In this document: positions 1 through 64,000 of the stretch, in pieces
Layout of the letters: each line of letters begins with the position of its first letter
Position numbering within the stretch: the stretch's first letter is position 1
Source: Lysobacterales bacterium
Lineage (GTDB): Bacteria; Pseudomonadota; Gammaproteobacteria; Xanthomonadales; SZUA-38
Length of the DNA stretch: 64,000 nucleotides
Direction of reading: 5' to 3'
Assembly: GCA_028285525.1 (NCBI GenBank)
Contig: JANQOZ010000103.1
Location: 186,001 to 250,000, forward strand
Translations under genes and position numbers: made by a program
Notes under the pieces: generated by a model
Databases searched by the model: none
The model's input: only the letters and a program-made list of their open reading frames with translations
Told to the model about the DNA's origin: nothing

Positions 1-915
1 CGTCTCTCCAAAAACGTACTTAAACCCCATCGCGAGCTTGTTGCGATTGACGCCGACGCGCCGCGCCAGCTGGTCAAGCGTCGGTGCGGTGCGGCTTTCC
101 TCGAGAATATCTCGGGCATTGTGGAGGCACCGCACGTCGTGCTGCGTCAGCCGGATGGGTGCGGCCAGCACCCGCTGGGGCCGGCGGACGCGGTCCAGGG
201 CCAGGCAAACGAGTTCGACCGCTTTGGCGCGAATGTAGATTGGACGGATGCTGTCGTGAATCCGTGGATTCATCAGCGCGCCGGCGACGCTGAACATTTC
301 GCGGGACAGTTCACCGGCGTACCAGAACTCCGCGTCAGCTTCGCCGGCCTGAAAGCGGGCCAGCTCGGCCGGCAGCTCCGCCGGATCCATCTTCAGCTCG
401 CGCCGAATAAAAGAGGGTTTGCACGCTACGCCCACCGTGCGCCATTTCTCGCCCAGCACCTCTCGCGTGGACGACGGGCCGTTCGATACCGACAGGATGA
501 AGCTTTGTCCGCCAAGGTCGGTTACCTCACCGTCTGGCTGGATTTCCCGGCTCAGGCCTTCAAGGCGAAAATGCAGGTACAGCCAGCCGCTGTAGTCGAT
601 CGACCACTGGCGGTCGTCGGCGGCCTGTGCGATGTGCGGGACATCGGTTCGGGCAAAAATAAGATCATCCGCCAGCGCAATGACTTCCTGATCGCCGTCA
701 CAGGTGTATTGAAGCGATGAGGCGCTGTCGCCCGGCGGCAGCTTGTCGAGCTCCTCCTGGGGCAGCGCAAGACGCTTCAGATCTCTGATGCGCAGGACCT
801 TTTGCGTATTGTCAGACGCAGCTGGTTGATCTGTGGCCAAGGGGTCGCTCCCGGACAGCAGGACATCATCTTCGGCCCCCGTGACGGAATCGGTCAAGGG
901 CCGCGGGTCACCCAT
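1..915 (-). CDS. AraC-family transcriptional regulator (3' end cut by window edge)
   Basis: A DNA-binding regulator, of which only the first 305 residues lie in the window. The last visible residues (about 283-303, LARRVGVNRNKLAMGFK) form the first helix-turn-helix of an AraC domain; the second lies beyond the edge. The segment before it (RAKAVELVCLALD) is typical of PchR-type AraC proteins, which often sense siderophores or control iron genes, but the ligand here is unknown. The ATG at 913-915 overlaps the stop codon of the upstream dipeptidase gene by 8 bases, so the two are probably translated together. Roughly 50 residues should be missing if the length matches the family. Family is firm; the regulated genes are an inference, possibly its own operon. 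Confidence 0.85.
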   Translation of the reverse strand, partial: MGDPRPLTDSVTGAEDDVLLSGSDPLATDQPAASDNTQKVLRIRDLKRLALPQEELDKLPPGDSASSLQYTCDGDQEVIALADDLIFARTDVPHIAQAADDRQWSIDYSGWLYLHFRLEGLSREIQPDGEVTDLGGQSFILSVSNGPSSTREVLGEKWRTVGVACKPSFIRRELKMDPAELPAELARFQAGEADAEFWYAGELSREMFSVAGALMNPRIHDSIRPIYIRAKAVELVCLALDRVRRPQRVLAAPIRLTQHDVRCLHNARDILEESRTAPTLDQLARRVGVNRNKLAMGFKYVFGET

Positions 916-1936
916 CAATCCAGACCTGCTGCGCAACCCGCCGCCAGTTGCCGCCCAGAATCATCTCGATATGGTGACGCTCATAGCCGCTCTGCAGCAT
1001 TTGGGTCACCAGCTCCGGCAGTACCTCAGGTCCAGCCATTCGAAGGTTCGGGGCAGGATCGACGCCAAAAAGTTTCGGGTGCGCCTTGAGGTAGTCCAGC
1101 AGCTCCTGCTGGTCAAAAACGTAGTCCAGACCGAGCCCCACATGCTCGGGCCCAACGAGATTCACCACATGGTCGATATGGCGCAGCAGCAGCTCAGCAT
1201 CACTGGCACCCTCCCCCAGAAACTCGCCGATGCCGTTGATCCCGACGACGCCACCCGTTTCGGCGCAGGCCCGGATCAGCTCGTCGGGAATATTGCGAAA
1301 ATGTGAGTGCAGAGCGCTGGCGTTCGAGTGCGAAAACACCACCGGGTTGTCGGCTGCTTCCATCACGTCCATCGCCGTCCGGTGGCCGGTGTGGGAACAG
1401 CAGGCGATCATGCCGACTCGCTTCATTTCTTCCAGAATGGCCTTGCCGTGCGGCGTCAAGCCCGGATCTTCATCCGCGCAGCCACCGCCCGCCGCGTTGT
1501 TCTTGTTGTAGGCGACCAGCATCCAGATCACCCCCAGCTCACGAAGCAGCGCAACCAGGCCATGGTCGCCCTCATCCAGCAGCGCCATGCCCTCGACGTC
1601 GAAGACGATGGCCAGCTGACCAGACTCACGGGCCTCATCGATGTCGCTCAGCGACTTCGCGAGCCGGTAACGCTCGGGCCGCGCGCTCACCCAACGTCGG
1701 AACAGGGCCGCGGTGCGAAGATGCTCGTCCAGCGTTTTGAAGCCAAAGCCGATATTCAGGCTGACGACATCACAGCCGGCATCCCGGCACCGCTCCAGCT
1801 GCGGCAGAAAATCATCGTCGCCGTGACGTAGCGGCATACAGGCGTGATTGTCCCAAACCAGGGTTTGGCTGAGCAGCTCTCGCGCGTCCGCGCTAGCTTG
1901 AGATCCCGACATATCGATCCAGAAAAGGTTGAACAA
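908..1936 (-). CDS. Membrane dipeptidase-like protein, peptidase family M19
   Basis: A member of the renal-dipeptidase family, zinc enzymes that hydrolyse dipeptides and sometimes beta-lactams or D-amino-acid dipeptides. Visible metal-site elements are the glutamate of FDVEG (E115), the histidine of CSHTG (H182), the histidine of FSHSNA (H203) followed by RNIPDE, and the aspartate of GLGLDY. The usual N-terminal DGHND motif reads WDNHAC, so its His is present (H31) but its Asp is replaced by Cys33. Length (342 residues) is normal. There is no signal peptide, so it is probably cytoplasmic. An alternative start is Met9 (1912); both starts lie inside the end of the upstream hydrolase gene, consistent with translational coupling. 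Confidence 0.85.
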   Translation of the reverse strand: MFNLFWIDMSGSQASADARELLSQTLVWDNHACMPLRHGDDDFLPQLERCRDAGCDVVSLNIGFGFKTLDEHLRTAALFRRWVSARPERYRLAKSLSDIDEARESGQLAIVFDVEGMALLDEGDHGLVALLRELGVIWMLVAYNKNNAAGGGCADEDPGLTPHGKAILEEMKRVGMIACCSHTGHRTAMDVMEAADNPVVFSHSNASALHSHFRNIPDELIRACAETGGVVGINGIGEFLGEGASDAELLLRHIDHVVNLVGPEHVGLGLDYVFDQQELLDYLKAHPKLFGVDPAPNLRMAGPEVLPELVTQMLQSGYERHHIEMILGGNWRRVAQQVWIDG

Positions 1937-2666
1937 CCGGCAGTATCTTCGACGGATTCAATCCGTCTTCGTGAGCCGCACCCTCAATCAGCTGAACCTG
2001 CCAACCGCGGGCCTCGAGCTCAGCCTGATTGTCTCGCAAAATTGAGGCGTTCTGAATGGCGTAAGATCCCGCGGTGGTGTCTCCGCCCGCGCCCGCATAG
2101 GCCAATCGCGGAATGGTCAGCGACTTCGAGGCCTCATCGTCGTCAAATTGCTGAAGGCTGGCGTAGAAAGTCTCCCACTGCGCGTACTGGGCCGGAGAGC
2201 GAAGGACCACCTGCGCTTCGGGCGGCGGATCATCCTTTTGTTCTCGGCTTGCCGCGAGCATCGCCTCGTACTGGCCGCCGAGCGGCGGCCAGCCGCCCAT
2301 CGCCAGCCCGGAGACGCGCTCGGACCTGACGGCAAGCTGGTATCCGACACACCCGCCCCACGAGTAGCCCCAGTAGCTGAATCGCTTAAAGCCTGCGGCG
2401 TCAGCGATCGCCAGCAGGTCACGGCACACCCGATCTATCGACAGCTCAGAGGGGGGCAACTCCCGACTGCGCCCTATGCTCGGATAGTCGAGCAGCAGGA
2501 CCCGATACCGATCGGTCAGCCCGGCAAGAAAACCATCGCGGATCGCGGTCGCTTCGTCACCGAGGATCTCCCCCATGGAAACAAAGATAGGAAAGCCCAG
2601 CACCAGCGGCGGGCCTTCGTCTCCAAAAATCTCGTAGTAAACGCCTGAGTTGGCATCCAGCGGCAT
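1893..2666 (-). CDS. Alpha/beta-hydrolase fold protein
   Basis: A 257-residue alpha/beta hydrolase. The nucleophile elbow GYSWGG places the catalytic serine at residue 102. A late histidine in AAHEDG (H232) and an aspartate near residue 196 (AGAGGD) fit the rest of the triad. There is no signal peptide or membrane segment. It is the first gene of a three-gene minus-strand unit that continues with the M19 dipeptidase and the AraC regulator, each overlapping the previous gene. The substrate cannot be told from sequence; the neighbourhood suggests an ester, amide or peptide-like compound handled together with the dipeptidase. Confidence 0.8.
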   Translation of the reverse strand: MPLDANSGVYYEIFGDEGPPLVLGFPIFVSMGEILGDEATAIRDGFLAGLTDRYRVLLLDYPSIGRSRELPPSELSIDRVCRDLLAIADAAGFKRFSYWGYSWGGCVGYQLAVRSERVSGLAMGGWPPLGGQYEAMLAASREQKDDPPPEAQVVLRSPAQYAQWETFYASLQQFDDDEASKSLTIPRLAYAGAGGDTTAGSYAIQNASILRDNQAELEARGWQVQLIEGAAHEDGLNPSKILPVVQPFLDRYVGISS

Positions 2667-2755
2667 CGCGGCAACCTGAGTCTCCCAGCCCTGAGTTTGC
2701 CATGCCTCAAGGCTAACCCGTTCGTGCCACCGTCACTGATCTTTGGGCTGAAGTC

Positions 2756-3955
2756 CTAACCGCCGGGCAGCTGCTGAAAAACGAACCTGACCCCGCCGGG
2801 GGTCGGCGCTCCCGTCGCCAGGATTTCCTCGAGGTCGCCCAGGCGTACTCGCATCGTTGCGCTGCTCGACTGGCGTAGCTCAGCGTCGTCCAGCAGGGTG
2901 CGCAGCCGCAGTCGGCCAAACCCTACCGCGTCGAGCGATGCCCCAACGCCCGGCGTCAGCGCCCCGCCCGTCGCGCGATAAAAGGAAATCGAGTAAACGT
3001 TATCCGACACCAGAATCTGCTCCGGATCAGAGCACGCGAGCATCCGAAAGTCCTCGTCTTCCGGCAAGCCGTCGCAGCTCGAGTCGAAGTAGAACCACTG
3101 CGGCTCACCCGCCTCGTCATAGCTGTAGAACAGTCCATACACACGGCCATCTTCAGCCAGCTCCACCACCTGTGTTCCCGACCCGACAATGGCGAGCTCA
3201 CCGTACAGCCCGCTTTCCACCGAACTGCGATTTCCCGGGCGGGCGCGTTCGACAACCTGGTAGGGAAAGCGCTGGCCGTTGCCGATCACAAACAAATCGG
3301 TGGTACCCATCTCGACCGCGCCCTCGAAACTGAAAATGACCTGCTCAAAATCACCGACGGCTTCGCCAAGCGTACCCAGGCGAAGCGACACGGTAAGAGC
3401 TCGGGAAGAACCGTCTGGATCGACACCGGTACCGAGGATATCGGGATCCAGGACTCTGACGTCGTTGCCGATGCTATTGAAGACGACGCCAAAGGAGTCG
3501 ACGCCGTCGACCACCAGATCAGTCCGACTTTCGAAGCCGAACGTAAAGCCGGTGGAAAGTTTGGCAAAGGTGCCGGTCCGGATCACAGTGTTCTGGATCG
3601 ACGAATCGTCGCGGCTGCGCACGTCGTCTGTCAGCAGTCTCAGCTGCAGGTCGCCCGCAGCGTCATTGTAGGCGATCAGGCTGAAATCGTTGCGGGTAAG
3701 CGCTGTGTCCAGGCTGGCGAGGACCTCGCCGTCCGCGTCTTTCACGGTGAACGTCTGTGGCTCAGCAACGAACAATCGATATTGGGTATCGGTACTGCCA
3801 AACTGCAGAGCCGGCGTCAGCGGTTGATCGTTTACCGCCAGAAACAAAGGGCCCTCGTCCGGTGCGTAGTGGCTGAACAGGATGCGCGGCGAGGCACCTG
3901 CCGCAAAGGTTACCGACAGCAACACCACCCCGAAAACCCATTTTTTCAGCTTCAT
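2756..3955 (-). CDS. Exported protein with DUF4397-like and shared beta-domain
   Basis: A secreted or periplasmic protein of unknown function. The frame is open from a GTG at 3967, but the ATG at 3955 starts a normal signal peptide (MKLKKWVFGVVLLSVTFAAG) and is preferred. The N-terminal half begins with RILFSHYAPDEG and resembles DUF4397 beta domains. The C-terminal region (about residues 250-380 of the longer frame) has GLYGELA, then YSYDEAGEPQWFYF and a cysteine pair. That layout recurs in the exported proteins at 55099 and 59249 and more weakly at 35334. No catalytic motif was seen. It is followed on the same strand by the hydrolase gene after about 90 bases. Confidence 0.75.
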   Translation of the reverse strand: MKLKKWVFGVVLLSVTFAAGASPRILFSHYAPDEGPLFLAVNDQPLTPALQFGSTDTQYRLFVAEPQTFTVKDADGEVLASLDTALTRNDFSLIAYNDAAGDLQLRLLTDDVRSRDDSSIQNTVIRTGTFAKLSTGFTFGFESRTDLVVDGVDSFGVVFNSIGNDVRVLDPDILGTGVDPDGSSRALTVSLRLGTLGEAVGDFEQVIFSFEGAVEMGTTDLFVIGNGQRFPYQVVERARPGNRSSVESGLYGELAIVGSGTQVVELAEDGRVYGLFYSYDEAGEPQWFYFDSSCDGLPEDEDFRMLACSDPEQILVSDNVYSISFYRATGGALTPGVGASLDAVGFGRLRLRTLLDDAELRQSSSATMRVRLGDLEEILATGAPTPGGVRFVFQQLPGG

Positions 3956-4116
3956 CGTCCTGACCACTTCTTAGTTCCATTGAATCAGCGGGCAGTTTGC
4001 CTAATTTCGACCGACCTGTGTTGCTTATTTCCCGATCCAATAGGAGTCTTTGCGCCAAGCTGGGGAAACTCACATCTGCGCAGTACCATAGCCCGACTTC
4101 GAAAGGATCCGTCCCT

Positions 4117-4872
4117 ATGGTCACGCCCACGCTGCACGTTTTCTCCATCTCTCACTATTGCGAAAAAGCGCGCTGGGCGCTGGACTATCTCGGCCACGAT
4201 TACGTCCTCAGCCGCCTGGCGCCCGGCAGTCATATCAAGAAGGCCAAATCGCTTGGCCTTAAGCGCGGGGCCATGCCGTTTCTTGAGCTTCCCGACGGTG
4301 TGATCCAGGGTTCCGCTGACATCGTGAGCTGGGCGGAGACTCACGGCGCGGGTGAGGCCCAGCTCACCAGCCCGGAAAACCGCGAAGCCTGCCTGGAGAT
4401 CGAGCAGCGCCTGGACGATGTTGCGGGAATTCATGTTCGCCGCTTTTTCTACTCCGAAGCGATCGTCGATCACCCCTCGACGGTGCTGCCGATTTTTCGC
4501 CGTGGGCTGCCGTGGCTGGAGCAGCTGAAGCTGAGTCTCGGATGGAAAGTTGTGTGTCGTCTGATGATCAAAGGCATGGACCTCGGCCCGACTCAACGGC
4601 AAGAGTCTCGCGACAAGGTGGAGGGCGAGCTCGACTGGCTCGACGGACTGCTGGCGGACGGTCGACAATACCTGGTGGGTGACCGCCTGACGCGTGCTGA
4701 TCTGGCCGCCGCCAGTCTTTTGTCGCCCCTGGCGCTGCCCGACGAACACCCGGAATATCAACATATTGTTGTACCGCCCCTGGCCCAGGCTGATATGGAC
4801 CGATGGGCGGAACGCCCGAGCATTCGTTTCGCAAAAAACCTGTACAAAAACGCTCGGCACGCAAACGTCTAG
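4117..4872 (+). CDS. Glutathione S-transferase family protein
   Basis: A 251-residue GST-like protein with an N-terminal thioredoxin-fold domain (TLHVFSISHYCEKARWAL, where S/C near the first helix is the usual thiol-binding position; cis-proline in GAMPFLE) and an all-helical C-terminal domain ending near DRLTRADLAAASLLSP, a conserved GST N-capping region. The frame is open from 3997, but the ATG at 4117 is preferred because GAAAGGA lies about 11 bases upstream and the GST fold begins immediately. The role could be detoxification or redox chemistry; the substrate is unknown. It stands alone, with the azurin gene about 100 bases downstream on the same strand. Confidence 0.87.
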   Translation: MVTPTLHVFSISHYCEKARWALDYLGHDYVLSRLAPGSHIKKAKSLGLKRGAMPFLELPDGVIQGSADIVSWAETHGAGEAQLTSPENREACLEIEQRLDDVAGIHVRRFFYSEAIVDHPSTVLPIFRRGLPWLEQLKLSLGWKVVCRLMIKGMDLGPTQRQESRDKVEGELDWLDGLLADGRQYLVGDRLTRADLAAASLLSPLALPDEHPEYQHIVVPPLAQADMDRWAERPSIRFAKNLYKNARHANV

Positions 4873-4976
4873 AACGCGTCAGAAAGCTCAGATGAGGTGT
4901 CGACCCTATCTTCATCGCAAGTCGTTATCATCGCGCCCCCACATTTTCGAAAAAGCAAAACTCAAGGAGTTTTTCG

Positions 4977-5411
4977 ATGCGTACGATCTTGCTGCTAACC
5001 CTATTGGTATTGGGCCAAACGGCTTTCGCGGCCTGCGATGTCACGATTACGGCAGGCGATGGAATCGCTTACGACAAGACCGCCATTGAGGTGGAGCGAA
5101 GCTGCGAGTCGGTCACCGTGACCCTTAAGCACACCGGCTCTCTGCCCCGAAACGCCATGGGCCACAACTGGGTGCTGTCAAAGCCCGGTGACCTGGACGC
5201 GGTTGCCCAGGCCGGGCTCGGTGCCGGACTGGACAACAACTACGTACCGCCCGGGGACGCCCGCGTCCTGGCGAACACCAACGTTGTCGGCGGCGGTGAA
5301 GAAACGAGCGTCACTATCTCTCTGGCAGATCTGCCTGACGCCGAATATGCGTTCTTCTGCTCCTTCCCGGGGCATTGGGCGGTCATGAAGGGCACCCTCA
5401 AGATCACCTAA
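4977..5411 (+). CDS. azu: Azurin (type 1 blue copper protein)
   Basis: A periplasmic single-electron carrier. It has a cleavable signal peptide (MRTILLLTLLVLGQTAFA) followed by the mature start ACDVTI. All copper ligands are present: the histidine of GHNWVLSK, and the C-terminal loop FFCSFPGHWAVMKG, which supplies Cys, His and Met with azurin spacing. The total of 144 residues with about 126 mature matches known azurins. A strong ribosome binding site (AAGGAG) lies 7-8 bases before the ATG. Azurin usually shuttles electrons to nitrite reductase, cytochrome c peroxidase or oxidases; no such partner is adjacent, but several c-type cytochromes are encoded elsewhere in the window. Confidence 0.96.
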   Translation: MRTILLLTLLVLGQTAFAACDVTITAGDGIAYDKTAIEVERSCESVTVTLKHTGSLPRNAMGHNWVLSKPGDLDAVAQAGLGAGLDNNYVPPGDARVLANTNVVGGGEETSVTISLADLPDAEYAFFCSFPGHWAVMKGTLKIT

Positions 5412-5657
5412 GCCTCTTGTTCGGGCACGCGGGTTGGCGCCCGCAACTGGCGCCATCCCCACACTCCCGCCCTTCGGGACTCGGCTGCCAGCTTCTACCC
5501 CACCCCACACACCGACACCGACAGATTGCTCCGCGCGGGCTCGCGACGTTCGAAAAGTGAGTGATTTCCCGTTTCCTGCGCCAGCTTGGCGATTCAAGTT
5601 AAGTCGCGGCCCAGCCGATGACTCGGAGCTGAGCGTGGAGAATTTGGGGGAAAACCA

Positions 5658-6899
5658 TTGTCGGGCCCCACAAAATTACAACGGGTGGCGGAGAACGCGC
5701 CGGACCATCGAGTCTGGAGCTCGCAGATCGAGCGTGGCTTTCGGTGGCTGCGGTTCCAGTCCCCGCTGGAGCACCATTACCGACATCACCATCTGAAATC
5801 GGTTCGCAAGCGCGTGGTGATCTGTCTGATCAGCATGATCGCGTTCAGCGTGTGGATGGCTGCCAACAACCGTTCGACGGACGCCGCGGACGCGGAGTCG
5901 GTCGTGACGTTGATGGACCAGCTCTCTACCTATCTGCAGCGCCCCATGTCAGGGCTCTTGCTCATCACGCTCTTTATCAAGCCGCTGTATTTTCGCTTCT
6001 GGCTTCAGGTTGCACCGATTGGCCTGGCGATCAGCGGCGTGTTCGGTGGCCTTTCCGCCGCTGAATCGGTGACCCAAGGCAACCTGCACGCATTTGTCAC
6101 CATGCTGACGGGTTTTCTGGGTCTGTATATGCTCGTAGGCCTCCTGTTCTGGAACGTCGCGGCGGTGGGGATGATCATCACCGTGAGCTACGGCCTAAGC
6201 CTCACGCACCACGGCGCGCCGCTCGAACTGATTCGCTTCGAAACGTCGGTGCTGGGCGTGGTCACGGTTGTCGCGCTGGTTTTTGCCTACACGCTGGAGC
6301 ACAGCCAGCGTCTCGGTTTCCTGCAGCGGCGCATCATGCAGGTTCTCAGCAGCGTCGATTCGCTGACCGGCCTCAAGAATCGCCGTGTTTTCGACGAGGA
6401 GCTGGAATCGCTCTGGAAGCAGGGTCATCGCGACAGCAATCCGCTCGGTTTGCTGCTGGTCGACGTCGATCACTTCAAAGCGTTCAACGATCGGTATGGC
6501 CACCAGGCCGGAGACCGCTGCCTGGCACGGATCGGCGAGGTGCTGGGCGACTCGGTGCGTCGCCCGCTCGACATCGCCGCGCGCGTTGGCGGCGAAGAGT
6601 TTGCCCTGCTCTTCTACGCCGCGACGCCCGAACACGTTGTCGCCGCCGGCAAGCAGATTGAGAAAGAAATTCGAGCTCTGGAAATCCCCCACGCGGACTC
6701 TGACAACGCGTCCACCGTGACGGTGAGCATCGGCGCCGGACAGATTCAGCCGCGCCCAAACCGCTCACCGGAAAGCCTCGTGAAACAGGTGGACCAGGCG
6801 CTCTACCAGGCCAAGGCTCAGGGTCGTGGTCGCCTGGTGTGGTTCGAGTCAGAACACCAGCTTGGCAACGAGGTCGTCGCCGCAGTCCGCGGCAGCTAA
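5658..6899 (+). CDS. Membrane-bound diguanylate cyclase (GGDEF)
   Basis: Makes the second messenger cyclic-di-GMP from two GTP. The N-terminal 210 residues carry several hydrophobic segments (for example around RVVICLISMIAFSVWMA and VVTVVALVFAYTL) and form an unnamed membrane sensor. The C-terminal GGDEF domain starts near DSLTGLKNRR; the active-site motif is GGEEF at 311-315, so the enzyme is predicted active. The inhibitory I-site RxxD (RPLD) lies five residues ahead of it, so product feedback is likely. No EAL domain is present. The start codon appears to be TTG at 5658, preceded by a GGGGG stretch; later starts would delete part of the N-terminus. The sensed signal is unknown. Confidence 0.92.
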   Translation: MSGPTKLQRVAENAPDHRVWSSQIERGFRWLRFQSPLEHHYRHHHLKSVRKRVVICLISMIAFSVWMAANNRSTDAADAESVVTLMDQLSTYLQRPMSGLLLITLFIKPLYFRFWLQVAPIGLAISGVFGGLSAAESVTQGNLHAFVTMLTGFLGLYMLVGLLFWNVAAVGMIITVSYGLSLTHHGAPLELIRFETSVLGVVTVVALVFAYTLEHSQRLGFLQRRIMQVLSSVDSLTGLKNRRVFDEELESLWKQGHRDSNPLGLLLVDVDHFKAFNDRYGHQAGDRCLARIGEVLGDSVRRPLDIAARVGGEEFALLFYAATPEHVVAAGKQIEKEIRALEIPHADSDNASTVTVSIGAGQIQPRPNRSPESLVKQVDQALYQAKAQGRGRLVWFESEHQLGNEVVAAVRGS

Positions 6900-7017
6900 C
6901 CGCACACCTCAACTGACGCACGTTCGTCAGAAACGGGCGAGACCGCCTGGCCGGGCGATCGCCGGTGGAAACCGGTAGGCTTAGGGCGTCCCCAGTGGGT
7001 AACACGGAGATAGCCGG

Positions 7018-7386
7018 GTGGACGGCAAAGCACTCATGAAGGTGATGCTCGAGGCGATCGATACCGAGCGGTGGGGCCAGCTGGGTCAGCTGTTTGCCGA
7101 GGCCGCAACCTACCGGGCGCCGGGGTTCGAGACGATGGTCGGCCGGTCTGCCATCATCCGCTACTACGAGGTAACCCGGCAGATCGCCAGCGGGCTGCAC
7201 ACGATCGATCACCTGATCCAGGAAGGCAATCAGGTCGCGTCATTCGGACGGTTCTCCGGGACAACGCGGATGGGAAACCCCGTCGAGGCGGGTTTTGCCG
7301 ACCACTGTCTGCTCGAGTCGGGTCTGATTCAGTCCCGCGTGGTCTATCTCTTCCCCTCGTCCAGCAAGAGTCCGCTGAAGGACTGA
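7018..7386 (+). CDS. SnoaL/NTF2-like protein
   Basis: A 122-residue protein of the cone-shaped NTF2/SnoaL-like fold, recognised from the pattern of a helix with ERWGQLGQLFAEAATY, then GRSAIIRYY, and strands carrying FGRFSGTTRMGN and the final FADHCLLESGLIQSRVVYLFP. Members include isomerases, polyketide cyclases and binding proteins; the specific role cannot be assigned. The start is GTG at 7018 with CGGAG a few bases upstream. A second protein of the same fold lies at 29731-30126. It is convergent with the mechanosensitive channel gene, which ends 44 bases away. Confidence 0.7.
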   Translation: MDGKALMKVMLEAIDTERWGQLGQLFAEAATYRAPGFETMVGRSAIIRYYEVTRQIASGLHTIDHLIQEGNQVASFGRFSGTTRMGNPVEAGFADHCLLESGLIQSRVVYLFPSSSKSPLKD

Positions 7387-7430
7387 CCGACACCGTCGAC
7401 CCGCCGCCAGTGCGGCAGCGCGGGATGCCC

Positions 7431-8753
7431 TCAGCTGGCCCCTTCGTTACCCAACAGCCGGACCTCGCGTTGGGGAAACGGAAACTCGTAGCCTTTCTCT
7501 TTGAACAGACGATAGATCGACAGCAGCAAATCGGCGCCGACGCGGTTGGCCCCGTCGTCCACGCCTTCCATCCAGTACTCGATCAGGATATCGATACCGG
7601 AGTCGCCAAAGCCCGCGATTTCAGCGTCCGGCTGGAGCTCATGGGGATAGGCGTCACCGCTCAGCACCTGCGGGTGCTCGACGCAGAGGGTCCGAAGGTC
7701 ATCGAGAAGCGGGTCGAGGTCCGTGGCGTACGCAACCTGAAACTCAATCGAGTAGCGCTGCCTTTTGTCTTTGTGGGTCCAGTTGGTATACGACGACGTG
7801 ATGAACTGCTCGTTGGGCACAACCACGTCTTTCCCGTCATAGGTCTCCAGCACGCCAAAGCGCATATTCAGTTCGCGCAGCGTCCCCGAGCGTCCGTCTT
7901 CCAGCTCGACGTGATCGCCGATCGTCAGAGACCGGTCGAGCAGAATGATGATCCCGGAGATAAAGTTAGACGCAATCTGCTGCAGCCCGAAACCGAGCCC
8001 GACGCCCAGCGCGCCCCCGAATACAGCCAACGCGGTCAGGTTGATACCCATGACCTGCAGCAGCAGGAGGAAGACAACAACAAAAACACCGATTTCAAAC
8101 AGCTTGGCAAAGACCTCTCGCGTTCCGAGGTCCAGCTTCTGCTGCTTGCGGATGGCGTCTTTGCCGGCAGCGTTGGAAACGCGGCCGAGCCAGAAGAGCA
8201 GCGAGCCGAAGATCAGCGTGCGTGCCAGCATATAGAGCGACACGCGGATATTCCCGAGCGTCAGCTTTATGCCGTCGAGAAACGCCACGACCTCGTCCAG
8301 CCAGCCGAAGACCGCCAGCGCGGCAAGCGGGATACCGATCCACTTGCCTACCGTACGGACGAAGGCGTTTTCTACGAAGCGGGTGATAAACCGGTACAGC
8401 AGGTAGACCAGCGCGAGGCTCTCGACAAAGCGGATAAGCCACTGCTGGTAACCCGCCGACGCGGAAAGCTGGGCAGCCGCAGACAACAGCAGCACCATGA
8501 GCAGCGGCGTTAACGTGAAGCGCAGGCGGTGAAGCCACAGGCGAAGGCGATAGAGCCGGACGCCCTCGGGCGGAGGCTCAGCGAGATTGAGCCGACGACT
8601 CAGCAGCAGCGACAGCACGACGGCAAGAGCAATAGCGCCGACAATGGCCCCTAGCTGGACGTAAAAGTCCGGGCTTTGTGCCCACTCAGACGCTGTCCCC
8701 TGAAACTGCCTGAGCAGCTCAAGCGCGTCGTTTTGCCACTGAGAGAAATCCAT
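7431..8753 (-). CDS. Small-conductance mechanosensitive channel, MscS family
   Basis: A 440-residue inner-membrane channel that opens on membrane tension to release solutes during osmotic downshock. The N-terminal half holds several hydrophobic helices. The pore-lining helix is glycine/alanine-rich (FGGALGVGLGFGLQQIASNFISG), as in MscS TM3, followed by the beta domain (DRSLTIGDHVELEDGRSGTL) and the mixed alpha/beta vestibule with VVPNEQFITSSYTNW. It is longer at the N-terminus than E. coli MscS (286 residues), like YbdG/YjeP-type or MscM proteins. Start ATG at 8753. It seems to be a single-gene unit. Confidence 0.92.
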   Translation of the reverse strand: MDFSQWQNDALELLRQFQGTASEWAQSPDFYVQLGAIVGAIALAVVLSLLLSRRLNLAEPPPEGVRLYRLRLWLHRLRFTLTPLLMVLLLSAAAQLSASAGYQQWLIRFVESLALVYLLYRFITRFVENAFVRTVGKWIGIPLAALAVFGWLDEVVAFLDGIKLTLGNIRVSLYMLARTLIFGSLLFWLGRVSNAAGKDAIRKQQKLDLGTREVFAKLFEIGVFVVVFLLLLQVMGINLTALAVFGGALGVGLGFGLQQIASNFISGIIILLDRSLTIGDHVELEDGRSGTLRELNMRFGVLETYDGKDVVVPNEQFITSSYTNWTHKDKRQRYSIEFQVAYATDLDPLLDDLRTLCVEHPQVLSGDAYPHELQPDAEIAGFGDSGIDILIEYWMEGVDDGANRVGADLLLSIYRLFKEKGYEFPFPQREVRLLGNEGAS

Positions 8754-8807
8754 GGCGCTAGCCTAGCGAAGTCCGTCGATCATCTCGACAGAACAACAAG
8801 AAAAATC

Positions 8808-10580
8808 CTAGTTGGCTGCCTCCAACTCGGCCAGAGCCTGGAGCGCGGAGGAAAACTGCGGATCGATTTCCAGCGCCTTGCGATAGTAGAGCTCACCCTG
8901 CAGCCTGTGCCCTTGCTGGAGCAGGACATAGCCGATGCTGTCCCAGGTGTTGGCAGAATCGGGAAACAGCTCGGCGTTGATCCTGAGCAGCTTCAGTCCA
9001 AGCTCAGGAAACCCGTTGTTGACCATCCCGAGGCCCGAGTCATTCAAAATCGCCTCCCAGGGAGATGAGGCGTCAGCCTCGATCAGGGCGCGATAGCTCT
9101 CGAGCGCCTTCTCTGCGGTGTCCTGCGCCAGCACGTCCCGCGGCAGCAGAACTTTCTCAGCGAGGCGTTCGTGGCTCTGGCGGTTCTCGTCGTCGATCAC
9201 GAACTCAAAGAGCATTGATCCTTCACGCTCCGAGAAGGTCACCTGCGCGCCACGCTCGCGCCGGGCAAAAATGTTGTCACCGATATGCAGCAGCTCCTGC
9301 GGCGCTTCCCCCACATACTGCATGAAGAGCCTGCCCTCGTCCGCGGAAACCGTGATCGACTGCTCGTCGCTGTAGCGATAGCGACCGGGGTAGGACGAGA
9401 GGGCGTTGGCCGGTATCGGCTGCTGCTTCAGGTCTCGGTAGCCGGGCCATTCGTAGGCGATCGCCACCGACTTCACAACCTCGTCAAGAAACTGCGGATG
9501 ATTGGAATTGATCATCACGGCAACGCCCACCCCGGCATCCCAACTGGCGGTGAGCTGCGCGCAGAAGCCCTCATCCCAGCCGCCGTGCTCGAAATAGCGA
9601 TGCCCTTCCCTGCTTGCCAGCGCGAAGCCCCGGCCGAAGGTTGGATCGACAGGTTCGACCATCGCCTCAGCCATGGCCTTCGACAGCACGTCACTATTGC
9701 CGGTCAGCGCCTGCTGAACGTCAGCGGCGAACAGCGCGAGGTCATAAGCGGTTGTCCACAGACCAGCCGCCGCCATCTCGGGATAGGTATGGCGTTTCCC
9801 AGGCACGTCGGAACCATCGGGTAGGACTCCCGCGCCTGCCCTGGCGAGCTTTACAGGCGGCAGGGGCTGCTCAAACGTGCTGTTGTTCATATTGAGCGGT
9901 CCGAGCACCAGTTCTTTCATCAGCGCTGGAAAAGCCTGGCCGCCTACGTCGATCATGAGTTGCTGCATCACCGTGTAGCCGCCCCCGGAGTAGCGCCAGC
10001 CCTCCCCCGGCGTCCGATTCACAAAGATGGCGGGCGTGTTGGCCGGCGGTACGCCGTCCAGCACCTGAACCAGCGTGGGCACCGCTACGCCGGGCGCATA
10101 ACCCGGAAAGCCGTGGACCGTCAGCCCGCCGGTATGACTCGTCAGGTGTGTAAGCGTAACCGGCGTTGTCTCGGTCCACTCACTGGCCGGAATTTTCCAC
10201 GTCGCCAGAAGGTCGTTGACCGATTCATCGAGCTTGAGGGCCCCGTTCTCGACCATCTTTAGCGCGCCATAGGCGCTGACAGGTTTGCTGATGGAACCGG
10301 CCTGAAACAGCGTGTCGGGCGTTACCGGTGTGCCGGTCGTGCGATCCGCCAGGCCAATCACCTCGTGCCAGATCACCTTGCGATCGTGGATAACCGCGAT
10401 ACCCACGCCAGGAACGCCGTAGTGTTCCATCCGCTCCTTGAGACTCCAGGTCGCGTCACCCTCAAACGAGTTGACGGGACGCAGGCCGCTGAGAACCGCG
10501 TCGACCATTCCTCGTTCCTGGCTTTCGGCCCAGCAGGCGCCGCCAAGCGCAAGGCAAAGTAAACCGGTCAGTAAACGCAT
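8808..10580 (-). CDS. Exported serine beta-lactamase-fold hydrolase with TPR tail
   Basis: A periplasmic or secreted protein of the class C beta-lactamase/DD-peptidase fold. From the ATG at 10580 it has a signal peptide (MRLLTGLLCLALGGACWA); the frame is open to 10694 but the upstream codons precede this signal, so the later start is chosen. The catalytic SxxK is SISK (S96-K99). A tyrosine motif YSGGGY and an HGG motif (EHGGWDEG) follow. The last about 100 residues look like tetratricopeptide repeats (LGLKLLRINAELFPDSANTWDS, then GELYYRKALEIDP). Such proteins are often esterases or peptidases rather than antibiotic-resistance enzymes; the substrate is unknown. Confidence 0.88.
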   Translation of the reverse strand: MRLLTGLLCLALGGACWAESQERGMVDAVLSGLRPVNSFEGDATWSLKERMEHYGVPGVGIAVIHDRKVIWHEVIGLADRTTGTPVTPDTLFQAGSISKPVSAYGALKMVENGALKLDESVNDLLATWKIPASEWTETTPVTLTHLTSHTGGLTVHGFPGYAPGVAVPTLVQVLDGVPPANTPAIFVNRTPGEGWRYSGGGYTVMQQLMIDVGGQAFPALMKELVLGPLNMNNSTFEQPLPPVKLARAGAGVLPDGSDVPGKRHTYPEMAAAGLWTTAYDLALFAADVQQALTGNSDVLSKAMAEAMVEPVDPTFGRGFALASREGHRYFEHGGWDEGFCAQLTASWDAGVGVAVMINSNHPQFLDEVVKSVAIAYEWPGYRDLKQQPIPANALSSYPGRYRYSDEQSITVSADEGRLFMQYVGEAPQELLHIGDNIFARRERGAQVTFSEREGSMLFEFVIDDENRQSHERLAEKVLLPRDVLAQDTAEKALESYRALIEADASSPWEAILNDSGLGMVNNGFPELGLKLLRINAELFPDSANTWDSIGYVLLQQGHRLQGELYYRKALEIDPQFSSALQALAELEAAN

Positions 10581-10634
10581 CACAGGCTGAAACTCCGAGA
10601 AAAGCGGTCGCTCAGCGTACACGAAGACGCCCTT

Positions 10635-10650
10635 ATTGGAATGGTCCAAT
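10635..10650. promoter_or_regulatory. Perfect inverted repeat ATTGGA-N4-TCCAAT, possible operator
   Basis: Within the 281-base divergent gap between the beta-lactamase-fold gene and deoC there is a perfect 6-base palindrome with a 4-base spacer, ATTGGAATGGTCCAAT. A third half-site (ATTGGA) occurs at 10672-10677. It lies 55 bases upstream of the minus-strand start codon. This could be an operator for either gene, but no regulator gene is adjacent and short palindromes arise by chance. Confidence 0.25.
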
Positions 10651-10861
10651 CGACACCGTTTTACTAAGGCCATTGGACACTGGTCGGTCTCCACAGGAGA
10701 ATGATTTTACAGCGGCCAACGCCGGTACTTGTAACCACGGGGACGCAGGCATCCGAAGTCTAATCGCGTCGTCTGGGGCGCGCGGAGTCAGGTAATGAAA
10801 AACACGCTGCTGGCTTATCTCGCACAAACGAAGCTGCGTTGCACTAGGTCGAAGAGGCCCG

Positions 10862-11593
10862 GTGGGTAAACCAGCCGCAGTAGCGAAACGAGCGATCGGG
10901 TTGCTGGATCTCACCAACCTGGACGATCGTTGTGACGAATCGGCGGTTGCGCAGCTTTGCCGCCGGGCGCAAACGCCGTTTGGCCCGGTGGCGGCGGTTT
11001 GCCTTTGGTCCAGGTTTCTGGGACAAGCCGCGGATGCGCTGAAGGGGACACCCATCAAGCTTTGCACCGTGGCCAATTTTCCGGGCGGACAGGCGAGCAT
11101 CGATCATTTGCGCGCGGAAATCGACGCCGCCCTGGCTGACGGCGCTGACGAGGTTGACGTGGTCATGCCTTACGGTGCGCTGCTCGCTGGCGACCGCGTG
11201 ACGCCGGCCCGCCTGATCGGGGCAGCACGCGCTGCTGTTCCGACCAACAGGGTATTGAAGGTCATTATCGAAAGCGGTGCGCTCCGGACGGACGCACTGA
11301 TCGGTGAAGCGAGCCGCATGGCGATTCAGGGTGGCGCCGATTTCATCAAGACGTCCACCGGCAAGATCGACGTCAGCGCAACGCTGGCGGCCGCCGAAGT
11401 GATGATGACCGAGATCAACCGGGCGGACCGGCCGGTCGGGTTCAAGGCTTCCGGAGGTCTGAGGAGCACTGACGATGTGGCAGCTTACCTGGCGCTTGCC
11501 GACCGGATCATGGGGCCCGACTGGGCTGATTCGCAGCGTTTTCGTCTGGGTGCAAGCAGCCTCCTGGACGATCTGCTGGCGAACGCCGGCTGA
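10862..11593 (+). CDS. deoC: Deoxyribose-phosphate aldolase
   Basis: Splits 2-deoxyribose 5-phosphate into acetaldehyde and glyceraldehyde 3-phosphate, the last step of deoxynucleoside catabolism. The Schiff-base lysine sits in FIKTSTGK and the second conserved lysine in GFKASGG; the acidic residue is in VDVVMPY. At 243 residues it is slightly shorter than E. coli DeoC (259). The predicted start is GTG at 10862 with AAGAGG just upstream. deoA begins 14 bases after its stop, so the two form an operon. No deoB, deoD or DeoR-type repressor is seen in the window. Confidence 0.95.
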   Translation: MGKPAAVAKRAIGLLDLTNLDDRCDESAVAQLCRRAQTPFGPVAAVCLWSRFLGQAADALKGTPIKLCTVANFPGGQASIDHLRAEIDAALADGADEVDVVMPYGALLAGDRVTPARLIGAARAAVPTNRVLKVIIESGALRTDALIGEASRMAIQGGADFIKTSTGKIDVSATLAAAEVMMTEINRADRPVGFKASGGLRSTDDVAAYLALADRIMGPDWADSQRFRLGASSLLDDLLANAG

Positions 11594-11607
11594 TTCGAAA
11601 GGGATCC

Positions 11608-12900
11608 ATGCAGTTCCCTGAGCTTATCGATCGAAAGCGCGCCGGCGGCGCTCTCTCCGTTAAGGAACTCGCTTTTTTTGTCGAGGCGATGTGCGCAGAC
11701 CGGCTGTCCGACAGTGAGATCGGCGCCATGGCAAAAGCGATTCTGCTGCGATCGATGGACCACGATGAGACCGTTGGACTTACCGCGGCCATGCGGGATT
11801 CTGGTGACGTGCTGCGGTGGGACGGGCTCGACGGGCCAGTGGTCGACAAGCACTCAACCGGCGGTGTCGGCGACACCACCAGTCTGATTCTGGCCCCGCT
11901 GCTCGCTGCCTGCGGTGCCTACGTTCCGATGATCTCGGGTCGCGCGCTAGGTCACACCGGCGGAACCCTGGACAAGCTCGAGGCGATCCCCGGCTACGAC
12001 GTCAGCCCGGCACCGGAAGGATTTCAGCGCTGCGTTCGCGAGGTCGGCTGCGCGATTGTTGGACAAACCGAGCGCCTGGCGCCGGCTGACCGCAGGCTTT
12101 ATCGGGTGCGCGACGCAACCGGCACCATCGCGTCGACACCGCTGATCACGGCATCGATCCTGTCGAAAAAACTGGCTGCGGGCGTCAGCGCGCTGGTGAT
12201 CGACGTCAAGACGGGCAGCGGCGCGTTTATGGCGCATTTAGCCGACACGCGCGAGCTGACAAACGCTCTGGTCGCGGTATCCCGGTCGCTGGACCTGGCA
12301 ACTTCGGTGCTGTTGACCGATATGTCACAGCCGCTGGCCAGCGTCGCCGGCAACGCTTTGGAGGTCAGCTACGCAATCGACTTTCTCACCGGTGCTCGCC
12401 GCGAACCCGCCATGCAGCAGGTTGTCCTGGCCCTCGGGGCTGAGCTTCTCATCTCGACCGGACTGGCGGCAGCCTTTGAGGATGCACAAAACCTGCTGGT
12501 CGCGTCACTGGACAGCGGCGCCGCGGCGACCCGTTTCGAGCAAATGGTGCATCGACTCGGCGGTCCAGCCGACCTGCTTGTCCAGACGTCGCGCTACCTG
12601 CCGAAGGCGAGGGTGCGACGTAACGTGCTGCCACGACGCGATGGCTACGTCGAAGCCATCGACGTGCGAGCGCTGGGCCGTGCGGCAGCGCAGCTTGTGG
12701 CTACCGACGCCGGGGCAGGGTTTTCGGCTGTCGCCCGGATCGGCGACCGTGTCGGTGTCGACCAACCGCTGGCGCAGATTTACGCAGCAAGCGAAACGGA
12801 CGCGAGCGTCGCGGCGGCAGCGGTCGAAGCTGCCTACCAGCTGGCTGATACGCCGGTAACCGGACCGCGGCTGGTCATTGAGCGCGTCGGCCTTCAATAG
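11608..12900 (+). CDS. deoA: Thymidine phosphorylase
   Basis: Catalyses phosphorolysis of thymidine to thymine and 2-deoxyribose 1-phosphate. Characteristic motifs are the phosphate-binding region VDKHSTGGVGDTTSL and SGRALGHTGGTLDKLE, plus KTGSGAFM in the middle. At 430 residues it has normal family length, with the all-alpha domain, the alpha/beta domain and the C-terminal domain (biotinyl-like, from about residue 340) in order. A purine-rich GAAAGGGATCC precedes the ATG. It lies directly downstream of deoC, so both steps flanking deoxyribose phosphate mutation are encoded together. Cytoplasmic. Confidence 0.96.
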   Translation: MQFPELIDRKRAGGALSVKELAFFVEAMCADRLSDSEIGAMAKAILLRSMDHDETVGLTAAMRDSGDVLRWDGLDGPVVDKHSTGGVGDTTSLILAPLLAACGAYVPMISGRALGHTGGTLDKLEAIPGYDVSPAPEGFQRCVREVGCAIVGQTERLAPADRRLYRVRDATGTIASTPLITASILSKKLAAGVSALVIDVKTGSGAFMAHLADTRELTNALVAVSRSLDLATSVLLTDMSQPLASVAGNALEVSYAIDFLTGARREPAMQQVVLALGAELLISTGLAAAFEDAQNLLVASLDSGAAATRFEQMVHRLGGPADLLVQTSRYLPKARVRRNVLPRRDGYVEAIDVRALGRAAAQLVATDAGAGFSAVARIGDRVGVDQPLAQIYAASETDASVAAAAVEAAYQLADTPVTGPRLVIERVGLQ

Positions 12901-12926
12901 TCAGAGGCGGCAAGACGAGTGATCGG

Positions 12927-13676
12927 TTAGAAATCGTCGCCATTGGGCCCAGGCTCAACGTAGACCAAATCATCGATCGCGACACGTCCGGGTGCAACCG
13001 TCGTTCCGTAAACGCCCAGACACCCCTGACGCTGATCGCGTACCGCTGTCAAAACGCTGGGGTTATGCTCACCGGTGACAGGATCAACCGTGATCACCAC
13101 GCAGCGCCCGTCACGCTGGTCGACCCGCATACGTAGCGCGCCGACCCGCAGCACCCGACCCACCCACGAATCTTCCAGAAAGGGTCGATCTTCTGTGCCC
13201 TCGACGAGAAAGTTCGGACGGAATCGCTGCACGTCCAGCGGTTCGCCGACAAGCTCTCCCAGACGGTCGATCGTCTGGGTTGTGATCAGCGACAGGGGAA
13301 ACGTGTCGAAGATCCCGCGGCTCTGCCGGATCAGGCGCACGCCGCCCGGCGCCAGCTCGTTGCCGAGAGCCGGGTCGTCGATATCGAGAACGTCACCCGA
13401 AGGCGTCTTGACCACGGTTGGAGAATGGTCTGGCTTGGCCGGGTCGGTGAAACTCGGCACATATCGGTTCATGTCGCTTTGCTGGCGGATGGTGTGCCAC
13501 GGGAAGCCGCTCCTTACCGAGCCCTGTCGAATAAACGCCCAGCGTCGGTCGCCGGCAAGACCGTGCCACGATACGCTTACCTGATCGAGCGCCTCGGCGC
13601 CCATCGACTTGACCGGGTACCGCCACAGGCCGACCAGGCGGCCGACGAGCTGAGGCTGAGTGGATTGCGAGGTCAC
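12927..13676 (-). CDS. MOSC domain protein (molybdenum-cofactor sulfurase-like)
   Basis: A 249-residue protein with an N-terminal MOSC beta-barrel domain (LVGLWRYPVKSM, LAGDRRWAF) and a C-terminal MOSC domain containing the conserved cysteine motif GRCVVITVDPVTGE. Relatives include YcbX and mammalian mARC, which bind molybdenum cofactor and reduce N-hydroxylated compounds; no ferredoxin domain is fused here. The start is GTG at 13676, four bases after the malQ stop codon, so it is probably cotranscribed with malQ even though no functional link is obvious. The cofactor role is an inference from family. Confidence 0.87.
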   Translation of the reverse strand: MTSQSTQPQLVGRLVGLWRYPVKSMGAEALDQVSVSWHGLAGDRRWAFIRQGSVRSGFPWHTIRQQSDMNRYVPSFTDPAKPDHSPTVVKTPSGDVLDIDDPALGNELAPGGVRLIRQSRGIFDTFPLSLITTQTIDRLGELVGEPLDVQRFRPNFLVEGTEDRPFLEDSWVGRVLRVGALRMRVDQRDGRCVVITVDPVTGEHNPSVLTAVRDQRQGCLGVYGTTVAPGRVAIDDLVYVEPGPNGDDF

Positions 13677-13680
13677 AGAG

Positions 13681-15243
13681 TCAGGAGCGACCAGCGGCGG
13701 CGGCCATGGCGGCGGCCGTCTGGATCAGCTCTTCCGACAGCAGATCCGGCTCGAGCCGCCAGCACCAGTTGCCGCTTGCGGTGCCGGGGATATTCATGCG
13801 GGCCTCGGAGCCCAGACCCAGGTAGTCCTGCATCGGCACTACGGCCGTAGCGGCGGCAGACTCCAGGGCCATGCGGATGAGATCCAGATGAACGGTCTGC
13901 GCACTGCCACCCGTTCGCTTCAGCACCGCATCCTGATTAGCCTGAATCTCCTCACTCGATCGGACGTCGCCAGGCCCTCCGCTGAACCAGCCCATCACGG
14001 TATCGTTGTCGTGTGTACCGGTATAGCAGACGCAGTCCTCGCCGATCTCACCCGGGTCAAAGTCCGGCTCGGCGATAAGAAACTGCAGCACCTTCATGCC
14101 CGGAAAACCCTGCCGCCGGCGCAGCTCGTTGACCTCGTCGGTGATGACCCCCAGATCCTCCGCCACAATCGGCAGTGTACCGAGCGCTTGTCGCATGGCG
14201 TCGAACAGCTTATCGCCCGGCCCCTTGATCCACGCGCCGTCCCGGGCGGTTTCGGCAGCAGCAGGCACCGACCAATAGGCTTCAAAACCCCGAAAATGAT
14301 CGATTCGAACGAGATCCATCATTTGCATACAGTGCCGCAGGCGGCTGACCCACCAGCGGTAAGCCGTCGCGTCATGGTGGGACCAATCGTAGAGCGGGTT
14401 CCCCCAGAGCTGCCCATCCTCGCTGAAGTAATCGGGCGGCACGCCCGCGACCTGCGTTGGCAAACCACCCCGCTCCAGCTGCAGCAGCTCGGGCCGGGCC
14501 CACGCATCAGCGCTGTCCAGCGCAACGTAGATGGGCATATCCCCAAACAGAACGACGCCCTTTTCCCCGGCGTATGCTCGCAGCGCCTGCCACTGCCGGT
14601 GAAACAGAAACTGAACCAGTTTCACTGACGCGATGGTCTCTGCATGATCACGTTCCAACACACCGAGCACTCCATCCGCCCGCTCTGCGTAAGCCTCGTC
14701 CCAAGCGGTCCAGGACACCAGCTCGTGCTGAGTCTTCAGGATTTGAAAGAGCGCGTAATCATGAAGCCAGAGTGTGTCGCTGGCAGCGATAAACTCATCG
14801 AGCTCCTGTCTGAGAGACGCGTCAGCGCGATGGCTGAATCGTTCCGCGGCGCGTGTCAGCAGCGACGTCTTAAGCGGCTGCAGTGCTCCGTAGTCGACGC
14901 TGCCGGCCGGCAGGTCGAGCAGTGGTCGGGTTTCCTGACTGGTCAGCAGACCGAGCTCGACAAGGTCACCTATGTCGATGAGCATCTCGTTGCCGGCAAA
15001 CGTCGACAGGGCCTGGTACGGCGAGTCACCGTAGCCGGTCGGCCCCAAAGGCAGAAACTGCCAGACGCTCTGTCCCATGGCGGTCAGGGTATCGACAAAG
15101 CGTCGCGCCGGCGCGCCGATTGTCCCGATGCCGTGTGGTCCGGGAAGTGACGAAAGATGCATGCAGACTCCGGCGCGACGCTGCGAGGAGATGCTCTCGC
15201 TGTTCGGTCCACGATCGAATTCGGTGCTAGACACCACCGGCAA
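13681..15243 (-). CDS. malQ: 4-alpha-glucanotransferase (amylomaltase, GH77)
   Basis: Transfers alpha-1,4-glucan segments between maltodextrins. GH77 landmarks are present: RAGVCMHLSSLPG near the start, LGPTGYGDSPYQ, the nucleophile aspartate in VRIDHFRGF, the acid/base glutamate in VAEDLGV, and the stabilising aspartate in GTHDND. At 520 residues it matches the compact amylomaltase type. The frame opens at a TTG (15243), with GTG codons two and three positions later; the conserved core begins near residue 22, so the precise start is uncertain. No maltose transporter or glycogen genes are nearby. The MOSC gene follows after four bases. Confidence 0.94.
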   Translation of the reverse strand: MPVVSSTEFDRGPNSESISSQRRAGVCMHLSSLPGPHGIGTIGAPARRFVDTLTAMGQSVWQFLPLGPTGYGDSPYQALSTFAGNEMLIDIGDLVELGLLTSQETRPLLDLPAGSVDYGALQPLKTSLLTRAAERFSHRADASLRQELDEFIAASDTLWLHDYALFQILKTQHELVSWTAWDEAYAERADGVLGVLERDHAETIASVKLVQFLFHRQWQALRAYAGEKGVVLFGDMPIYVALDSADAWARPELLQLERGGLPTQVAGVPPDYFSEDGQLWGNPLYDWSHHDATAYRWWVSRLRHCMQMMDLVRIDHFRGFEAYWSVPAAAETARDGAWIKGPGDKLFDAMRQALGTLPIVAEDLGVITDEVNELRRRQGFPGMKVLQFLIAEPDFDPGEIGEDCVCYTGTHDNDTVMGWFSGGPGDVRSSEEIQANQDAVLKRTGGSAQTVHLDLIRMALESAAATAVVPMQDYLGLGSEARMNIPGTASGNWCWRLEPDLLSEELIQTAAAMAAAAGRS

Positions 15244-15427
15244 TGACCCTCTCCTGCATCATCGTTTAACGGCCTCCTGAATTCTGGACCCTGGAGGCTA
15301 CCTGCCAAAAGCTGCGGACTTACCCCGCGATGGTCTCGCCGAGGGCCCACCGTAAGACGCTGCGGCAGCGCAGCGATACGCCCGCCGACGGCGTGACGAC
15401 GTGCATCATATCGGCGAAGATCAACAG

Positions 15428-15868
15428 ATGGAATTCCAGTCGGAACCCGGCGTGATTCGATGGCGCCTGCACTTCTCCTCAGCGCCACCGCGCGTGTTTC
15501 AAGCGCTAGCGACGGATGAAGGCCGAGCGCGCTATTGGGCAGAGAAAACCGAAACGGATGGCGAGTTCGTTACCTTCCACTTCAAAAATCATCCGCCCAC
15601 CCGGGGACAAATCCTGGTCAACGAGGCGCCGAAGCGATTCTCGGTGACCTACTTTGGCACGGTGACAACCTTTACGCTCACCGACGACGGGAGCGGCGGG
15701 ACCGACCTGGAGCTCACAGCCACGGAGGTGTCCGAGACCATGAGGGGCGAGATGATTCCGGGCTGGGTCTCGGTGCTGATGGCCATGAAAGCGGCCGTCG
15801 ACTTCGACGTCGATCTCCGCAACCACAGCTCGGACCGCAGCTGGCAGAACGGCTACTGCGACAACTAG
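15428..15868 (+). CDS. SRPBCC/AHSA1-type lipid- or ligand-binding protein
   Basis: A 146-residue protein of the START/Bet v1-like superfamily. It begins with the typical strand-helix pattern IRWRLHFSSAPPRVFQAL, and continues with alternating strands (FVTFHFKNHPPTRGQI, RFSVTYFG, TDLELTATEV) and a long C-terminal helix. Members include Aha1-like chaperone regulators and small-molecule-binding proteins. The frame is open from a GTG at 15401; the ATG at 15428 is preferred because the fold starts directly after it. Function unknown. It is convergent with the indoleamine dioxygenase gene, 10 bases away. Confidence 0.72.
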   Translation: MEFQSEPGVIRWRLHFSSAPPRVFQALATDEGRARYWAEKTETDGEFVTFHFKNHPPTRGQILVNEAPKRFSVTYFGTVTTFTLTDDGSGGTDLELTATEVSETMRGEMIPGWVSVLMAMKAAVDFDVDLRNHSSDRSWQNGYCDN

Positions 15869-15878
15869 CGTCCTGCGT

Positions 15879-17051
15879 TCAGGAGAGCATGTGCGCGCGC
15901 GCTTCGTCCCGGTGTTTTTTCAGGTACTTCATAAATGGCGTGCCGCCGGTGCCCACCGCAACGTCATTGCCGGCACTGCGGCTGGACTGTTTGGCGATGT
16001 AGCTCGCCGCGTATTCCAGGTGCTGAGTCCGGAACCGGGTGAGGCGATCCACACAGGCGTTGTAGAGGTCGCGATGCAGCGGCGAACCGGCTTTGGCAAC
16101 CCACTCCCGCACCCGACTGCGAGCCCTGACCTCGTGGATGAAACGCTGGTGCGCGGGCGGCCGGTAGGGGTGCAATTCATCCAGGAAAGAGCGCAGCGGA
16201 TCGTTCGCGTGGCCGACGTTCAGAAACGCGTCCATCGTTGGAACAATCGACGATTGTGAGCCGGTCTGTCCACGGAAGCTCTGCGGCTTGCCGTCGGTGT
16301 CGGTGACGCCTTCATAGACCAGGCCTTCGCCCAGGGCCGGGTTGTCCTTCCAGCCGTGAATCCAGGGGCGAACGCGATGGAAGTAGATGTAGGGGTCGCA
16401 GCGTTCGGGCATGCGGGCAAAGATTGCGTTGACGTCATCCCAGACCTGCACCATGGCCGCCAGCCCCTCCTCCACGCCGCTGCCGTTACCCTGAGCGGCG
16501 GCGTTGATCACTTCGGGAACGCGGGCCATCATCGCGCCGGCCCGAGCTTCGATCGCCACGTGGATCAGCACGAACCACGCTTCGTCCTGACCGCTGAGAA
16601 ACGGCTGGAGCATGCGCAGGTTCGATAGATCGAAGCCCCCGTGCGGGTCGATCAGCGCCCAGTTGTCGAGCACGTAGTGTGCGTAGGTCAGCAGCGGCGG
16701 CTGGCCCGTGGCCTCGCCGAGTGCCCACAAGGGCCTTGCCAGGCACGCTGGTAGAGACCGGGGCACCGCCGGCTCACCCCAGACATAGGCCTGCGCCAGA
16801 AAAGCATAATGCACCATCGCCACCCGCAGCACCGGGCTCTTGGCGTCGGCGCACAGCTCCCGCAGGTCCAGAACCGGCAGGCGGTCCACGTGGGTGCGAA
16901 TACGTTCGGTGGGCAGCAGCCACGGCAGCGCAAGCGCCGTTTCGCGAATCGGCTGGAGCTGCGGCGGCAACACCTGCTGCTGCGGATCAAAACAGGACAG
17001 AAAACCTCGTTCGGACGTCACCTGGTATTCAGCAAGGGAGAAGATCGTCAT
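15879..17051 (-). CDS. Indoleamine 2,3-dioxygenase family heme enzyme
   Basis: Predicted to open the indole ring of L-tryptophan to N-formylkynurenine using O2 and heme. The proximal heme histidine is in RTQHLEYAASYI (H344) and the family loop GTGGT is at 367-371. SFRGQTGSQSS matches the region lining the heme pocket (SGGSAGQS-like in eukaryotic IDO). Length (390) fits. Bacterial IDO homologues are less common than tryptophan 2,3-dioxygenase, and some act on other indoles, so the exact substrate is an inference. No kynureninase or formamidase is adjacent. An Lrp/AsnC regulator is divergently transcribed about 100 bases away. Confidence 0.9.
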   Translation of the reverse strand: MTIFSLAEYQVTSERGFLSCFDPQQQVLPPQLQPIRETALALPWLLPTERIRTHVDRLPVLDLRELCADAKSPVLRVAMVHYAFLAQAYVWGEPAVPRSLPACLARPLWALGEATGQPPLLTYAHYVLDNWALIDPHGGFDLSNLRMLQPFLSGQDEAWFVLIHVAIEARAGAMMARVPEVINAAAQGNGSGVEEGLAAMVQVWDDVNAIFARMPERCDPYIYFHRVRPWIHGWKDNPALGEGLVYEGVTDTDGKPQSFRGQTGSQSSIVPTMDAFLNVGHANDPLRSFLDELHPYRPPAHQRFIHEVRARSRVREWVAKAGSPLHRDLYNACVDRLTRFRTQHLEYAASYIAKQSSRSAGNDVAVGTGGTPFMKYLKKHRDEARAHMLS

Positions 17052-17153
17052 GGCAAGATACTTTCGTCAGTCGAATCAATGACAAAATTTTAGTGCGTTT
17101 TGACCGCATTATTGTTGAAATATGAAGATCATAGTCGCCCATCAGCACAACAA
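17052..17153. promoter_or_regulatory. Divergent promoter region between dioxygenase and Lrp genes
   Basis: A 102-base, conspicuously AT-rich gap between two divergent start codons in an otherwise GC-rich region. It contains the short inverted repeat TGCG-N7-CGCA inside TGCGTTTTGACCGCA (17094-17108), and A/T tracts of the kind Lrp proteins bend. Both promoters must lie here. No exact Lrp consensus site was identified by eye. Confidence 0.45.
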
Positions 17154-17606
17154 ATGATTAAACTCGATCGCTTCAACGAAAAGATCTTGCAAGAAGTTGA
17201 GAAGGACGGTCGGGTCAGCAATGTCGACCTGGCCGGACGCGTGGGGCTTTCTCCCTCAGCGTGTTTGCGGCGGGTGCAGGAGCTGGAACGCCAGGGTGTC
17301 ATCAAAGGCTATCGGGCGGTCCTGGACCGTGCGGCGCTGGGCTCGGGGATCACCATCTTTGTGATGGTCGGCCTGTCCGAGCACCTGAAAAAAGACTCCC
17401 GCGCTTTCGAACGCGCCATGGCGCGCGCGCCCGAGGTCCGCGAATGCCACAACGTTACCGGGGCAGTTGAATATCTGCTGCGGGTTGAAGTGGCGGATCT
17501 CGCGGCCTACAAAGCGTTTCATGGTGACGTGCTCGGCACGGTGCCCCAAGTCCACAGCATCACCTCGTACATTTGCCTTGGGTCACCCAAGGACGAGCGC
17601 GCCTGA
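17154..17606 (+). CDS. Lrp/AsnC-family transcriptional regulator
   Basis: A 150-residue regulator with an N-terminal helix-turn-helix (VSNVDLAGRVGLSPSACLRRVQELERQG) and a C-terminal ligand-binding RAM/AsnC domain (PEVRECHNVTGAVEYLLRVEV). The frame is open from 17100, but the ATG at 17154 gives the standard Lrp N-terminus. It is divergent from the indoleamine dioxygenase gene across about 100 AT-rich bases. Lrp-type proteins that respond to tryptophan or kynurenine and control degradation genes are known (for example KynR in Pseudomonas), so control of its neighbour is a reasonable inference. Confidence 0.92.
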   Translation: MIKLDRFNEKILQEVEKDGRVSNVDLAGRVGLSPSACLRRVQELERQGVIKGYRAVLDRAALGSGITIFVMVGLSEHLKKDSRAFERAMARAPEVRECHNVTGAVEYLLRVEVADLAAYKAFHGDVLGTVPQVHSITSYICLGSPKDERA

Positions 17607-17684
17607 GATTTCTCGCAACATCGATTTGATACATCGTGGGCTTTGGCGCGTCTAACCTCCAGGACACTCGCAGGCAGGCCCGCT

Positions 17685-18800
17685 ATGGCATATCCCCAAA
17701 CGCTCGGACCGATTCTCTCAAGGCTCAGCGCTGGTGCACTCCTTTTGCTCACCGCCTGTTCCGGACCGCCTGATCGACCGCAGGCCGTCGGCCGGGAATA
17801 CCTGGCGTTTACCGATCCGCAGCGGCCCGCGTGGACCGGCCCTGGCCAGCGCCCGGTGGGAACGACGCTTTGGTATCCGGCGGCGGAGGGATCGCGCGAA
17901 GAGCCATGGCGGCTGGGGATATTCCAGGCTGGCTGGAGCGCACCCGGCGCACAGCCTGCCTCGTCCGCTGACAAGCTGCCGCTGATCGTCCTGTCTCACG
18001 GCACGGGCGGCGCGGCCCTTCAGCTCTCCTGGCTGGCTGAAGCCCTGGCCGCTCACGGGTTTCTCGTGGCGGCGGTCAATCACCACGGCAACACGGCCGC
18101 TGAAGACGCCTATCAACCACAGGGTTTCATGCTGTGGTGGGAGCGTTCGCTGGATCTGTCGCAGGCGCTGGATCAGCTGCTGGCGGACGCACGTTGGGGA
18201 CCAAGAATCGACCCAGCGCGGATCGGGGTGGCGGGATTCTCGCTCGGTGGCTACACGGCGCTCAGCGTGAGCGGCGCGGTGACCGACCGCGGACTCTGGG
18301 AGGACTGTTGCCTTCAGAACACCTCCGATCCATCCTGCGTACCGCCGCCGGAAGCCGGCGTTTCACGTGAGGACCTGGCCAAGCTCGCGGAAAGTGACGC
18401 GGCGACCCAGGCCTCCCTGGCACGTTCTGGTGAGTCTTTTCGCGACGAACGAATCCGCGCCGCGTTCGTGCTCGCGCCGGTGCTCGCCTCCGCGCTGGAC
18501 GCCGACAGCCTGTCGGCGATCCGCATTCCGATTCGCCTGGTGGTCGGCAGCCAGGATCAGCAGGCTGTGCCGGCGACCAATGCGGTACCGCTCGCCGAAC
18601 AGATCCCCGGCGCTGAGCTCCAGGTGCTCGACGGGGTCGCTCACTACACCTTCCTGGCCCGCTGCAGCCTGCGGGGCCGAATCTTCGTCAAAACGCTCTG
18701 CAAAGACCCGTCAGGCGTCGACCGCGCCACGATTCATGAGCAGACAGCGGCTGATGCGCTGGCGTTTTTCCTCCGTGCGCTGGCCCCGATAGATGGGTAG
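17685..18800 (+). CDS. Predicted lipoprotein alpha/beta hydrolase (dienelactone hydrolase-like)
   Basis: An exported hydrolase. From the ATG at 17685 the N-terminus is a lipoprotein signal with lipobox LTAC (ALLLLTACSG), so it should be membrane-anchored. The catalytic domain has the nucleophile elbow GFSLGG and a final histidine in GVAHYTFLARC; an inserted region contains cysteines (EDCCLQNTSDPSC) that may form disulphides in the periplasm. The order of elements resembles PAF-acetylhydrolase or dienelactone hydrolase-like proteins (COG4188 type). The substrate is unknown. The cupin gene follows 39 bases later on the same strand. Confidence 0.82.
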   Translation: MAYPQTLGPILSRLSAGALLLLTACSGPPDRPQAVGREYLAFTDPQRPAWTGPGQRPVGTTLWYPAAEGSREEPWRLGIFQAGWSAPGAQPASSADKLPLIVLSHGTGGAALQLSWLAEALAAHGFLVAAVNHHGNTAAEDAYQPQGFMLWWERSLDLSQALDQLLADARWGPRIDPARIGVAGFSLGGYTALSVSGAVTDRGLWEDCCLQNTSDPSCVPPPEAGVSREDLAKLAESDAATQASLARSGESFRDERIRAAFVLAPVLASALDADSLSAIRIPIRLVVGSQDQQAVPATNAVPLAEQIPGAELQVLDGVAHYTFLARCSLRGRIFVKTLCKDPSGVDRATIHEQTAADALAFFLRALAPIDG

Positions 18801-18839
18801 GAATCCGTTAAGGTAGGGCAAAGCCTGAGGGAGAAAGCG

Positions 18840-19238
18840 ATGACCGCAGCGAACCTTTTTGAGCAGCCCGTCCATCTGGGGCTGGGAGCCACTGCGCTGG
18901 CAGAGCCCGTGTTTACTGGAGACATGGCCTGGTACGAAGCGTACGCAAACCGGCACCAGGCCGACGGCCCCGAAGGCCGACTGGTCAGCATGCACCGCTT
19001 TACGGAGTCCTGGGCAACCTGGGAAATGCACCCCAGCGGCAGTGAGGTGGTGGTTTGCATCGCTGGCCGCCTCACGCTGCTGCAGGAGCAGCCCGACAGC
19101 TCCACCGAGGCCGTCACGCTGAATCCCGGGGAATACGCGATCAACCAACCCGGCGTCTGGCACACCGCGGATATCGATGGCAAGGCCACCGCGCTGTTCA
19201 TCACCTCCGGGCTCGGCACCGAGCACCGACCGAGATAA
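18840..19238 (+). CDS. Cupin-fold protein
   Basis: A 132-residue single-domain cupin. The beta-barrel pattern is seen in ATWEMHPSGSEVVVCIAGRLTLLQ (motif 1, where several metal-binding residues are degenerate) and NPGEYAINQPGVWHTADI (motif 2, with one histidine). A weak or absent metal site suggests binding rather than catalysis, though this is inference. It sits between the lipoprotein hydrolase and a 2-oxoglutarate-type oxygenase on the same strand, so a shared pathway is possible. No signal peptide is present. Confidence 0.75.
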   Translation: MTAANLFEQPVHLGLGATALAEPVFTGDMAWYEAYANRHQADGPEGRLVSMHRFTESWATWEMHPSGSEVVVCIAGRLTLLQEQPDSSTEAVTLNPGEYAINQPGVWHTADIDGKATALFITSGLGTEHRPR

Positions 19239-19298
19239 TCGCTCTCCCCAGGCATCAGGACCGTTTACCCGGCCGACGCCATACGGGAAGATAGCGCC

Positions 19299-20231
19299 AT
19301 GAGCGAAGCATCGAGTGTGCCTATTATCGACCTGGCTGCGCCAGGCGAAGATCTCTACGCGGCCTGTCGCGACTGGGGCTTTTTTCAGATCATCAATCAC
19401 GGCGTCGCACTCTCATTGACCGAACGCGTCTGGCGCGAGACCCGATCATTTTTTGAGCTGCCGGAGGCGACCAAGGCAGCGGTCAGGCGCAGTCGCGACA
19501 ACCCCTGGGGTTGGTATGACCAGGAGCTCACCAAGAACCGGCACGACCAGAAAGAGGTCTTTGACTTCACGCTTGAAGCAACAGCCGGAAGCACGCCATT
19601 CACCGGCGCCAACCGTTGGCCGGCTGGACAGGATCAGTTTCGGCAGGCGATGCTCGACTGGTTTTCGGCGATGGAGAGGGTTGCGGCAACGCTGCTGGAG
19701 TCGCTGTCGATCCAGCTCGGGGTAGAGCCCGAGCGCCTGCGCGAGGCTCATGGAAACCCGCATACAAGCTTCACGCGCCTCAACTACTATCCGATCAGCG
19801 GGGCGCCGGGCGACGACGGCGCTCCGCTGCTGGGCATCCATCCGCACGCTGACGCCGGAAGCATCACGCTGCTGCTGCAGGACGACGTGCCGGGACTTGA
19901 GGTCTATCGCGATGGCCAGTGGTTTTCCGTTGAACCCAGGCCCGACGCCCTGGTCGTGAACATCGGCGACATGCTGCAGGTGTGGACCAACGACCGATTC
20001 AAGGCACCGCTGCACCGGGTGCTACCGAGCCGTGGCCGGGAACGATACAGCATCCCGTTTTTCTTCAACCCGGCCTACGACGCCGAGGTCGGCCCGCTGC
20101 CGGAGCTGCTGGCAACGACGCAGGCCCGCTACCATCCGTTTACCTGGGGTGAGTTCCGCCGCCGCCGTGCTGACGGGGACTTTGCGGACTACGGCAGCGA
20201 AGTCCAAATCGAGGACTATCGCGTCGCCTGA
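19299..20231 (+). CDS. 2-oxoglutarate/Fe(II)-dependent oxygenase, isopenicillin N synthase-like
   Basis: A 310-residue non-heme iron oxygenase of the IPNS/gibberellin-oxidase family. It starts with PIIDLAAPG and WGFFQIINHG, the classic DIOX N-terminal signature. The iron triad is H-x-D in IHPHADAGSIT plus the distal histidine in APLHRVLPS; the 2-oxoglutarate-binding RxS appears as RYSIPFF. The substrate is not predictable, since relatives oxidise amino acids, peptides, nucleobases and plant-like metabolites. It lies in a plus-strand run with the cupin gene upstream and a secreted M20 peptidase downstream. Confidence 0.93.
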   Translation: MSEASSVPIIDLAAPGEDLYAACRDWGFFQIINHGVALSLTERVWRETRSFFELPEATKAAVRRSRDNPWGWYDQELTKNRHDQKEVFDFTLEATAGSTPFTGANRWPAGQDQFRQAMLDWFSAMERVAATLLESLSIQLGVEPERLREAHGNPHTSFTRLNYYPISGAPGDDGAPLLGIHPHADAGSITLLLQDDVPGLEVYRDGQWFSVEPRPDALVVNIGDMLQVWTNDRFKAPLHRVLPSRGRERYSIPFFFNPAYDAEVGPLPELLATTQARYHPFTWGEFRRRRADGDFADYGSEVQIEDYRVA

Positions 20232-20276
20232 ACGTCCCGGCGCAACCATTAAACGGCCCACAAGAAGCATTCTGTT

Positions 20277-21815
20277 ATGAAGCTAAGACTGTTGATACCT
20301 CCTGCGCTGGTTGTCCTGCTCACCGGCGCCCAGGCCCCGTATGCCTATGACCTGACAACGCTGCGAGAGCTGGTGGACGGCTATCCCGAAAAACGCGGCG
20401 CGACCATGCTGGAAGACTTTCGCGCCCTTCTCAGCCTGCCGAACGTCTCCACCCGACAGGAAGACATGCTGGCCAACGCCGAGTGGATTCAGGAATTTAT
20501 CGGGCAGCGGGGCTTTCAAAGTCGCGTGGTCACGGCGGGCCGCTCACCCTACGTGCTGGCCAGCCGTCACGTCAGCGACGACCTGCCAACCGTGCTGATC
20601 TATGCCCACTTCGACGGCCAGCCGGTCCTGCCGTCAAACTGGGCCACGCCACCGTTCGAGCCGACGCTCAAGAACGGCGCGGAAACCCTGGACTGGGCGG
20701 AAGCCATGGCGGGCCCACTCTCGCCGGAGTGGCGCATCTACGCACGTTCCGCCGGCGACGACAAGGCGCCGGTCATCGCGCTGATGCACGCCATTGATCT
20801 GCTGGAGGCCAACGACGTACCTCTGTCGATCAACATCAAGCTGTTTCTCGACGGCGAGGAAGAGTTTGGCAGTCCGACCCTCCGCGGCATCCTGGAAGCC
20901 CACGGAGCTGAACTCGACGCTGACCTCATGCTGTTTTGCGACGGCCCCATGCACCAAAGCCGGCGCCGCCAGCTCGTCTTTGGCGTCCGCGGCGATACGG
21001 CCGTCAACCTGACCACCTACGGCGCCATCAGGCCGCTCCATTCGGGACACTACGGCAACTGGGCGCCGCACCCCACCGACGCGCTGATCCGACTTCTCAG
21101 CACACTGAAAGACGAGTCGGGGAATATCCTGGTGCCCGGCTACCTCGACGAGATGAGGCCGATTTCCCAGGCCGAGCGCGACGCCATTGCGGCGATGCCG
21201 CGGGTCGAAGAGCGGCTGCAGAACGAGCTGGCTCTGGGTCGGGTTGAGGGTGATGGGCGACGGCTGGAGGAGCTGGTCATGATGCCCGCCATCATCATCA
21301 AGGGATTCCAGGCGGGCGGCGTCGGGAACCGCGCACGCAACATAATCCTGCCGAGCGCAACCGCCGCGCTCGACCTGCGCCTGGTGCCCGGCCAGACCGT
21401 AGCCGGCGTGCAGCGGGCTTTGAGCACACACTTCGAAAACCAGGGTTATCACCTGATCGACACTGACCCGACCCCGCAGCAGCGTCGAGAGCACCCGAAG
21501 CTGCTCAAGGTGGACTTCGGGGAGAAGGGCTATCGGGCTTTTCGCACCCGGATCGACGGCCCGGAGGCGGAGAAACTGATAGAAATCGTCGAGGCCTTTG
21601 ACCAGCAGCGACCGCTTCTGACGCCGACCATGGGGGGCAGTCTGCCGATCTACCTATTTGAAGATCTGCTGGACATGCCCATCATCATCCTGCCGATCGC
21701 CAACCACGACAACAACCAGCACGGTCGAGATGAAAATCTCCGGCTGGCAAACCTGTTTGATGCCGTCGGGATTTACGCGGCGGTGCTGAGCGCCTACGGC
21801 TCCGTCGAGCCGTAG
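20277..21815 (+). CDS. Secreted M20-family metallopeptidase
   Basis: A dinuclear zinc aminoacylase/carboxypeptidase-like enzyme, exported by a signal peptide (MKLRLLIPPALVVLLTGAQAPYA). Metal and catalytic motifs are visible: YAHFDGQPV (His and Asp), SAGDDKAP (bridging Asp), LDGEEEFGS (catalytic and metal Glu pair), LFCDG, and the late histidine region of PIANHDNNQHG. The dimerisation domain lies between. The length of 512 fits M20 dipeptidases. It ends a plus-strand run; its likely job is trimming peptides in the periplasm, though some relatives cleave acylated amino acids. Confidence 0.9.
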   Translation: MKLRLLIPPALVVLLTGAQAPYAYDLTTLRELVDGYPEKRGATMLEDFRALLSLPNVSTRQEDMLANAEWIQEFIGQRGFQSRVVTAGRSPYVLASRHVSDDLPTVLIYAHFDGQPVLPSNWATPPFEPTLKNGAETLDWAEAMAGPLSPEWRIYARSAGDDKAPVIALMHAIDLLEANDVPLSINIKLFLDGEEEFGSPTLRGILEAHGAELDADLMLFCDGPMHQSRRRQLVFGVRGDTAVNLTTYGAIRPLHSGHYGNWAPHPTDALIRLLSTLKDESGNILVPGYLDEMRPISQAERDAIAAMPRVEERLQNELALGRVEGDGRRLEELVMMPAIIIKGFQAGGVGNRARNIILPSATAALDLRLVPGQTVAGVQRALSTHFENQGYHLIDTDPTPQQRREHPKLLKVDFGEKGYRAFRTRIDGPEAEKLIEIVEAFDQQRPLLTPTMGGSLPIYLFEDLLDMPIIILPIANHDNNQHGRDENLRLANLFDAVGIYAAVLSAYGSVEP

Positions 21816-21829
21816 CCGGCTGACACAAC

Positions 21830-22579
21830 TCAGCGCGCGACGTTGAAGCGCGCGTTGAGATAGCGCTCGCGCTCAAGCTCTTCAAGCACCGCAAACGCGA
21901 AGTCCTCACGGGAAATGCCGGAGGGTTTACCGTCCGGGTCACGCAGCAGGTCGTCACCGCCCCAGCGCACTTCGCCGGTGCGGCCCTGAAGCCGCAAGCC
22001 GTTGGGCGGGGTTGCGACGGTCCAGTTCACCCCTTTGCTAGCCCGAAGTTGATCAAGCGCCAGCTGGTGACCGTGAAACATCGCGTAGTTCTTGTGGTCG
22101 TCGGCCACTCCGCCAAGCTCCAGCAGCGTCTTGCCGTCTTCGTACTGAAGCGTGAACAGGTTGCCGACGAAGATGACCCGCGGGCCTTCCGGCCCAAGTC
22201 CTGAAAGCACTTCAATCAGACTTTCTGCGGCCAGGGGCGCAATGTATTTAGCCGGGTCCTGGCTGGTCGGCGCGCCGCCCACGGAAACGATCAAGGCATC
22301 GTGTTCAACCGCGAGACGCCGAAGCGACCAACGGTCCAGGATATCGCCGGTGACGATCCTGATCCGCCCCTCGAAAGGATCCAGGCGGGCAGCATCACGG
22401 GATACGCCCGTGACCTCATAACCCCGCAGCAGCGCCTCCTCGACGATCGGTCCGCCCAGCCGCCCGCTCGCGCCGTAGATCAGTAGCCGTTCGCCCGCGA
22501 TCACACACGCTGCCGGCAGTATCCATAGAGTGAAAATCCAGGGGGCCAACCTGCAACCCGCTCGTTGAGTCTTGCCCAT
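21830..22579 (-). CDS. Membrane-anchored NAD(P)-binding (atypical SDR) protein
   Basis: A Rossmann-fold protein of the NAD(P)H-binding (NmrA/atypical SDR) type: nucleotide motif YGASGRLGG, and a following strand-turn with VSRDAARLD. It lacks the classic YxxxK catalytic pair. From the ATG at 22579 a hydrophobic segment (APWIFTLWILPAACVIAG) precedes the Rossmann domain, so it may be membrane-anchored or exported, which is unusual for a cofactor-binding fold. The frame extends to 22618, but the later ATG is preferred. It is convergent with the M20 peptidase gene (14 bases apart). Confidence 0.75.
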   Translation of the reverse strand: MGKTQRAGCRLAPWIFTLWILPAACVIAGERLLIYGASGRLGGPIVEEALLRGYEVTGVSRDAARLDPFEGRIRIVTGDILDRWSLRRLAVEHDALIVSVGGAPTSQDPAKYIAPLAAESLIEVLSGLGPEGPRVIFVGNLFTLQYEDGKTLLELGGVADDHKNYAMFHGHQLALDQLRASKGVNWTVATPPNGLRLQGRTGEVRWGGDDLLRDPDGKPSGISREDFAFAVLEELERERYLNARFNVAR

Positions 22580-22713
22580 TGCTCTGCCACCGCCCGGAAA
22601 AGCACGTAACCTTCTCACAGACGAACCATGGGTTCACCGAGGTTGCGGTATACCGTCGCGGAGATGCGATGAAGTGATGCTGCTGCCGGCTACTGCGGCA
22701 GCGATTCAGTCAC

Positions 22714-23379
22714 TCAGCGGTTCCGATAGAGGCTGTGACACTCGGCGCAGGTCGAAAGCAGCTGGCCGTAGAGCCGCACCCGACTCTGATCGTTGGCCGT
22801 TTTTCGAGCCTCGCGCCCCAGGGTGTGAACACGATCCGCCAGGTAGTCGGCGCTCACCTCATCTTCGCCAAGCACCTGCCGGGCAGTGAGCGGCGCCTCC
22901 GCCAGCGCCTCAGAGCCCGCGTACCAGGCATCGTCAGAGGGTCCAATCAACCCCTCCCACAAACGGTCAGCGGCCCACTGGTGTCGACCCATACGGCTGC
23001 TCAGCGACGTACCCGCCGGCGGCTCGGTTGTAACGTCGAGCCAGGTTTTGACTTCAAAGTTCCGATGGCAGTCGCCACAGACGCCGGCCATATCGGCGGT
23101 TGCACCGGCGGCGACGGTGAGCGAGCGGGTGTTTTTCACCTCCCAGGCAAGCTCCCGCATCCTTTTCACATAGGGCTGCCAGCCCTCGGGCAGGCCGTCA
23201 GGCGACGGATGCTCGGCCAGCCACTCGGCGTGCACGTCGACCCCGTCAAGGTCGCCGGCAACCACCGCCGACTGAACCTGCGTGGCTCTGGCAAAGTGCT
23301 CCAGCATGTGGTCCTCGAGGCTCTCATCCTGAGCCACTGCGACCGCCACCAGGCAAAAAGTCAGTACGAGATAGCGCAT
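22714..23379 (-). CDS. Periplasmic diheme c-type cytochrome
   Basis: An exported electron-transfer protein with two heme c motifs, CGDCH in the middle and CAECH close to the C-terminus. A signal peptide (MRYLVLTFCLVAVAVAQ) follows the ATG at 23379, which has AGGAG eight bases ahead; the frame continues one codon to a TTG that is ignored. The sequence between the hemes is helical and has no known enzymatic domain. Cytochrome c'-like and PSCyt-type features are possible. The partner is unknown; it does not overlap its neighbours. Confidence 0.88.
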   Translation of the reverse strand: MRYLVLTFCLVAVAVAQDESLEDHMLEHFARATQVQSAVVAGDLDGVDVHAEWLAEHPSPDGLPEGWQPYVKRMRELAWEVKNTRSLTVAAGATADMAGVCGDCHRNFEVKTWLDVTTEPPAGTSLSSRMGRHQWAADRLWEGLIGPSDDAWYAGSEALAEAPLTARQVLGEDEVSADYLADRVHTLGREARKTANDQSRVRLYGQLLSTCAECHSLYRNR

Positions 23380-23472
23380 CAACGTTTCTCCTAAGTGTCT
23401 GATTCCCAGTGTGGTGGCACCGGCCCGGCCCGGTCCATAGGGATTATTACGAATGGAGGCGCCTCTGACCGA

Positions 23473-24066
23473 TCAGTCGGCCAGCGCTCTGCTTACCGCC
23501 TGCCGCAGTTCCGGCAGCAGCTCTTCCTCAAACCACGGGTTTTTCTTGAGCCAGATGTTGTTGCGCGGGCTTGGGTGGGGTAGCGGCATCAGGCGGTCGC
23601 CGAAGTCCCGCCAGCGGCGAACGGTGTCCGTCAGCGTGCCTCTGACCTCCGGCATGTGGGACTTGATCGCGTACTGTCCGATCGCCAGGGTCAGCGTCAG
23701 GCCCTTGAGATGCTGCAGCAGAGCCGGACGCCAGGCGGGTTCACACTCGCGTCGCGGCGGCAGGTCGCCGGATTTGCCGGTGCCCGGATAGCAAAAGCCC
23801 ATCGGCAGCAGCGCAATCTGCGTCGGATCGTAGAACACCTCGCGGGTTACCCCAAGCCAGTCGCGCAGACGGTCGCCGCTCGGGTCATCGAACGGGATCC
23901 CGCTCTCGTGGACCCGGCGACCTGGGGCCTGCCCGGCGATCAGAATCCTGGCCGACGCGCTGATCTGAAACACCGGATTCGGGCCTTCCGGGAGGTGCGG
24001 CTCGCAGAGTCGGCAGGCTCGGACAGAGCTGGTCAGCTCGGACAGGGACTCATTGTCGCGATGCAT
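23473..24066 (-). CDS. Uracil-DNA glycosylase superfamily protein
   Basis: A 197-residue protein with the UDG fold. Motif 1 is GQAPGRRVHESGIPFDD (catalytic region, with the water-activating residue not the usual Asp of family 1) and motif 2 is LPHPSPRN. An N-terminal CRLC pair is present but the full four-cysteine iron-sulphur ligand set of families 4/5 is not obvious. It is probably a DNA repair enzyme removing uracil or related bases, although this subgroup (COG1573-like) contains poorly characterised members. Cytoplasmic. Neighbours do not suggest a specific function. Confidence 0.85.
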   Translation of the reverse strand: MHRDNESLSELTSSVRACRLCEPHLPEGPNPVFQISASARILIAGQAPGRRVHESGIPFDDPSGDRLRDWLGVTREVFYDPTQIALLPMGFCYPGTGKSGDLPPRRECEPAWRPALLQHLKGLTLTLAIGQYAIKSHMPEVRGTLTDTVRRWRDFGDRLMPLPHPSPRNNIWLKKNPWFEEELLPELRQAVSRALAD

Positions 24067-24179
24067 CAGCGATTCCTAATAAATTTGGCACCTGATAGTA
24101 GAACCCGGCGGCGAAGATAGCTATGTCGTAACCGGGTCACAGCCAATAGGGGTTACTCGCAATATCCGGCCTGTCAGGT

Positions 24180-24205
24180 ATTGGCTAGACTGCACGCTGG
24201 CCAAT
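24180..24205. promoter_or_regulatory. Inverted repeat ATTGGC-N14-GCCAAT upstream of frdA
   Basis: The 155-base gap before frdA contains ATTGGC at 24180-24185 and its exact complement GCCAAT at 24200-24205, ending 16 bases before the start codon. Its placement over the likely leader could affect transcription or translation. It does not match the FNR or NarL consensus, so its meaning is uncertain. Confidence 0.25.
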
Positions 24206-24221
24206 CAACCGACGGTTCAGC

Positions 24222-26006
24222 GTGCAGAGTCGACAGACCGATATTGTGATTATCGGAGGCGGCGGTGCCGGTCTCAGGGCCGCGATTGCTGCCGCCGAGG
24301 CCAATCCTTCGCTTCATATCACCCTGGTTTCCAAGGTCTATCCCATGCGCAGCCATACCGTTGCCGCCGAGGGCGGCTGCGCTGGCGTGGTGCAGGATCA
24401 CGACAGCACGCAAGACCACTTCGAAGACACGGTGTCGGGCGGGGACTGGCTCTGCGATCAGGACGTGGTCGAGTATTTTGTCGAGCACGCCACCGAAGAA
24501 AACCTGCAGCTGGAACACTGGGGCTGCCCATGGAGCCGAAAGCCCAGCGGCCACGTCAACGTCCGCGCCTTTGGCGGCATGCGGACGGAGCGCACCTGGT
24601 TTGCCGCTGACAAGAGCGGGTTCCACATCCTCCACACGCTCTTTCAGACCTCTCTGAAGTACCCCTCCATCCATCGCTGCGACGAGTTTTTCTGCACCGA
24701 TCTGCTGGTCGAGGCCGGCCGCTGCGCCGGGGTTCAGGCGATCGAGATGCGCACCGGCGACCACGTGCTGATCAGCGCCAAAGCCGTGATCATCGCAACC
24801 GGGGGTGCGGCGAGGGTCTACCGTCACAACACCAACGGCGGCATCGTTACCGGGGACGGTATGGCTATGGCCTACCGCCAGGGCGTGCCGCTGCGGGACA
24901 TGGAATTTGTGCAGTACCACCCCACGGGCCTGCCGGGGTCAGGCATTCTGATCACGGAGGCGGCCCGGGGCGAGGGTGGCGTGCTGACCAATCGGGACGG
25001 CTACCGCTACCTGCAGGACTATGGTCTCGGCCCGGAAACCCCGCCGGGCTCACCCAAGAATAAGACCATGGAGCTCGGCCCACGCGACAAGGTCAGCCAG
25101 GCGTTCTGGCACGAAATGCAGAAAGGCCGGCTGGTCGAAACGGACCAGGGAGATGCGGTCAATCTGGATCTGCGTCACCTTGGCGAAAAGCGTATCAACG
25201 AGCGGCTGCCGTTCATCCGCAGCCTCGCTCAGACGTACGCCGGCGTTGACCCCGTGACCGCTCCGATTCCGGTGCGTCCAGCGGCGCACTACACGATGGG
25301 TGGGATTCAGACCGACAGCCGGACACAAACGCGCCTGCCGGGTTTGTTTGCCGCCGGGGAGTGCGCCAGCGTCGGGCTTCATGGCGCCAATCGACTGGGG
25401 TCCAATTCGCTGGCCGAACTGAGCGTTTTTGGTCGCGTAGCCGGCGAGCAGGCCGCTCAGTTTGCCGCCCAGGCTGATCTGGTCAGCGCGGCGGCGCTCG
25501 AGGCGCAGGCCGCCGAGCACTGCAGTCGCTGGGAGGCGCTGCGCACCGCGAACGGTCCGGAGCGCACCAGCGAGATTCGCGACGCTATGGTCAACATCAT
25601 GGATCGCTGCATCGGCATCTACCGCAACGAGCCGGACATGCGCAGCGCCGGGGAGGAGCTCGCCGAGCTCAAGCTTCGGTACCGCGAAATTGGTCTCGCC
25701 GACGACAGCCGGGCCTTTAACACCGAGTGGCTCTACGCCATCGAGCTGGGTTTCCTACTCGATGTGGCCGAGGCCATGACGCATGCGGCGCTCGCTCGTC
25801 GGGAGTCGCGCGGCAGCCACCAGCGGGCTGACGATTACCCCGATCGCGACGACACCCGTTTTCTGAAACACAGCCTCGCCTCCGTTGAGCGGGCAAATCC
25901 AGAATCGGCTCCGACGATCGACTGGCAGGATGTTGTCATCACCCGCTCGCCGCCGGCGGTGCGCCGCTACGGCGGCCAGGACACGTCGCTCAAGGAGGTC
26001 AGTTGA
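24222..26006 (+). CDS. frdA: Fumarate reductase flavoprotein subunit
   Basis: The catalytic subunit that interconverts fumarate and succinate. It has the FAD dinucleotide motif GGGGAG (12-17), the covalent FAD histidine in [10 protein letters not shown] (H45), and active-site segments [18 protein letters not shown] and [12 protein letters not shown]. Length 594 fits E. coli FrdA (602). The start is GTG at 24222. The set FrdC and FrdD downstream marks it as quinol:fumarate reductase of the enteric type rather than succinate dehydrogenase. frdB starts with TTG, overlapping the frdA stop codon. Confidence 0.95.
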
Positions 26007-26758
26007 GTCAGACCATCAGAATTCAGCTCGAACGGTATCGCCCGGAAGAGGACAGCGAGCCGTGGCAGCAGACCGTCGAGGTGCCCTACCACCGAGACAC
26101 CTCGGTTCTCGATGCGCTGAACTACATCAAGGACCACGTCGACCCGTCGTTGAGCTATCGGTGGTCGTGCCGCATGGCGATCTGCGGCAGCTGCGGAGTG
26201 ATGATCAACGACGAACCGCGGCTGGGGTGCAAGACGTTTCTGCGTGAGTACCTGGACGCCGGCGAGCTGCGGGTTCGCGCCATGGACAACTTTCCGATCG
26301 AGCGAGACCTCATCGCTGACATCGGCGGGCTGGTCGGCCATATCGAGTCGGTCGACCCGTTTCTCATCGTCGACGCTGAACGGCCGCTCAGCGAGGGTGA
26401 AAACCTGCAGACGCCGCTCCAGCTCGAGCGCTACGAGGCGTTCAGCGAATGCATCAACTGCGGCTTGTGCTACGCAGCTTGCCCGCAGTTCGGCCGTAAC
26501 CCGCAGTTTCTCGGTCCAGCGGCGATCACCCTGGCCCAGCGCTACAACCTTGATTCCCGGGATGACGGGACGCCACGTCGGTTGGCCTACCTCAACGCCG
26601 AGGAGGGCGTCTGGAGCTGCACCTTTGTCGGCTACTGCTCCGAGGTGTGCCCCAAGGCGGTTGATCCAGCCGCCGCCATCAATCAAGGTAAGGTCAGCTC
26701 CACGCTGGACTTTGTTCAGCGTCGTGCCGTCGACCCGGTGAGCACCGAAGATGGCTGA
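26003..26758 (+). CDS. frdB: Fumarate reductase iron-sulphur subunit
   Basis: Carries electrons between the flavin and the membrane quinone site. The [2Fe-2S] ligands are in [10 protein letters not shown] and the following GCKTF; the [4Fe-4S] and [3Fe-4S] ligands are in [12 protein letters not shown] and [13 protein letters not shown]. The start is a TTG overlapping the frdA stop (TTGA), with an AAGGAGG ribosome binding site. Length 251 is normal. Cotranscription with frdA, frdC and frdD is clear from overlaps and spacing. Confidence 0.95.
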
Positions 26759-27155
26759 ACCGTACGTCAAGCGACAGCCGGCCGGCTGGTGGCTCAAGAA
26801 TCCGGCCTATCGACGCTACATGCTGCGCGAGGCGACCGCCCTGCCGCTGTTCGCCTACACGCTCCTGCTGATCACCGGCGTCTATCGGCTGTCACAGGGA
26901 GAGGAGGCATTCACCCAATGGCTGGTGATGCTTCGCTCACCGTGGTGCGTCACGCTGCACGTTGTGGCCCTGGCGGCGGCACTGCTGCACGCCTGGACGT
27001 GGCTTCAGCTCGTGCCCAAGATCCTGGTGGTGCACACCAACCGACTGCGGGTCTCCGGCACGCTGATCAAGCGGGTTCATCAGCTCGGTGCGCTGCTCGG
27101 CTCGGTGGGGTTGGTGGTGCTGGCCTGGCTGTTTCTTGCGCAGGGGGGAAGTTAA
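26751..27155 (+). CDS. frdC: Fumarate reductase membrane subunit C
   Basis: A 134-residue inner-membrane anchor that binds quinone. It matches the E. coli FrdC layout: [20 protein letters not shown] before TM1, and three hydrophobic helices with [14 protein letters not shown] after TM2. Its ATG overlaps the frdB stop codon by 8 bases (ATGGCTGA). No heme-ligating histidine pattern of SdhC is evident, consistent with a heme-free fumarate reductase. Confidence 0.92.
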
Positions 27156-27158
27156 ACG

Positions 27159-27515
27159 ATGCGCCGATCCAACGAACCCATCGCCTGGTCACTGTTCGGC
27201 GCGGGCGGCATGCTGCTGGCTTTTGTCGGCCCGGGACTGATTGTGGTCACCGGCCTGCTCCTTGGCGTGTTGCTTGCCGACCAGCCGGCGTCGGTGTATG
27301 AATCACTTCTCCGTTGGCTCAGCCATCCGCTCGGCAAGCTTCTGATGTTGTCGGTTGTGGCCCTGTCGCTTTACCACACCTGCCACCGGCTCTATCACGC
27401 GACCCATGACCTTCATCTGAGAGCGCCGAACGCGCTCATGCTGGTATTGTTTTACGGCGGCGCAACGGTGCTATCGGGGATCACGGCGGTTGTGCTGTGG
27501 TCGATCGGCGCCTGA
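27159..27515 (+). CDS. frdD: Fumarate reductase membrane subunit D
   Basis: A 118-residue partner of FrdC. It begins RRSNEPIAWSLFGAGGML, the E. coli FrdD pattern, and has three transmembrane helices with HRLYHATHDLHL between the second and third. It completes the frdABCD operon, three bases after the frdC stop. The complete set allows anaerobic respiration to fumarate, suggesting oxygen-limited growth. Confidence 0.92.
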   Translation: MRRSNEPIAWSLFGAGGMLLAFVGPGLIVVTGLLLGVLLADQPASVYESLLRWLSHPLGKLLMLSVVALSLYHTCHRLYHATHDLHLRAPNALMLVLFYGGATVLSGITAVVLWSIGA

Positions 27516-27537
27516 CCAGCCGCGCAGGCGACGGGTC

Positions 27538-29646
27538 TCAAAAACGATAGGACAGTTCGACACCCACCTGCCGAGGCGCGCTGGGCCAGGCGATATCTGC
27601 CGGCAGGCCGATGAAACGTGCGCCAAAGAACCATTCGATATACTCCTCATCGAGCAGGTTGTTGGCGAACAGCCGTGCCTCCCAGCTTTCCGACCTCAGC
27701 GCCAGACTGACGTCCACGAGACTGTACGCGTCCTGCTGATCGACATTGTCGAGCGTCCAGAACGTGCGACCGCGACGCTCGGCGTTAACCCGGCTGACCA
27801 GCTCGAGCCCGTTGGAGAGCCCGAGGGTGTGGGCAACGCCAAGCTGCAGAGACCAGGTCGGCCCTCCGGGCACCTCCTGCCCTTCGATGGCAGACGCGGG
27901 CACCAGCACGCCGGGGATATCCCGGTACTCTTCGATTTCGCTGTCGATGAAGCCAAAGCCAAGATTGGCGCTGAGCGAATCGGTCAGCGCCGCAGCCAGC
28001 TCCAGTTCACCGCCCGAGATGGTGCTCTGGGGCACGTTGATGTTGGCCTGGGTACCGGTTTGATCGAACAGAAAAAACTGCTGGTCTTCGTAGTCGATGT
28101 GAAACAGCGACAGCGCGCCCCGCAGACGGCCGGACTCAGTGGCGAATTTATAGCCCGCCTCGTAGCTGATCAGCGACTCGCTGTCGAAGCCGGGCGCAAA
28201 GCTGCTGCCTGGCGCCACATTGTTGAAGCCCCCGGCACGAAAACCCTTACCGACGGTCAGATACGCCAGCTGATCGGCGGTGATCGCGTAAGCCAGGCTG
28301 GCCTTCGGCTGAAACTCGCTGAAGGTCCGCTCAGCCCCCTGGGTCAGGTCGGTGGGCGTTTCGCGGTCGTAGCGGAATGCCAGGGTGAGCTCGAGAGCGT
28401 CGCTCAGGTCGTAGCTCAGGTTGCCGAACACCGCAACGTTTTCAAGCTCGAGATCCTGCTGTGCGGCCGGCACCGGCGTTCCGAAGAACGTTGTGGCCAG
28501 CGAGCGGAATCGATCCTGCTGAAACAGGTAAAGCCCGGTGACCCAGCGCAGCGACGATTCGGCGTTTGAACTTAAGCGAAACTCCTGAGCAAAGGTGTCC
28601 GATTCGTCGTCCACCTCGATGTTGATTGCGTCAACCAGCGTCTGGTCCAGGTCCTGGTCGTTCTCTGACTCAACGTCCGAAAACGAAGTGATGGACGTCA
28701 ACGTTCCCCAGCCAAACTCGTAGTCGATCTTGGCCGAAACCTCACCGAACTGAACGTAAGATTCTCCGAGGCTGTTCGACTGGATCTCAAAGGTCGGGTT
28801 GCCGAACCTTAGCGGCTCCGACGGGGGCGGCAGCGGCAGCACGCCCTCGCTGCCCGGCATAAAGTAGCCAGAGCCCGCCTCCTGATCGGAATACTGGGCG
28901 GTCACCGCCACGCTCAGACGCTGCAACGGCTGGTATAGCACCCGACCACGAAGCGAGACGGAGTCCTTGAAATCAACCCGCGCGTCGTCCAGAAATCGGT
29001 TGCGAAGCTGCCCCTCCCGATCCTGAACGCGAAGCGAAGCGCGATACCGCAGCGTGTCGTTCCCCAGCGGACCGGACGCGGATGCCGCCAGGCTGTAGTC
29101 GCTGCCCTCAGCGGCGGTGAGCCGCAGGGTGTACTCCGGTTCGCTGGTAGGCGCGCGCGTGGTGACCAGGATGGCGCCCCCGATCGCGTTACGTCCGTAG
29201 AGTGCACCCTGCGGGCCGCGGAGCACCTCGATTCGCTCCAGGTCAAAAAGATCCTGGGTGGTCAGCAGATTGTTGGTCGCGCTGACGCCGTCGATCTGCA
29301 GCGATACCGGCGGCTGACCGGTGCCCCGGTTCTGGCGCACGCCACGAATGATCAGCGTGCTGACCCCCACCTCCTGATCGTCAGAAAACCGCAGGTTGGG
29401 CGTCAGCGAAGCGACCCGATTGACGCGTTCAATTCGGTTGGCGTCGATCTGTTCGGGTCCGAAGACAGTGATCGAATCCGGCACGTCGCTCAGGTTCTCC
29501 GAGCGATAGCGCGCGGTCACAAAGATCTCCTCGAGCGGCTGGTTTTCGGAATCCATGGCACCGGCGGCACCTGGCATCCATGCCGTCAGGCAGGTCAGCA
29601 GCATGGGTGCTGCTGCTGCGACAGTTTTTTTATGGAGCAACGTCAA
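27538..29646 (-). CDS. TonB-dependent outer-membrane receptor
   Basis: A 702-residue gated porin for active uptake of iron complexes, vitamins or other large nutrients. A signal peptide (from the TTG at 29646, with KK in its head; an ATG lies at 29604) is followed by a TonB-box-like EEIFVTARYR, the plug domain (DVPDSITVF, IIRGVRQNR, LRGPQGALYGRNAIGGAI), and the 22-strand barrel ending in VELSYRF with the terminal aromatic. The plug motif SENLSDVPDSITV resembles the receptors of sphingomonad and marine clades. The substrate is not predictable; no siderophore genes are adjacent. Confidence 0.95.
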   Translation of the reverse strand: MTLLHKKTVAAAAPMLLTCLTAWMPGAAGAMDSENQPLEEIFVTARYRSENLSDVPDSITVFGPEQIDANRIERVNRVASLTPNLRFSDDQEVGVSTLIIRGVRQNRGTGQPPVSLQIDGVSATNNLLTTQDLFDLERIEVLRGPQGALYGRNAIGGAILVTTRAPTSEPEYTLRLTAAEGSDYSLAASASGPLGNDTLRYRASLRVQDREGQLRNRFLDDARVDFKDSVSLRGRVLYQPLQRLSVAVTAQYSDQEAGSGYFMPGSEGVLPLPPPSEPLRFGNPTFEIQSNSLGESYVQFGEVSAKIDYEFGWGTLTSITSFSDVESENDQDLDQTLVDAINIEVDDESDTFAQEFRLSSNAESSLRWVTGLYLFQQDRFRSLATTFFGTPVPAAQQDLELENVAVFGNLSYDLSDALELTLAFRYDRETPTDLTQGAERTFSEFQPKASLAYAITADQLAYLTVGKGFRAGGFNNVAPGSSFAPGFDSESLISYEAGYKFATESGRLRGALSLFHIDYEDQQFFLFDQTGTQANINVPQSTISGGELELAAALTDSLSANLGFGFIDSEIEEYRDIPGVLVPASAIEGQEVPGGPTWSLQLGVAHTLGLSNGLELVSRVNAERRGRTFWTLDNVDQQDAYSLVDVSLALRSESWEARLFANNLLDEEYIEWFFGARFIGLPADIAWPSAPRQVGVELSYRF

Positions 29647-29730
29647 TCGATTCCCGTGAGTCCGGCAAGTGCCATAGCCTGGAACAGGCAGGCGGTGGAC
29701 TCCATAGGTAGTTGCCCTTAAACCCGCGCG

Positions 29731-30126
29731 TCAGGAATGCGGAGCGTAAAGCGGTCCGATATCGATGTAGATTCGGTAGCCGGTAATCAGCTGCCCGGCG
29801 AGGTCAAACACGTTGGTAAATGGCAGGGTCACCGTGCTGGTGTCGTGGCGGGTGTAGCGAACCGTTCCCTCGCAAACCAGCAGGTTCTCCTGCCGCAGGG
29901 TGTTCTGTACGGTGTGTTGAAGGGCGGCAATCGTTTCGTAGAAGCCGTCGATCGCGCCGGCGATGGCCTCGTGACCCTGAACGGCGGGCGCGGACCCGAA
30001 GCGAAAGCTCGCCTGGAGATCGATGCAGCTCAGTACGCCGTCGGTGTCCTTTCGATCGATGGCGCTGAACAGTCGCTCCACCAGCTCCTGGGTGCCGGCT
30101 TCGTTTGTCGTTACTGAATCAGACAT
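29731..30126 (-). CDS. SnoaL/NTF2-like protein
   Basis: A 131-residue protein of the NTF2-like fold (TQELVERLFSAIDRKDTDGVLS, then FGSAPAVQGHEAIAGAIDGFY, and the strand pairs ending IDIGPLY). It is one of two such proteins in the window (the other at 7018-7386). It sits four bases from the quinone oxidoreductase gene, so the two are probably cotranscribed, with this one downstream. Possible roles are isomerase or small-molecule binding; nothing fixes the substrate. Confidence 0.75.
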   Translation of the reverse strand: MSDSVTTNEAGTQELVERLFSAIDRKDTDGVLSCIDLQASFRFGSAPAVQGHEAIAGAIDGFYETIAALQHTVQNTLRQENLLVCEGTVRYTRHDTSTVTLPFTNVFDLAGQLITGYRIYIDIGPLYAPHS

Positions 30127-30129
30127 GGT

Positions 30130-31143
30130 CTAAAACCCCTCCAGCACCAGCTTGCCGCGAGTGGTGCCACTCTCCAGCTGCCGGTGGGCCTGGATCAGGT
30201 TCTCAGCGTTGATCTTTCCGCCAACCTCACTCAGCGTGGTCGTAACCTTGCCGCCGTCGATCAGCGCGGCCAGCTCCCGCAACAGCTGCCCCTGCTGGCC
30301 GATATCAGGCGTGTCGAACACGGGCCGGGTAAACATGAATTCCCAGTGGATCGAGATCGCCTTTCGCTTCAGCAGCGCAATATCGAACTCGGCAGGATCG
30401 TCTATCAGGCCGAATCGTCCCTGCGGCGCCATCAGCTCCGCGATATCCGCCAGGTGTTGCCCCGTCTCAGTGGTCGAGAAAACGAACCCCGGTGCGTCGA
30501 TCTCGAGCGCAGCCACCTGCGGCGCCAGGGGCTCGCGGTGATTGACGACTTGGTCTGCGCCACACTGCTGTACCCAGGCCTGGGTCTCCGGCCGCGAAGC
30601 GGTTGCGATGACCGTGAGATCGGTCAATGCGCGCAGCAGCTGCAGCGTAATCGAGCCGACGCCGCCGGCGCCGCCGACCACCAAAATCACCTCGCCGCCC
30701 TGCGGGGGGGGCGTGTTGACGTTCAGGCGATCGAAGAGCATTTCCCAGGCGGTGATAGCGGTCAGCGGCAGGGCGGCAGCCTCGGCAAAGCTCAGCGATT
30801 CCGGTTTGCCGCCGACAATCCGTTCGTCCACCAGGTGATACTCACTGTTGGTGCCAGGCCGCGCGATCGAACCGGCGTAGTACACGGCGTCCCCCGGCTT
30901 GAAACCGGTGACCGCCTCACCCACCGCCTCCACGACGCCCGCCGCGTCGTAACCCAGTACGCGCCAATCGTCACCGTCAGCACCCATCCGGGTGCGAACC
31001 TTGGTATCGACCGGATTGACCGACACGGCCTTGACGTTGATCAGCAGATCTCTGCCGGTGGGGTGCGGCTTTTCGAGCGTAATATCCTCAAGCGCAGCAG
31101 GCTGGTCGATCGGGCCGGCTTTTCGATAGCCAACGGCTTTCAT
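30130..31143 (-). CDS. Zinc-type alcohol dehydrogenase-like / NADPH:quinone oxidoreductase
   Basis: A medium-chain dehydrogenase/reductase of the quinone oxidoreductase subfamily: N-terminal GroES-like domain (DLLINVKAVSVNPVDTKVR, YDAAGVVEAVGEAV) and a Rossmann domain with the NADPH motif VVGGAGGVGS. It lacks the zinc-binding cysteines of true alcohol dehydrogenases. The ATG at 31143 has GGA eight bases ahead and the standard MKAVGY start; an ATG two codons earlier is less well placed. Length 337 fits ZADH1/YhfP-type reductases that act on quinones or enones. Confidence 0.9.
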   Translation of the reverse strand: MKAVGYRKAGPIDQPAALEDITLEKPHPTGRDLLINVKAVSVNPVDTKVRTRMGADGDDWRVLGYDAAGVVEAVGEAVTGFKPGDAVYYAGSIARPGTNSEYHLVDERIVGGKPESLSFAEAAALPLTAITAWEMLFDRLNVNTPPPQGGEVILVVGGAGGVGSITLQLLRALTDLTVIATASRPETQAWVQQCGADQVVNHREPLAPQVAALEIDAPGFVFSTTETGQHLADIAELMAPQGRFGLIDDPAEFDIALLKRKAISIHWEFMFTRPVFDTPDIGQQGQLLRELAALIDGGKVTTTLSEVGGKINAENLIQAHRQLESGTTRGKLVLEGF

Positions 31144-31267
31144 GAGCATTTTCCAGGCAAATGTGGCGACGGATCGATTGTACTGTGAAGCGACGCGCCG
31201 TGTGTTGACGGTTGCCGGCTGTTTCGCCGCCCGCCAACCGGGCTAAGATGGTCCGCGGAGGCGATTG

Positions 31268-31795
31268 ATGACAGACGCAACGCTCAAGACTGCTCGCGAG
31301 CTGCTGGTTCCGCTGAACGACTATCCGCACGCCCGCGAATCGCAAACGCTGGCCGAAGCGGTCGCGATGCTGGAAACCCGGCAGATCCAGTTCGACGGGC
31401 GCATCTCGATGCCACGGGTGCTGCTGGTCCTCGGGGAGGATAACCAGCTGCTGGGTTCGCTGCGCCGGCGCGATATCCTTCGAGGCATCGAGCCCGAGTT
31501 TCATGAAGAGCTCGACACCACCCATCCCGAGGCCCACTTCAAGGCCGAGATCGACCCCAACCTGACAGAACTGATCCCCGCGGACGATGCCGAGTCGCTG
31601 GCCCAGAAGCTCAGCCGACCAATCGGCGAGCTGGCGATCGAAATGCGCGCTCGGGTGGACATCAACGACTCGCTGATGAAAATCGTTCGAGAACTTGTCG
31701 GCAACGACACCCACATAGCCGCAGTGCTCGAAGACGGCCATGTTGTTGGCGTTGTTCGCTCGCTGGACGTCCTGCGAGCGGTGTGCTCGCCCTAG
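31268..31795 (+). CDS. CBS-domain pair protein
   Basis: A 175-residue stand-alone protein of two CBS motifs, which usually bind adenosine nucleotides to report energy state. The first repeat spans the N-terminal half (ESQTLAEAVAMLETRQI, VLGEDNQLLGSLRRRDILRG), the second the C-terminal half (INDSLMKIVRELVGNDTHIAAVLEDGHVVGVVRSLDVLR). The start is the ATG at 31268, directly after a TTG. It is followed by an ion/dicarboxylate transporter gene 15 bases later. Nucleotide-dependent control of that transporter is a plausible inference. Confidence 0.85.
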   Translation: MTDATLKTARELLVPLNDYPHARESQTLAEAVAMLETRQIQFDGRISMPRVLLVLGEDNQLLGSLRRRDILRGIEPEFHEELDTTHPEAHFKAEIDPNLTELIPADDAESLAQKLSRPIGELAIEMRARVDINDSLMKIVRELVGNDTHIAAVLEDGHVVGVVRSLDVLRAVCSP

Positions 31796-31810
31796 CGAGT
31801 CGAGGCGGGG

Positions 31811-33367
31811 ATGGCACGCAAAGACAAAAACCGCTATCGAACCGTCGGCATCGACGAATTCTCCGCCCCCGAAGGAGGCGTACCCCGTATCGCCGGCCGC
31901 GTTCAGCTGGCGTCGGAGGAGCGAGAGCCCCAGCTCGGGCGTCTCCTGGCCATGGCGGCCGGAATCGCGGGTTTTGCCATTTGGGCGCTGCTGCCCGAAC
32001 TGCCGGCCGCGGTAGACCCTGAGGGGCAGCAGTTCGTCCTGAATCGGGAGGGGAAGCTGGCGCTCGGCCTGTTTGTGCTGGCGGCGATCTGGTGGGTCTT
32101 TGAGGTTGTACCGGTCGGAATCACCGCGATGACCATCGCCGTGGCGCAGTCACTCTTCCAGATCCGGGATGCCCGGGTCGCATTCACCGACTTCATGGAT
32201 CCTTCGGTCTGGTTCATCGTCGGGGCGCTGACCATCGGTACCGCGTTTGCGCGGTCCGGGCTGACGAACCGGATCGCCTACCGCATGCTGTCGCTTGTCG
32301 GCGAGCGGGTGTCGATGATCTACCTCGGCTGTTTTCTGATGACGGCGGGACTGACCCTGGTGATGGCCCACACCGCGGTTGCCGCCGCCGTGTTTCCGCT
32401 GCTCGCCGTCATTCACTCCATCTATTCGAGCGACGGTCAGCCCACCAATTTTGGCAAGGGCCTGTTCATCGGGATGGCGTTTGTCGCCGGTGCCGGCAGC
32501 ATCATCACGCTGTTTGGCGCCGCGCGAGGTGCCGTTGCAATCGGTTTCTACCGGGATTTGGTGGGTCGCGAAATCAGCTTCTTTGAAATCACCTACTACA
32601 TGCTGCCGCTGGGCGTGGTGATGATTTTTCTTCTCTGGGCCTACGTGCGGCTGGTTTTTCCGCCGGAGAAAAGCACCATCCCCGGGCTGAAGCTGCGGGC
32701 CCGGCAGCTGCATAAAACGCTGGGGCCGCTGAGCCTGCGCGAGTGGCTGACCATCATCATTACCGTTATTGCCGTGCTGGCGATGAGCCTGCGTTCCGTG
32801 GTTCCGTTCCTGGGCGTAATCGACAAGAGTGCCATCATCGTATCGGCCACCATCGCCCTGTTTGTCACCGGCTGCCTGCGCCTGCGGCACCTGGAGTCGC
32901 TGCCGCTGAACATCATTCTGCTGTTCGGCGGCGCCATGAGCATCGGGTTTTGTCTCTGGCAGACCGGCGCTGCTCAGTGGCTGGCGATTCACTGGCTCAA
33001 CGCCCTGCCGACCAGCTCCCAGTTTCTGTTTGTTGTCGGCATCACTGTCTTTGTGCTCGTGATGACCAACCTCATCATGAACGTCGCGGCCATCGCCATC
33101 TCGATGCCGGTGGCGCTCGCGATTGCGCCCTATTTAGGCGTTGCCCCTGAAGTGGTGTTGTTCTCCTCGCTAGCGGCGGCCGGCATGCCCTTCCTGGCGC
33201 TGGTGGGCGCGGCGCCCAACGCCATTGCTTACCAGAGCAAGCAGTTCAGCTCGCTGGAGTTTTTCCGCGCCGGCGTGCCGGCCAGCCTGCTGCTTGTTGG
33301 AGTTGTTGCGCTATTTGTCTGGAAGATCTGGCCCTGGATGGGGATGCCGGTCAGCCTGCCGGGCTGA
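31811..33367 (+). CDS. Divalent anion:Na+ symporter family (SLC13/DASS) transporter
   Basis: A 518-residue membrane transporter of the SLC13/sodium-dicarboxylate or sulphate family. About a dozen hydrophobic helices are visible; a family loop is seen as GAAPNAIAYQSKQF, and the motif MTNLIMNVAAIAISMP is typical of the transport domain. The N-terminal about 50 residues are charged and cytoplasmic, and may be the contact site for a regulator. It probably imports dicarboxylates, citrate or sulphate; the gene alone does not decide between them. The CBS protein gene lies immediately upstream, in one transcription unit. Its 3' end overlaps mtnC on the other strand by 17 bases. Confidence 0.87.
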   Translation: MARKDKNRYRTVGIDEFSAPEGGVPRIAGRVQLASEEREPQLGRLLAMAAGIAGFAIWALLPELPAAVDPEGQQFVLNREGKLALGLFVLAAIWWVFEVVPVGITAMTIAVAQSLFQIRDARVAFTDFMDPSVWFIVGALTIGTAFARSGLTNRIAYRMLSLVGERVSMIYLGCFLMTAGLTLVMAHTAVAAAVFPLLAVIHSIYSSDGQPTNFGKGLFIGMAFVAGAGSIITLFGAARGAVAIGFYRDLVGREISFFEITYYMLPLGVVMIFLLWAYVRLVFPPEKSTIPGLKLRARQLHKTLGPLSLREWLTIIITVIAVLAMSLRSVVPFLGVIDKSAIIVSATIALFVTGCLRLRHLESLPLNIILLFGGAMSIGFCLWQTGAAQWLAIHWLNALPTSSQFLFVVGITVFVLVMTNLIMNVAAIAISMPVALAIAPYLGVAPEVVLFSSLAAAGMPFLALVGAAPNAIAYQSKQFSSLEFFRAGVPASLLLVGVVALFVWKIWPWMGMPVSLPG

Positions 33368-34073
33368 CTTCGGGCGGATCAGCCGGATCGATTTCGTCGA
33401 AGCTGGCGACCACGCGATGAGCCGAGTCCACCTGCGAGGGGCTGCAGCCGTAGTCGGCTTCGCGCACCAGCCTCACGGTCCGCAGGCCGGCTGAGGCGGC
33501 GGCGTTCAGCTCGTCCTCCACGTCGGAGAGAAACAGCACCTGCTGCGGTGGCACCGCAATCTCCTCTACGATTTTTCGATAGGACTCAGCGTCAAACTTC
33601 GGACCTGTTGTGGTATCAAAATAGCCGCTGAACAGCGCACGAAGGTCACCCGCAACGCTGTGCCCGAAGAACAGCTTTTGCGCGTGCACCGACCCCGAAG
33701 AATAGACGTAGAGCGGGAGTCCCTGTTCGTGCCAGCGGCTCAGGCAGGCCTCCGCATCGTTGTACAGGTGAGCCTCAAACGCCCTGGAGGCATAGCCATG
33801 TTCCCAGATCATGCCCTGCAGGTTCTTGAGCGGCGTCACCTTGCGGTCTTCCGCTATCCACTGCTGAAGCTGAGACACGACCGCCTCAATCTCATCGCCC
33901 GGCAGGTCAGCCTGTGCCGCCGCTGCAGCGAGCTCCTGACGCACCTCGGGGTCGTGCTGCCTTTCTCGAACAAACGCCGGAAGCTGCTGCGCCGCGTACG
34001 GAAAGAGCACGTCCTTGACGAAACTCAGCGAGCTGGTGGTGCCCTCGACATCGGTAATGATGGCATTGATCAT
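33351..34073 (-). CDS. mtnC: Enolase-phosphatase E1 of methionine salvage
   Basis: A bifunctional HAD-superfamily enzyme that enolises and dephosphorylates 2,3-diketo-5-methylthiopentyl-1-phosphate to the acireductone. HAD motifs are DVEGTT near the start (Asp nucleophile), SSGSV (motif 2), GPKFDAESY (motif 3 lysine) and LSDVEDEL (motif 4). Length 240 fits. It is the last gene of mtnB-mtnD-mtnC, 13 bases after mtnD. The convergent transporter gene overlaps its final codons. Confidence 0.95.
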   Translation of the reverse strand: MINAIITDVEGTTSSLSFVKDVLFPYAAQQLPAFVRERQHDPEVRQELAAAAAQADLPGDEIEAVVSQLQQWIAEDRKVTPLKNLQGMIWEHGYASRAFEAHLYNDAEACLSRWHEQGLPLYVYSSGSVHAQKLFFGHSVAGDLRALFSGYFDTTTGPKFDAESYRKIVEEIAVPPQQVLFLSDVEDELNAAASAGLRTVRLVREADYGCSPSQVDSAHRVVASFDEIDPADPPEVSPAG

Positions 34074-34086
34074 GGATATCGAAGCG

Positions 34087-34632
34087 CTAATTGCTTAGGC
34101 GACTGAACCGACTGGCGATATCGCTGCCGGTGAAGTTGGCAACCCACCCTTCCGGATTGTTGAACAGACGAATGGCCACAAAGCTGGGATTCGGGCCCAT
34201 GTCGAACCAGTGGGGCGTATTCGCCGGCACGCTGATCAGCTCACCCTTCTGGCAGAGCACCTCAAACACCCGGTCACCGAGATGGAGCGTGAACAGCCCT
34301 TCACCGTCGACAAAAAACCGCACCTCGTCCTCGCTGTGGGTGTGTTCCGCCAGAAATTTTTCGCGCACCGCGGCTTTGTCCGGGTGCTCCGGATGCATGC
34401 TGACCACGTCGACCGTGACGTAGCCGTCCGCCGCCATCAATCGATCAATGTCCGACCGGTAGGCTTCCAGAACGTCGTCCTGCAGCGCACCCGCGGCAAC
34501 GGGTTGTTCGGCCGCCCACTGTTCGAGGCGAATCCCCTGCGCCGCCAGCAGCTCGCGGATGCGGCTGAAGTCGGTCGTTTGTTCAATCGGATGATCGGGG
34601 TTGTCATCGCGAAAGCAGGTCAGTTCGCTCAT
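34087..34632 (-). CDS. mtnD: Acireductone dioxygenase
   Basis: A cupin enzyme that oxidatively cleaves the acireductone, giving 2-keto-4-methylthiobutyrate and formate with Fe, or CO with Ni. The metal ligands are HTHSEDE (His-x-His and Glu) and the later histidine of ANTPHWFDMG. Length 181 matches the family. Its ATG overlaps the mtnB stop codon in the sequence ATGA (34629-34632), so translation is coupled. Confidence 0.95.
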   Translation of the reverse strand: MSELTCFRDDNPDHPIEQTTDFSRIRELLAAQGIRLEQWAAEQPVAAGALQDDVLEAYRSDIDRLMAADGYVTVDVVSMHPEHPDKAAVREKFLAEHTHSEDEVRFFVDGEGLFTLHLGDRVFEVLCQKGELISVPANTPHWFDMGPNPSFVAIRLFNNPEGWVANFTGSDIASRFSRLSN

Positions 34633-35249
34633 GGCTCGGCGGTTCCCAGGGTGCGCGAAAGGCGGTCATACTCAAACAAATACTCGAGCGCTTCAAGGTG
34701 GCGCTGGCAGTCGGCCATCGTTTGTCCCCAGGTGTAGAGACCGTGGCCTTTAATCAGGTACGCCACGCCTGTGCCGTGCCGCGCCATGTGGTCGTCCACC
34801 GCCGCCGACAGGGCCGCCATATCCTGATCGTTCGGGAATATCGGGATCGAAATGGCGCTCCGATGCGATGCGATGCCGGTAAAAGCCTTGAGGATTTCCA
34901 GACCCTCGAAGTCGAGCGTCGCTGAGGTCCGGTTAGAGGCCACCGTTGCACCAACCGAGTGCGTGTGCAGCACCGCCTGGACCTCCGGCTCGCGGCGATA
35001 CAGCTGGACATGGAGCGCCGTTTCCGCTGACGGCCGGGCGGGCGCAGAGCCTCTCGGCTCGCCGTTCCCGTCCACCTGCAGTATGTCTTCAGGCTGAAGT
35101 CGGCCCTTGTGTTTGCCCGAGGCCGTAATGGCGAGGTCACCGCTTTCCAGCCGCACCGAAAAGTTACCGCTGGTCGCCGGGACCCAGCCCCGGTGGTATA
35201 GCTCGGCGCCGACCTGAACCAGGGCCGACTTCGCACCGTCGATATTCAT
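34629..35249 (-). CDS. mtnB: Methylthioribulose-1-phosphate dehydratase
   Basis: Dehydrates 5-methylthioribulose 1-phosphate in the methionine salvage pathway. It is a class II aldolase-fold zinc enzyme: TSGNFSVR, the metal pair in HTHSVGA, and KGHGLYTWG with the third histidine. The ATG at 35249 gives 206 residues; the frame is open to a GTG at 35273. It is first in mtnB-mtnD-mtnC. Genes for the earlier steps (mtnA, and mtnK or mtnP) and the final aminotransferase are not in the window, so they must lie elsewhere. Confidence 0.94.
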   Translation of the reverse strand: MNIDGAKSALVQVGAELYHRGWVPATSGNFSVRLESGDLAITASGKHKGRLQPEDILQVDGNGEPRGSAPARPSAETALHVQLYRREPEVQAVLHTHSVGATVASNRTSATLDFEGLEILKAFTGIASHRSAISIPIFPNDQDMAALSAAVDDHMARHGTGVAYLIKGHGLYTWGQTMADCQRHLEALEYLFEYDRLSRTLGTAEP

Positions 35250-35333
35250 GGGCGGGAGTTTGGCGGACAGCACCTGGACTGTCCACCAACGGTGCGGCGG
35301 GTCACCGCCCCGGGTCTTTTGCTGGAGATCGGC

Positions 35334-36491
35334 TCAGCGACGCTCCATCACGAACTGGCCTTGCGCGCTGCCGCAGCTGGCGAAGCCTTCGATTCGGGTG
35401 AGCCCCGCTGCACCGAAAGGAAACTCAGCGATGCAGTCCGGGCCACCCAGCGTCAGGTCAGTCGAAGAGCAGGCCAGGTCACCGTCCACCGGCCGGGCGT
35501 CCTGGCACACGATGACAAAGTCCGGGATGTTTGAGTCATCCAGACGATTGATATCAAAAGCTCCGAAGCTCGTGGATGACAGGCTGGTCGCGGGCCCATC
35601 GTCGATCACAACCACGTCGAAAACGCCGAAGCTGCTGCTGATCGGCTCAGCGACCGCCGCGCCGGTGTCGGGGCCGACGCCGATGATCCAACGACCGGTG
35701 AGATCGGGCGCGCCTCCCAGTCCCTGGGCGCGGCTCAGGTCCAGCCGCGTGTAGCGCAGCGCGCCCCGTTCCAGGGACGGGTCCTCGAGAATGCTTCTGT
35801 ATTTCACCAGCAGGCTGTTTTGCCCTTCCAGCACAGCGAGCAGCTGACCGCTGTCGATAGCCGCCGCCCGATCGCAGGGGTCGGTGACACACTGGACGGT
35901 GCCAAACTGGCTGAGCTCAGCGATGACCACATCACCCTCTACCGCCGCCGCGCCAAAAAACCAGGTACCGGTGCCGTTCGCATAGTCGGCCAGGTTGGCG
36001 CTGAACAGCCCCTCCTGCTGATCAACAAACAGCCCGGAGCTCTGGAGCGCGTCGGTCACCCAGCTGCCGGACTCGACCTCAGCAATCGGATTGACGCCGG
36101 TGCCGAAGCTGATCGTCGCCTCGTCCCGTTCCTCGCGCGTGCCGTCTGGCGCCACAAAAATGTACTCAACGGTCACCTCAGCAGCAAACTCGCCGGCGAA
36201 CTCGTCGCGCGGATTGATCAGATCGATGAACGGCACAAACGCCGTGGTGCAGACCTGGCTGCCGGACTGCTCCGAGTTGGCCACCACCTCGATGCGATCA
36301 GCGCTGACCGTGGTTTCGATCTGCCCCTGGCAGCCGTTCTGCCAGCTGTCCTCCAAAACCAGCAGAAACTGGCCCTCGCGGGCTACGTTGGCGGGGTGGA
36401 CGGTCAGCGGATCGAAGATCAGCTGCGCGTGTGATGTTGCCGCCACCGCGGCAAGGAGGGGCAGCATGAGCCATCGCCGTTGTTTTTTCAT
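35334..36491 (-). CDS. Exported protein of unknown function with beta-rich repeats
   Basis: A 385-residue secreted protein with a signal peptide (MKKQRRWLMLPLLAAVAATSHAQ). The ATG at 36491 has GAGGG nine bases ahead and is preferred over one at 36500. It has several cysteine pairs and no catalytic motif. A segment near residues 155-195 (GLFVDQQEGLF, then GTGTWFFGAAAVEGD) resembles the exported proteins at 2756, 55099 and 59249, and the C-terminal section repeats a DLTGRW-type strand (about 260-290). Function unknown; a periplasmic or surface structural role is an inference. Confidence 0.72.
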   Translation of the reverse strand: MKKQRRWLMLPLLAAVAATSHAQLIFDPLTVHPANVAREGQFLLVLEDSWQNGCQGQIETTVSADRIEVVANSEQSGSQVCTTAFVPFIDLINPRDEFAGEFAAEVTVEYIFVAPDGTREERDEATISFGTGVNPIAEVESGSWVTDALQSSGLFVDQQEGLFSANLADYANGTGTWFFGAAAVEGDVVIAELSQFGTVQCVTDPCDRAAAIDSGQLLAVLEGQNSLLVKYRSILEDPSLERGALRYTRLDLSRAQGLGGAPDLTGRWIIGVGPDTGAAVAEPISSSFGVFDVVVIDDGPATSLSSTSFGAFDINRLDDSNIPDFVIVCQDARPVDGDLACSSTDLTLGGPDCIAEFPFGAAGLTRIEGFASCGSAQGQFVMERR

Positions 36492-36620
36492 GATTTTCAT
36501 CCCTCAATTTTACTCGCTAAGACGCCAGGCTTTGGCCTACCCCCTAAGCGGCCGCTTTTTGACCCGGGAATCACGGCATTTCTGGCAACCTTGTCCCATG
36601 CACTCAGATAGTCATACCGC

Positions 36621-36923
36621 GTGAGGCGAAGAAACGGGGAAAAAGCCTCCGCCTGCCCGCTGTGCGGGCGCTCCGGGCCGCTGACCTTCCATCATCTGAT
36701 CCCCAAGAAGCTCCATCGGCGCAAACGTTTCCGCAAGCGCTACAGCCGCGAGGAGCTGGCGCAGGGAGTCCACATTTGCCGGCTCTGCCACAACGGCGTG
36801 CACCGGCTGTTCGATGAGATGACGCTGGGGCAGGAAATGAACACCCTGGAGCGGCTGCAGGCTGACGAGTCGCTGCAGCGCCACGTGCGCTGGGTGTCCA
36901 AGCAGCGCCGTCGGTCCGGCTAA
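36621..36923 (+). CDS. Small HNH-motif protein
   Basis: A 100-residue protein with a zinc-binding CPLCGRSG and a second pair CRLCHNGVH flanking the HNH core (TFHHLIPKKLHRR), so it should have a beta-beta-alpha metal finger. The likely activity is DNA cleavage or binding, but stand-alone HNH proteins of this size are largely uncharacterised. The start is GTG at 36621. Its 3' end overlaps the convergent decarboxylase gene by four bases. No restriction or methylase partner is adjacent. Confidence 0.78.
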   Translation: MRRRNGEKASACPLCGRSGPLTFHHLIPKKLHRRKRFRKRYSREELAQGVHICRLCHNGVHRLFDEMTLGQEMNTLERLQADESLQRHVRWVSKQRRRSG

Positions 36924-38338
36924 ACGGATGGGCGCTGAAGCTGCTTCGCCAGCTCGGTGATTGCCGCCACCGCGTCCCGAACATCATCTCGGGTGCACTC
37001 AAACTGTCCGACCTGAAATCGGATGACAAACCGGCCGTCGAGCGTCGTCTGCGTGAGGTAGGTGCGTCCGTCGTCGTTCACGGACACCAGCAGCGCCCGG
37101 GTCATCGCGTCAGCGTCCGTGCCGTCGGGAACAAACTGGAAGGTGAACAGCGACAGATGGCAGGGAGAGGTGATGCGAAAACCCTCGCAGCGCGCGAGCT
37201 GTTCAGCCGCCTCCTCAGCCCACGCAATGTGGTTGCGCATCCGCTGACGCAGGTCCTCGAGCCCGTGCGCTCGCAGCAGGAACCAAAGCTTCAGCGCGCG
37301 AAAGCGCCGACCCAGCGGAATGGTCCATTCGCTGTAGTTGGTGATGTCGCTTTCCCCCAGCGTCTTGAGGTAGTCCGGCTGCAGGCCAAGCGTCTTCACC
37401 TGCATTTCCGGCTCGCGCAGAAACTGAATCGTGCAGTCAAACTGTGCGCCCAGCCATTTATGCGGATTGAACACCAAGCTGTCGGCTGCCTCGACGCCTT
37501 CCCACAGCCCGCGCAGCTCCGGGCAGATCATGGCCGAACCGGCCCAGGCCGCGTCGACGTGCACGTAGAGGTTGTACTCGTGTGCTATTGCAATAGTCTC
37601 GTGCAGCCGATCTGATGCTCCCAGCGACGTGCCGCCGATACACAGCACCACGCCTGCTGGAATCATTCCCTCCGCCAGGTCTTGCTCAATGGCCGCCCGG
37701 AGCGCAACCGGGTCGAGCGCCCAGCTTTCGTCGGTAGCGACCTTCACCAGGTTCTGCTGGCCGATTCCGGAAATCCGGACCGCTTTATCGATCGAGGAGT
37801 GGTTCTGGGGAGAGGCGTAGACCCGAAGCTGGCCCGTCCCGGCCAGCCCTTCTTCGTTGCCCCGAAAATCGAGGGCGCGCTCACGGATGGTCAGCAGCGC
37901 GCAGACCGTTGACGTGGTCGCCGAGTCCTGGATCAGCCCGGCGAAACCCTCGGGCAGGCCCAGCGCCTGGCGCATCCAGTCGACCATCCGGGTTTCCATT
38001 TCGGTAGCGGCCGGCGAGGTTTGCCAAAGCATGCACTGCGCGGCCATCACGGCACAAAGCTGCTCCGCCACCATGGATACGGGAGCTGCGTTGGCCGGGA
38101 AATAAGCGAAGAATCGCGGATGCTGCCAGTGGGTCATCGCGTCCGGCACCAGCCGTTCAAAGTCCGCGAAGATCGCTTCCATGGCCTCACCCTGCTCTGG
38201 TGGTGAAATCGGCAACCGGGACGCCACCTCACCGGGCTTCACCCGCGCCCGGACCGGTCGTTGCCTCAAGGTCTTGAGATAGTCGGCGCCCCAGCGAGCG
38301 GCGCGTTCCGCCCAGCGGTAATAGTCTTTGGTCTCCAT
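36920..38338 (-). CDS. PLP-dependent aromatic amino acid decarboxylase-like enzyme
   Basis: A group II pyridoxal-phosphate decarboxylase (aromatic-L-amino-acid/tyrosine decarboxylase/glutamate decarboxylase family). The Schiff-base lysine is in FNPHKWLG, preceded by HVDAAWAG. The N-terminal HPRFFAYFPANA and DSATTSTVCAL match the aromatic amino acid decarboxylase subgroup, which turns tryptophan, tyrosine or dopa into amines. Length 472 is normal. Specificity among tryptophan, tyrosine and phenylalanine is not decided by sequence alone; a link with the tryptophan-cleaving dioxygenase elsewhere in the window is only suggestive. Confidence 0.92.
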   Translation of the reverse strand: METKDYYRWAERAARWGADYLKTLRQRPVRARVKPGEVASRLPISPPEQGEAMEAIFADFERLVPDAMTHWQHPRFFAYFPANAAPVSMVAEQLCAVMAAQCMLWQTSPAATEMETRMVDWMRQALGLPEGFAGLIQDSATTSTVCALLTIRERALDFRGNEEGLAGTGQLRVYASPQNHSSIDKAVRISGIGQQNLVKVATDESWALDPVALRAAIEQDLAEGMIPAGVVLCIGGTSLGASDRLHETIAIAHEYNLYVHVDAAWAGSAMICPELRGLWEGVEAADSLVFNPHKWLGAQFDCTIQFLREPEMQVKTLGLQPDYLKTLGESDITNYSEWTIPLGRRFRALKLWFLLRAHGLEDLRQRMRNHIAWAEEAAEQLARCEGFRITSPCHLSLFTFQFVPDGTDADAMTRALLVSVNDDGRTYLTQTTLDGRFVIRFQVGQFECTRDDVRDAVAAITELAKQLQRPSV

Positions 38339-38511
38339 AGGCGCCGAGTATAAAAGACTGCGAAGACGGCGGTTGTGGAGCCGGATTTTCCGTTTACCCG
38401 GTCTGCGAAAGGCAATGTAACAAAGTGTCAGGGAGCGGCCAGACCGTGATGTCGGTCACCGACCCTCCCTGCGACGCCTGCTAATTTCGCTGTCTTTTCA
38501 GGCGCTTAACA

Positions 38512-39720
38512 ATGAAACGGAAATCACTGTTACTGGTCGCCCTGCTCGCGATGCTCCTGGGCTCGCCGGTGCAGGGCCAGCAGGCGCTGCTGAAGGCGTT
38601 CGAGCTGACCGAGCTTGCGTCGGTCGACGACCGTGCGCTGAAGAATCTGACGCTTAGCGCCTACGGTCGGGAATTCTCTCTGGAACTCGAAGCCAACGAC
38701 GCGCTTCTCAGCTCGCTGTCGAGCGAGCATCGTGCCAAAATCCACCGCGCCGATCGATTCATGAAAGGCCGGTTAGCTGGGGTTCCAGGCTCATGGGTCA
38801 GACTCAACCGCATCAGCGGTCGCCTTTCCGGCGGCATTTTCGACGGCTCCGAGCTCTTCCTCGTCGACAGCGCCCGCAGCTTCCCCGAAGCGCTGGCTGC
38901 CGGCGCGAGCGCGGATCAGACGCTCGTATACCGCTTTGAGGATCTTGCGCTGAACACGCTGATCGACCACGGCGGCCTTACGTTCCAGAAAAAAATCGAG
39001 CGCCCGGTTGCCGACTACCGTACGTTTGTGCAGCACCTGCAGGCCATCGTCGCGATCAAAGGTGTCGCCATGATGGCGCTGCCGGTAACAATCGTCAGTG
39101 ACACGCAGTTCACCGATGAGCACGGCGCGGACACCGCGTCGGTTGTAGCCGGCCGGGTGAACTTTGTCGACGGCATCTACGCCTCACAGCTCGGTGTGGG
39201 CATTCAGCTCCTGCACCACGAGATCCTGACGGATAACGACGTACTGATCGAAACCAACGCCGGCGATCTGCTCGGCGGGCGCTTTAACAACAACAGCCTG
39301 GTGCAGCCGGGGTTTCGGCAGTTTATGCGGACCGGAGCAGGGAGCAATATCCCGTTCCAGGGCCTCGCGCACCTGTTTACCGGGCGCAACCTCGACGGGT
39401 CTACGGTGGGCGTTGCCTACCTCGGCGTGTTGTGCAGCCGCAGCTTCGGCTACGGCGTCAACGAAGATCGCAGCAGCGATACCAGCAGCGCACTGATTTT
39501 CGCCCATGAACTCGGGCACAACTTCAACTCGCCCCATGACGGGGAACGAGCGTGCGTCGACGAGACTTTTCGAGGCATCATGAACTCGCGATTGAACGGA
39601 TCTCAGCAGTTCAGCAATTGCAGCATCGACGAGATGGCTCAGGAGCTTGCGCAGGCCAGCTGCCTGGTCGAGATTCAGGACGCCAACGTGTTATTCGACG
39701 ACAGCTTTGAGATCGACTGA
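38512..39720 (+). CDS. Secreted ADAM/reprolysin-like zinc metalloprotease
   Basis: A 402-residue exported protease with a signal peptide (MKRKSLLLVALLAMLLGSPVQG). Residues about 22-180 look like a propeptide. The catalytic metzincin motif is HELGHNFNSPHD (three histidines, glutamate and the following Asp), and a Met-turn follows in GIMNSRL, the layout of family M12B (adamalysin). Cysteines near the end may form disulphides. The protein stops with a short LFDDSFEID tail. It could digest extracellular protein; its activation is unknown. A single gene. Confidence 0.88.
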   Translation: MKRKSLLLVALLAMLLGSPVQGQQALLKAFELTELASVDDRALKNLTLSAYGREFSLELEANDALLSSLSSEHRAKIHRADRFMKGRLAGVPGSWVRLNRISGRLSGGIFDGSELFLVDSARSFPEALAAGASADQTLVYRFEDLALNTLIDHGGLTFQKKIERPVADYRTFVQHLQAIVAIKGVAMMALPVTIVSDTQFTDEHGADTASVVAGRVNFVDGIYASQLGVGIQLLHHEILTDNDVLIETNAGDLLGGRFNNNSLVQPGFRQFMRTGAGSNIPFQGLAHLFTGRNLDGSTVGVAYLGVLCSRSFGYGVNEDRSSDTSSALIFAHELGHNFNSPHDGERACVDETFRGIMNSRLNGSQQFSNCSIDEMAQELAQASCLVEIQDANVLFDDSFEID

Positions 39721-39802
39721 CTGACAGCAGCCCCGCGACCCGCGCGCTTCGCTGATCTGGTATCTTCAGCGGCCCAATGCCTCTCAGCGTCGGAGCCTCG
39801 TC

Positions 39803-41074
39803 ATCGACTCGCAACCTAAGGCCGCCGCCCAGCCGGATGACGGCACCGCCAAAGCCGCTTTTGTCTTCCTGGTCATCTCGGCTTTTATCAATTCGACCGG
39901 CATCGGACTGACAACGCCGGTGATGCCCGCTTTGCTGATGGATCTGTCGGGCGGCGACCTGGCCGGCGCTTCTCGATGGGGTGGACTCGCGCTGGTGGTC
40001 TACGCCCTGATGCAGTTTATCTTTGCGCCAATTGTCGGCGCTCTCTCCGACCGATTCGGCAGGCGTCCCGTGCTGCTGATTTCCCTCGCCGCGTTCGCCG
40101 TTGACATGCTGATTCTCGCGATCGTCAGCACGCTGTGGGGCTTTATTGTTCTGCGGGCGTTCGCCGGTATCTTTGCGTCGACCTTTTCGACCATCAATGC
40201 CTACGTCTCGGACGTCACGCCCGCCAAGCAGCGCGGCACGCGCTTCGCCATGCTCGGCGCAGCGTTTGGCGCTGGATTTATCTGCGGCCCGGCCATCGGT
40301 GGCCTGCTGGGAAATATCGACGTTCGTCTGCCGTTCTACGCGGGCGCTGCCATCGCCCTGAGCAACGTGGTGTTCGGCTATTTTGTGGTGCGCGAATCGC
40401 TGCCGGAGAGCCGGCGACGTCCGTTTGAGCTGGCTCGGGCCAACACGTTCGGCACCCTGGTGCGTCTGTTCCGGACTCCTGGCGTTGGACGCCTGCTGCC
40501 GGTGTTTTTCCTGGCGACGCTGTCGACCTGGGTGTATCCCACGGTCTGGTCGTACGTTGCGATCGAGAAGTTTGCCTGGTCCGAAGCCTACGTCGGCTAT
40601 TCCATCGCCTACTATGGCGTCATCGCTTTTATTGCTCAGGCGCTGGTGGTGCAGGTGCTGCTGCCGCGGATCGGCATCAAGATGGCCGTTATCGTCGCCC
40701 TCGCCGTTGAGGCGGTGGCGCTGACCGGGATCGGCATAGCCTCAACCGGGTGGTTTGTTTACGCCATGGTCACACTGGCGTTGTTTTCCATCATGCAGGA
40801 CCCGGCGCTCCGACAAGACATGTCAGCGCGGGTTGCCGAAGACGCTCAGGGTGAGCTTCAGGGAGGGCTGACGGCGCTGGTCAGCGTGGCGATGATCATC
40901 TCGCCGATGATTTATATGGGACTGTTCACCATGAATGCCGACGACAGCGGCGTTTACTTTCCCGGCTCACCCTTCGTAGCGGCCGCGGTCTTCTCGCTGA
41001 TCGCCATGATCGCCTACATGCTGGCATCGCGACACTACAAGGCTGAGGCCGAAGCGGAAGAAGCGACAAACTAG
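39803..41074 (+). CDS. MFS transporter (multidrug/tetracycline type) with non-standard start
   Basis: A 12-helix major-facilitator transporter. Conserved MFS motif A is in GALSDRFGRRP and a motif C-like glycine-rich stretch lies in GAAFGAGFICGPAIGG. The first standard start (GTG at 39920) would cut inside helix 1, since the in-frame upstream sequence encodes AAFVFLVISAFINSTGIGLT. The frame is open upstream from 39725 without ATG, GTG or TTG. A ribosome binding site GGAG (39792-39795) lies seven bases before an ATC at 39803, the start given here. The substrate is unknown. Its 3' end overlaps the convergent DUF1295 gene by four bases. Confidence 0.72.
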   Translation: MDSQPKAAAQPDDGTAKAAFVFLVISAFINSTGIGLTTPVMPALLMDLSGGDLAGASRWGGLALVVYALMQFIFAPIVGALSDRFGRRPVLLISLAAFAVDMLILAIVSTLWGFIVLRAFAGIFASTFSTINAYVSDVTPAKQRGTRFAMLGAAFGAGFICGPAIGGLLGNIDVRLPFYAGAAIALSNVVFGYFVVRESLPESRRRPFELARANTFGTLVRLFRTPGVGRLLPVFFLATLSTWVYPTVWSYVAIEKFAWSEAYVGYSIAYYGVIAFIAQALVVQVLLPRIGIKMAVIVALAVEAVALTGIGIASTGWFVYAMVTLALFSIMQDPALRQDMSARVAEDAQGELQGGLTALVSVAMIISPMIYMGLFTMNADDSGVYFPGSPFVAAAVFSLIAMIAYMLASRHYKAEAEAEEATN

Positions 41075-41952
41075 ACCTTCTTGGGAGGACGGGGGACCAG
41101 CACCGGCGTATTCGCCTTGTAGGTTTCGTAGTCCTCCTGCCCGCCCCAGCGCTCGTCGGCCTTCGCCTCAAGCAGCGGGACGCCGCTGACCTTGGTCAGC
41201 AGCAGAGTTACGAACACCGGCGAGATCAGCGTGGCAGACTGCCACCCCTTGAGCACCGGCACCGCCAGCACCGCCATGCCAACCCAAAGCACAATCTCGC
41301 CAAAGTAGTTGGGATGGCGGGACCATGCCCAGAGCCCCACGTTGATAAACCGCCCCTTGTTTGCAGGATCTTTACGGAATCGGGACTTCTGCTGGTCCGA
41401 GATAATTTCGATCAGCATACCGACCGCCCAGATCCCGAGCCCGACGTAGCCGACAAGCCCCAGCGGCTCACGCTGCCCGCCGGCAATAATCGCCAGAGCC
41501 GTTGCTGCGGTCAGCAGCACCCACAAACCTTGCAGCGTCCACGCCAGGAAAAAACGCATCGGACGGTCGCGTACCCCGTCAAATCGGCTGTCGCTGCCGT
41601 CTCCCGAGATTCGGATAAACAGAAAGGTGGAAAGGCGAAGTGCCCAGATGAGCACCATGCCGGCGGCCAGCGTCGAACGGAGGTCAAGCGGCGCGGCCAG
41701 CAGCACCGCGACGACCGTCACGGTGATATAGGTCAGGCCTCCGGTCAGGTCGTAGTAGTGCTCGGTTTTGGCCAGCGAAGACGGGACAAACACCAGCCAG
41801 TTGACCGCGAACGCCAGCGCTCCGCAGAGGGCAAACACAGGCAAGCCGTTCCATTGATCCCCGCCTGCGCTGCCAGCCAGGGCCACGGCGGCGCCGATAG
41901 CCACCGCGATGACGCATCCGATCACCGACTGGGAGGTGCTGCGTTCAGCCAT
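41071..41952 (-). CDS. DUF1295 family membrane protein (steroid 5-alpha-reductase-like)
   Basis: A 293-residue integral membrane protein with several hydrophobic helices. The signature region GRFINVGLWAWSRHPNYFGEI, together with a C-terminal DERWGGQEDYETYKANTP, is typical of the DUF1295/3-oxo-5-alpha-steroid 4-dehydrogenase fold (isoprenylcysteine methyltransferase-like). The bacterial function is not established; a reductase or methyltransferase acting on lipids is a guess from the fold. It is convergent with the MFS gene. Confidence 0.88.
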   Translation of the reverse strand: MAERSTSQSVIGCVIAVAIGAAVALAGSAGGDQWNGLPVFALCGALAFAVNWLVFVPSSLAKTEHYYDLTGGLTYITVTVVAVLLAAPLDLRSTLAAGMVLIWALRLSTFLFIRISGDGSDSRFDGVRDRPMRFFLAWTLQGLWVLLTAATALAIIAGGQREPLGLVGYVGLGIWAVGMLIEIISDQQKSRFRKDPANKGRFINVGLWAWSRHPNYFGEIVLWVGMAVLAVPVLKGWQSATLISPVFVTLLLTKVSGVPLLEAKADERWGGQEDYETYKANTPVLVPRPPKKV

Positions 41953-42035
41953 AACGACTCCTTCTTGTTTTTGTAGTCCGCACCAGCCGCTGGACGGTAC
42001 CGGACGTTAAGTCAACTCCGCGTCATAGCCCGCCG

Positions 42036-42449
42036 CTATCGGCCTTTCAGCTCGACCAGGTTGCCTTCGGGGTCCCGGAGGTAGATTGAAGGCCCGACAC
42101 CGGTTGCTCCATAACGCTGCCCCACCTCGTCGAAGTCCACCTGGTGACGCTGCAGATGATCGACGATGGCCGCTTCGTCCCAGGGATGGACCTGAAGACA
42201 CACATGATCCAGATTGGGCGCACCGTGGTCCGGCGCCGCGCCGGTTTTCCGACCTAACGGCCCAGCGGCATCCACCAGGTCGATGAGCGAGAGCCCTGCC
42301 CGCAGCTGTGCAAGCCCCAGGTCTCCGGGTCCACGCTCCAGGGTGCAGCCAAAAACCTCCTGGTAGAACAGCACCATTGCCTCAAGGTCCGCAACACGGA
42401 GCACAACGTGGTCGATGTGCGTCAGATTGATCGGATTGGCGGCTTTCAT
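42036..42449 (-). CDS. VOC family (glyoxalase/dioxygenase-like) protein
   Basis: A 137-residue vicinal-oxygen-chelate protein of two beta-alpha-beta-beta-beta modules: HIDHVVLRVADLEAMVLFYQEVFG in the first and NLDHVCLQVHP in the second, ending with RDPEGNLVELKG. The metal ligands H, H and E are at the usual positions. Such proteins can be lyases, isomerases or antibiotic-binding proteins; the substrate is not determinable. Single gene. Confidence 0.87.
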   Translation of the reverse strand: MKAANPINLTHIDHVVLRVADLEAMVLFYQEVFGCTLERGPGDLGLAQLRAGLSLIDLVDAAGPLGRKTGAAPDHGAPNLDHVCLQVHPWDEAAIVDHLQRHQVDFDEVGQRYGATGVGPSIYLRDPEGNLVELKGR

Positions 42450-42600
42450 CCTGCATCCTTTTGCTGCGCGCGAGCGTGCCCGGCGTCGGCACCACTGTGA
42501 CCGGCGCGGCAGCAGGTTGCAAACCGCTGCAGGCGCTGGCTAAGATCGGGCGACAGCATATGCTGCACAACATTCCTCCAACACCAGGCGAGACACCTTC

Positions 42601-43062
42601 ATGAAAAAGTTTCTCCGATTCACCCTGAACCTTGGCGCTTCCTTGGGCGCTTCCCTGTGCGTTGCGGCCGTCGCCGTAGCAGAGCACAGCCCCCAACACC
42701 AACGCCACGAGCTGATGGAAGCGGTGGGTGACGCGGCCAAGCCCCTGGGCGGCATGCTGCGGGGCAAAATGTCTTTCGACGCGGACGTCGTCATGAAGTC
42801 TCTGATGACCTGGCAGGTATCGGCCGAAGCGTTCGGCGATCTGTTTCCCGAAGGCAGCGAGTCCGGCGAAGGGACCGAAGCAGCACCCGAGATCTGGACC
42901 GACCGCGCGGGGTTCGACGCTGCGCTGGCGAAGTTTCTTGAGGACACCAACACGGCTATCGCGGCCAAGCCGCAGACGCTGGAAGCCGCTCAGCCGTTGA
43001 TCGGTGCAGCCTTCAAAAACTGTAAAGGCTGCCACGATAAATACCGCATCGAGGACGAGTAG
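42601..43062 (+). CDS. Cytochrome c' (class II c-type cytochrome)
   Basis: A 153-residue periplasmic heme protein with an N-terminal signal peptide, four-helix-bundle composition and the C-terminal heme motif CKGCH, the hallmark of class II cytochromes. The ATG at 42601 begins MKKFLRFTLNLG. Cytochromes c' bind NO and may protect against nitrosative stress, though this is family knowledge rather than something visible here. The next gene, a diheme cytochrome, starts 18 bases after its stop, so the two are probably cotranscribed. Confidence 0.93.
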   Translation: MKKFLRFTLNLGASLGASLCVAAVAVAEHSPQHQRHELMEAVGDAAKPLGGMLRGKMSFDADVVMKSLMTWQVSAEAFGDLFPEGSESGEGTEAAPEIWTDRAGFDAALAKFLEDTNTAIAAKPQTLEAAQPLIGAAFKNCKGCHDKYRIEDE

Positions 43063-43080
43063 CGCCTGGCGCCGCGCCCG

Positions 43081-43998
43081 ATGCTCCGCCTCTTACTGCT
43101 GGCGGCGCTCGTGCTGGCAGCGGTCGGCTGGCTGCTGTCGGCTCCGGCTTTGATCGCGAGCGAGGAGCTTCCGGCCCGGCAGGCGGATAGTGCGGCCGGC
43201 GAGCGGATATTCTGGGCCGGAGGATGTGGCTCCTGCCACGCCAGCCCGGTCGACGGCGAACGCGCCCAGGGGGACGATCGTCTCCTCCTGGGCGGCGGCC
43301 AGGAGTTTCACACGCCCTACGGCGTTTTTCGCGCCCCCAACATCTCGAGCGACCCAACCGACGGTATCGGCGGCTGGACAGATATCGAGTTTGTTAACGC
43401 CATGCAGCGCGGCGTCTCCCCGGACGGCGAGCACTACTACCCGGTTTTTCCTTTTGCGTCATACGCGCGGATGCCCGTTTCTGACGTCCTGGATCTCAAG
43501 GCCTTCCTGGACACGCTGCCGGCCGTAGCGGGTCGCGCTGGCGATCACGAGCTGACGTTTCCGTGGAGCGTGCGCCGCGGGATCGGCCTGTGGAAGCGTC
43601 GGTACCTGAGCAGCGATCCGGTTGTGGCCGTGGGCTCAGACGATCCCGCACTCGAACGCGGCCGGCTGCTCGTCGAGGGAGCCGGACACTGCGGCGAGTG
43701 CCACACGCCCAGGGACAAACTGGGCGGTCTACAGAAACAATACTGGCTGGCCGGTGCACCCGACCTCGAAGGCAAAGGGCGGATACCCAACATCACGCCG
43801 GCCAGCGACACGCTCAGCGACTGGTCGATCGACGACCTTGCGTACTATTTTGAGTCCGGATTCACGCCGGACTTTGATACCGCCGGCGGCACGATGGTGG
43901 CGGTGCAGGAAAACCTCGCACAGCTGGAGCCGGCGGACCGGGAGGCAATCGCCGCCTATCTCAAGGCTATTCCGGCCCAGACCGCGCCTGACCGGTAG
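43081..43998 (+). CDS. Membrane-anchored diheme cytochrome c
   Basis: A 305-residue exported cytochrome with heme motifs CGSCH (about residue 50) and CGECH (about residue 205), each in a class I cytochrome c domain, with distal methionine candidates such as ARMPVSD. An N-terminal hydrophobic segment (MLRLLLLAALVLAAVGWLL) is uncleaved or a signal. The arrangement resembles the cytochrome subunits of alcohol or aldehyde dehydrogenases and similar periplasmic oxidases; the catalytic partner is not in the window. It follows the cytochrome c' gene closely. Confidence 0.9.
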   Translation: MLRLLLLAALVLAAVGWLLSAPALIASEELPARQADSAAGERIFWAGGCGSCHASPVDGERAQGDDRLLLGGGQEFHTPYGVFRAPNISSDPTDGIGGWTDIEFVNAMQRGVSPDGEHYYPVFPFASYARMPVSDVLDLKAFLDTLPAVAGRAGDHELTFPWSVRRGIGLWKRRYLSSDPVVAVGSDDPALERGRLLVEGAGHCGECHTPRDKLGGLQKQYWLAGAPDLEGKGRIPNITPASDTLSDWSIDDLAYYFESGFTPDFDTAGGTMVAVQENLAQLEPADREAIAAYLKAIPAQTAPDR

Positions 43999-44016
43999 CT
44001 TCCGGCGCCAACCGGC

Positions 44017-44682
44017 TCAGCGAAACCGCCGGCCGATGTACCTCAACGTCGCACGAGTGGCAAAAGGCAGTGCTGCGAGGAGCCCGAGCGACAGCAGCAG
44101 CCCGGGATTGAGCAGGGCCGTCGGACTGAGTTCATCAACCGACTGCACCTGTGTGCCGAAATGGACCAGCAGCAGCAGCAGCGGAAACATGCCGCCCATG
44201 GTTGCGAGAAAGAAACGCCGCAGGTCGAGCGGCGTGAGCGCTGCAAGCAGGTTCAGCAGCCAAAACGGCACGACCGGGATCATCCGCAAGCCAAAGATAT
44301 AGAACGCACCGTCCGCCTCGATCCCTTTATTGATCTGAACCAGCTGGTCAGCGAAGCGCTGCTGAACCGGAGCGTGCAGCACGTAGCGCGACATGAGAAA
44401 CGCCAGGCTGCCGCCGCAAGTGCACGCGAGCAGCGTCAGGCCCAGCCCAAGCGCATGCCCGAACGTCATGCCGGCGATGACGGCCAGCACGCCGGTCACC
44501 GGCATCGACAGGGCCGTGCCAAGAAAACAGACGACAAAGAACACGCAGCTCGTGGCGACCGGCGCCTCAAGGTAGTGTGCCTGGAACGTCCGGGGGTCGA
44601 GGAGCTCTCGCCCACCCGCGAACATGTAGGCCAGCACGCTCAGCGCAACCAGTCCGATCATCGCCAGCTTTTTCCAGCCCAT
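44017..44682 (-). CDS. TVP38/TMEM64 family (DedA-like) membrane protein
   Basis: A 221-residue inner-membrane protein with about six hydrophobic segments. Family features are the GTALSMPVTGVLAVIAGMTFG and GGSLAFLMSRYV stretches, and the re-entrant segment GLRMIPVVPFWLLNLLAALT. Relatives in the DedA superfamily take part in lipid transbilayer movement and membrane maintenance. It ends a minus-strand pair with the larger alpha/beta hydrolase gene 9 bases upstream. The fusion protein encoded next to that gene is also lipid-related, which is suggestive. Confidence 0.88.
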   Translation of the reverse strand: MGWKKLAMIGLVALSVLAYMFAGGRELLDPRTFQAHYLEAPVATSCVFFVVCFLGTALSMPVTGVLAVIAGMTFGHALGLGLTLLACTCGGSLAFLMSRYVLHAPVQQRFADQLVQINKGIEADGAFYIFGLRMIPVVPFWLLNLLAALTPLDLRRFFLATMGGMFPLLLLLVHFGTQVQSVDELSPTALLNPGLLLSLGLLAALPFATRATLRYIGRRFR

Positions 44683-44691
44683 GGGCAGCGC

Positions 44692-46071
44692 TCAGGCCCG
44701 CTTCAGGATATCGGCAAACGCCAGCAGCGCCGTGTTGTCGTGGATCAACCCCAGCGGCACGGTGAAGTGGCCTCGATCGTACCGAAAGCGATTTCGGTCG
44801 GGAACGTTCCACAGGTCGAGCTGCGAGTCGACCAGCCTGTCCGGGGTCACCGTATCGCGCTCGCCAATCACGCTGACGATTCGATCGCCTGCCATGCAGG
44901 GCGCCGCCAGTGGATCGAGCTTCTCCAGCCATTCCTGCTCGGTGTCGCGATGCCAGCCGCGCTCCCGCATCGCCCCTCCGAGGTTCCAGATATCACTCAG
45001 GCTGCCGTCGAGCGCCGCCTCATACGTGTGCTGGCTGTGGGTCACCGCCAGCAGTGCGTCTGGCCGAAGGCGCTCGGGCCAGTCGTTTGCGCGGACCGCA
45101 ATGGCTTTGGCCGTTTGCGCGCCAAGGCTGCTGCCGCCGATGGCGACCGGCCCCGCGCTGGTGGCGCGGGCCCAGCCGATAATCGTGGCCCACTCGGCGT
45201 GCTGTGCTGCCAGAAAATCAAACATGCTGTTGGGGGTTGTGGACAGCAGCTGCTCGCCGCCGTAGTGGCCGGGCAGAACGCGCCGCCCGTGCCACGGCGC
45301 TTCGGGACGGATGACGCGAATCCCGCTCCGGGTCAGCTCCGTGACCTCATCGAGCAGCTGATGGTAGTGGTCAAACTCAACGCAGATCCCGTGACCAAAA
45401 ATCAACGTCGGCGGGTTGTCGACGCCCGTCGGTTCGTGCACCCGAGCGTAAACCTGGTCGTTCATCGCTGACGAGGGAGACGGAAAGCGAAGCCAGCGGT
45501 CGGAACCCGCTTTTGTAGGCAGCGCCCTGGACAGCTCTACCTCCGGCAGGGTGTCTGGCAGACTGAACAACGCCTCGAGCTTTTCTCCCTTCTCGCCAAA
45601 ACGTTCAGCCACCTTCGCCGGTGTCGGCGGATTCATCATGACGGAGGTGATCACCAGACGTCGCAGGGGCCTGAAAGCGCGTCGCGTGAGGTTGTAGGCA
45701 CTGCGAAAGTCCAGGCGCATTTCTTCAACGATCGGCAGGCGGCTTTTTTCCACCTCTTCATCGCCGAAGAAATACTCATGCCAGAGCTGCTCGGTGGAGA
45801 ACGCCTTCAGCCGGCAGCGCTCAAACTGCTCCAGCGCCCTGGCAATCCTGCGCCGCTGGTAACGATTCGGCGGATTCAGGGGCACGTGCCGGATGAACGC
45901 ATCGACGTCACCGTCAGCCGCCCGGGCCGCGGCCCAGAGTCGTGACAAGGGGAAAAACCAGTCCTGCAGCAGATACGCAATAACCCGATCGAGCCAGGGT
46001 CGTGCGACCATGCCACCCAGGCGTGAGCGGAGCAGGCCTAGCGACAGGTTATGGGTACGGGAGCCGGGCAT
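44692..46071 (-). CDS. Large alpha/beta-hydrolase protein (ABHD18/DUF2048-like)
   Basis: A 459-residue protein whose C-terminal half is an alpha/beta hydrolase: FGHGICVEF after the first strand, nucleophile elbow GGSSLGAQ, and a final histidine in DRGHFTVP. The N-terminal about 150 residues are arginine-rich and helical with no recognised domain, giving more length than a simple hydrolase; this resembles ABHD18-type proteins. Single or two-gene unit with TVP38. A lipid or ester substrate is conjectural. Confidence 0.78.
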   Translation of the reverse strand: MPGSRTHNLSLGLLRSRLGGMVARPWLDRVIAYLLQDWFFPLSRLWAAARAADGDVDAFIRHVPLNPPNRYQRRRIARALEQFERCRLKAFSTEQLWHEYFFGDEEVEKSRLPIVEEMRLDFRSAYNLTRRAFRPLRRLVITSVMMNPPTPAKVAERFGEKGEKLEALFSLPDTLPEVELSRALPTKAGSDRWLRFPSPSSAMNDQVYARVHEPTGVDNPPTLIFGHGICVEFDHYHQLLDEVTELTRSGIRVIRPEAPWHGRRVLPGHYGGEQLLSTTPNSMFDFLAAQHAEWATIIGWARATSAGPVAIGGSSLGAQTAKAIAVRANDWPERLRPDALLAVTHSQHTYEAALDGSLSDIWNLGGAMRERGWHRDTEQEWLEKLDPLAAPCMAGDRIVSVIGERDTVTPDRLVDSQLDLWNVPDRNRFRYDRGHFTVPLGLIHDNTALLAFADILKRA

Positions 46072-46177
46072 ATCATCATTTTACCCGACCGGTCGTCGCC
46101 AAGATGCGCACCGGCGAATTTTCCGCGCGGGCAGGCCGGGTGTATAACGTTAGGGTCCTGCGCTACGAGGCAACCGA

Positions 46178-49100
46178 TTGCAGCAAACCGCGTCGCTAGT
46201 GGAGCTTGTGTTGCCGTGGCTCGCGTGGGTCGCGGTTTTCCTGCTGGTTGGCTGGTGGCTTGTACGTCGCTGGGAATCGCAGCTCACCGCCAGGCAGTCC
46301 TACACGCTCAAGTTTCCGCTGTCGCCGATGGCTTTTCTGAACCGGCGCCTGATCATCGAAGGACTGGTGCAGGACCAGCAGGTGCAGGCGGCCATGAAAA
46401 GCCACGCGCAGCAGACCGGCGAGCACCTCGCCAGCGTCGAAAAGCGCGTGCGGCGCCAGGCTCATGAGCTGGTGCCGGCCTTCAAAGCGGTGTTTTACTT
46501 TTCGATCGGCTACTGGCTGGCGCGCCTCCTGCTGAGAACGATGTACCAGGTTCGCCTGGTCAGAGATGCCCGCGAGGAGTACGCCAAGATCCGCCCGGAC
46601 GCCACGGTGGTTCTCCTGATGAACCACCGGTCCAATATGGACGTTGTGCTGGTGAACTACCTGCTTGCCCGCCATTCCGCGGTCGCTCACGCGGCCGGCG
46701 AATGGGCGCGGCTCTGGCCGCTGCATCATCTGGTGCGCCTGGCCGGCAACTACGTGGTCGATCGGGATTCCAACGACCCCGTTTACCGGCTGGTGCTCAA
46801 ACGCTATGTACAGATGGCCGTCACGCACGGCATCCATCTGGCGATCTTTCCGGAAGGCAGTTTGACCCGCGACGGCCGCCTTCGGCCGTTGTCTTTTGGG
46901 CTGTTGAACTATGCCGCAACGGCCTCCTGGCCTGGTCTCGATCGAGACGTTGTGTTTATTCCCGTCAGCTTCAGCTACGACCAGGTGCCGGAACAGGAGC
47001 GGCTGGTCTTTGGCGATACCCGCGAGTTCGCCGACCGGGGGCGCCTGCACCTCCTCTGGGCCAGCCTGCGGTTTATCGGGGGTTTTCTGCGCTTGCCGTT
47101 TCGGCCTCGGGATGAACGCTACGGCTGGGCCTGCGCCACCTTTGGCCAGCCGCTGTCGCTTCGCAGCTGGCAGCGTTCGCAGGGCATCGATCTGAGAACC
47201 AGCCCCCGTGATGCCTTGCGCAGACACATCGGCGCGCTGGGCCAGCAGCTGATGGGAGAGGTGCTGCACAGCATGCCGGTGCTGCCCGTCCACCTGGTCG
47301 CCACTGCGCTCACCGAGCGTGACGACGCTTCGATGAAGCTGAATGCGCTGGAGGCACGTGTCGAGGAGCTTCGTGTGGCGGTTGAAGCAGCCGGCGCACC
47401 GGTCTTCGTCGATCCGGCCGCGGGAGGAAGTTTCACCGCGGAGGGACTGCACACGCTGGTCCAGGTTCAGGCGATCGAAGTTCCGGCTGAGGAGACGATT
47501 ACGGCCGTCCCAGCGCGGCTGGCGTTGCTGCACTATTACGCTCAAACGATAGCTCACTACCTTCCCGAGAGCCCTCCAGCAGCTGGCGGGGCGCTGCCGG
47601 CAAAACCCCGGAATCCGCGCAACTATCTCGCCACCGTCTACGAGTCATTTGCCCGGGCTCAGGAACGCACAGTGGACGACCAGGACTTTTTTGAACGTTT
47701 CTACCAGGAGTTCCTGTCCTCCTCTCCAGCGGTGTCCGAGCAGTTTTCCGGTACCGACATGTCGCAGCAGCAGCAGCATCTCAAAGCGTCTCTCAAGCAC
47801 ATGGTGGACTACTGCGCGAGCGGTACGCCGAGCGTGCGCCTGCGTCAGATGGCCCGAATGCACGGCCGCGGAGGCCGAGCGATTGCCGGCGATCTTTACG
47901 ACCTCTGGCTACGCAGTCTGATCAAGGCTCTGAGCCTCTACGACTCGGCGTTTGATCAACGCGTCGAGCTGTCCTGGCGCTCAGTCATGGCGCCCGGCAT
48001 CGACTACATGCGCAGCCAGTTCGATTACCCGGAAGAGCAATCGACTGTGCCGGTCTCGGACACACCGATCGTCAGCCAGGGGATCGCGCGCTGGGTGGAC
48101 CATTGGGCAGAGCGCGCCCCGGATCGCCCGGCGGTTAAGTCAGCGCAGCGGTCCCTCAGCTATGGTGAGCTGGCTGATGAAGCGGGTCGCCTGGCGGCCG
48201 GCCTGCACAGCCGCCTCGGCGTCAACAGCGGCGACCGCGTTGCGTTCCTGGCGGCCAACTGCGTTGAATTCATCGTGCTCTTATTCGCCTGCGCCCGTCT
48301 GGGCGCCGTGCTTGTTCCCATCAATTTTCGCTTAGCGACCGCTGAGCGGGAGCGCCTGGTGCAGCGCACCGAGTCCCGGGCTATCCTGCTGGATCGATCG
48401 CACGCCGATCAGCCTCTCACCGCCATTCCCGACTGCGTGCCGATTCACCTGGAAGACGCGCCGCCATCTTCGCCGGGCGTCAGCTATCGAGAACTCCTGC
48501 AGGTCCCCGGAGCCATGCGAACCAGTGACGGTAACCTGGATTCGCCGCTCCTGATCGTCTTTACCTCCGGCAGCACCGGTGATCCGAAGGGGGCGGTTCT
48601 GACTCAGGCAGCGGTTCAGTGCAACGCGCTGAACAGCCGGGTGATGCACGACATGACCCGCAACGATCACGTGGCAACCTGCCTCCCCTTCTTTCACGTG
48701 GGCGGCATCAACATTCAGACGCTTCCGGCCTTCCAGGTGGGCGCGTCGGTGACCATCTTCTCCCGCTTCGACCCTGAGCGATTTGTGGACTTTGTCGCCA
48801 GCGAGCGGCCGACGCTCACCGTGCTGGTGCCGGCGCAGATGCAAGTGCTCATGGATTTGCCGACCTGGCAGCGCTGCGATCTAAGCTCGCTGCGCATGGT
48901 CACCACCGGCTCGACGATTGTCAGCCAGGAGCTGATCCAGGCCTGGGCTGACAAGGGAGTGCCGGTCATTCAGGTATATGGCTGCACCGAATCCGGTCCC
49001 ATCGCTGCTCACCAGACCATCGAGGGGATCCGGTCCGGCTGGGCTACGGTGGGCCATGCCGCGCTCTACACCGAAGTCAGGGTGGCTGATGAGCAGGGTC

Positions 49101-49585
49101 AGCCTGCGGCCGTGGGCGTGGAGGGCGAGGTCTTGCTGCGCGGAGCCAATCTCGCCAGCCACTACTGGCGAGATGAATCGGCCACCCGGGAGGTCTTTCA
49201 GGACGGCTGGCTCCACACGGGGGATCTCGGCTACCTGGATCAAAACGGCCGCCTGCGGATCGTTGGGCGCAAAAAGCGTCTGATCATCTCCGGAGGCGAG
49301 AACATTCATCCCGCGGAGATCGAACAGGTCCTGGAGGCTCATGCCGGAGTGATCGAGGCGGCGGTGGTGGGGTTGAGCGACGACCAGTGGGGTGAGGTGC
49401 CGGTCGCGGTGGTGGTTATCACGGCTGACGGACCCGACGAGGCAGCGCTGAGACGACACCTGGATCAGCATCTGGGCCGTTACAAGCACCCGAACCGCAT
49501 CCTGTTTGTGGATGCCCTGCCGCGCACTGGACTGGACAAAATTGCCTACCCCGAAGTCCAGGAACTGATTAAGGGCGGCGCCTGA
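46178..49585 (+). CDS. Trifunctional fusion: PlsB-like acyltransferase, globin, AMP-forming acyl-CoA synthetase
   Basis: A 1135-residue membrane protein with three domains in order. First, a membrane segment (9-30) and a glycerolipid acyltransferase (about 45-380): NHRSNMD supplies the HxxxxD pair H150-D155, FPEGSLTR is at 224-231 and IPVSFSY at 261-267, the layout of PlsB/PlsC enzymes. Second, a globin fold (about 483-612): FFERFYQEFLSSSPAVSEQF with a CD1 phenylalanine at 523, a QQQ stretch at the distal position, and a candidate proximal histidine (H562 in MARMHGR). Third, an AMP-binding acyl-activating enzyme (about 630-1135): TSGSTGDPKG (796-805) and late GGENIHPAE. The start is TTG at 46178 with GAGG seven bases ahead. 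Confidence 0.9.
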   Translation: MQQTASLVELVLPWLAWVAVFLLVGWWLVRRWESQLTARQSYTLKFPLSPMAFLNRRLIIEGLVQDQQVQAAMKSHAQQTGEHLASVEKRVRRQAHELVPAFKAVFYFSIGYWLARLLLRTMYQVRLVRDAREEYAKIRPDATVVLLMNHRSNMDVVLVNYLLARHSAVAHAAGEWARLWPLHHLVRLAGNYVVDRDSNDPVYRLVLKRYVQMAVTHGIHLAIFPEGSLTRDGRLRPLSFGLLNYAATASWPGLDRDVVFIPVSFSYDQVPEQERLVFGDTREFADRGRLHLLWASLRFIGGFLRLPFRPRDERYGWACATFGQPLSLRSWQRSQGIDLRTSPRDALRRHIGALGQQLMGEVLHSMPVLPVHLVATALTERDDASMKLNALEARVEELRVAVEAAGAPVFVDPAAGGSFTAEGLHTLVQVQAIEVPAEETITAVPARLALLHYYAQTIAHYLPESPPAAGGALPAKPRNPRNYLATVYESFARAQERTVDDQDFFERFYQEFLSSSPAVSEQFSGTDMSQQQQHLKASLKHMVDYCASGTPSVRLRQMARMHGRGGRAIAGDLYDLWLRSLIKALSLYDSAFDQRVELSWRSVMAPGIDYMRSQFDYPEEQSTVPVSDTPIVSQGIARWVDHWAERAPDRPAVKSAQRSLSYGELADEAGRLAAGLHSRLGVNSGDRVAFLAANCVEFIVLLFACARLGAVLVPINFRLATAERERLVQRTESRAILLDRSHADQPLTAIPDCVPIHLEDAPPSSPGVSYRELLQVPGAMRTSDGNLDSPLLIVFTSGSTGDPKGAVLTQAAVQCNALNSRVMHDMTRNDHVATCLPFFHVGGINIQTLPAFQVGASVTIFSRFDPERFVDFVASERPTLTVLVPAQMQVLMDLPTWQRCDLSSLRMVTTGSTIVSQELIQAWADKGVPVIQVYGCTESGPIAAHQTIEGIRSGWATVGHAALYTEVRVADEQGQPAAVGVEGEVLLRGANLASHYWRDESATREVFQDGWLHTGDLGYLDQNGRLRIVGRKKRLIISGGENIHPAEIEQVLEAHAGVIEAAVVGLSDDQWGEVPVAVVVITADGPDEAALRRHLDQHLGRYKHPNRILFVDALPRTGLDKIAYPEVQELIKGGA

Positions 49586-49587
49586 GG

Positions 49588-49605
49588 CCGTCATATTTTT
49601 GTAAC
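49588..49605 (+). promoter_or_regulatory. Candidate PhoB (Pho) box upstream of the phosphate transporter gene
   Basis: Just after the stop codon of the acyltransferase fusion gene the plus strand reads CCGTCAT-ATTT-TTGTAAC, two 7-base units with an AT-rich 4-base spacer as in Pho boxes (consensus CTGTCAT repeats); the match is good in the first unit and partial in the second. It lies about 230 bases upstream of the PiT gene. It could be coincidental; no phoB/phoR genes are in the window. Confidence 0.4.
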
Positions 49606-49835
49606 AATCGAACACCACACTCCGCTCGGCGGCGATGCCAGTACCTCAACAAGCCAGGCCGAGGAACCGGGCCTCGGTTGGCAGCCGGCAGCGACATTCC
49701 CTACGACTCCTGCCACAATCGGCGGCCCGATCCCGCAGCCGGCCATCGACGTAGCTGTCCAGGCTGACAGCCAGGCACGATGCGGGAAACAGCGCCCGGC
49801 CCCAAGGGCGGCCAGCACACCTGAAAGGAGTTTTG

Positions 49836-51080
49836 ATGGACCAATATGTGGTGTTTCTGAGCCTGGCGGCGGTCTTCGGGCTGTTTATGGCCTGGGGAAT
49901 CGGCGCAAACGACGTCGCCAACGCGATGGGCACCTCGGTTGGAGCCAAAGCGCTGACCTTTCGCCAGGCCATTGTTGTGGCCGCCATCTTCGAGTTTGCC
50001 GGCGCCGTACTCGCGGGCGGTGAGGTGACATCCACAATCCGCAAGGGCATCGTCGACACCGCCTCCATCGCCGATTCACCCGAACTGCTGGTGTATGGGA
50101 TGCTTTCCGCACTGCTGGCTGCCGCCATCTGGCTGCTGGTCGCCAGCCACTACGGCTGGCCGGTATCAACCACCCACTCGATCGTCGGCGCAGTTGTTGG
50201 TTTCAGCGCTGTCGGCATCGGCGTTGGCGCGGTCGCCTGGGGCAAAGTCGGCACCATTGTGTTGAGCTGGGTCGCGTCACCGTTGACCGCCGGCATCATC
50301 GCCTTTGCGCTTTTCAAAAGCGTTCAACACCTGATTCTGTCTCAGGAAGACACCCTGGCGCGGGCGCGACGCTTCGTGCCGGCTTATATCTTCCTCGCCG
50401 CCTTCATGATCACGCTGGTTACGCTCTTTAAGGGCCTCAAGCATGTCGGGCTGGAGCTTTCCACCGGACAAAGCTATTTGCTTGCGGTGGTCCTGGGCGT
50501 GGTGATCGCGCTCATCGGCGCTGCCTACGTTCGCCGCATCAAACCCGCGGCGGGCGAGGATTCGGAAAACCAGACGGTGGAGAAAGTTTTCGGCGTGCTG
50601 ATGATCTGCACCGCGTGCGCGATGGCCTTCGCCCATGGTTCCAACGACGTCGCCAATGCCGTCGGGCCGGTAGCTGCTGTGGTCAGCGTGGCCCAGTCGG
50701 GCGTGATCGAGCAGGAGTCGGGCCTGCCCTTATGGGTGCTGATGGTCGGCGGCGTCGGCATTGTGCTCGGGCTCTCGACCTATGGCTGGCGCGTTATCCG
50801 GACAATCGGCGAGCGCATTACCCACCTAACGCCCAGCCGCGGATTTGCCGCGGAGCTTGCGGCCTCCACCACCATCGTGGTCGCCTCCGGCACCGGCATG
50901 CCCGTGTCCACCACCCACACGCTGGTCGGGGCAGTGCTGGGGGTCGGACTGGCGCGTAGCGCATCAGCCATCGACTTCACCATCGTAAGAAACATCTTTG
51001 TGTCGTGGGTGATTACCATTCCCGCCGGCGCGGTGCTGTGTATCGGGTTCTTCTTTCTGTTTCGCGCCATTTTTGGCTGA
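49836..51080 (+). CDS. Inorganic phosphate transporter, PiT family
   Basis: A 414-residue low-affinity phosphate:cation symporter. The two PiT signature repeats are GANDVANAMG (N-terminal) and GSNDVANAVG (C-terminal), each followed by the conserved PVSTTHSIVGAVVG or PVSTTHTLVGAVLG segments. About ten hydrophobic helices are seen. The ATG at 49836 has AAAGGAG upstream; a TTG one codon earlier is less likely. The 250-base gap before it contains a possible Pho box. No Pho regulator accessory gene (phoU-like pap) is adjacent. Confidence 0.95.
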   Translation: MDQYVVFLSLAAVFGLFMAWGIGANDVANAMGTSVGAKALTFRQAIVVAAIFEFAGAVLAGGEVTSTIRKGIVDTASIADSPELLVYGMLSALLAAAIWLLVASHYGWPVSTTHSIVGAVVGFSAVGIGVGAVAWGKVGTIVLSWVASPLTAGIIAFALFKSVQHLILSQEDTLARARRFVPAYIFLAAFMITLVTLFKGLKHVGLELSTGQSYLLAVVLGVVIALIGAAYVRRIKPAAGEDSENQTVEKVFGVLMICTACAMAFAHGSNDVANAVGPVAAVVSVAQSGVIEQESGLPLWVLMVGGVGIVLGLSTYGWRVIRTIGERITHLTPSRGFAAELAASTTIVVASGTGMPVSTTHTLVGAVLGVGLARSASAIDFTIVRNIFVSWVITIPAGAVLCIGFFFLFRAIFG

Positions 51081-51093
51081 CGGGAAAAATCGG

Positions 51094-51783
51094 CTAGGGC
51101 GTCACCTGAAACAGACGCCCCACCCCGGCCGTGATGGCCATGGCCAGCGTTCCCCAGAAGGTCACCCGCACCGCGCCCACCCACATGCTGGCGCCACCCG
51201 CCCGGGCCGCGACAGCACCGAGAAGCGCCAGGAATCCAAGCGAGGCGATGCCGACGGCGACAAGCTGAGGCTGCCCGGGGACGAGCCAGGCCACTCCGAG
51301 GGGCAGCGCCGCACCGGCGGTGAAGGTGACGGCGGAAGACAGCGCCGCCTGAATGGGGTTGGCCGAGACTTTGTCCGAGATACCGATTTCATCCCGCGCG
51401 TGGGCCCCCAGCGCGTCGTGAGCCATGAGCTGCTCGGCGACCTTGAGCGAAAGCTCGGGGTCGAGCCCTCGTTGCTGGTAAATTTCCGCCAGCTCCACAC
51501 GCTCCTCAGCATAGTTTTTTTCGAGCGCGTCGCGCTCCATCGCGAGATCCGCCGCCTCCGTGTCGGCCTGAGAGCTGACCGAAACGTATTCTCCCGCGGC
51601 CATCGACATCGCGCCGGCAACCAGGCCGGCCAGGCCGGCGAACAAGACGCCCTGCTGGCTGGTGCTCGCGGCGGCAAACCCTACGATCAGGCTGGCCGTT
51701 GAGACGATCCCATCGTTGGCGCCCAGCACGGCCGCGCGCAGCCAGCCAACGCGGTGAATTCGGTGGTGTTCGCTGTGTGTCAT
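51094..51783 (-). CDS. VIT1/CCC1-type Fe(II)/Mn(II) transporter
   Basis: A 229-residue five-helix membrane transporter of the VIT1/CCC1 family, which moves ferrous iron or manganese out of the cytoplasm. Landmarks are GWLRAAVLGANDGIVSTASLIVG in helix 1, the AAGEYVSVSSQADTE segment, and a cytoplasmic stretch with glutamates (ERDALEKNYAEER) that bind metal. It lies 37 bases downstream of the tetraheme cytochrome gene on the same strand, so it is probably cotranscribed with the two cytochrome genes. Confidence 0.92.
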   Translation of the reverse strand: MTHSEHHRIHRVGWLRAAVLGANDGIVSTASLIVGFAAASTSQQGVLFAGLAGLVAGAMSMAAGEYVSVSSQADTEAADLAMERDALEKNYAEERVELAEIYQQRGLDPELSLKVAEQLMAHDALGAHARDEIGISDKVSANPIQAALSSAVTFTAGAALPLGVAWLVPGQPQLVAVGIASLGFLALLGAVAARAGGASMWVGAVRVTFWGTLAMAITAGVGRLFQVTP

Positions 51784-51820
51784 GCGTGTTCGTACCAGAC
51801 GTCAGGCCGAAAGTGGCGTT

Positions 51821-52189
51821 TCATGGGCGCAAGTCGCTAAGGTGGCACGCGATGCATTGTCGCACTGGACCGCTGACCTTGCCGGCAGCAGCTTCCTTTT
51901 CGTGGCAGCCGCGACAAAAGTCGTGGAACTGCGGTTCCAGCAGGCCGCTGACCGACGTGTCGGACACGTGACAGTGCATACACGGCTCGCCGCCGGTGTC
52001 ATCGACAAAGTTGTGGTGACAGTCCATACATCGAGTCTCGGTGTGGTCACCGTGTGCAAACGTCATGGGCAGGATCACTTCGGGGCTGCCGTAGTAGTGG
52101 GCCTTTTCCGGGTATGCGCTCGCAAACGGAGTCCCGTAGGTCAGCAGCCAGACCACGATGAGTGTCAGCAATACGAGAAGCGTCTTCAC
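51821..52189 (-). CDS. Membrane-anchored tetraheme cytochrome c (c3-like)
   Basis: A 122-residue exported cytochrome with four heme motifs, CMDCH (54-58), CMHCH (70-74), CRGCH (92-96) and CIACH (112-116), plus extra histidines such as FAHGDHT and CHHNF that can act as second axial ligands. The N-terminus is a single hydrophobic segment (VKTLLVLLTLIVVWLLTYG), a signal or anchor. The GTG start at 52189 overlaps the stop codon of the upstream cytochrome b-like gene (GTGA). A much longer open frame runs to 52594 in the same phase but lies inside the upstream gene and is not used. Confidence 0.9.
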   Translation of the reverse strand: MKTLLVLLTLIVVWLLTYGTPFASAYPEKAHYYGSPEVILPMTFAHGDHTETRCMDCHHNFVDDTGGEPCMHCHVSDTSVSGLLEPQFHDFCRGCHEKEAAAGKVSGPVRQCIACHLSDLRP

Positions 52190-52815
52190 AGGCCGAGATT
52201 TCTGATCGCGGAGAAAGCCAGTGCCGCCAGCAGCGACATGCTCAGCAGAGTCACTGGCGTTGAACGACGCAACGGAGGCAGCCAACGCCAAAGGCCGCCG
52301 CCGGCAAGCACCAGCAGCAGCAGCGTCGCCAGCGCGGCAAGCTGCCAGCCGTTTCTGAGGTAATAACCGCTGAACACCACGTGGTGCGCGCTGAGCAGCA
52401 CAACGGCGGCGCCTAACACTCGGTGCCAATACCGGAATACCCCGTAGCTCCGATGGACTCGGGCCCGGGTCGGCATCTGGGCGAGCATCATCAGGACAAA
52501 CAACAGCAGCACCGACAGGAGGCCGGTCCACATGTAGGCCGGAGCGCCGGGCTTGATGTACTCCAAGGCAGCAGGGTCCGCGAGCAAGAACCACAGCGCG
52601 TGTAACAGAATAACCGCCAGCACGGCGTAGCTGAGCCGCTGGTGCGCTCGAACGTCGCGGCGGGCAATGCCCGGAATAGACAGGTACAGCAGCCCCGCGA
52701 GCGCGGCGAAACCCAATCCGTTATCGGCATCCCAGGCCCAGCCCGCTCCGAAGGTAGGCACGGCCAAAAAGGTCAACCCCAGAACAACGAGGAGAAAGAC
52801 CGCGAGCAGCTGCAC
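52186..52815 (-). CDS. Ferric-reductase-like/cytochrome b-type membrane protein
   Basis: A 209-residue protein with about six transmembrane helices. Histidines sit at helix ends in pairs suited to heme b or quinone binding (VRAHQRLSYAVLAVILLHALW, FRYWHRVLG, LLSAHHVVFSGYY). This pattern resembles the ferric-reductase-like transmembrane domain (YedZ/NOX type). It is the first gene of a unit with the tetraheme cytochrome and the VIT1 transporter, so electrons likely pass between membrane and periplasm here. The GTG start at 52815 has AGGGA five bases ahead. Confidence 0.82.
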   Translation of the reverse strand: MQLLAVFLLVVLGLTFLAVPTFGAGWAWDADNGLGFAALAGLLYLSIPGIARRDVRAHQRLSYAVLAVILLHALWFLLADPAALEYIKPGAPAYMWTGLLSVLLLFVLMMLAQMPTRARVHRSYGVFRYWHRVLGAAVVLLSAHHVVFSGYYLRNGWQLAALATLLLLVLAGGGLWRWLPPLRRSTPVTLLSMSLLAALAFSAIRNLGL

Positions 52816-52943
52816 AATAATCCCTGGTCTAGAAGCTCTTGAGCGGCTGAGTGTACCGCAGCGGACCTGAAGAAATTTGCTGGCGACCGACGCCGATTCG
52901 CCCTAGGCTAGGAAGCCTGGACTGGCAATCGGGCACTATTCCT

Positions 52944-54038
52944 ATGGGCAACTTCACTCGACGCGGCGTATTGACGGCCGCGATCAGCGGCGCGGCCGCC
53001 GCTACCCTGACGGGCAATGTATGGTCTCGAACCACCCCGCCGCCGTCGTTGATCCGCCTGAGTTCCAACGAAAACCCCTATGGGCCGAGCCCGGCCGCAC
53101 TCAAGGCGGCGCGGGAAACGGCAGCTCGAGGCGCCTACTATTCCTGGGATTTGCGCACCGCATTTCGCGACGTTATTGCTGACGGTGAAGGCGTCGACCG
53201 CGGCAACGTGGTGATCAGCACGGGTTCCAACGAGGCGCTGTGCGCCGCCGCCGCCGCGTGGGGCAAGGAGGGCCACATCCTCGCGCCCTCCCTGACCTAT
53301 TCATCCCACCTGATGTATGCCCGTCGCTCAGGGGTTTCGGTGAAAACCCTGCCCCTGCGCTCAGACCTCGCTATCGACCTTGCGGCGATGGCCGACGCGG
53401 TGACCGACGACACGTCGCTGGTCTACGTCTGCAACCCCAATAATCCAACCGGCCTGCCGCTGGATGGCGCGGAGCTGCGCGAGTTCTGTCGCGAAGTGGG
53501 CAAGCGCGCGACTGTTCTCGTCGACGAGGCCTACAACGAACTGGCCGAGGATCCGTCCGCCGCCACGGTGATGGACCTGGTTAAGAACGATGAAAACGTG
53601 ATCGTGACCCGCACGTTCTCGAAGGTGTACGGGATGGCGGGAATGCGCATGGGCTACGCCATGGGGCGCAGCGACCTGATGGAGAAGCTGCGGTCATACG
53701 TGATGTCATGGCCCAGCGCGATCGCTTTGGCGGCGGGCATCGCCAGCTACGGCGACGATGAGTTTGTGGCGTTTTCCAGGAAACAGATCGACGACGGCCG
53801 CCAGATCGTCAATGACTGCTTTCGCCAGCACGGTCTCTCGCCGCTGCCGTCCAGCTCCAATTTCGTTTACGTCGACATCGGCCGCAGCGCCGCGGAGTTT
53901 GGCCGCCAGATGCAGAACTCAGGTGTTCAGATCGGCCGCGTCTTCGCGGGCTACCCCAATCATATCCGCGTCAGCATGGGTCGCTTGGAGGACCTGAGGG
54001 CCTTCAGCCGAATCTTTGGTGAGGTCTACACCGCCTGA
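52944..54038 (+). CDS. Tat-exported histidinol-phosphate aminotransferase-like protein
   Basis: A 364-residue class I/II PLP aminotransferase related to HisC. The PLP lysine is in TFSKVYGMAG, preceded by NPNNPTG and DEAYNEL. Unlike HisC it begins with a twin-arginine leader (TRRGVLTAAISGAAAATLTG), so it is predicted to be folded in the cytoplasm and moved to the periplasm. The frame is open from 52851, but the ATG at 52944 fits the leader. The substrate is unknown; several such exported homologues are seen in gammaproteobacteria. Confidence 0.85.
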   Translation: MGNFTRRGVLTAAISGAAAATLTGNVWSRTTPPPSLIRLSSNENPYGPSPAALKAARETAARGAYYSWDLRTAFRDVIADGEGVDRGNVVISTGSNEALCAAAAAWGKEGHILAPSLTYSSHLMYARRSGVSVKTLPLRSDLAIDLAAMADAVTDDTSLVYVCNPNNPTGLPLDGAELREFCREVGKRATVLVDEAYNELAEDPSAATVMDLVKNDENVIVTRTFSKVYGMAGMRMGYAMGRSDLMEKLRSYVMSWPSAIALAAGIASYGDDEFVAFSRKQIDDGRQIVNDCFRQHGLSPLPSSSNFVYVDIGRSAAEFGRQMQNSGVQIGRVFAGYPNHIRVSMGRLEDLRAFSRIFGEVYTA

Positions 54039-54056
54039 CTGAGCTGGCTCGGCCCC

Positions 54057-56496
<2,440 letters not shown>

Positions 56497-56674
56497 ACCC
56501 TTTGGTCCGCCAGAAGATTTTGTCTAACCAAAGATGCTAACCCTCATCCATGAACTGTTGATGAATCTCAGCGCACGCCGGCAGATTGAAATGAACCAAC
56601 GTCCTCAGCCGAAAGTTGCCCACGATACGGTGCCGGCTATAGCTTGCCGGGCCATTGCCCGCTAATTTAGCGAT

Positions 56675-56905
56675 ATGTATCTTCCGCCACCGAAGCCCCG
56701 ACCGACAAAAAGCTGCGATCGTTGCGGCCTGCGTTACCCGGCCGATCGGGACGCTTGCGTCCATTGTGCGGGCAAGTCCGGAGCCGAGCTGGCGCGCCTG
56801 CTGGTTCGAAAGCAGCAGGAGGCGCGAGGTTCCAGGGCTCTCGGCGTTGGCCTGCTGTGTGTCGCGGCGCTGCTGGCGCTGTTTCTCCTGGCGTGGTTGA
56901 TTTAA
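56675..56905 (+). CDS. Small zinc-ribbon membrane protein
   Basis: A 76-residue protein with a CDRCG and CVHC pair (a zinc ribbon) followed by a C-terminal transmembrane helix (ALGVGLLCVAALLALFLLAWLI). The coding frame runs from the ATG at 56675 and the sequence is not a shadow of another gene. The function is unknown; such tail-anchored zinc-ribbon proteins often assist protein complexes. It is flanked by the exported beta-helix protein (divergent) and a propeller protein (convergent). Confidence 0.72.
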   Translation: MYLPPPKPRPTKSCDRCGLRYPADRDACVHCAGKSGAELARLLVRKQQEARGSRALGVGLLCVAALLALFLLAWLI

Positions 56906-56927
56906 ACAGGGCCGGCGGACCTCGCAG

Positions 56928-58766
56928 TCAGGAGTCGGGAGCGGTCGACGCATAAGACCATGAAATCAGATCGAGATCGTCGCCCTCCATCACATCGCTG
57001 GCCGCGGCGACGATCGCTCGACGCGCGGCGTGGATGGCGACAACCTCATTTCGCCGAGGCAGCGTTGCGTAGACCAGGCCGGCGGCCGGATTGACCGCAA
57101 GATTGAGAGCGCCTGACGGCAGGGCAACTTCATCGCGTATTTCACCGCTTTCGGCCGACAGGATACTGATGGCGCTGCCGGCGAGCCGCGACACCCAAAG
57201 CTCGTTCACCGCAGGCAACAGGGCCACGGCAATGGGAAACCCACCGGCCACGTCGCGACACCAATCGAGTCTGAGATCGTCCAGCGCAATCCGGCAAACT
57301 TTCCCGTCCCCCGAATGACTCACCCACGCCCAGAGCCCGTCTGCGCTGAGCACCAACCCTTCGGCGCCAGCGCCGCTGGTCAAAGCCCGCAGACGGCCGT
57401 CGGACAGATGAATTCGGTGGATCTGACCCGTGTCCGGGTTGGTGGTAACCAGGCTATCGATCACTGGATGATAGACCACCTTGTGAACGCCTTTACCCAG
57501 GTCGAAGCGCCGTGACACCGCCGCGCCTTCCGCCGCGAGTTCCAGCACCTGGCCCTCAGCTTCACAGGTGACCCAGACGCGAGCTGCCTGGGCGTCCGCG
57601 GCCACGCCGTGCGGACGAGCGCACTCCGGCAGCGGGTGGAGGGTCCTTTCACCGGTAGCTAAGTCGACGCGAGTGAAGCCCTCGCTCGGACCGGAAAGAA
57701 ACGGCGGCCGCTTGGCCAACGGCTCCTGATGCGGTTTGGGATAGATACCCAGCAACGGCACGACGGCCCGGCGTCCGTCCTGACTTGCTGCCAGCTCGTG
57801 GGGGCCGGTGCCGACCGCAATTCGACGGCGTTCCACCAGCGTCAATGGGTCTAGCAGCACCAACTCACCGCTCGATCGAGCGATCACCGCCAGGGTCGGG
57901 CTCAGGGGCATCCAGTCTTCGGTTTGGGCCGCCAGGATGTCCACATCGCCGTCGCCTTTGCGAGAGCTGGCGTACAGCAGCGTCTGATCGTCCAGCCAGC
58001 GCGGCAGCAGGTCGCTGCCCCGGCTGTTGAGCTTAGACAGGGGCAACGCCGCAGTCCAACCATTGCCGGATCGTCGACTGAAGTACAGATCGCCGGGGAT
58101 ACTCAGGTTCTCCTCGCGACTCGACGCCTCGAAGATGAGGTAACTCCCGTCGGGACTGAGACCCAGATTCCACTCGCCCGTCGGGCTATTGACCGCCGGC
58201 CCCAGATTCTTGACCCGCCACCGAGCGTCGTCGCCGAGTCGCGCCTCATAGAGGTCACCCTGCCCCAGGCCGCCCTCTCGATCCGATGCAAAGAACAGCG
58301 TTCCGGAAGAATCAAAGACTGGACTGTATTCCCGGCCGAGACTATTGACCGGAGAGGGCAGCGGTGATGGCTCGGACCAACCGTTCCGCTCGCGCCGCGC
58401 ACACCAGATATCCGCATCGGTTCGATCCGGGACCCGGTCGACATGAGGTCTGTCCGAAACGAAACACATTCGGCCGGAGGCGAGATCAAAATACGGACTG
58501 GAGTCGTTAGCTGGCGGCCTCGCGAAGGCTGCCGGTTCGCTTCTGACGGTGCCGTCTGAGCCCCGGCTGATCCGAACGATGGTCGACTGACCAGCGGTAC
58601 CCCAGCGGCCCGTCTTGCGAGTAGCAAAAACGCCGAATTCGGTCACGATCGCGCCGTGTTCGACTTGGGGTGAGTTGACCAGCGAGAGCACTTCCTCAGG
58701 CGTAGGCGCCGCGAACGCAGTCGCGGCGACAGCAAACAAGCACGTCGCAACGCAAAGCCGAATCAT
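56928..58766 (-). CDS. Exported double beta-propeller protein (PD40 and YVTN-type)
   Basis: A 612-residue secreted protein from the ATG at 58766, which begins a signal peptide (MIRLCVATCLFAVAATAFA). The N-terminal half contains PD40/TolB-like repeats (SPYFDLASGRMCFVSDR, SPVFDSSGTLFFASDREGG, NLGLSPDGSYLIFEASS, LPRWLDDQTLLYASSRKG). The C-terminal half has YVTN/SMP-30-like repeats (VARVWVTCEAEGQVLEL-type, GLVLSADGLWAWVSHSGDG, NLAVNPAAGLVYATLP). Such propellers often bind ligands or act in envelope assembly; the specific role is unknown. Confidence 0.82.
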   Translation of the reverse strand: MIRLCVATCLFAVAATAFAAPTPEEVLSLVNSPQVEHGAIVTEFGVFATRKTGRWGTAGQSTIVRISRGSDGTVRSEPAAFARPPANDSSPYFDLASGRMCFVSDRPHVDRVPDRTDADIWCARRERNGWSEPSPLPSPVNSLGREYSPVFDSSGTLFFASDREGGLGQGDLYEARLGDDARWRVKNLGPAVNSPTGEWNLGLSPDGSYLIFEASSREENLSIPGDLYFSRRSGNGWTAALPLSKLNSRGSDLLPRWLDDQTLLYASSRKGDGDVDILAAQTEDWMPLSPTLAVIARSSGELVLLDPLTLVERRRIAVGTGPHELAASQDGRRAVVPLLGIYPKPHQEPLAKRPPFLSGPSEGFTRVDLATGERTLHPLPECARPHGVAADAQAARVWVTCEAEGQVLELAAEGAAVSRRFDLGKGVHKVVYHPVIDSLVTTNPDTGQIHRIHLSDGRLRALTSGAGAEGLVLSADGLWAWVSHSGDGKVCRIALDDLRLDWCRDVAGGFPIAVALLPAVNELWVSRLAGSAISILSAESGEIRDEVALPSGALNLAVNPAAGLVYATLPRRNEVVAIHAARRAIVAAASDVMEGDDLDLISWSYASTAPDS

Positions 58767-59248
58767 GGCAGCTCTCCCGGCATTGTGGATCAGGCTACAG
58801 CCCGTCGGGTCATGCGAACAACCCAAAAGCAGCAAACGGGTGGCATCGCCAACCTTTGAGCAGCTTCCGCCACCGCCGAACGGGCTTCTTCGTCACCAAT
58901 TCGGAGGGTATTCGCCAAGTAACGAAGGCTTTTTCGCGTTCTGGTTCTTACTCACTCCCTTCCAAGATGGCGTACAAAATTTGCCTTGGGAGCCTCACCC
59001 TGACGGCTAACCAGCTGATCGGTAATGCTTTTCTCTTAAACCAAGGTTTTTTCGAAGCAAAACACAGAAAAAAGCCGAAAACTATTTTTTGTAATTTTAT
59101 TTACAAATATGGTCCTCACGCCTAGGATGCACTCCGTGATGACGGTCGCGCTGGTGATCAATCAACGCCGCCGGAGTTTTTTTGAAACCGAAAAACACTT
59201 TCGGACTTTTTAGTCAGCAACCCGCTTCGGCGGAAAAGGAGTACGACC
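58767..59248. other. Long intergenic region with an AT-rich, palindrome-bearing promoter
   Basis: The 482 bases between the propeller gene and the acidic exported protein hold no convincing gene: a plus-strand frame of 89 codons at 58856 has no ribosome binding site or family match. The stretch 59040-59110 is unusually AT-rich (many A or T runs) and contains the inverted repeat at 59088-59107. The region therefore probably contains the promoters of both neighbours. Confidence 0.5.
59088..59107. promoter_or_regulatory. Perfect inverted repeat TTTGTAA-N6-TTACAAA, candidate operator
   Basis: A 20-base element with 7-base perfect arms (TTTGTAA at 59088-59094, TTACAAA at 59101-59107) separated by TTTTAT, 141 bases upstream of the acidic exported protein. 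TGTAAT/ATTACA-type arms are used by RpiR-family HexR regulators, and an RpiR gene lies about 2 kb downstream, but the spacing differs by one base and no link is proven. A low-GC tract in a high-GC genome also makes chance palindromes more likely. Confidence 0.35.
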
Positions 59249-60970
59249 ATGAAACGTTTGAATCGAATGTTCCCGTTAACCCCTATCGCCGCAGCAGTGG
59301 CCCTGGCGGGCTCTGCGTCAGCGCAGGTCAGCGTGACCAGCGACTTCACCGGCATCTGGGACCAGACCAATCAGGAGAGCCAGGGCTTTGTCCTGCAGAT
59401 CGTCGGCCAGCCCGACGGCTCTACCCAGGGCGTGGCCTACTGGTTCACCTACGACGACGCCGGCAACCCGCTTTGGGTCGTTGGCCAGGGGCCGGTCGCG
59501 GGCAACCAGATCAGCCTCGACTTCGTCAGCGTTGACGGCCCGCAGTTTTTGGAGTCAACCAACCCGAACGCGCGCAACGTCTCAGCGTTCGGATCCGGCA
59601 CCATGCAGTTTTCCAGCTGCGATGAGGCAACGGTCAACGTCAACCTCGATAACGCGATTACCGGCACAGGCTTAAGATCATTCACGGTGAGCCGCCTTTC
59701 GAAGGTGCTCAATCGAAATTGCTCCGGCGGCATCTCTGACAATTTCGTCAGCAGCACTCCGGCTCAGGAAATTGAAATCGATCTGCTGAGCACCGGCATT
59801 GCGCCTGGCGCCGGCGGCGAGGCAGAACTCGAAACGGGCCCGGGCTACGCGAGCTTCGAGGTAGAGGTCGACGGCCTCGCACCCGGCGAGTATGACCTGC
59901 TGGTTGGCGGAGAGCTGGTCGGGATCATTTTTGTCGAGCGTGAAAACGGCGACACCTACGGCGATATCGAGTTCGAAAGCCCAGCGGATGATGATGACCT
60001 GCTGCTGACCTTCGATCCTCAGGGCCAGGTGATCGAAATCGCGCAAAACGGCACCGTACTGCTCACGAGCAATCCTGTCCCGCAGACGCCGACCATCACC
60101 GTTGAAGAGGTGGACATCGACGTTGACCTCAACAACCTCGGCGTTTTCCCTCAGGCTGAAGGTGACGTGTCGTTCGAAATCAACGGCTCGCGGCGCGAGT
60201 TTGAAATTGAGGTCGAGGACCTCCCGCTTGGCGACTATCCGGTGCGTGTCGGCGGACAGCAGGTTGGCGTGCTGATGATGGAAGTCGATTCCGACGGTGA
60301 TCTGGAAGGTGAGCTGGAATTCGGCAACCCGGCGGACGATGACGAGATTCTTCTGACATTCGATCCGCGCGGTGAGCTCGTGGAAATCCTCGACGCCGCC
60401 GGTCCGGTCCTGTCCGTTCGGTTCCCGAATGAATCGGACAACAGCCCGGAGAATCGTTCTGAAGAGGACTCTGACGACTGGTCAGACGACAGCTCGAATG
60501 ACGGTTACGACGACGACTCAGACGACAGTTCAGATGACGACTACGATGACCGTTCGGATGACAGCTCCGATGACGACTACGATGACCGCTCAGATGACGA
60601 CTCGGATGACAGGTCGGACGACAGCTCAGACGACAGCTCGGACGACGGCAACGAGGAGCTCGACCTCTCCGCGGACTTTGTCAACACGGGAGCGAACCCC
60701 GACGCGGAAGGTGAATTCAGCTTCGAGATCGACGGCAACGAACGCGACGCCGAGCTGGAGCTCAGCGGTCTCGAGGACGGTAGCTACGAATTTGCGGTCG
60801 ACGGCGCCACCGTACTCACGGTAAGTGTTGAAGACGGAGAAGCTGAGGTGGACTTCGGCGACCCGGTGGACGAGGACGACGAGGTACTGCTGACCTTCGA
60901 CCCCCGTGGCCGGACGCTGAGCATCCGACAGGGCGGAACTGTCTTCCTGACGCTGAACTTCCCAAGCTAA
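59249..60970 (+). CDS. Acidic exported protein with three repeats and a Ser-Asp-rich linker
   Basis: A 573-residue secreted protein with a signal peptide (MKRLNRMFPLTPIAAAVALAGSASA) and an AAAAGGAG ribosome binding site. Order: a domain (about 30-160) with GIWDQTNQESQGF and WFTYDDAGNPLWVVGQG, like those at 2756 and 55099; then repeats of about 100 residues (174-276, 287-392, 470-573), each with VEVDGL or EVEDL, a VGG-V strand and a FDP-G-VEI ending. A spacer of mostly Ser and Asp (406-466; DNA 60464-60646) lies between repeats two and three, made of tandem SDD/DYDD units. Calcium binding is plausible. Function unknown; surface or matrix role inferred. Confidence 0.82.
   Translation: MKRLNRMFPLTPIAAAVALAGSASAQVSVTSDFTGIWDQTNQESQGFVLQIVGQPDGSTQGVAYWFTYDDAGNPLWVVGQGPVAGNQISLDFVSVDGPQFLESTNPNARNVSAFGSGTMQFSSCDEATVNVNLDNAITGTGLRSFTVSRLSKVLNRNCSGGISDNFVSSTPAQEIEIDLLSTGIAPGAGGEAELETGPGYASFEVEVDGLAPGEYDLLVGGELVGIIFVERENGDTYGDIEFESPADDDDLLLTFDPQGQVIEIAQNGTVLLTSNPVPQTPTITVEEVDIDVDLNNLGVFPQAEGDVSFEINGSRREFEIEVEDLPLGDYPVRVGGQQVGVLMMEVDSDGDLEGELEFGNPADDDEILLTFDPRGELVEILDAAGPVLSVRFPNESDNSPENRSEEDSDDWSDDSSNDGYDDDSDDSSDDDYDDRSDDSSDDDYDDRSDDDSDDRSDDSSDDSSDDGNEELDLSADFVNTGANPDAEGEFSFEIDGNERDAELELSGLEDGSYEFAVDGATVLTVSVEDGEAEVDFGDPVDEDDEVLLTFDPRGRTLSIRQGGTVFLTLNFPS
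60464..60646 (+). repeat. Coding tandem repeat of Ser-Asp units
   Basis: DNA encoding the Ser-Asp-rich spacer of the acidic exported protein, built from recurring units of about 30 bases such as GACGACTACGATGACCGTTC with the codons GAC/GAT and TCN/AGC. Such repeats vary in length by slippage or recombination, as with SD-repeat surface proteins. Confidence 0.75.
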
Positions 60971-60981
60971 CTCAACTAACG

Positions 60982-61016
60982 GCGCCGGTCGGTTATCACC
61001 GGCCGGCGCTTCTTTT
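60982..61016 (+). terminator. Intrinsic transcription terminator
   Basis: Eleven bases after the stop codon of the acidic exported protein, GCGCCGGTCGG (60982-60992) pairs with CCGGCCGGCGC (60999-61009) around a TTATCA loop, with one G-T wobble, followed by TTCTTTT. This is a standard rho-independent terminator for that gene, and would also insulate the downstream RpiR operon. Confidence 0.85.
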
Positions 61017-61161
61017 GCCGGCTTACACCAGTCAAACCCCCGTGCCGCCGCGCTCGCGGCCCCTGAAATCCTCTCCGGCATTCCGCCAAAACCTGAACTC
61101 ACTCGTAGCGCTAAAAGCTATTTCCTGAACGTGAATCCAATGTTTTCAGCATTTTTCTGTT

Positions 61162-61177
61162 TGAAATATATTTTTCA
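61162..61177. promoter_or_regulatory. Inverted repeat TGAAA-N6-TTTCA, candidate RpiR operator
   Basis: In the AT-rich leader 34 bases before the RpiR-family gene, TGAAA (61162-61166) and TTTCA (61173-61177) form a palindrome around TATATT, with TTGAA and TTCAA partly extending it. TGAAA/TTTCA arms are common in RpiR-type operators, so autoregulation of the regulator-transporter-peptidase operon is a reasonable inference. No mapping data exist. Confidence 0.4.
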
Positions 61178-61210
61178 TTCAAGTTAGAATATGAAAAAAA
61201 TGGAATCACT

Positions 61211-62089
61211 ATGGCGTCAAAACTCGACGACCCGGACCTAGATCTACGCGAACGCATCATCAACGCCGCGGGTGACCTGACACCCCAGCAGCGAGTGATC
61301 GGCGAATACATCCTGGCCCACCAGCAGGAGCTTCCCTTCCTGTCGGTGCCGGAACTCGCGCAGCGGACCGACACGTCCGACGCGACGGTCGTCCGCTTTT
61401 GCCAGCGCATCGGCTATACGGGCTACAGCGATCTGAAAATGGCCCTCGTTGACGGCCTTCGGGAAGGCCTGACCCCCGAGTCACCGCCGGCCCCGATGGG
61501 TGACTCCGAGCCAGAGAGCGTGCTTGCCGCCTTTGGACGTCTCGAACAACACAACATCGATCGCACGATTGAACAGATCGATGAGGCGAGCTTTCGGTCT
61601 GCAGCGGCGCGACTGTTTCGCGCCGACCATACCTACACATTCGGCATGGGCATCTCGGCGTATCTGGCAGAGTTCGCCACGTACCTGTTCACCGAACACG
61701 GGCTGCGCGCCACCAGTCTCGCTACGCGCTACACCTCGCCGCTGGAGCAGCTGGTCGTCTTACGGCCGACTGATCTGATCGTCGCGTTTTCCTTTCCGCC
61801 CTACTCAAAGCCGACGCTGCAGGTGCTGGCTGAAGCGCGGCGGCGCGGCATCCCCACGCTGGCGATCACCAACAGCCCGCTGGCGCCGGCCAGCGAAATG
61901 GCCAAGCAGTCGCTGGTGGTATCAAGCCACGGGATGATGCTGAGCAACGCAACGTCGTCGGTGAACGTCCTGCTCAATGCCCTCGTTGTGGAGATCGCTT
62001 CACGCCATCGAGGTGAAACGGTAGACGCCATCTCGGGCATCAACCGGATTTTTAGAGATCAGACGGACGCGGTTGACGATGTCGGCTGA
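61211..62089 (+). CDS. RpiR-family transcriptional regulator
   Basis: A 292-residue regulator with an N-terminal helix-turn-helix (SVPELAQRTDTSDATVVRFCQRIGY) and a C-terminal SIS sugar-isomerase-like ligand domain (TYTFGMGISAYLAEFATYLF, FSFPPYSKPTLQVLAEARRRG). RpiR proteins usually sense phosphosugars or amino-sugar derivatives. The ATG at 61211 lacks a strong ribosome binding site. Its 3' end overlaps the transporter gene by 11 bases, and the isoaspartyl dipeptidase follows, so the three form one operon. Confidence 0.93.
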   Translation: MASKLDDPDLDLRERIINAAGDLTPQQRVIGEYILAHQQELPFLSVPELAQRTDTSDATVVRFCQRIGYTGYSDLKMALVDGLREGLTPESPPAPMGDSEPESVLAAFGRLEQHNIDRTIEQIDEASFRSAAARLFRADHTYTFGMGISAYLAEFATYLFTEHGLRATSLATRYTSPLEQLVVLRPTDLIVAFSFPPYSKPTLQVLAEARRRGIPTLAITNSPLAPASEMAKQSLVVSSHGMMLSNATSSVNVLLNALVVEIASRHRGETVDAISGINRIFRDQTDAVDDVG

Positions 62090-63527
62090 CACGACAGCCC
62101 GTTCCACTCGGGAGATTCCCGATACCTATCTGATCATCGGCGGCATCGCCGTGCTGGTGTACCTGATGAGTTTTCTGCTCCCACCGGGGCAGTTTTCGAT
62201 GGTTGAAGTCATTCGCGACGGCACAGCCGTCGACGTCGTGGACCCCGAGAGCTATCGCTCGTCGGCCGCTGCCGGGCTGTCATTGTTTTCGACGGAGGAA
62301 AGCCCAGGCCTGTTTAACGCCGTCTTCGAAGGCCTGACCAGCGGCAGCCGCACGGGCGGCGCGGTCGGCATCATGGCGTTCATCCTGCTGACCGGTGGGG
62401 CCTTTGGCGTGGTCATGGCTACCGGCGCGTTCAGTCGTGCCGTGAACACCATCGTCGCTGGAGGCATCGGCTCCGGCGCCGGGCTCCTGGCTGCGTTGTT
62501 TGTCGCCTTCTCGCTGGGTGGCGCGGTCTTCGGCATGGGCGAAGAGGCGATTCCGTTTGTGTTGATGCTCATGCCGCTGCTGGGACGGCTTGGCTACGAC
62601 GGGGTCACCGTGGTGCTGGTGACCTACGTGGCGACGCAAATCGGTTTTGCCACATCGTGGATGAACCCATTCAGCGTCGCGATTGCCCAGGGCATCGCGC
62701 AGATCCCCATTCTCAGCGGCCTGCCGCTCCGGGTCGGCATGTGGTTCGTGTTTACCACGGTCGGAGTCGTGTTCACGCTGCGCTACGCAGGGCGATCGCG
62801 CCTGACGACAGCCGAAGGCGACGCCCAGCCGGCCGCGCCCGAAGCTCGGCTGTCATCGGGCGACTGGCTGATTCTGGCAGCCCTCGCGGCAACCATCGCC
62901 TGGATAATCGGCGGCGTTGTTTTCGGCGGGTATTACCTTCCAGAGATTGCCACCCAGTTTGTCATCCTCGGCGTTGCCGCGGGTGTTATCGGTACCTTCT
63001 TTGCGCTCGACAACATGTCTGCCAACAGCGCCGTAGCGGCGTTTCGTCAGGGCGCCAAAGACCTCCTTCCCGCGGCGCTGGTCGTGGGCTTCGCGCGAGG
63101 TATCGTCTACCTGATGGGGGGTGACGATCCCACGTCGCCCAGCATGCTCAACACCCTACTCCACTTCGCCAGCGCCAGCCTGGCCGGGCTGCCGGAGGTG
63201 CTCGCAGCCTGGTGCATGTATCTCGCCCAGAGCGTCTTCAACTTTTTTGTCACCTCCGGCTCCGGCCAGGCCGCCCTCACGATGCCGCTGATGGCCCCGC
63301 TTGCCGATCTGCTTGGCGTCAGCCGACAGGTTGCGGTGCTGGCCTTCCAGCTTGGCGATGGTTTGACCAATCTGCTGGTTCCGACATCCGCCGCTCTCAT
63401 GGGGTGCCTGGGCGCAGCAAAACTGGAATGGACCGCATGGGTCCGCGTCCTGCTGCCGCTGTTCCTCCTTTTGTTTGGCCTTGCTTCCACATTTGTCATC
63501 GCCGCGGTGATGACGGGGTATTCCTGA
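62079..63527 (+). CDS. YfcC/ArcD-like membrane transporter (DcuC-type anion permease family)
   Basis: A 482-residue transporter with many hydrophobic helices. It resembles the YfcC family: LLPPGQFSMVE after helix 1, the repeated helix pairs with FGMGEEAIPF and WMNPFSVAIAQGIAQ in the first half, and FVTSGSGQAALTMPLMAPLADLLG in the second. Family members are poorly defined and are proposed to carry amino acids, C4-dicarboxylates or peptides. The ATG at 62079 overlaps the RpiR gene; a TTG two codons earlier is possible. The isoaspartyl dipeptidase gene begins directly after its stop codon (TGA then ATG), which points to peptide or amino-acid import. Confidence 0.87.
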   Translation: MSADTTARSTREIPDTYLIIGGIAVLVYLMSFLLPPGQFSMVEVIRDGTAVDVVDPESYRSSAAAGLSLFSTEESPGLFNAVFEGLTSGSRTGGAVGIMAFILLTGGAFGVVMATGAFSRAVNTIVAGGIGSGAGLLAALFVAFSLGGAVFGMGEEAIPFVLMLMPLLGRLGYDGVTVVLVTYVATQIGFATSWMNPFSVAIAQGIAQIPILSGLPLRVGMWFVFTTVGVVFTLRYAGRSRLTTAEGDAQPAAPEARLSSGDWLILAALAATIAWIIGGVVFGGYYLPEIATQFVILGVAAGVIGTFFALDNMSANSAVAAFRQGAKDLLPAALVVGFARGIVYLMGGDDPTSPSMLNTLLHFASASLAGLPEVLAAWCMYLAQSVFNFFVTSGSGQAALTMPLMAPLADLLGVSRQVAVLAFQLGDGLTNLLVPTSAALMGCLGAAKLEWTAWVRVLLPLFLLLFGLASTFVIAAVMTGYS

Positions 63528-64000
63528 ATGAAGCCGACGCTGATTCGCAACGCTCACATCCACGCACCAGATCCGCTGGGTCCACAGGACATTCTGATCG
63601 CCGGCCACTCAATCGCCGCCGTCGAGCCTTCCATCGACCTGGCCGGTGCACACGTACACATCCTGGAGGCCAACGGTCGAATCCTGGTGCCAGGCCTGGT
63701 GGACGCGCTGACTCATCCGTGCGGTGGGGGCGGTGAAGGCGGTTTCGGCAATCGAACGCCAGAGCTGTCCGCGGCGGACTTTGCCCAGGCGGGGATCACG
63801 TCGCCTGTCGGCGCGCTGGGGACCGACTCCATCACCCGCAGTCTGGAGGTGCTCTTCGGACATATTATGGGGCTGCGTGCCCAAGGCATCGACGCCTACA
63901 TGTATACGGGCGCCTACCGTGTTCCGCCGGCCACGCTCACCGGTGAGGTCATGCGAGATCTGGTGCTGATCGATCCGATCATCGGCGTCGGCGAGGTGGC
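63528..64000 (+). CDS. iadA: Isoaspartyl dipeptidase-like protein (3' end cut by window edge)
   Basis: An amidohydrolase of the IadA type; 157 residues are visible. IadA cleaves beta-aspartyl dipeptides, which arise from damaged asparagine and aspartate residues. The region GGGGEGGFGNRTPE and later AQAGITSPVGALGTD, TGAYRVPPATLTGEV and IDPIIGVGEV match the enzyme. In IadA the first metal ligands are two histidines spaced by one residue (HVH); here the equivalent reads DALTH, so the first is leucine and only the second remains. The start ATG at 63528 follows the transporter stop with no gap. About 230 residues lie beyond the edge. Confidence 0.85.
   Translation, partial: MKPTLIRNAHIHAPDPLGPQDILIAGHSIAAVEPSIDLAGAHVHILEANGRILVPGLVDALTHPCGGGGEGGFGNRTPELSAADFAQAGITSPVGALGTDSITRSLEVLFGHIMGLRAQGIDAYMYTGAYRVPPATLTGEVMRDLVLIDPIIGVGEV

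Follow-up and report, generated by a model that had tools for sequence, protein, structure and literature searches.

In Escherichia coli, Aas places an acyltransferase and then an AMP-forming synthetase in one polypeptide chain. Aas-type fusions (E. coli Aas; NF006386/NF005291, acyl-[ACP]--phospholipid O-acyltransferases of about 1140 aa) use a PlsC-type acyltransferase and contain no globin. Globins joined to an effector or enzyme occur in flavohaemoglobins, globin-coupled sensors (GCS), the cyanobacterial NOS-globin (9q05) and the Hell's Gate Roadblock/LC7 globin (3wfw), and none of the globin chimaeras compared has a lipid-synthesis partner. PA3967 of Pseudomonas aeruginosa (PDB 1TU9) is a stand-alone, single-domain 3/3 globin of about 140 aa. 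The role of PA3967-type globins has apparently not been worked out in the open-access literature, which also yielded no description of a globin-GPAT or globin-synthetase fusion. Here, we describe a gene that encodes a PlsB-type GPAT, a PA3967-type globin and an acyl-CoA synthetase, in that order, which is a new globin-chimaera architecture. It shares the acyltransferase-synthetase order of the Aas-type fusions, but it is not an Aas bifunctional enzyme, given its PlsB-type N-terminus and interposed globin, and its similarity to NF006386 and NF005291 is weak (E 2e-6 and 2e-5). Nor is it a globin-coupled sensor, because its globin is internal and of the PA3967 type, not an N-terminal GCS/protoglobin with a C-terminal transmitter. 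Pfam finds no FAD/NAD reductase domain in the protein, which lacks the C-terminal reductase of a flavohaemoglobin.

The fusion gene lies at 46178-49585 (+) of the window, the whole 64,000-nucleotide stretch of a Lysobacterales genome analysed here, and encodes 1135 aa in a single uninterrupted frame starting with TTG. A GAGG at 46167-46170 (+), read from the sequence as the likely ribosome binding site, ends 7 nt upstream of the TTG, in agreement with the sequence-only reading of one gene with its own ribosome binding site. Its three modules are the GPAT (residues 1-462), the globin (about 480-616) and the synthetase (about 635-1131). The translation places a Pro/Ala/Gly-rich linker between GPAT and globin (47564-47614, +) and another linker between globin and synthetase (48026-48079, +), and pLDDT in the full-length model is low at residues 465-500 and, with the globin rows absent from its alignment, at 578-631. 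These rows were left out because the combined alignment (A3) misplaced them, so we do not interpret the globin part or the packing of that model (pTM 0.54, domain packing unreliable). The 3.4 kb are in frame with all motifs intact, codon use is native, uniform and continuous over the three modules, GC is flat along the gene and the site sits within a 251-kb contig, in line with the earlier statement that the gene is not an assembly join of separate genes. That the three modules form one gene is close to certain.

The N-terminal module (46178-47563, +) is identified by Pfam, alignment and profile as a short PlsB-like GPAT, and it carries an N-terminal membrane-anchor helix. Pfam matches are Acyltransferase (PF01553) at residues 137-265 (6.5e-16) and GPAT_C at 302-461 (3.4e-14), the latter representing part of the GPAT C-terminal region. 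In a 17-row alignment (A1), N149, H150, D155, E226 and G227 are invariant, as is the acyltransferase motif NHRSNMD (H150...D155; 46622-46642, +) except for M154, and the fusion keeps every invariant residue of this 17-member family, including the NHxxxxD and FPEG-type motifs. The family profile matches the solved GPATs 9vuq and human GPAT1 (8e4y). The acyltransferase core is common to the module, PlsB and mitochondrial GPAT1, as is a portion of the C-terminal GPAT region; unlike PlsB, the module is a short form of about 480 aa and scores 92.6 bits against the 618.5-bit cut-off of the PlsB equivalog TIGR03703 (model positions 204-609 of 799). An ordinary PlsB is encoded elsewhere in the same genome (G000:C2:6509). 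Of the PlsB/PlsC layout originally proposed for this HxxxxD acyltransferase, the PlsB/GPAT half is thus retained and the PlsC/Aas half dropped on Pfam and family scores. The C-terminal module (residues 635-1131; 48080-49570, +) is an acyl-CoA synthetase of the ANL superfamily, recognised by its TSGSTGDPKG loop, YGCTES, GRKKRLIISGGENI and Lys1121. As anticipated for an AMP-forming acyl-activating enzyme, it matches AMP-binding (PF00501, residues 641-997, 1.3e-79) and AMP-binding_C (PF13193, residues 1047-1121, 7.8e-20), and it can be aligned over its full length with acyl-CoA synthetases of known structure (best 8weu, E 9e-87). Both enzyme modules look active as far as their sequences can tell, the nucleotide loop and catalytic Lys1121 of the synthetase being kept.

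Between them, residues 480-616 (47615-48025, +) form a 3/3 globin domain with helices A-H of the PA3967/1TU9 type, as judged by phmmer, profile and model. Pfam and NCBIfam searches of the fusion protein miss it (Bac_globin E 0.02, under the Pfam cut-off), a negative answer that we reject because phmmer and structure both point to a globin. The proposed globin-family HMM check therefore splits, with Pfam on the fusion below cut-off and the matches to 1TU9 significant, both by phmmer against PDB sequences (E 9.2e-20) and with a 42-member family profile (2.4e-41). The same profile matches Hell's Gate globins (5e-12 to 7e-10), flavohaemoglobin (5e-10) and Vitreoscilla Hb (2e-6); PF00042 is matched by 32 of the 42 members and Protoglobin by only 2. 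The AlphaFold model of the globin (pLDDT 92.4) contains helices A, B, C, E, F, G and H and superposes on 1TU9 with a TM-score of 0.93 by target length and an rmsd of 1.3 A (Foldseek), or a Z of 21.7 and an rmsd of 1.3 A over 131 residues (VIA). The stretch of about 130 residues first singled out for its helical pattern is thus a globin on both sequence and structure, and clearly not a coincidental helical linker.

The haem pocket is conserved as well. His562 (47861-47863, +), the predicted proximal F8 histidine, is invariant in the 42 sequences and lies at the end of helix F in the model, and Phe523 (47744-47746, +), the CD1 phenylalanine, is conserved in more than 90% of them and aligns with the 1TU9 Phe; both had been named in the sequence-only reading. 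Gln531 (47768-47770, +), in helix E of the model and also more than 90% conserved, is the probable distal E7 residue, and Tyr509 (47702-47704, +; invariant Y36 of alignment A2) lies in the distal pocket at position 10 of helix B. By their spacing against Vitreoscilla Hb, we take these residues to be TyrB10, PheCD1, GlnE7 and HisF8. Invariant across the 42 homologues, besides Tyr509 and His562, are Arg497, Phe508, Trp577, Asp589 and Trp600. Sequence and model together indicate that the middle module is a genuine haem-type 3/3 globin and a putative haem binder, and the initial domain reading, of one gene that encodes an acyltransferase, a globin and an AMP-forming synthetase, has full support. 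PA3967, its best sequence and structure match, shares the fold and haem-pocket residues, whereas the fused globin is internal, between two enzymes. It could still be a non-sensing spacer or assembly domain that positions the enzymes or drives dimerisation, its haem being structural or lost. Globins often dimerise, this one is diverged (31-40% identity to its best relatives) and linkers flank it on both sides, but a pure spacer would not be expected to keep all four pocket residues, and such a role makes no sense for the globin gene found beside unfused genes in a Woeseiaceae genome. We regard a spacer as improbable.

That genome, the draft of Woeseiaceae bacterium Ww312, carries the same hydrolase, GPAT, synthetase and globin as four adjacent, separate genes. 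The locus spans the end of JAHEFF010000024.1 and an overlapping contig (L127 and L223) with a 121-base exact end common to both, and the synthetase gene runs across the junction onto the second contig. Hydrolase and GPAT genes overlap by a 4-base stop/start (GTGA), as do GPAT and synthetase genes (ATGA). The PA3967-type globin gene is convergent with the synthetase gene, their stops 8 bp apart; lying on the opposite strand, it is not co-transcribed with the enzyme genes. It is the one globin in Ww312 that matches the fused globin at E <= 0.001, and we estimate the probability of its adjoining this operon by chance at roughly 1 in 1500 (for a single gene in 3.6 Mb of genome and with no correction for the 20 genomes examined). 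The Ww312 synthetase is the best match to that of the fusion (48% identity). Fusion and Woeseiaceae genes pair in the synthetase tree (98/92), in the GPAT tree (99/95, flagged as long branches meeting) and in the globin tree (90/32, the SH-aLRT being weak, inside a 97/93 clade of five). Synthetase genes also lie directly beside short GPAT genes in two further genomes (L116 and L139). Because its modules also cluster as unfused genes, the finding has firmer support than an isolated fusion would have, and we hold with middling confidence, as part of the best explanation, that the fusion gene arose by the joining of a pre-existing gene neighbourhood. Fused in one gene and side by side as separate genes in another bacterium, the modules suggest a link between haem chemistry and the assembly of membrane lipids.

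No second fused copy was found in 60 relatives, in 369 class, 398 order and 398 phylum genomes, or among the best 80 loci that were read when the contigs of 84,980 species' genomes were scanned with the GPAT profile as the pattern. A globin-only contig scan gave no matches, and plasmid tblastn returned only matches of 23-35% identity, mostly annotated globin. Proteins 30-43% identical to the N-terminal module are encoded on their own and measure about 480 aa, and PA3967-type globins in the inspected genomes stand alone. The expectation that the same domain order would recur thus holds only in that, in the Woeseiaceae genome, separate genes for the three modules adjoin one another. Other candidates were set aside: a 1175-aa frame in G272, which resembled a second fusion, is a stop-to-stop read-through of a roughly 470-aa protein, long frames with globin in G412 and G126 encode globin-PAS-methyl-accepting proteins, and the globin of G074 stands alone after trimming. 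Globin-PAS-PAS-methyl-accepting chemotaxis-type proteins (L091 and L092) form a globin chimaera distinct from the fusion gene. A single occurrence in a draft genome, with neither the fusion nor the neighbouring hydrolase in the one same-genus genome examined (G001), is what a chance fusion or an assembly error joining unrelated genes would leave. However, 3.4 kb in frame with intact motifs and uniform codon use, inside a 251-kb contig, argue against this, and an accidental join would not be expected to find the tree partners of all its modules in one Woeseiaceae locus. We consider such an accident highly improbable.

Divergent from the fusion gene lies a gene for an alpha/beta-hydrolase of about 460 aa (44692-46071, -), recognised by a weak Abhydrolase_6 Pfam match only and homologous to the Woeseiaceae hydrolase (44%). 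Downstream of it, 44017-44682 (-) encodes a VTT-domain (DedA/TMEM41B-type) membrane protein. Genes of the hydrolase family recur next to short GPAT genes in alpha- and gammaproteobacteria; eight loci outside the window show this arrangement, and two genomes of the window's order, G440 and G475, carry a hydrolase-short GPAT-VTT operon (L233:7213-10751 and L234:7336-10892). The VTT protein of the window matches that of the operon at 42%. The hydrolase of the window is 64-69% identical to those of G440 and G475, whereas for the GPATs the figure is only about 34-36%. VTT/DedA relatives, TMEM41B among them, are discussed as phospholipid scramblases. As a whole, the gene setting looks like membrane-lipid synthesis or remodelling.

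This setting is shared by another explanation, in which the globin is no gas switch but binds or treats acyl chains, through lipid hydroperoxide reduction or scavenging of NO/ROS in the vicinity of unsaturated acyl-CoA, within a deacylation-reacylation cycle that includes the hydrolase and the VTT protein. A hydrolase gene next to the GPAT gene, as seen in the window and at eight further loci, resembles membrane-lipid remodelling, and in G440 and G475 the VTT gene belongs to the operon. Lipid binding is known in globins of this lineage: oleate binds to Hell's Gate globin-I with micromolar affinity and a haem change (PMC11203436), and lipid binding by E. coli flavohaemoglobin is the subject of papers as cited in PMC1457004. 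The Hell's Gate precedent makes fatty-acid binding near the haem a real possibility, and it counts in favour of the preferred reading given below as well. On the other side, Hell's Gate globin-I formed no lipid peroxides from phospholipids (PMC11203436), the hydrolase, with its weak Abhydrolase_6 match, has no assigned substrate, and no reductase partner is fused, so that to act as an NO dioxygenase the globin would have to draw electrons from an external donor. We rate lipid handling or repair as unlikely, though less so than a spacer, and favour gas or redox gating because the haem-pocket residues are kept and a reductase is absent.

The reading that we prefer, and judge about evenly poised, is that a fused gene neighbourhood encodes a bifunctional glycerolipid enzyme, anchored in the membrane, whose internal haem globin gates flux. 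The C-terminal synthetase would convert free fatty acid to acyl-CoA with which the N-terminal GPAT would acylate glycerol-3-phosphate, or a similar acceptor, yielding lysophosphatidate. The globin, held between the enzymes on flexible linkers, would bind haem, and its ligand or redox state (O2, NO or an acyl chain near the haem) may modulate lipid flux. Enzyme activities, haem binding, direction of channelling and gating are here what we infer. Most likely, the putative haem globin regulates or protects the flux from fatty acid through acyl-CoA to lysophosphatidate; the O2, NO or redox switch on lipid assembly suggested at the outset is a plausible hypothesis. More tentatively, a haem globin may directly control bacterial glycerolipid synthesis or remodelling: the GPAT/acyl-CoA synthetase would be gated by O2, NO, redox state or a lipid ligand and would derive from a larger hydrolase-GPAT-synthetase-globin-VTT locus of separate genes. 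With a GPAT and an acyl-CoA synthetase as fused or neighbouring partners, PA3967-type globins gain a concrete, testable role that would connect membrane-lipid supply with haem ligands or with the binding of acyl chains, and the fusion allows ligand state and enzyme rate to be measured together in a single protein.

Elsewhere in the window, 51821-52594 (-) encodes a protein with a class III cytochrome c domain, next to a gene of the VIT1 family and one for a PHO4-type phosphate transporter, and 38512-39720 (+) a bacterial M12B reprolysin-like zinc metallopeptidase. Long antisense open frames lie opposite genes throughout the window, for example 46196-47557 (-); they are an effect of high GC, and stop-to-stop lengths are inflated accordingly.

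Follow-up and report, generated by a model that had tools for sequence, protein, structure and literature searches.

A globin domain lodged between two lipid enzymes is encoded in the 64,000-nt stretch of Lysobacterales contig JANQOZ010000103.1 analyzed here (the window). The gene (46178..49585, forward strand; TTG start) specifies a fusion protein of 1135 aa in which a PlsB-like acyltransferase is followed by the globin and then by an acyl-CoA-synthetase-like ligase. Residues 483–612 make up an entire 3/3 globin of PA3967 type, belonging to the flavohemoglobin (F) lineage. By its residues the heme pocket is of flavohemoglobin type, and fuller than the earlier note on this DNA had claimed, since a tyrosine at B10 and a leucine at E11 match as well.

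Domain Layout of the Fusion

The globin segment (47624-48013, forward strand, as are all features of the gene given below) corresponds to codons 483–612 of the frame. The chain opens with a hydrophobic stretch at aa 10–29 (46205..46264), picked out by eye on the translation, which is a probable membrane anchor; a similar stretch opens the unfused homologues. It is followed by an Acyltransferase domain (PF01553, 6.5e-16; aa 137–265, 46586..46972), including the motifs NHRSNMD (149–155) and FPEG (224–227), and by part of a GPAT_C domain (PF19277, 3.4e-14; aa 302–461, 47081..47560). A 17-aa linker, 12 of whose residues are P, G, A, S, or T (aa 463–479, 47564..47614; borders from genome-search matches and the AlphaFold2 model), leads into the globin domain, identified by sequence, profile, and structure matches and modeled as aa 477–618, with helices over aa 480–613 (47606..48031). 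Between globin and ligase is a second linker, of 19 aa (aa 614–632, 48017..48073). The ligase comprises an AMP-binding domain (PF00501, 1.3e-79; aa 641–997, 48098..49168) and an AMP-binding_C domain (Pfam; aa 1047–1121, 49316..49540) whose last residue is the A10 lysine, K1121, a lysine in 19/19 homologues.

A Pfam scan of the whole protein found no FAD/NAD reductase domain. The globin is central in the chain and its partners are lipid enzymes, so that the layout is not that of a globin-coupled sensor (N-terminal globin plus signaling domain); nor is it that of the free-standing globins of about 130–150 aa of the PA3967 type, the domain being inside a 1135-aa frame.

Identity of the Globin Domain

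With the segment alone as query, the solved structure nearest to it is that of PA3967 from Pseudomonas aeruginosa (PDB 1TU9; E 8.2e-20). A profile of the family (53 members) matched 1TU9 at 7.8e-53 and flavohemoproteins at about 1e-8, the order of matches being 1TU9, Hell's Gate globin I (HGb-I; 3S1I), flavohemoproteins, a globin-Roadblock protein, and Vitreoscilla hemoglobin. The AlphaFold2 model of the domain has a globin fold with seven helices (mean pLDDT 92.2) and superposes on 1TU9 at 1.5 Å over 131 residues (Z 21.2, against about 16 for the rows that follow); Foldseek likewise ranks 1TU9 first (E 1.8e-7). Identity to the nearest free relatives is 36–46%. Standard annotation misses the domain: on the fusion protein the Bac_globin model reaches 15.8 bits where its cut-off asks for 21, and PF00042 is absent from the matches. 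Of the 53 globin family members scanned, 47 match PF00042 at E<=10.

The window's own genome has a weak second match (C83; E 0.119 over 38 residues). Another genome of the same order (G050) has two globins of the broad family (L003 and L014), the first of them on a very long branch.

Heme Pocket Residues

The pocket was read from an alignment in which the segment was compared with 90 rows taken from retrieved loci (tblastn, E <= 1e-8). Four more rows had been removed because of stops in the extended stretch, and at least 3 of the 90 used are second records of a contig already represented (L059/L092, L060/L099, L062/L132). Six columns fall on residues of the flavohemoprotein 1CQX in the printed alignment: Y509 (47702..47704; 90/90 rows) on Tyr B10, within the column of the 1CQX FY pair; F523 (47744..47746; 90/90) on Phe CD1; Q531 (47768..47770; 89/90, the column equivalence being read from the profile alignment) on Gln E7; L535 (47780..47782; 90/90) on Leu E11; H562 (47861..47863; 90/90) on His F8, the proximal histidine; and Y574, a G-helix tyrosine (47897..47899; 89/90), on the Tyr after the F helix of flavohemoproteins. 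The helix-position names (B10, CD1, E7, E11, F8) are those that we take to apply to the columns aligned with 1CQX. W577 and W600 are also invariant (90/90 family rows).

These columns bear on most of what the earlier note had proposed. It placed a proximal histidine at F8, 39 residues after the CD1 phenylalanine, a glutamine run on the E helix, and a terminal MAPGIDYM; the translation has F523, H562, Q530–Q533, and MAPGIDYM (604–611) just there, and the F8 and CD1 assignments agree with the columns of both 1TU9 and 1CQX. A histidine displaced from F8, or a CD1 position without an aromatic residue, was looked for in the family and flavohemoprotein alignments and was not found. The suggestion that glutamine replaces the distal histidine can be narrowed to a single residue, since the E7 position is taken by Q531, second of the four glutamines, and not by the run as a whole. 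The description of MAPGIDYM as a frequent ending held for its GI pair (80/90 rows), but the fuller GIxYM pattern occurs in just 24/90.

The note's further proposal, of a functional pocket rather than a heme-free relic, can be set against the conservation of the whole domain. Where the globin family is at least 95% conserved, the window copy keeps 18 of 20 columns, compared with 15/25 in the middle class and 18/89 in the variable class (Fisher p 7e-9 for conserved versus variable and 0.04 for conserved versus middle, values that serve only as a guide because the rows are related). The two conserved columns lost are S494 and P571. The branch of the window globin is long (1.72 changes per column, where the median is 0.28, in a tree of 47 rows under 80% identity), and its placement is unsure. 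The pattern is one of drift outside the pocket, whose own columns are retained, and it makes a heme-free relic unlikely. The sub-threshold Pfam score, the long branch, and the loss of S494 and P571 are what one might expect of a relic, or of a globin reused for acyl-chain binding without heme; the retention of B10, CD1, E7, E11, F8, W577, and W600 is not, and we give this pair of explanations very little probability. As far as residues can indicate it, the proposal of a functional pocket is thus supported, and H562 very probably ligates a heme b in this domain, which Tyr B10 and Gln E7 would face from the distal side.

In E. coli flavohemoglobin, a part of PMC7948479 describes bound O2 as stabilized by Tyr B10 and Gln E7, ligands as gated by Leu E11, and electron transfer as passing via Lys F7. 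This lysine is without counterpart in the present family, the position being Met561 in the fusion and Ser in 57/90 relatives, which makes it less likely that the domain simply repeats the chemistry of flavohemoglobin.

The missing lysine also bears on a catalytic role for the heme, in which the globin would detoxify NO or reduce lipid hydroperoxides at the membrane, beside the acyl-handling enzymes. Tyr B10, Gln E7, and Leu E11 are as in the flavohemoglobin NO dioxygenase, and slow alkyl hydroperoxide reductase activity is among the properties of E. coli flavohemoglobin covered in a part of PMC3820574. The same part of that article doubts the benefit of this activity and calls the peroxide role questionable, while HGb-I is described in a section of PMC11203436 as having no lipid peroxidase activity. 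Together with the absence of a reductase domain from the chain and the replacement of Lys F7, this makes a catalytic heme unlikely in our estimation.

The Two Enzyme Halves

The acyltransferase half (aa 1–475) scores 92.6 bits on the plsB model (TIGR03703), which is far short of the cut-off of 618.5. On the Aas models PRK08633 and PRK06814, whose cut-offs are 1221 and 1349, this half of the chain scores 25.9 and 22.8 bits. With the whole chain as query, neither Aas model is among the 25 conserved-domain matches listed out of 116. Blocks I and III of the acyltransferase are kept, as NHRSNMD (HX4D) and FPEG. In block II, Asp195 (46760-46762) stands in place of an Arg found in 21/21 acyltransferase homologues, while R196 is kept. 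The Arg pair of block II has a role in glycerol-3-phosphate binding. Because Asp195 replaces an invariant Arg, a change of acceptor has to be considered: the enzyme may use an acyl acceptor other than glycerol-3-phosphate, or may have lost activity.

The ligase half keeps the A3 P-loop (TSGSTGDPKG), A8 (SGGEN), and the A10 lysine; D1120 and Y1124, close to the latter, differ from residues that are the same in 19/19 homologues. Given Asp195, D1120, and Y1124, either half may have a changed or reduced activity. A full-length PlsB-like gene (open frame of 842 aa) is present elsewhere in the host genome, and the fusion is therefore an extra enzyme.

Gene Neighborhood and History

Upstream of the fusion gene and divergent from it is a gene for an alpha/beta hydrolase (44692..46071, reverse strand; PF12697 at 25.2 bits, just under the cut-off of 26.3), followed on the same strand by one for a VTT-domain (DedA/TVP38-type) membrane protein (44017..44682; PF09335, 3.4e-20). 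These three genes make up a block of 5.6 kb (43989..49589) that is absent from a congener (G001), where the matching flanks meet at a join of about 108 bp; the flanks match those of the window at 79 and 81% on the two sides. At the thresholds applied, neither the globin nor the short acyltransferase nor the hydrolase finds a match in G001, and the hydrolase is unmatched in two further genomes (G002 and G003). Since the block is absent from G001 and the hydrolase from the matches in G002 and G003, the more economical explanation, though not proven, is that the window's lineage gained the block. No convincing mobile-element repeats were seen at the block borders among the short repeats listed. 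A similarity (77%) between 44153-44187 and the codons of the QQQQ run (repeat family D1) was taken as chance.

Two genomes from another family of the same order (G464 and G499) have the gene order hydrolase, unfused 483-aa acyltransferase, VTT protein (L174, 5333-8892; L175, 5210-8751), with hydrolases 64–69% identical between the window and these genomes. Because the same neighbors flank an unfused copy there, the acyltransferase can be assigned to a shared three-gene set, to which the globin and the ligase look to have been added. The set of hydrolase, short acyltransferase, and VTT protein is, as far as checked, an undescribed lipid gene set. Two cytochrome c genes, one of di-heme type (43081-43998) and one of class III type (51821-52594), lie on either side of a stretch that includes the block and the phosphate transporter.

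The gene setting also bears on the possibility that separate genes were wrongly joined in assembly. The genome is a draft in 125 contigs, with an estimated contamination of 2.09%, and the fusion has a single occurrence. Both domain borders are nonetheless in frame, with no stop over 1143 codons; the acyltransferase, globin, and ligase parts are alike in third-position GC (0.772, 0.761, and 0.772); both outer flanks match the congener; and the acyltransferase, hydrolase, and VTT genes occur as a set elsewhere. An artefact of this kind is accordingly highly improbable.

Occurrence of the Fusion

The fusion was seen in the window's own genome only, over a running total of 1617 genomes (small searches included). 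No second case was found with the globin as query in 61 relatives' genomes; with the acyltransferase plus globin in 41 relatives, 398 genomes of the phylum, 398 of the order, 39 of family f7, and 369 of the class; or with the globin plus ligase in 299 genomes of the order. The samples overlap; the larger ones are draws from their group, with scoring limited in them to the top few candidates of each genome. The globin scan of the genome collection required a match to one peptide pattern. No second Pfam domain was found in five long stop-to-stop frames that surround globins (L082, L096, L089, L113, and L120). Matches to the globin on plasmids came from 10 records, at 23–36% identity. A 1175-aa frame over an acyltransferase in one genome (G988) was considered as a candidate fusion and rejected: its extra length is upstream, antisense to another gene, and it stops at the acyltransferase end, without globin or ligase.

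One family of the phylum commonly has unfused short acyltransferases (31–43% identical over the match, open frames mostly of 470–590 aa), which occur sporadically in the class. PlsB-like acyltransferases of 460–540 aa that do not have the usual PlsB N-terminal part (L037-L057) are widespread in a single family of the phylum, f65. Since free globins and acyltransferases cannot be anchored along its whole length, a composite alignment over the full chain (A3) retains hardly any conserved columns.

A single case is no proof of conserved coupling. It fits a neutral tether: a fusion private to one lineage, whose globin would bind heme yet serve just as spacer or scaffold for the two enzymes, without regulating them; the flexible linkers and the long branch agree with this too. 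The preservation of pocket columns while the rest of the globin drifts (18/20 against 18/89) is harder to reconcile with a mere spacer, and we think such a tether improbable.

Possible Function

The explanation that we favor, tentatively and at somewhat less than an even chance, is that the fusion is an Aas-like enzyme of acyl activation and transfer whose cycle is tuned to O2, NO, or lipid by a heme globin module. It is supported by the globin fold, the pocket, the kept enzyme motifs, the linkers, and the lipid-gene setting shared with G464 and G499; from the fold, pocket residues, domain order, motifs, and setting, which are observed, we infer heme binding, acyl recycling, and regulation. 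Aas recycles fatty acids into phospholipids, and VTT/DedA proteins are lipid movers. In the fusion, the C-terminal ligase would activate a fatty acid with ATP, and the N-terminal PlsB-like acyltransferase, probably tethered to the membrane, would then acylate a glycerolipid acceptor; in this way the whole chain, like the bifunctional Aas, might return fatty acids to phospholipids. The neighboring hydrolase and VTT protein could contribute lipid release and movement, to be followed by re-acylation. Binding of O2, NO, or an acyl chain in the distal pocket would then alter the shape or redox state of the globin and, through it, the activity or coupling of the two enzymes. In its more definite form, heme-gated lipid remodeling, the globin would read O2, NO, or an acyl chain and switch the acylation of membrane phospholipids up or down within one polypeptide; this is conceivable, but we consider it doubtful.

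A regulatory heme module is favored over a catalytic heme, a neutral tether, and a heme-free relic because of the lipid links in print for this globin lineage. According to a part of PMC11203436, heme coordination in HGb-I changes upon oleate binding, with an apparent Kd of 0.73 μM at 20°C, and the distal pocket of E. coli flavohemoglobin is reported as lipid-binding in a section of PMC3820574. Several points count against the regulatory reading: conservation of the coupling is not seen, there being one case of the fusion; the changes at Asp195, D1120, and Y1124 and the long globin branch; and the flexible linkers, which would make for loose coupling. A further point is that no acyltransferase or ligase homologue (E<=1e-6) lies near any of 80 free relatives of the globin (the best 80 of 132), so that the link between the family and lipids rests on this gene.

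Some bacterial globins bind lipids in vitro, with a cellular meaning that is unsettled in the portions of PMC11203436 and PMC3820574 bearing on it. A natural fusion of a globin with fatty-acid activation and transfer would make the lipid question testable in one purified protein: binding of oxygen, nitric oxide, or lipid at the heme may be tied to these two activities. It also illustrates that a globin with an intact pocket can fall below the Pfam cut-off within a protein annotated as a lipid enzyme alone.

Comparison with Known Systems

In its fold and in all pocket residues, the domain resembles PA3967 (1TU9) and the free globins of its type. These are independent proteins of about 130–150 aa, whereas the present copy is inside a lipid enzyme. 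With flavohemoglobins (1CQX, 1GVH) and Vitreoscilla hemoglobin (1VHB) it shares the Tyr B10, Phe CD1, Gln E7, Leu E11, and His F8 columns; unlike them, the fusion has neither the FAD/NAD reductase domain nor Lys F7, and its globin is not N-terminal.

On the enzyme side, the nearest parallel is Aas (acyl-[ACP]--phospholipid O-acyltransferase), which also joins an acyltransferase and an AMP-binding ligase in one chain. The acyltransferase half of the fusion is however nearer PlsB (92.6 bits) than the Aas models (22.8–25.9 bits), and here a globin stands between the halves.

A 2006 survey, in the part of it that deals with chimeric globins, describes these as generally having an N-terminal globin, and as being flavohemoglobins or globin-coupled sensors (PMC1457004). 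Among the titles listed from the open-access literature, none describes a protein that unites a globin with an acyltransferase or an acyl-CoA synthetase. An internal globin is also present in a NO synthase (9Q05, matched over residues 363–463), and globins joined to non-flavin partners are known from the globin-Roadblock/LC7 protein (3WFW) and the globin-coupled sensors. The partners in those proteins are NO synthase, Roadblock, or signaling domains, while here they are lipid enzymes; an intact pocket by itself is ordinary, and what is new among chimeric globins is a globin lodged between these two.
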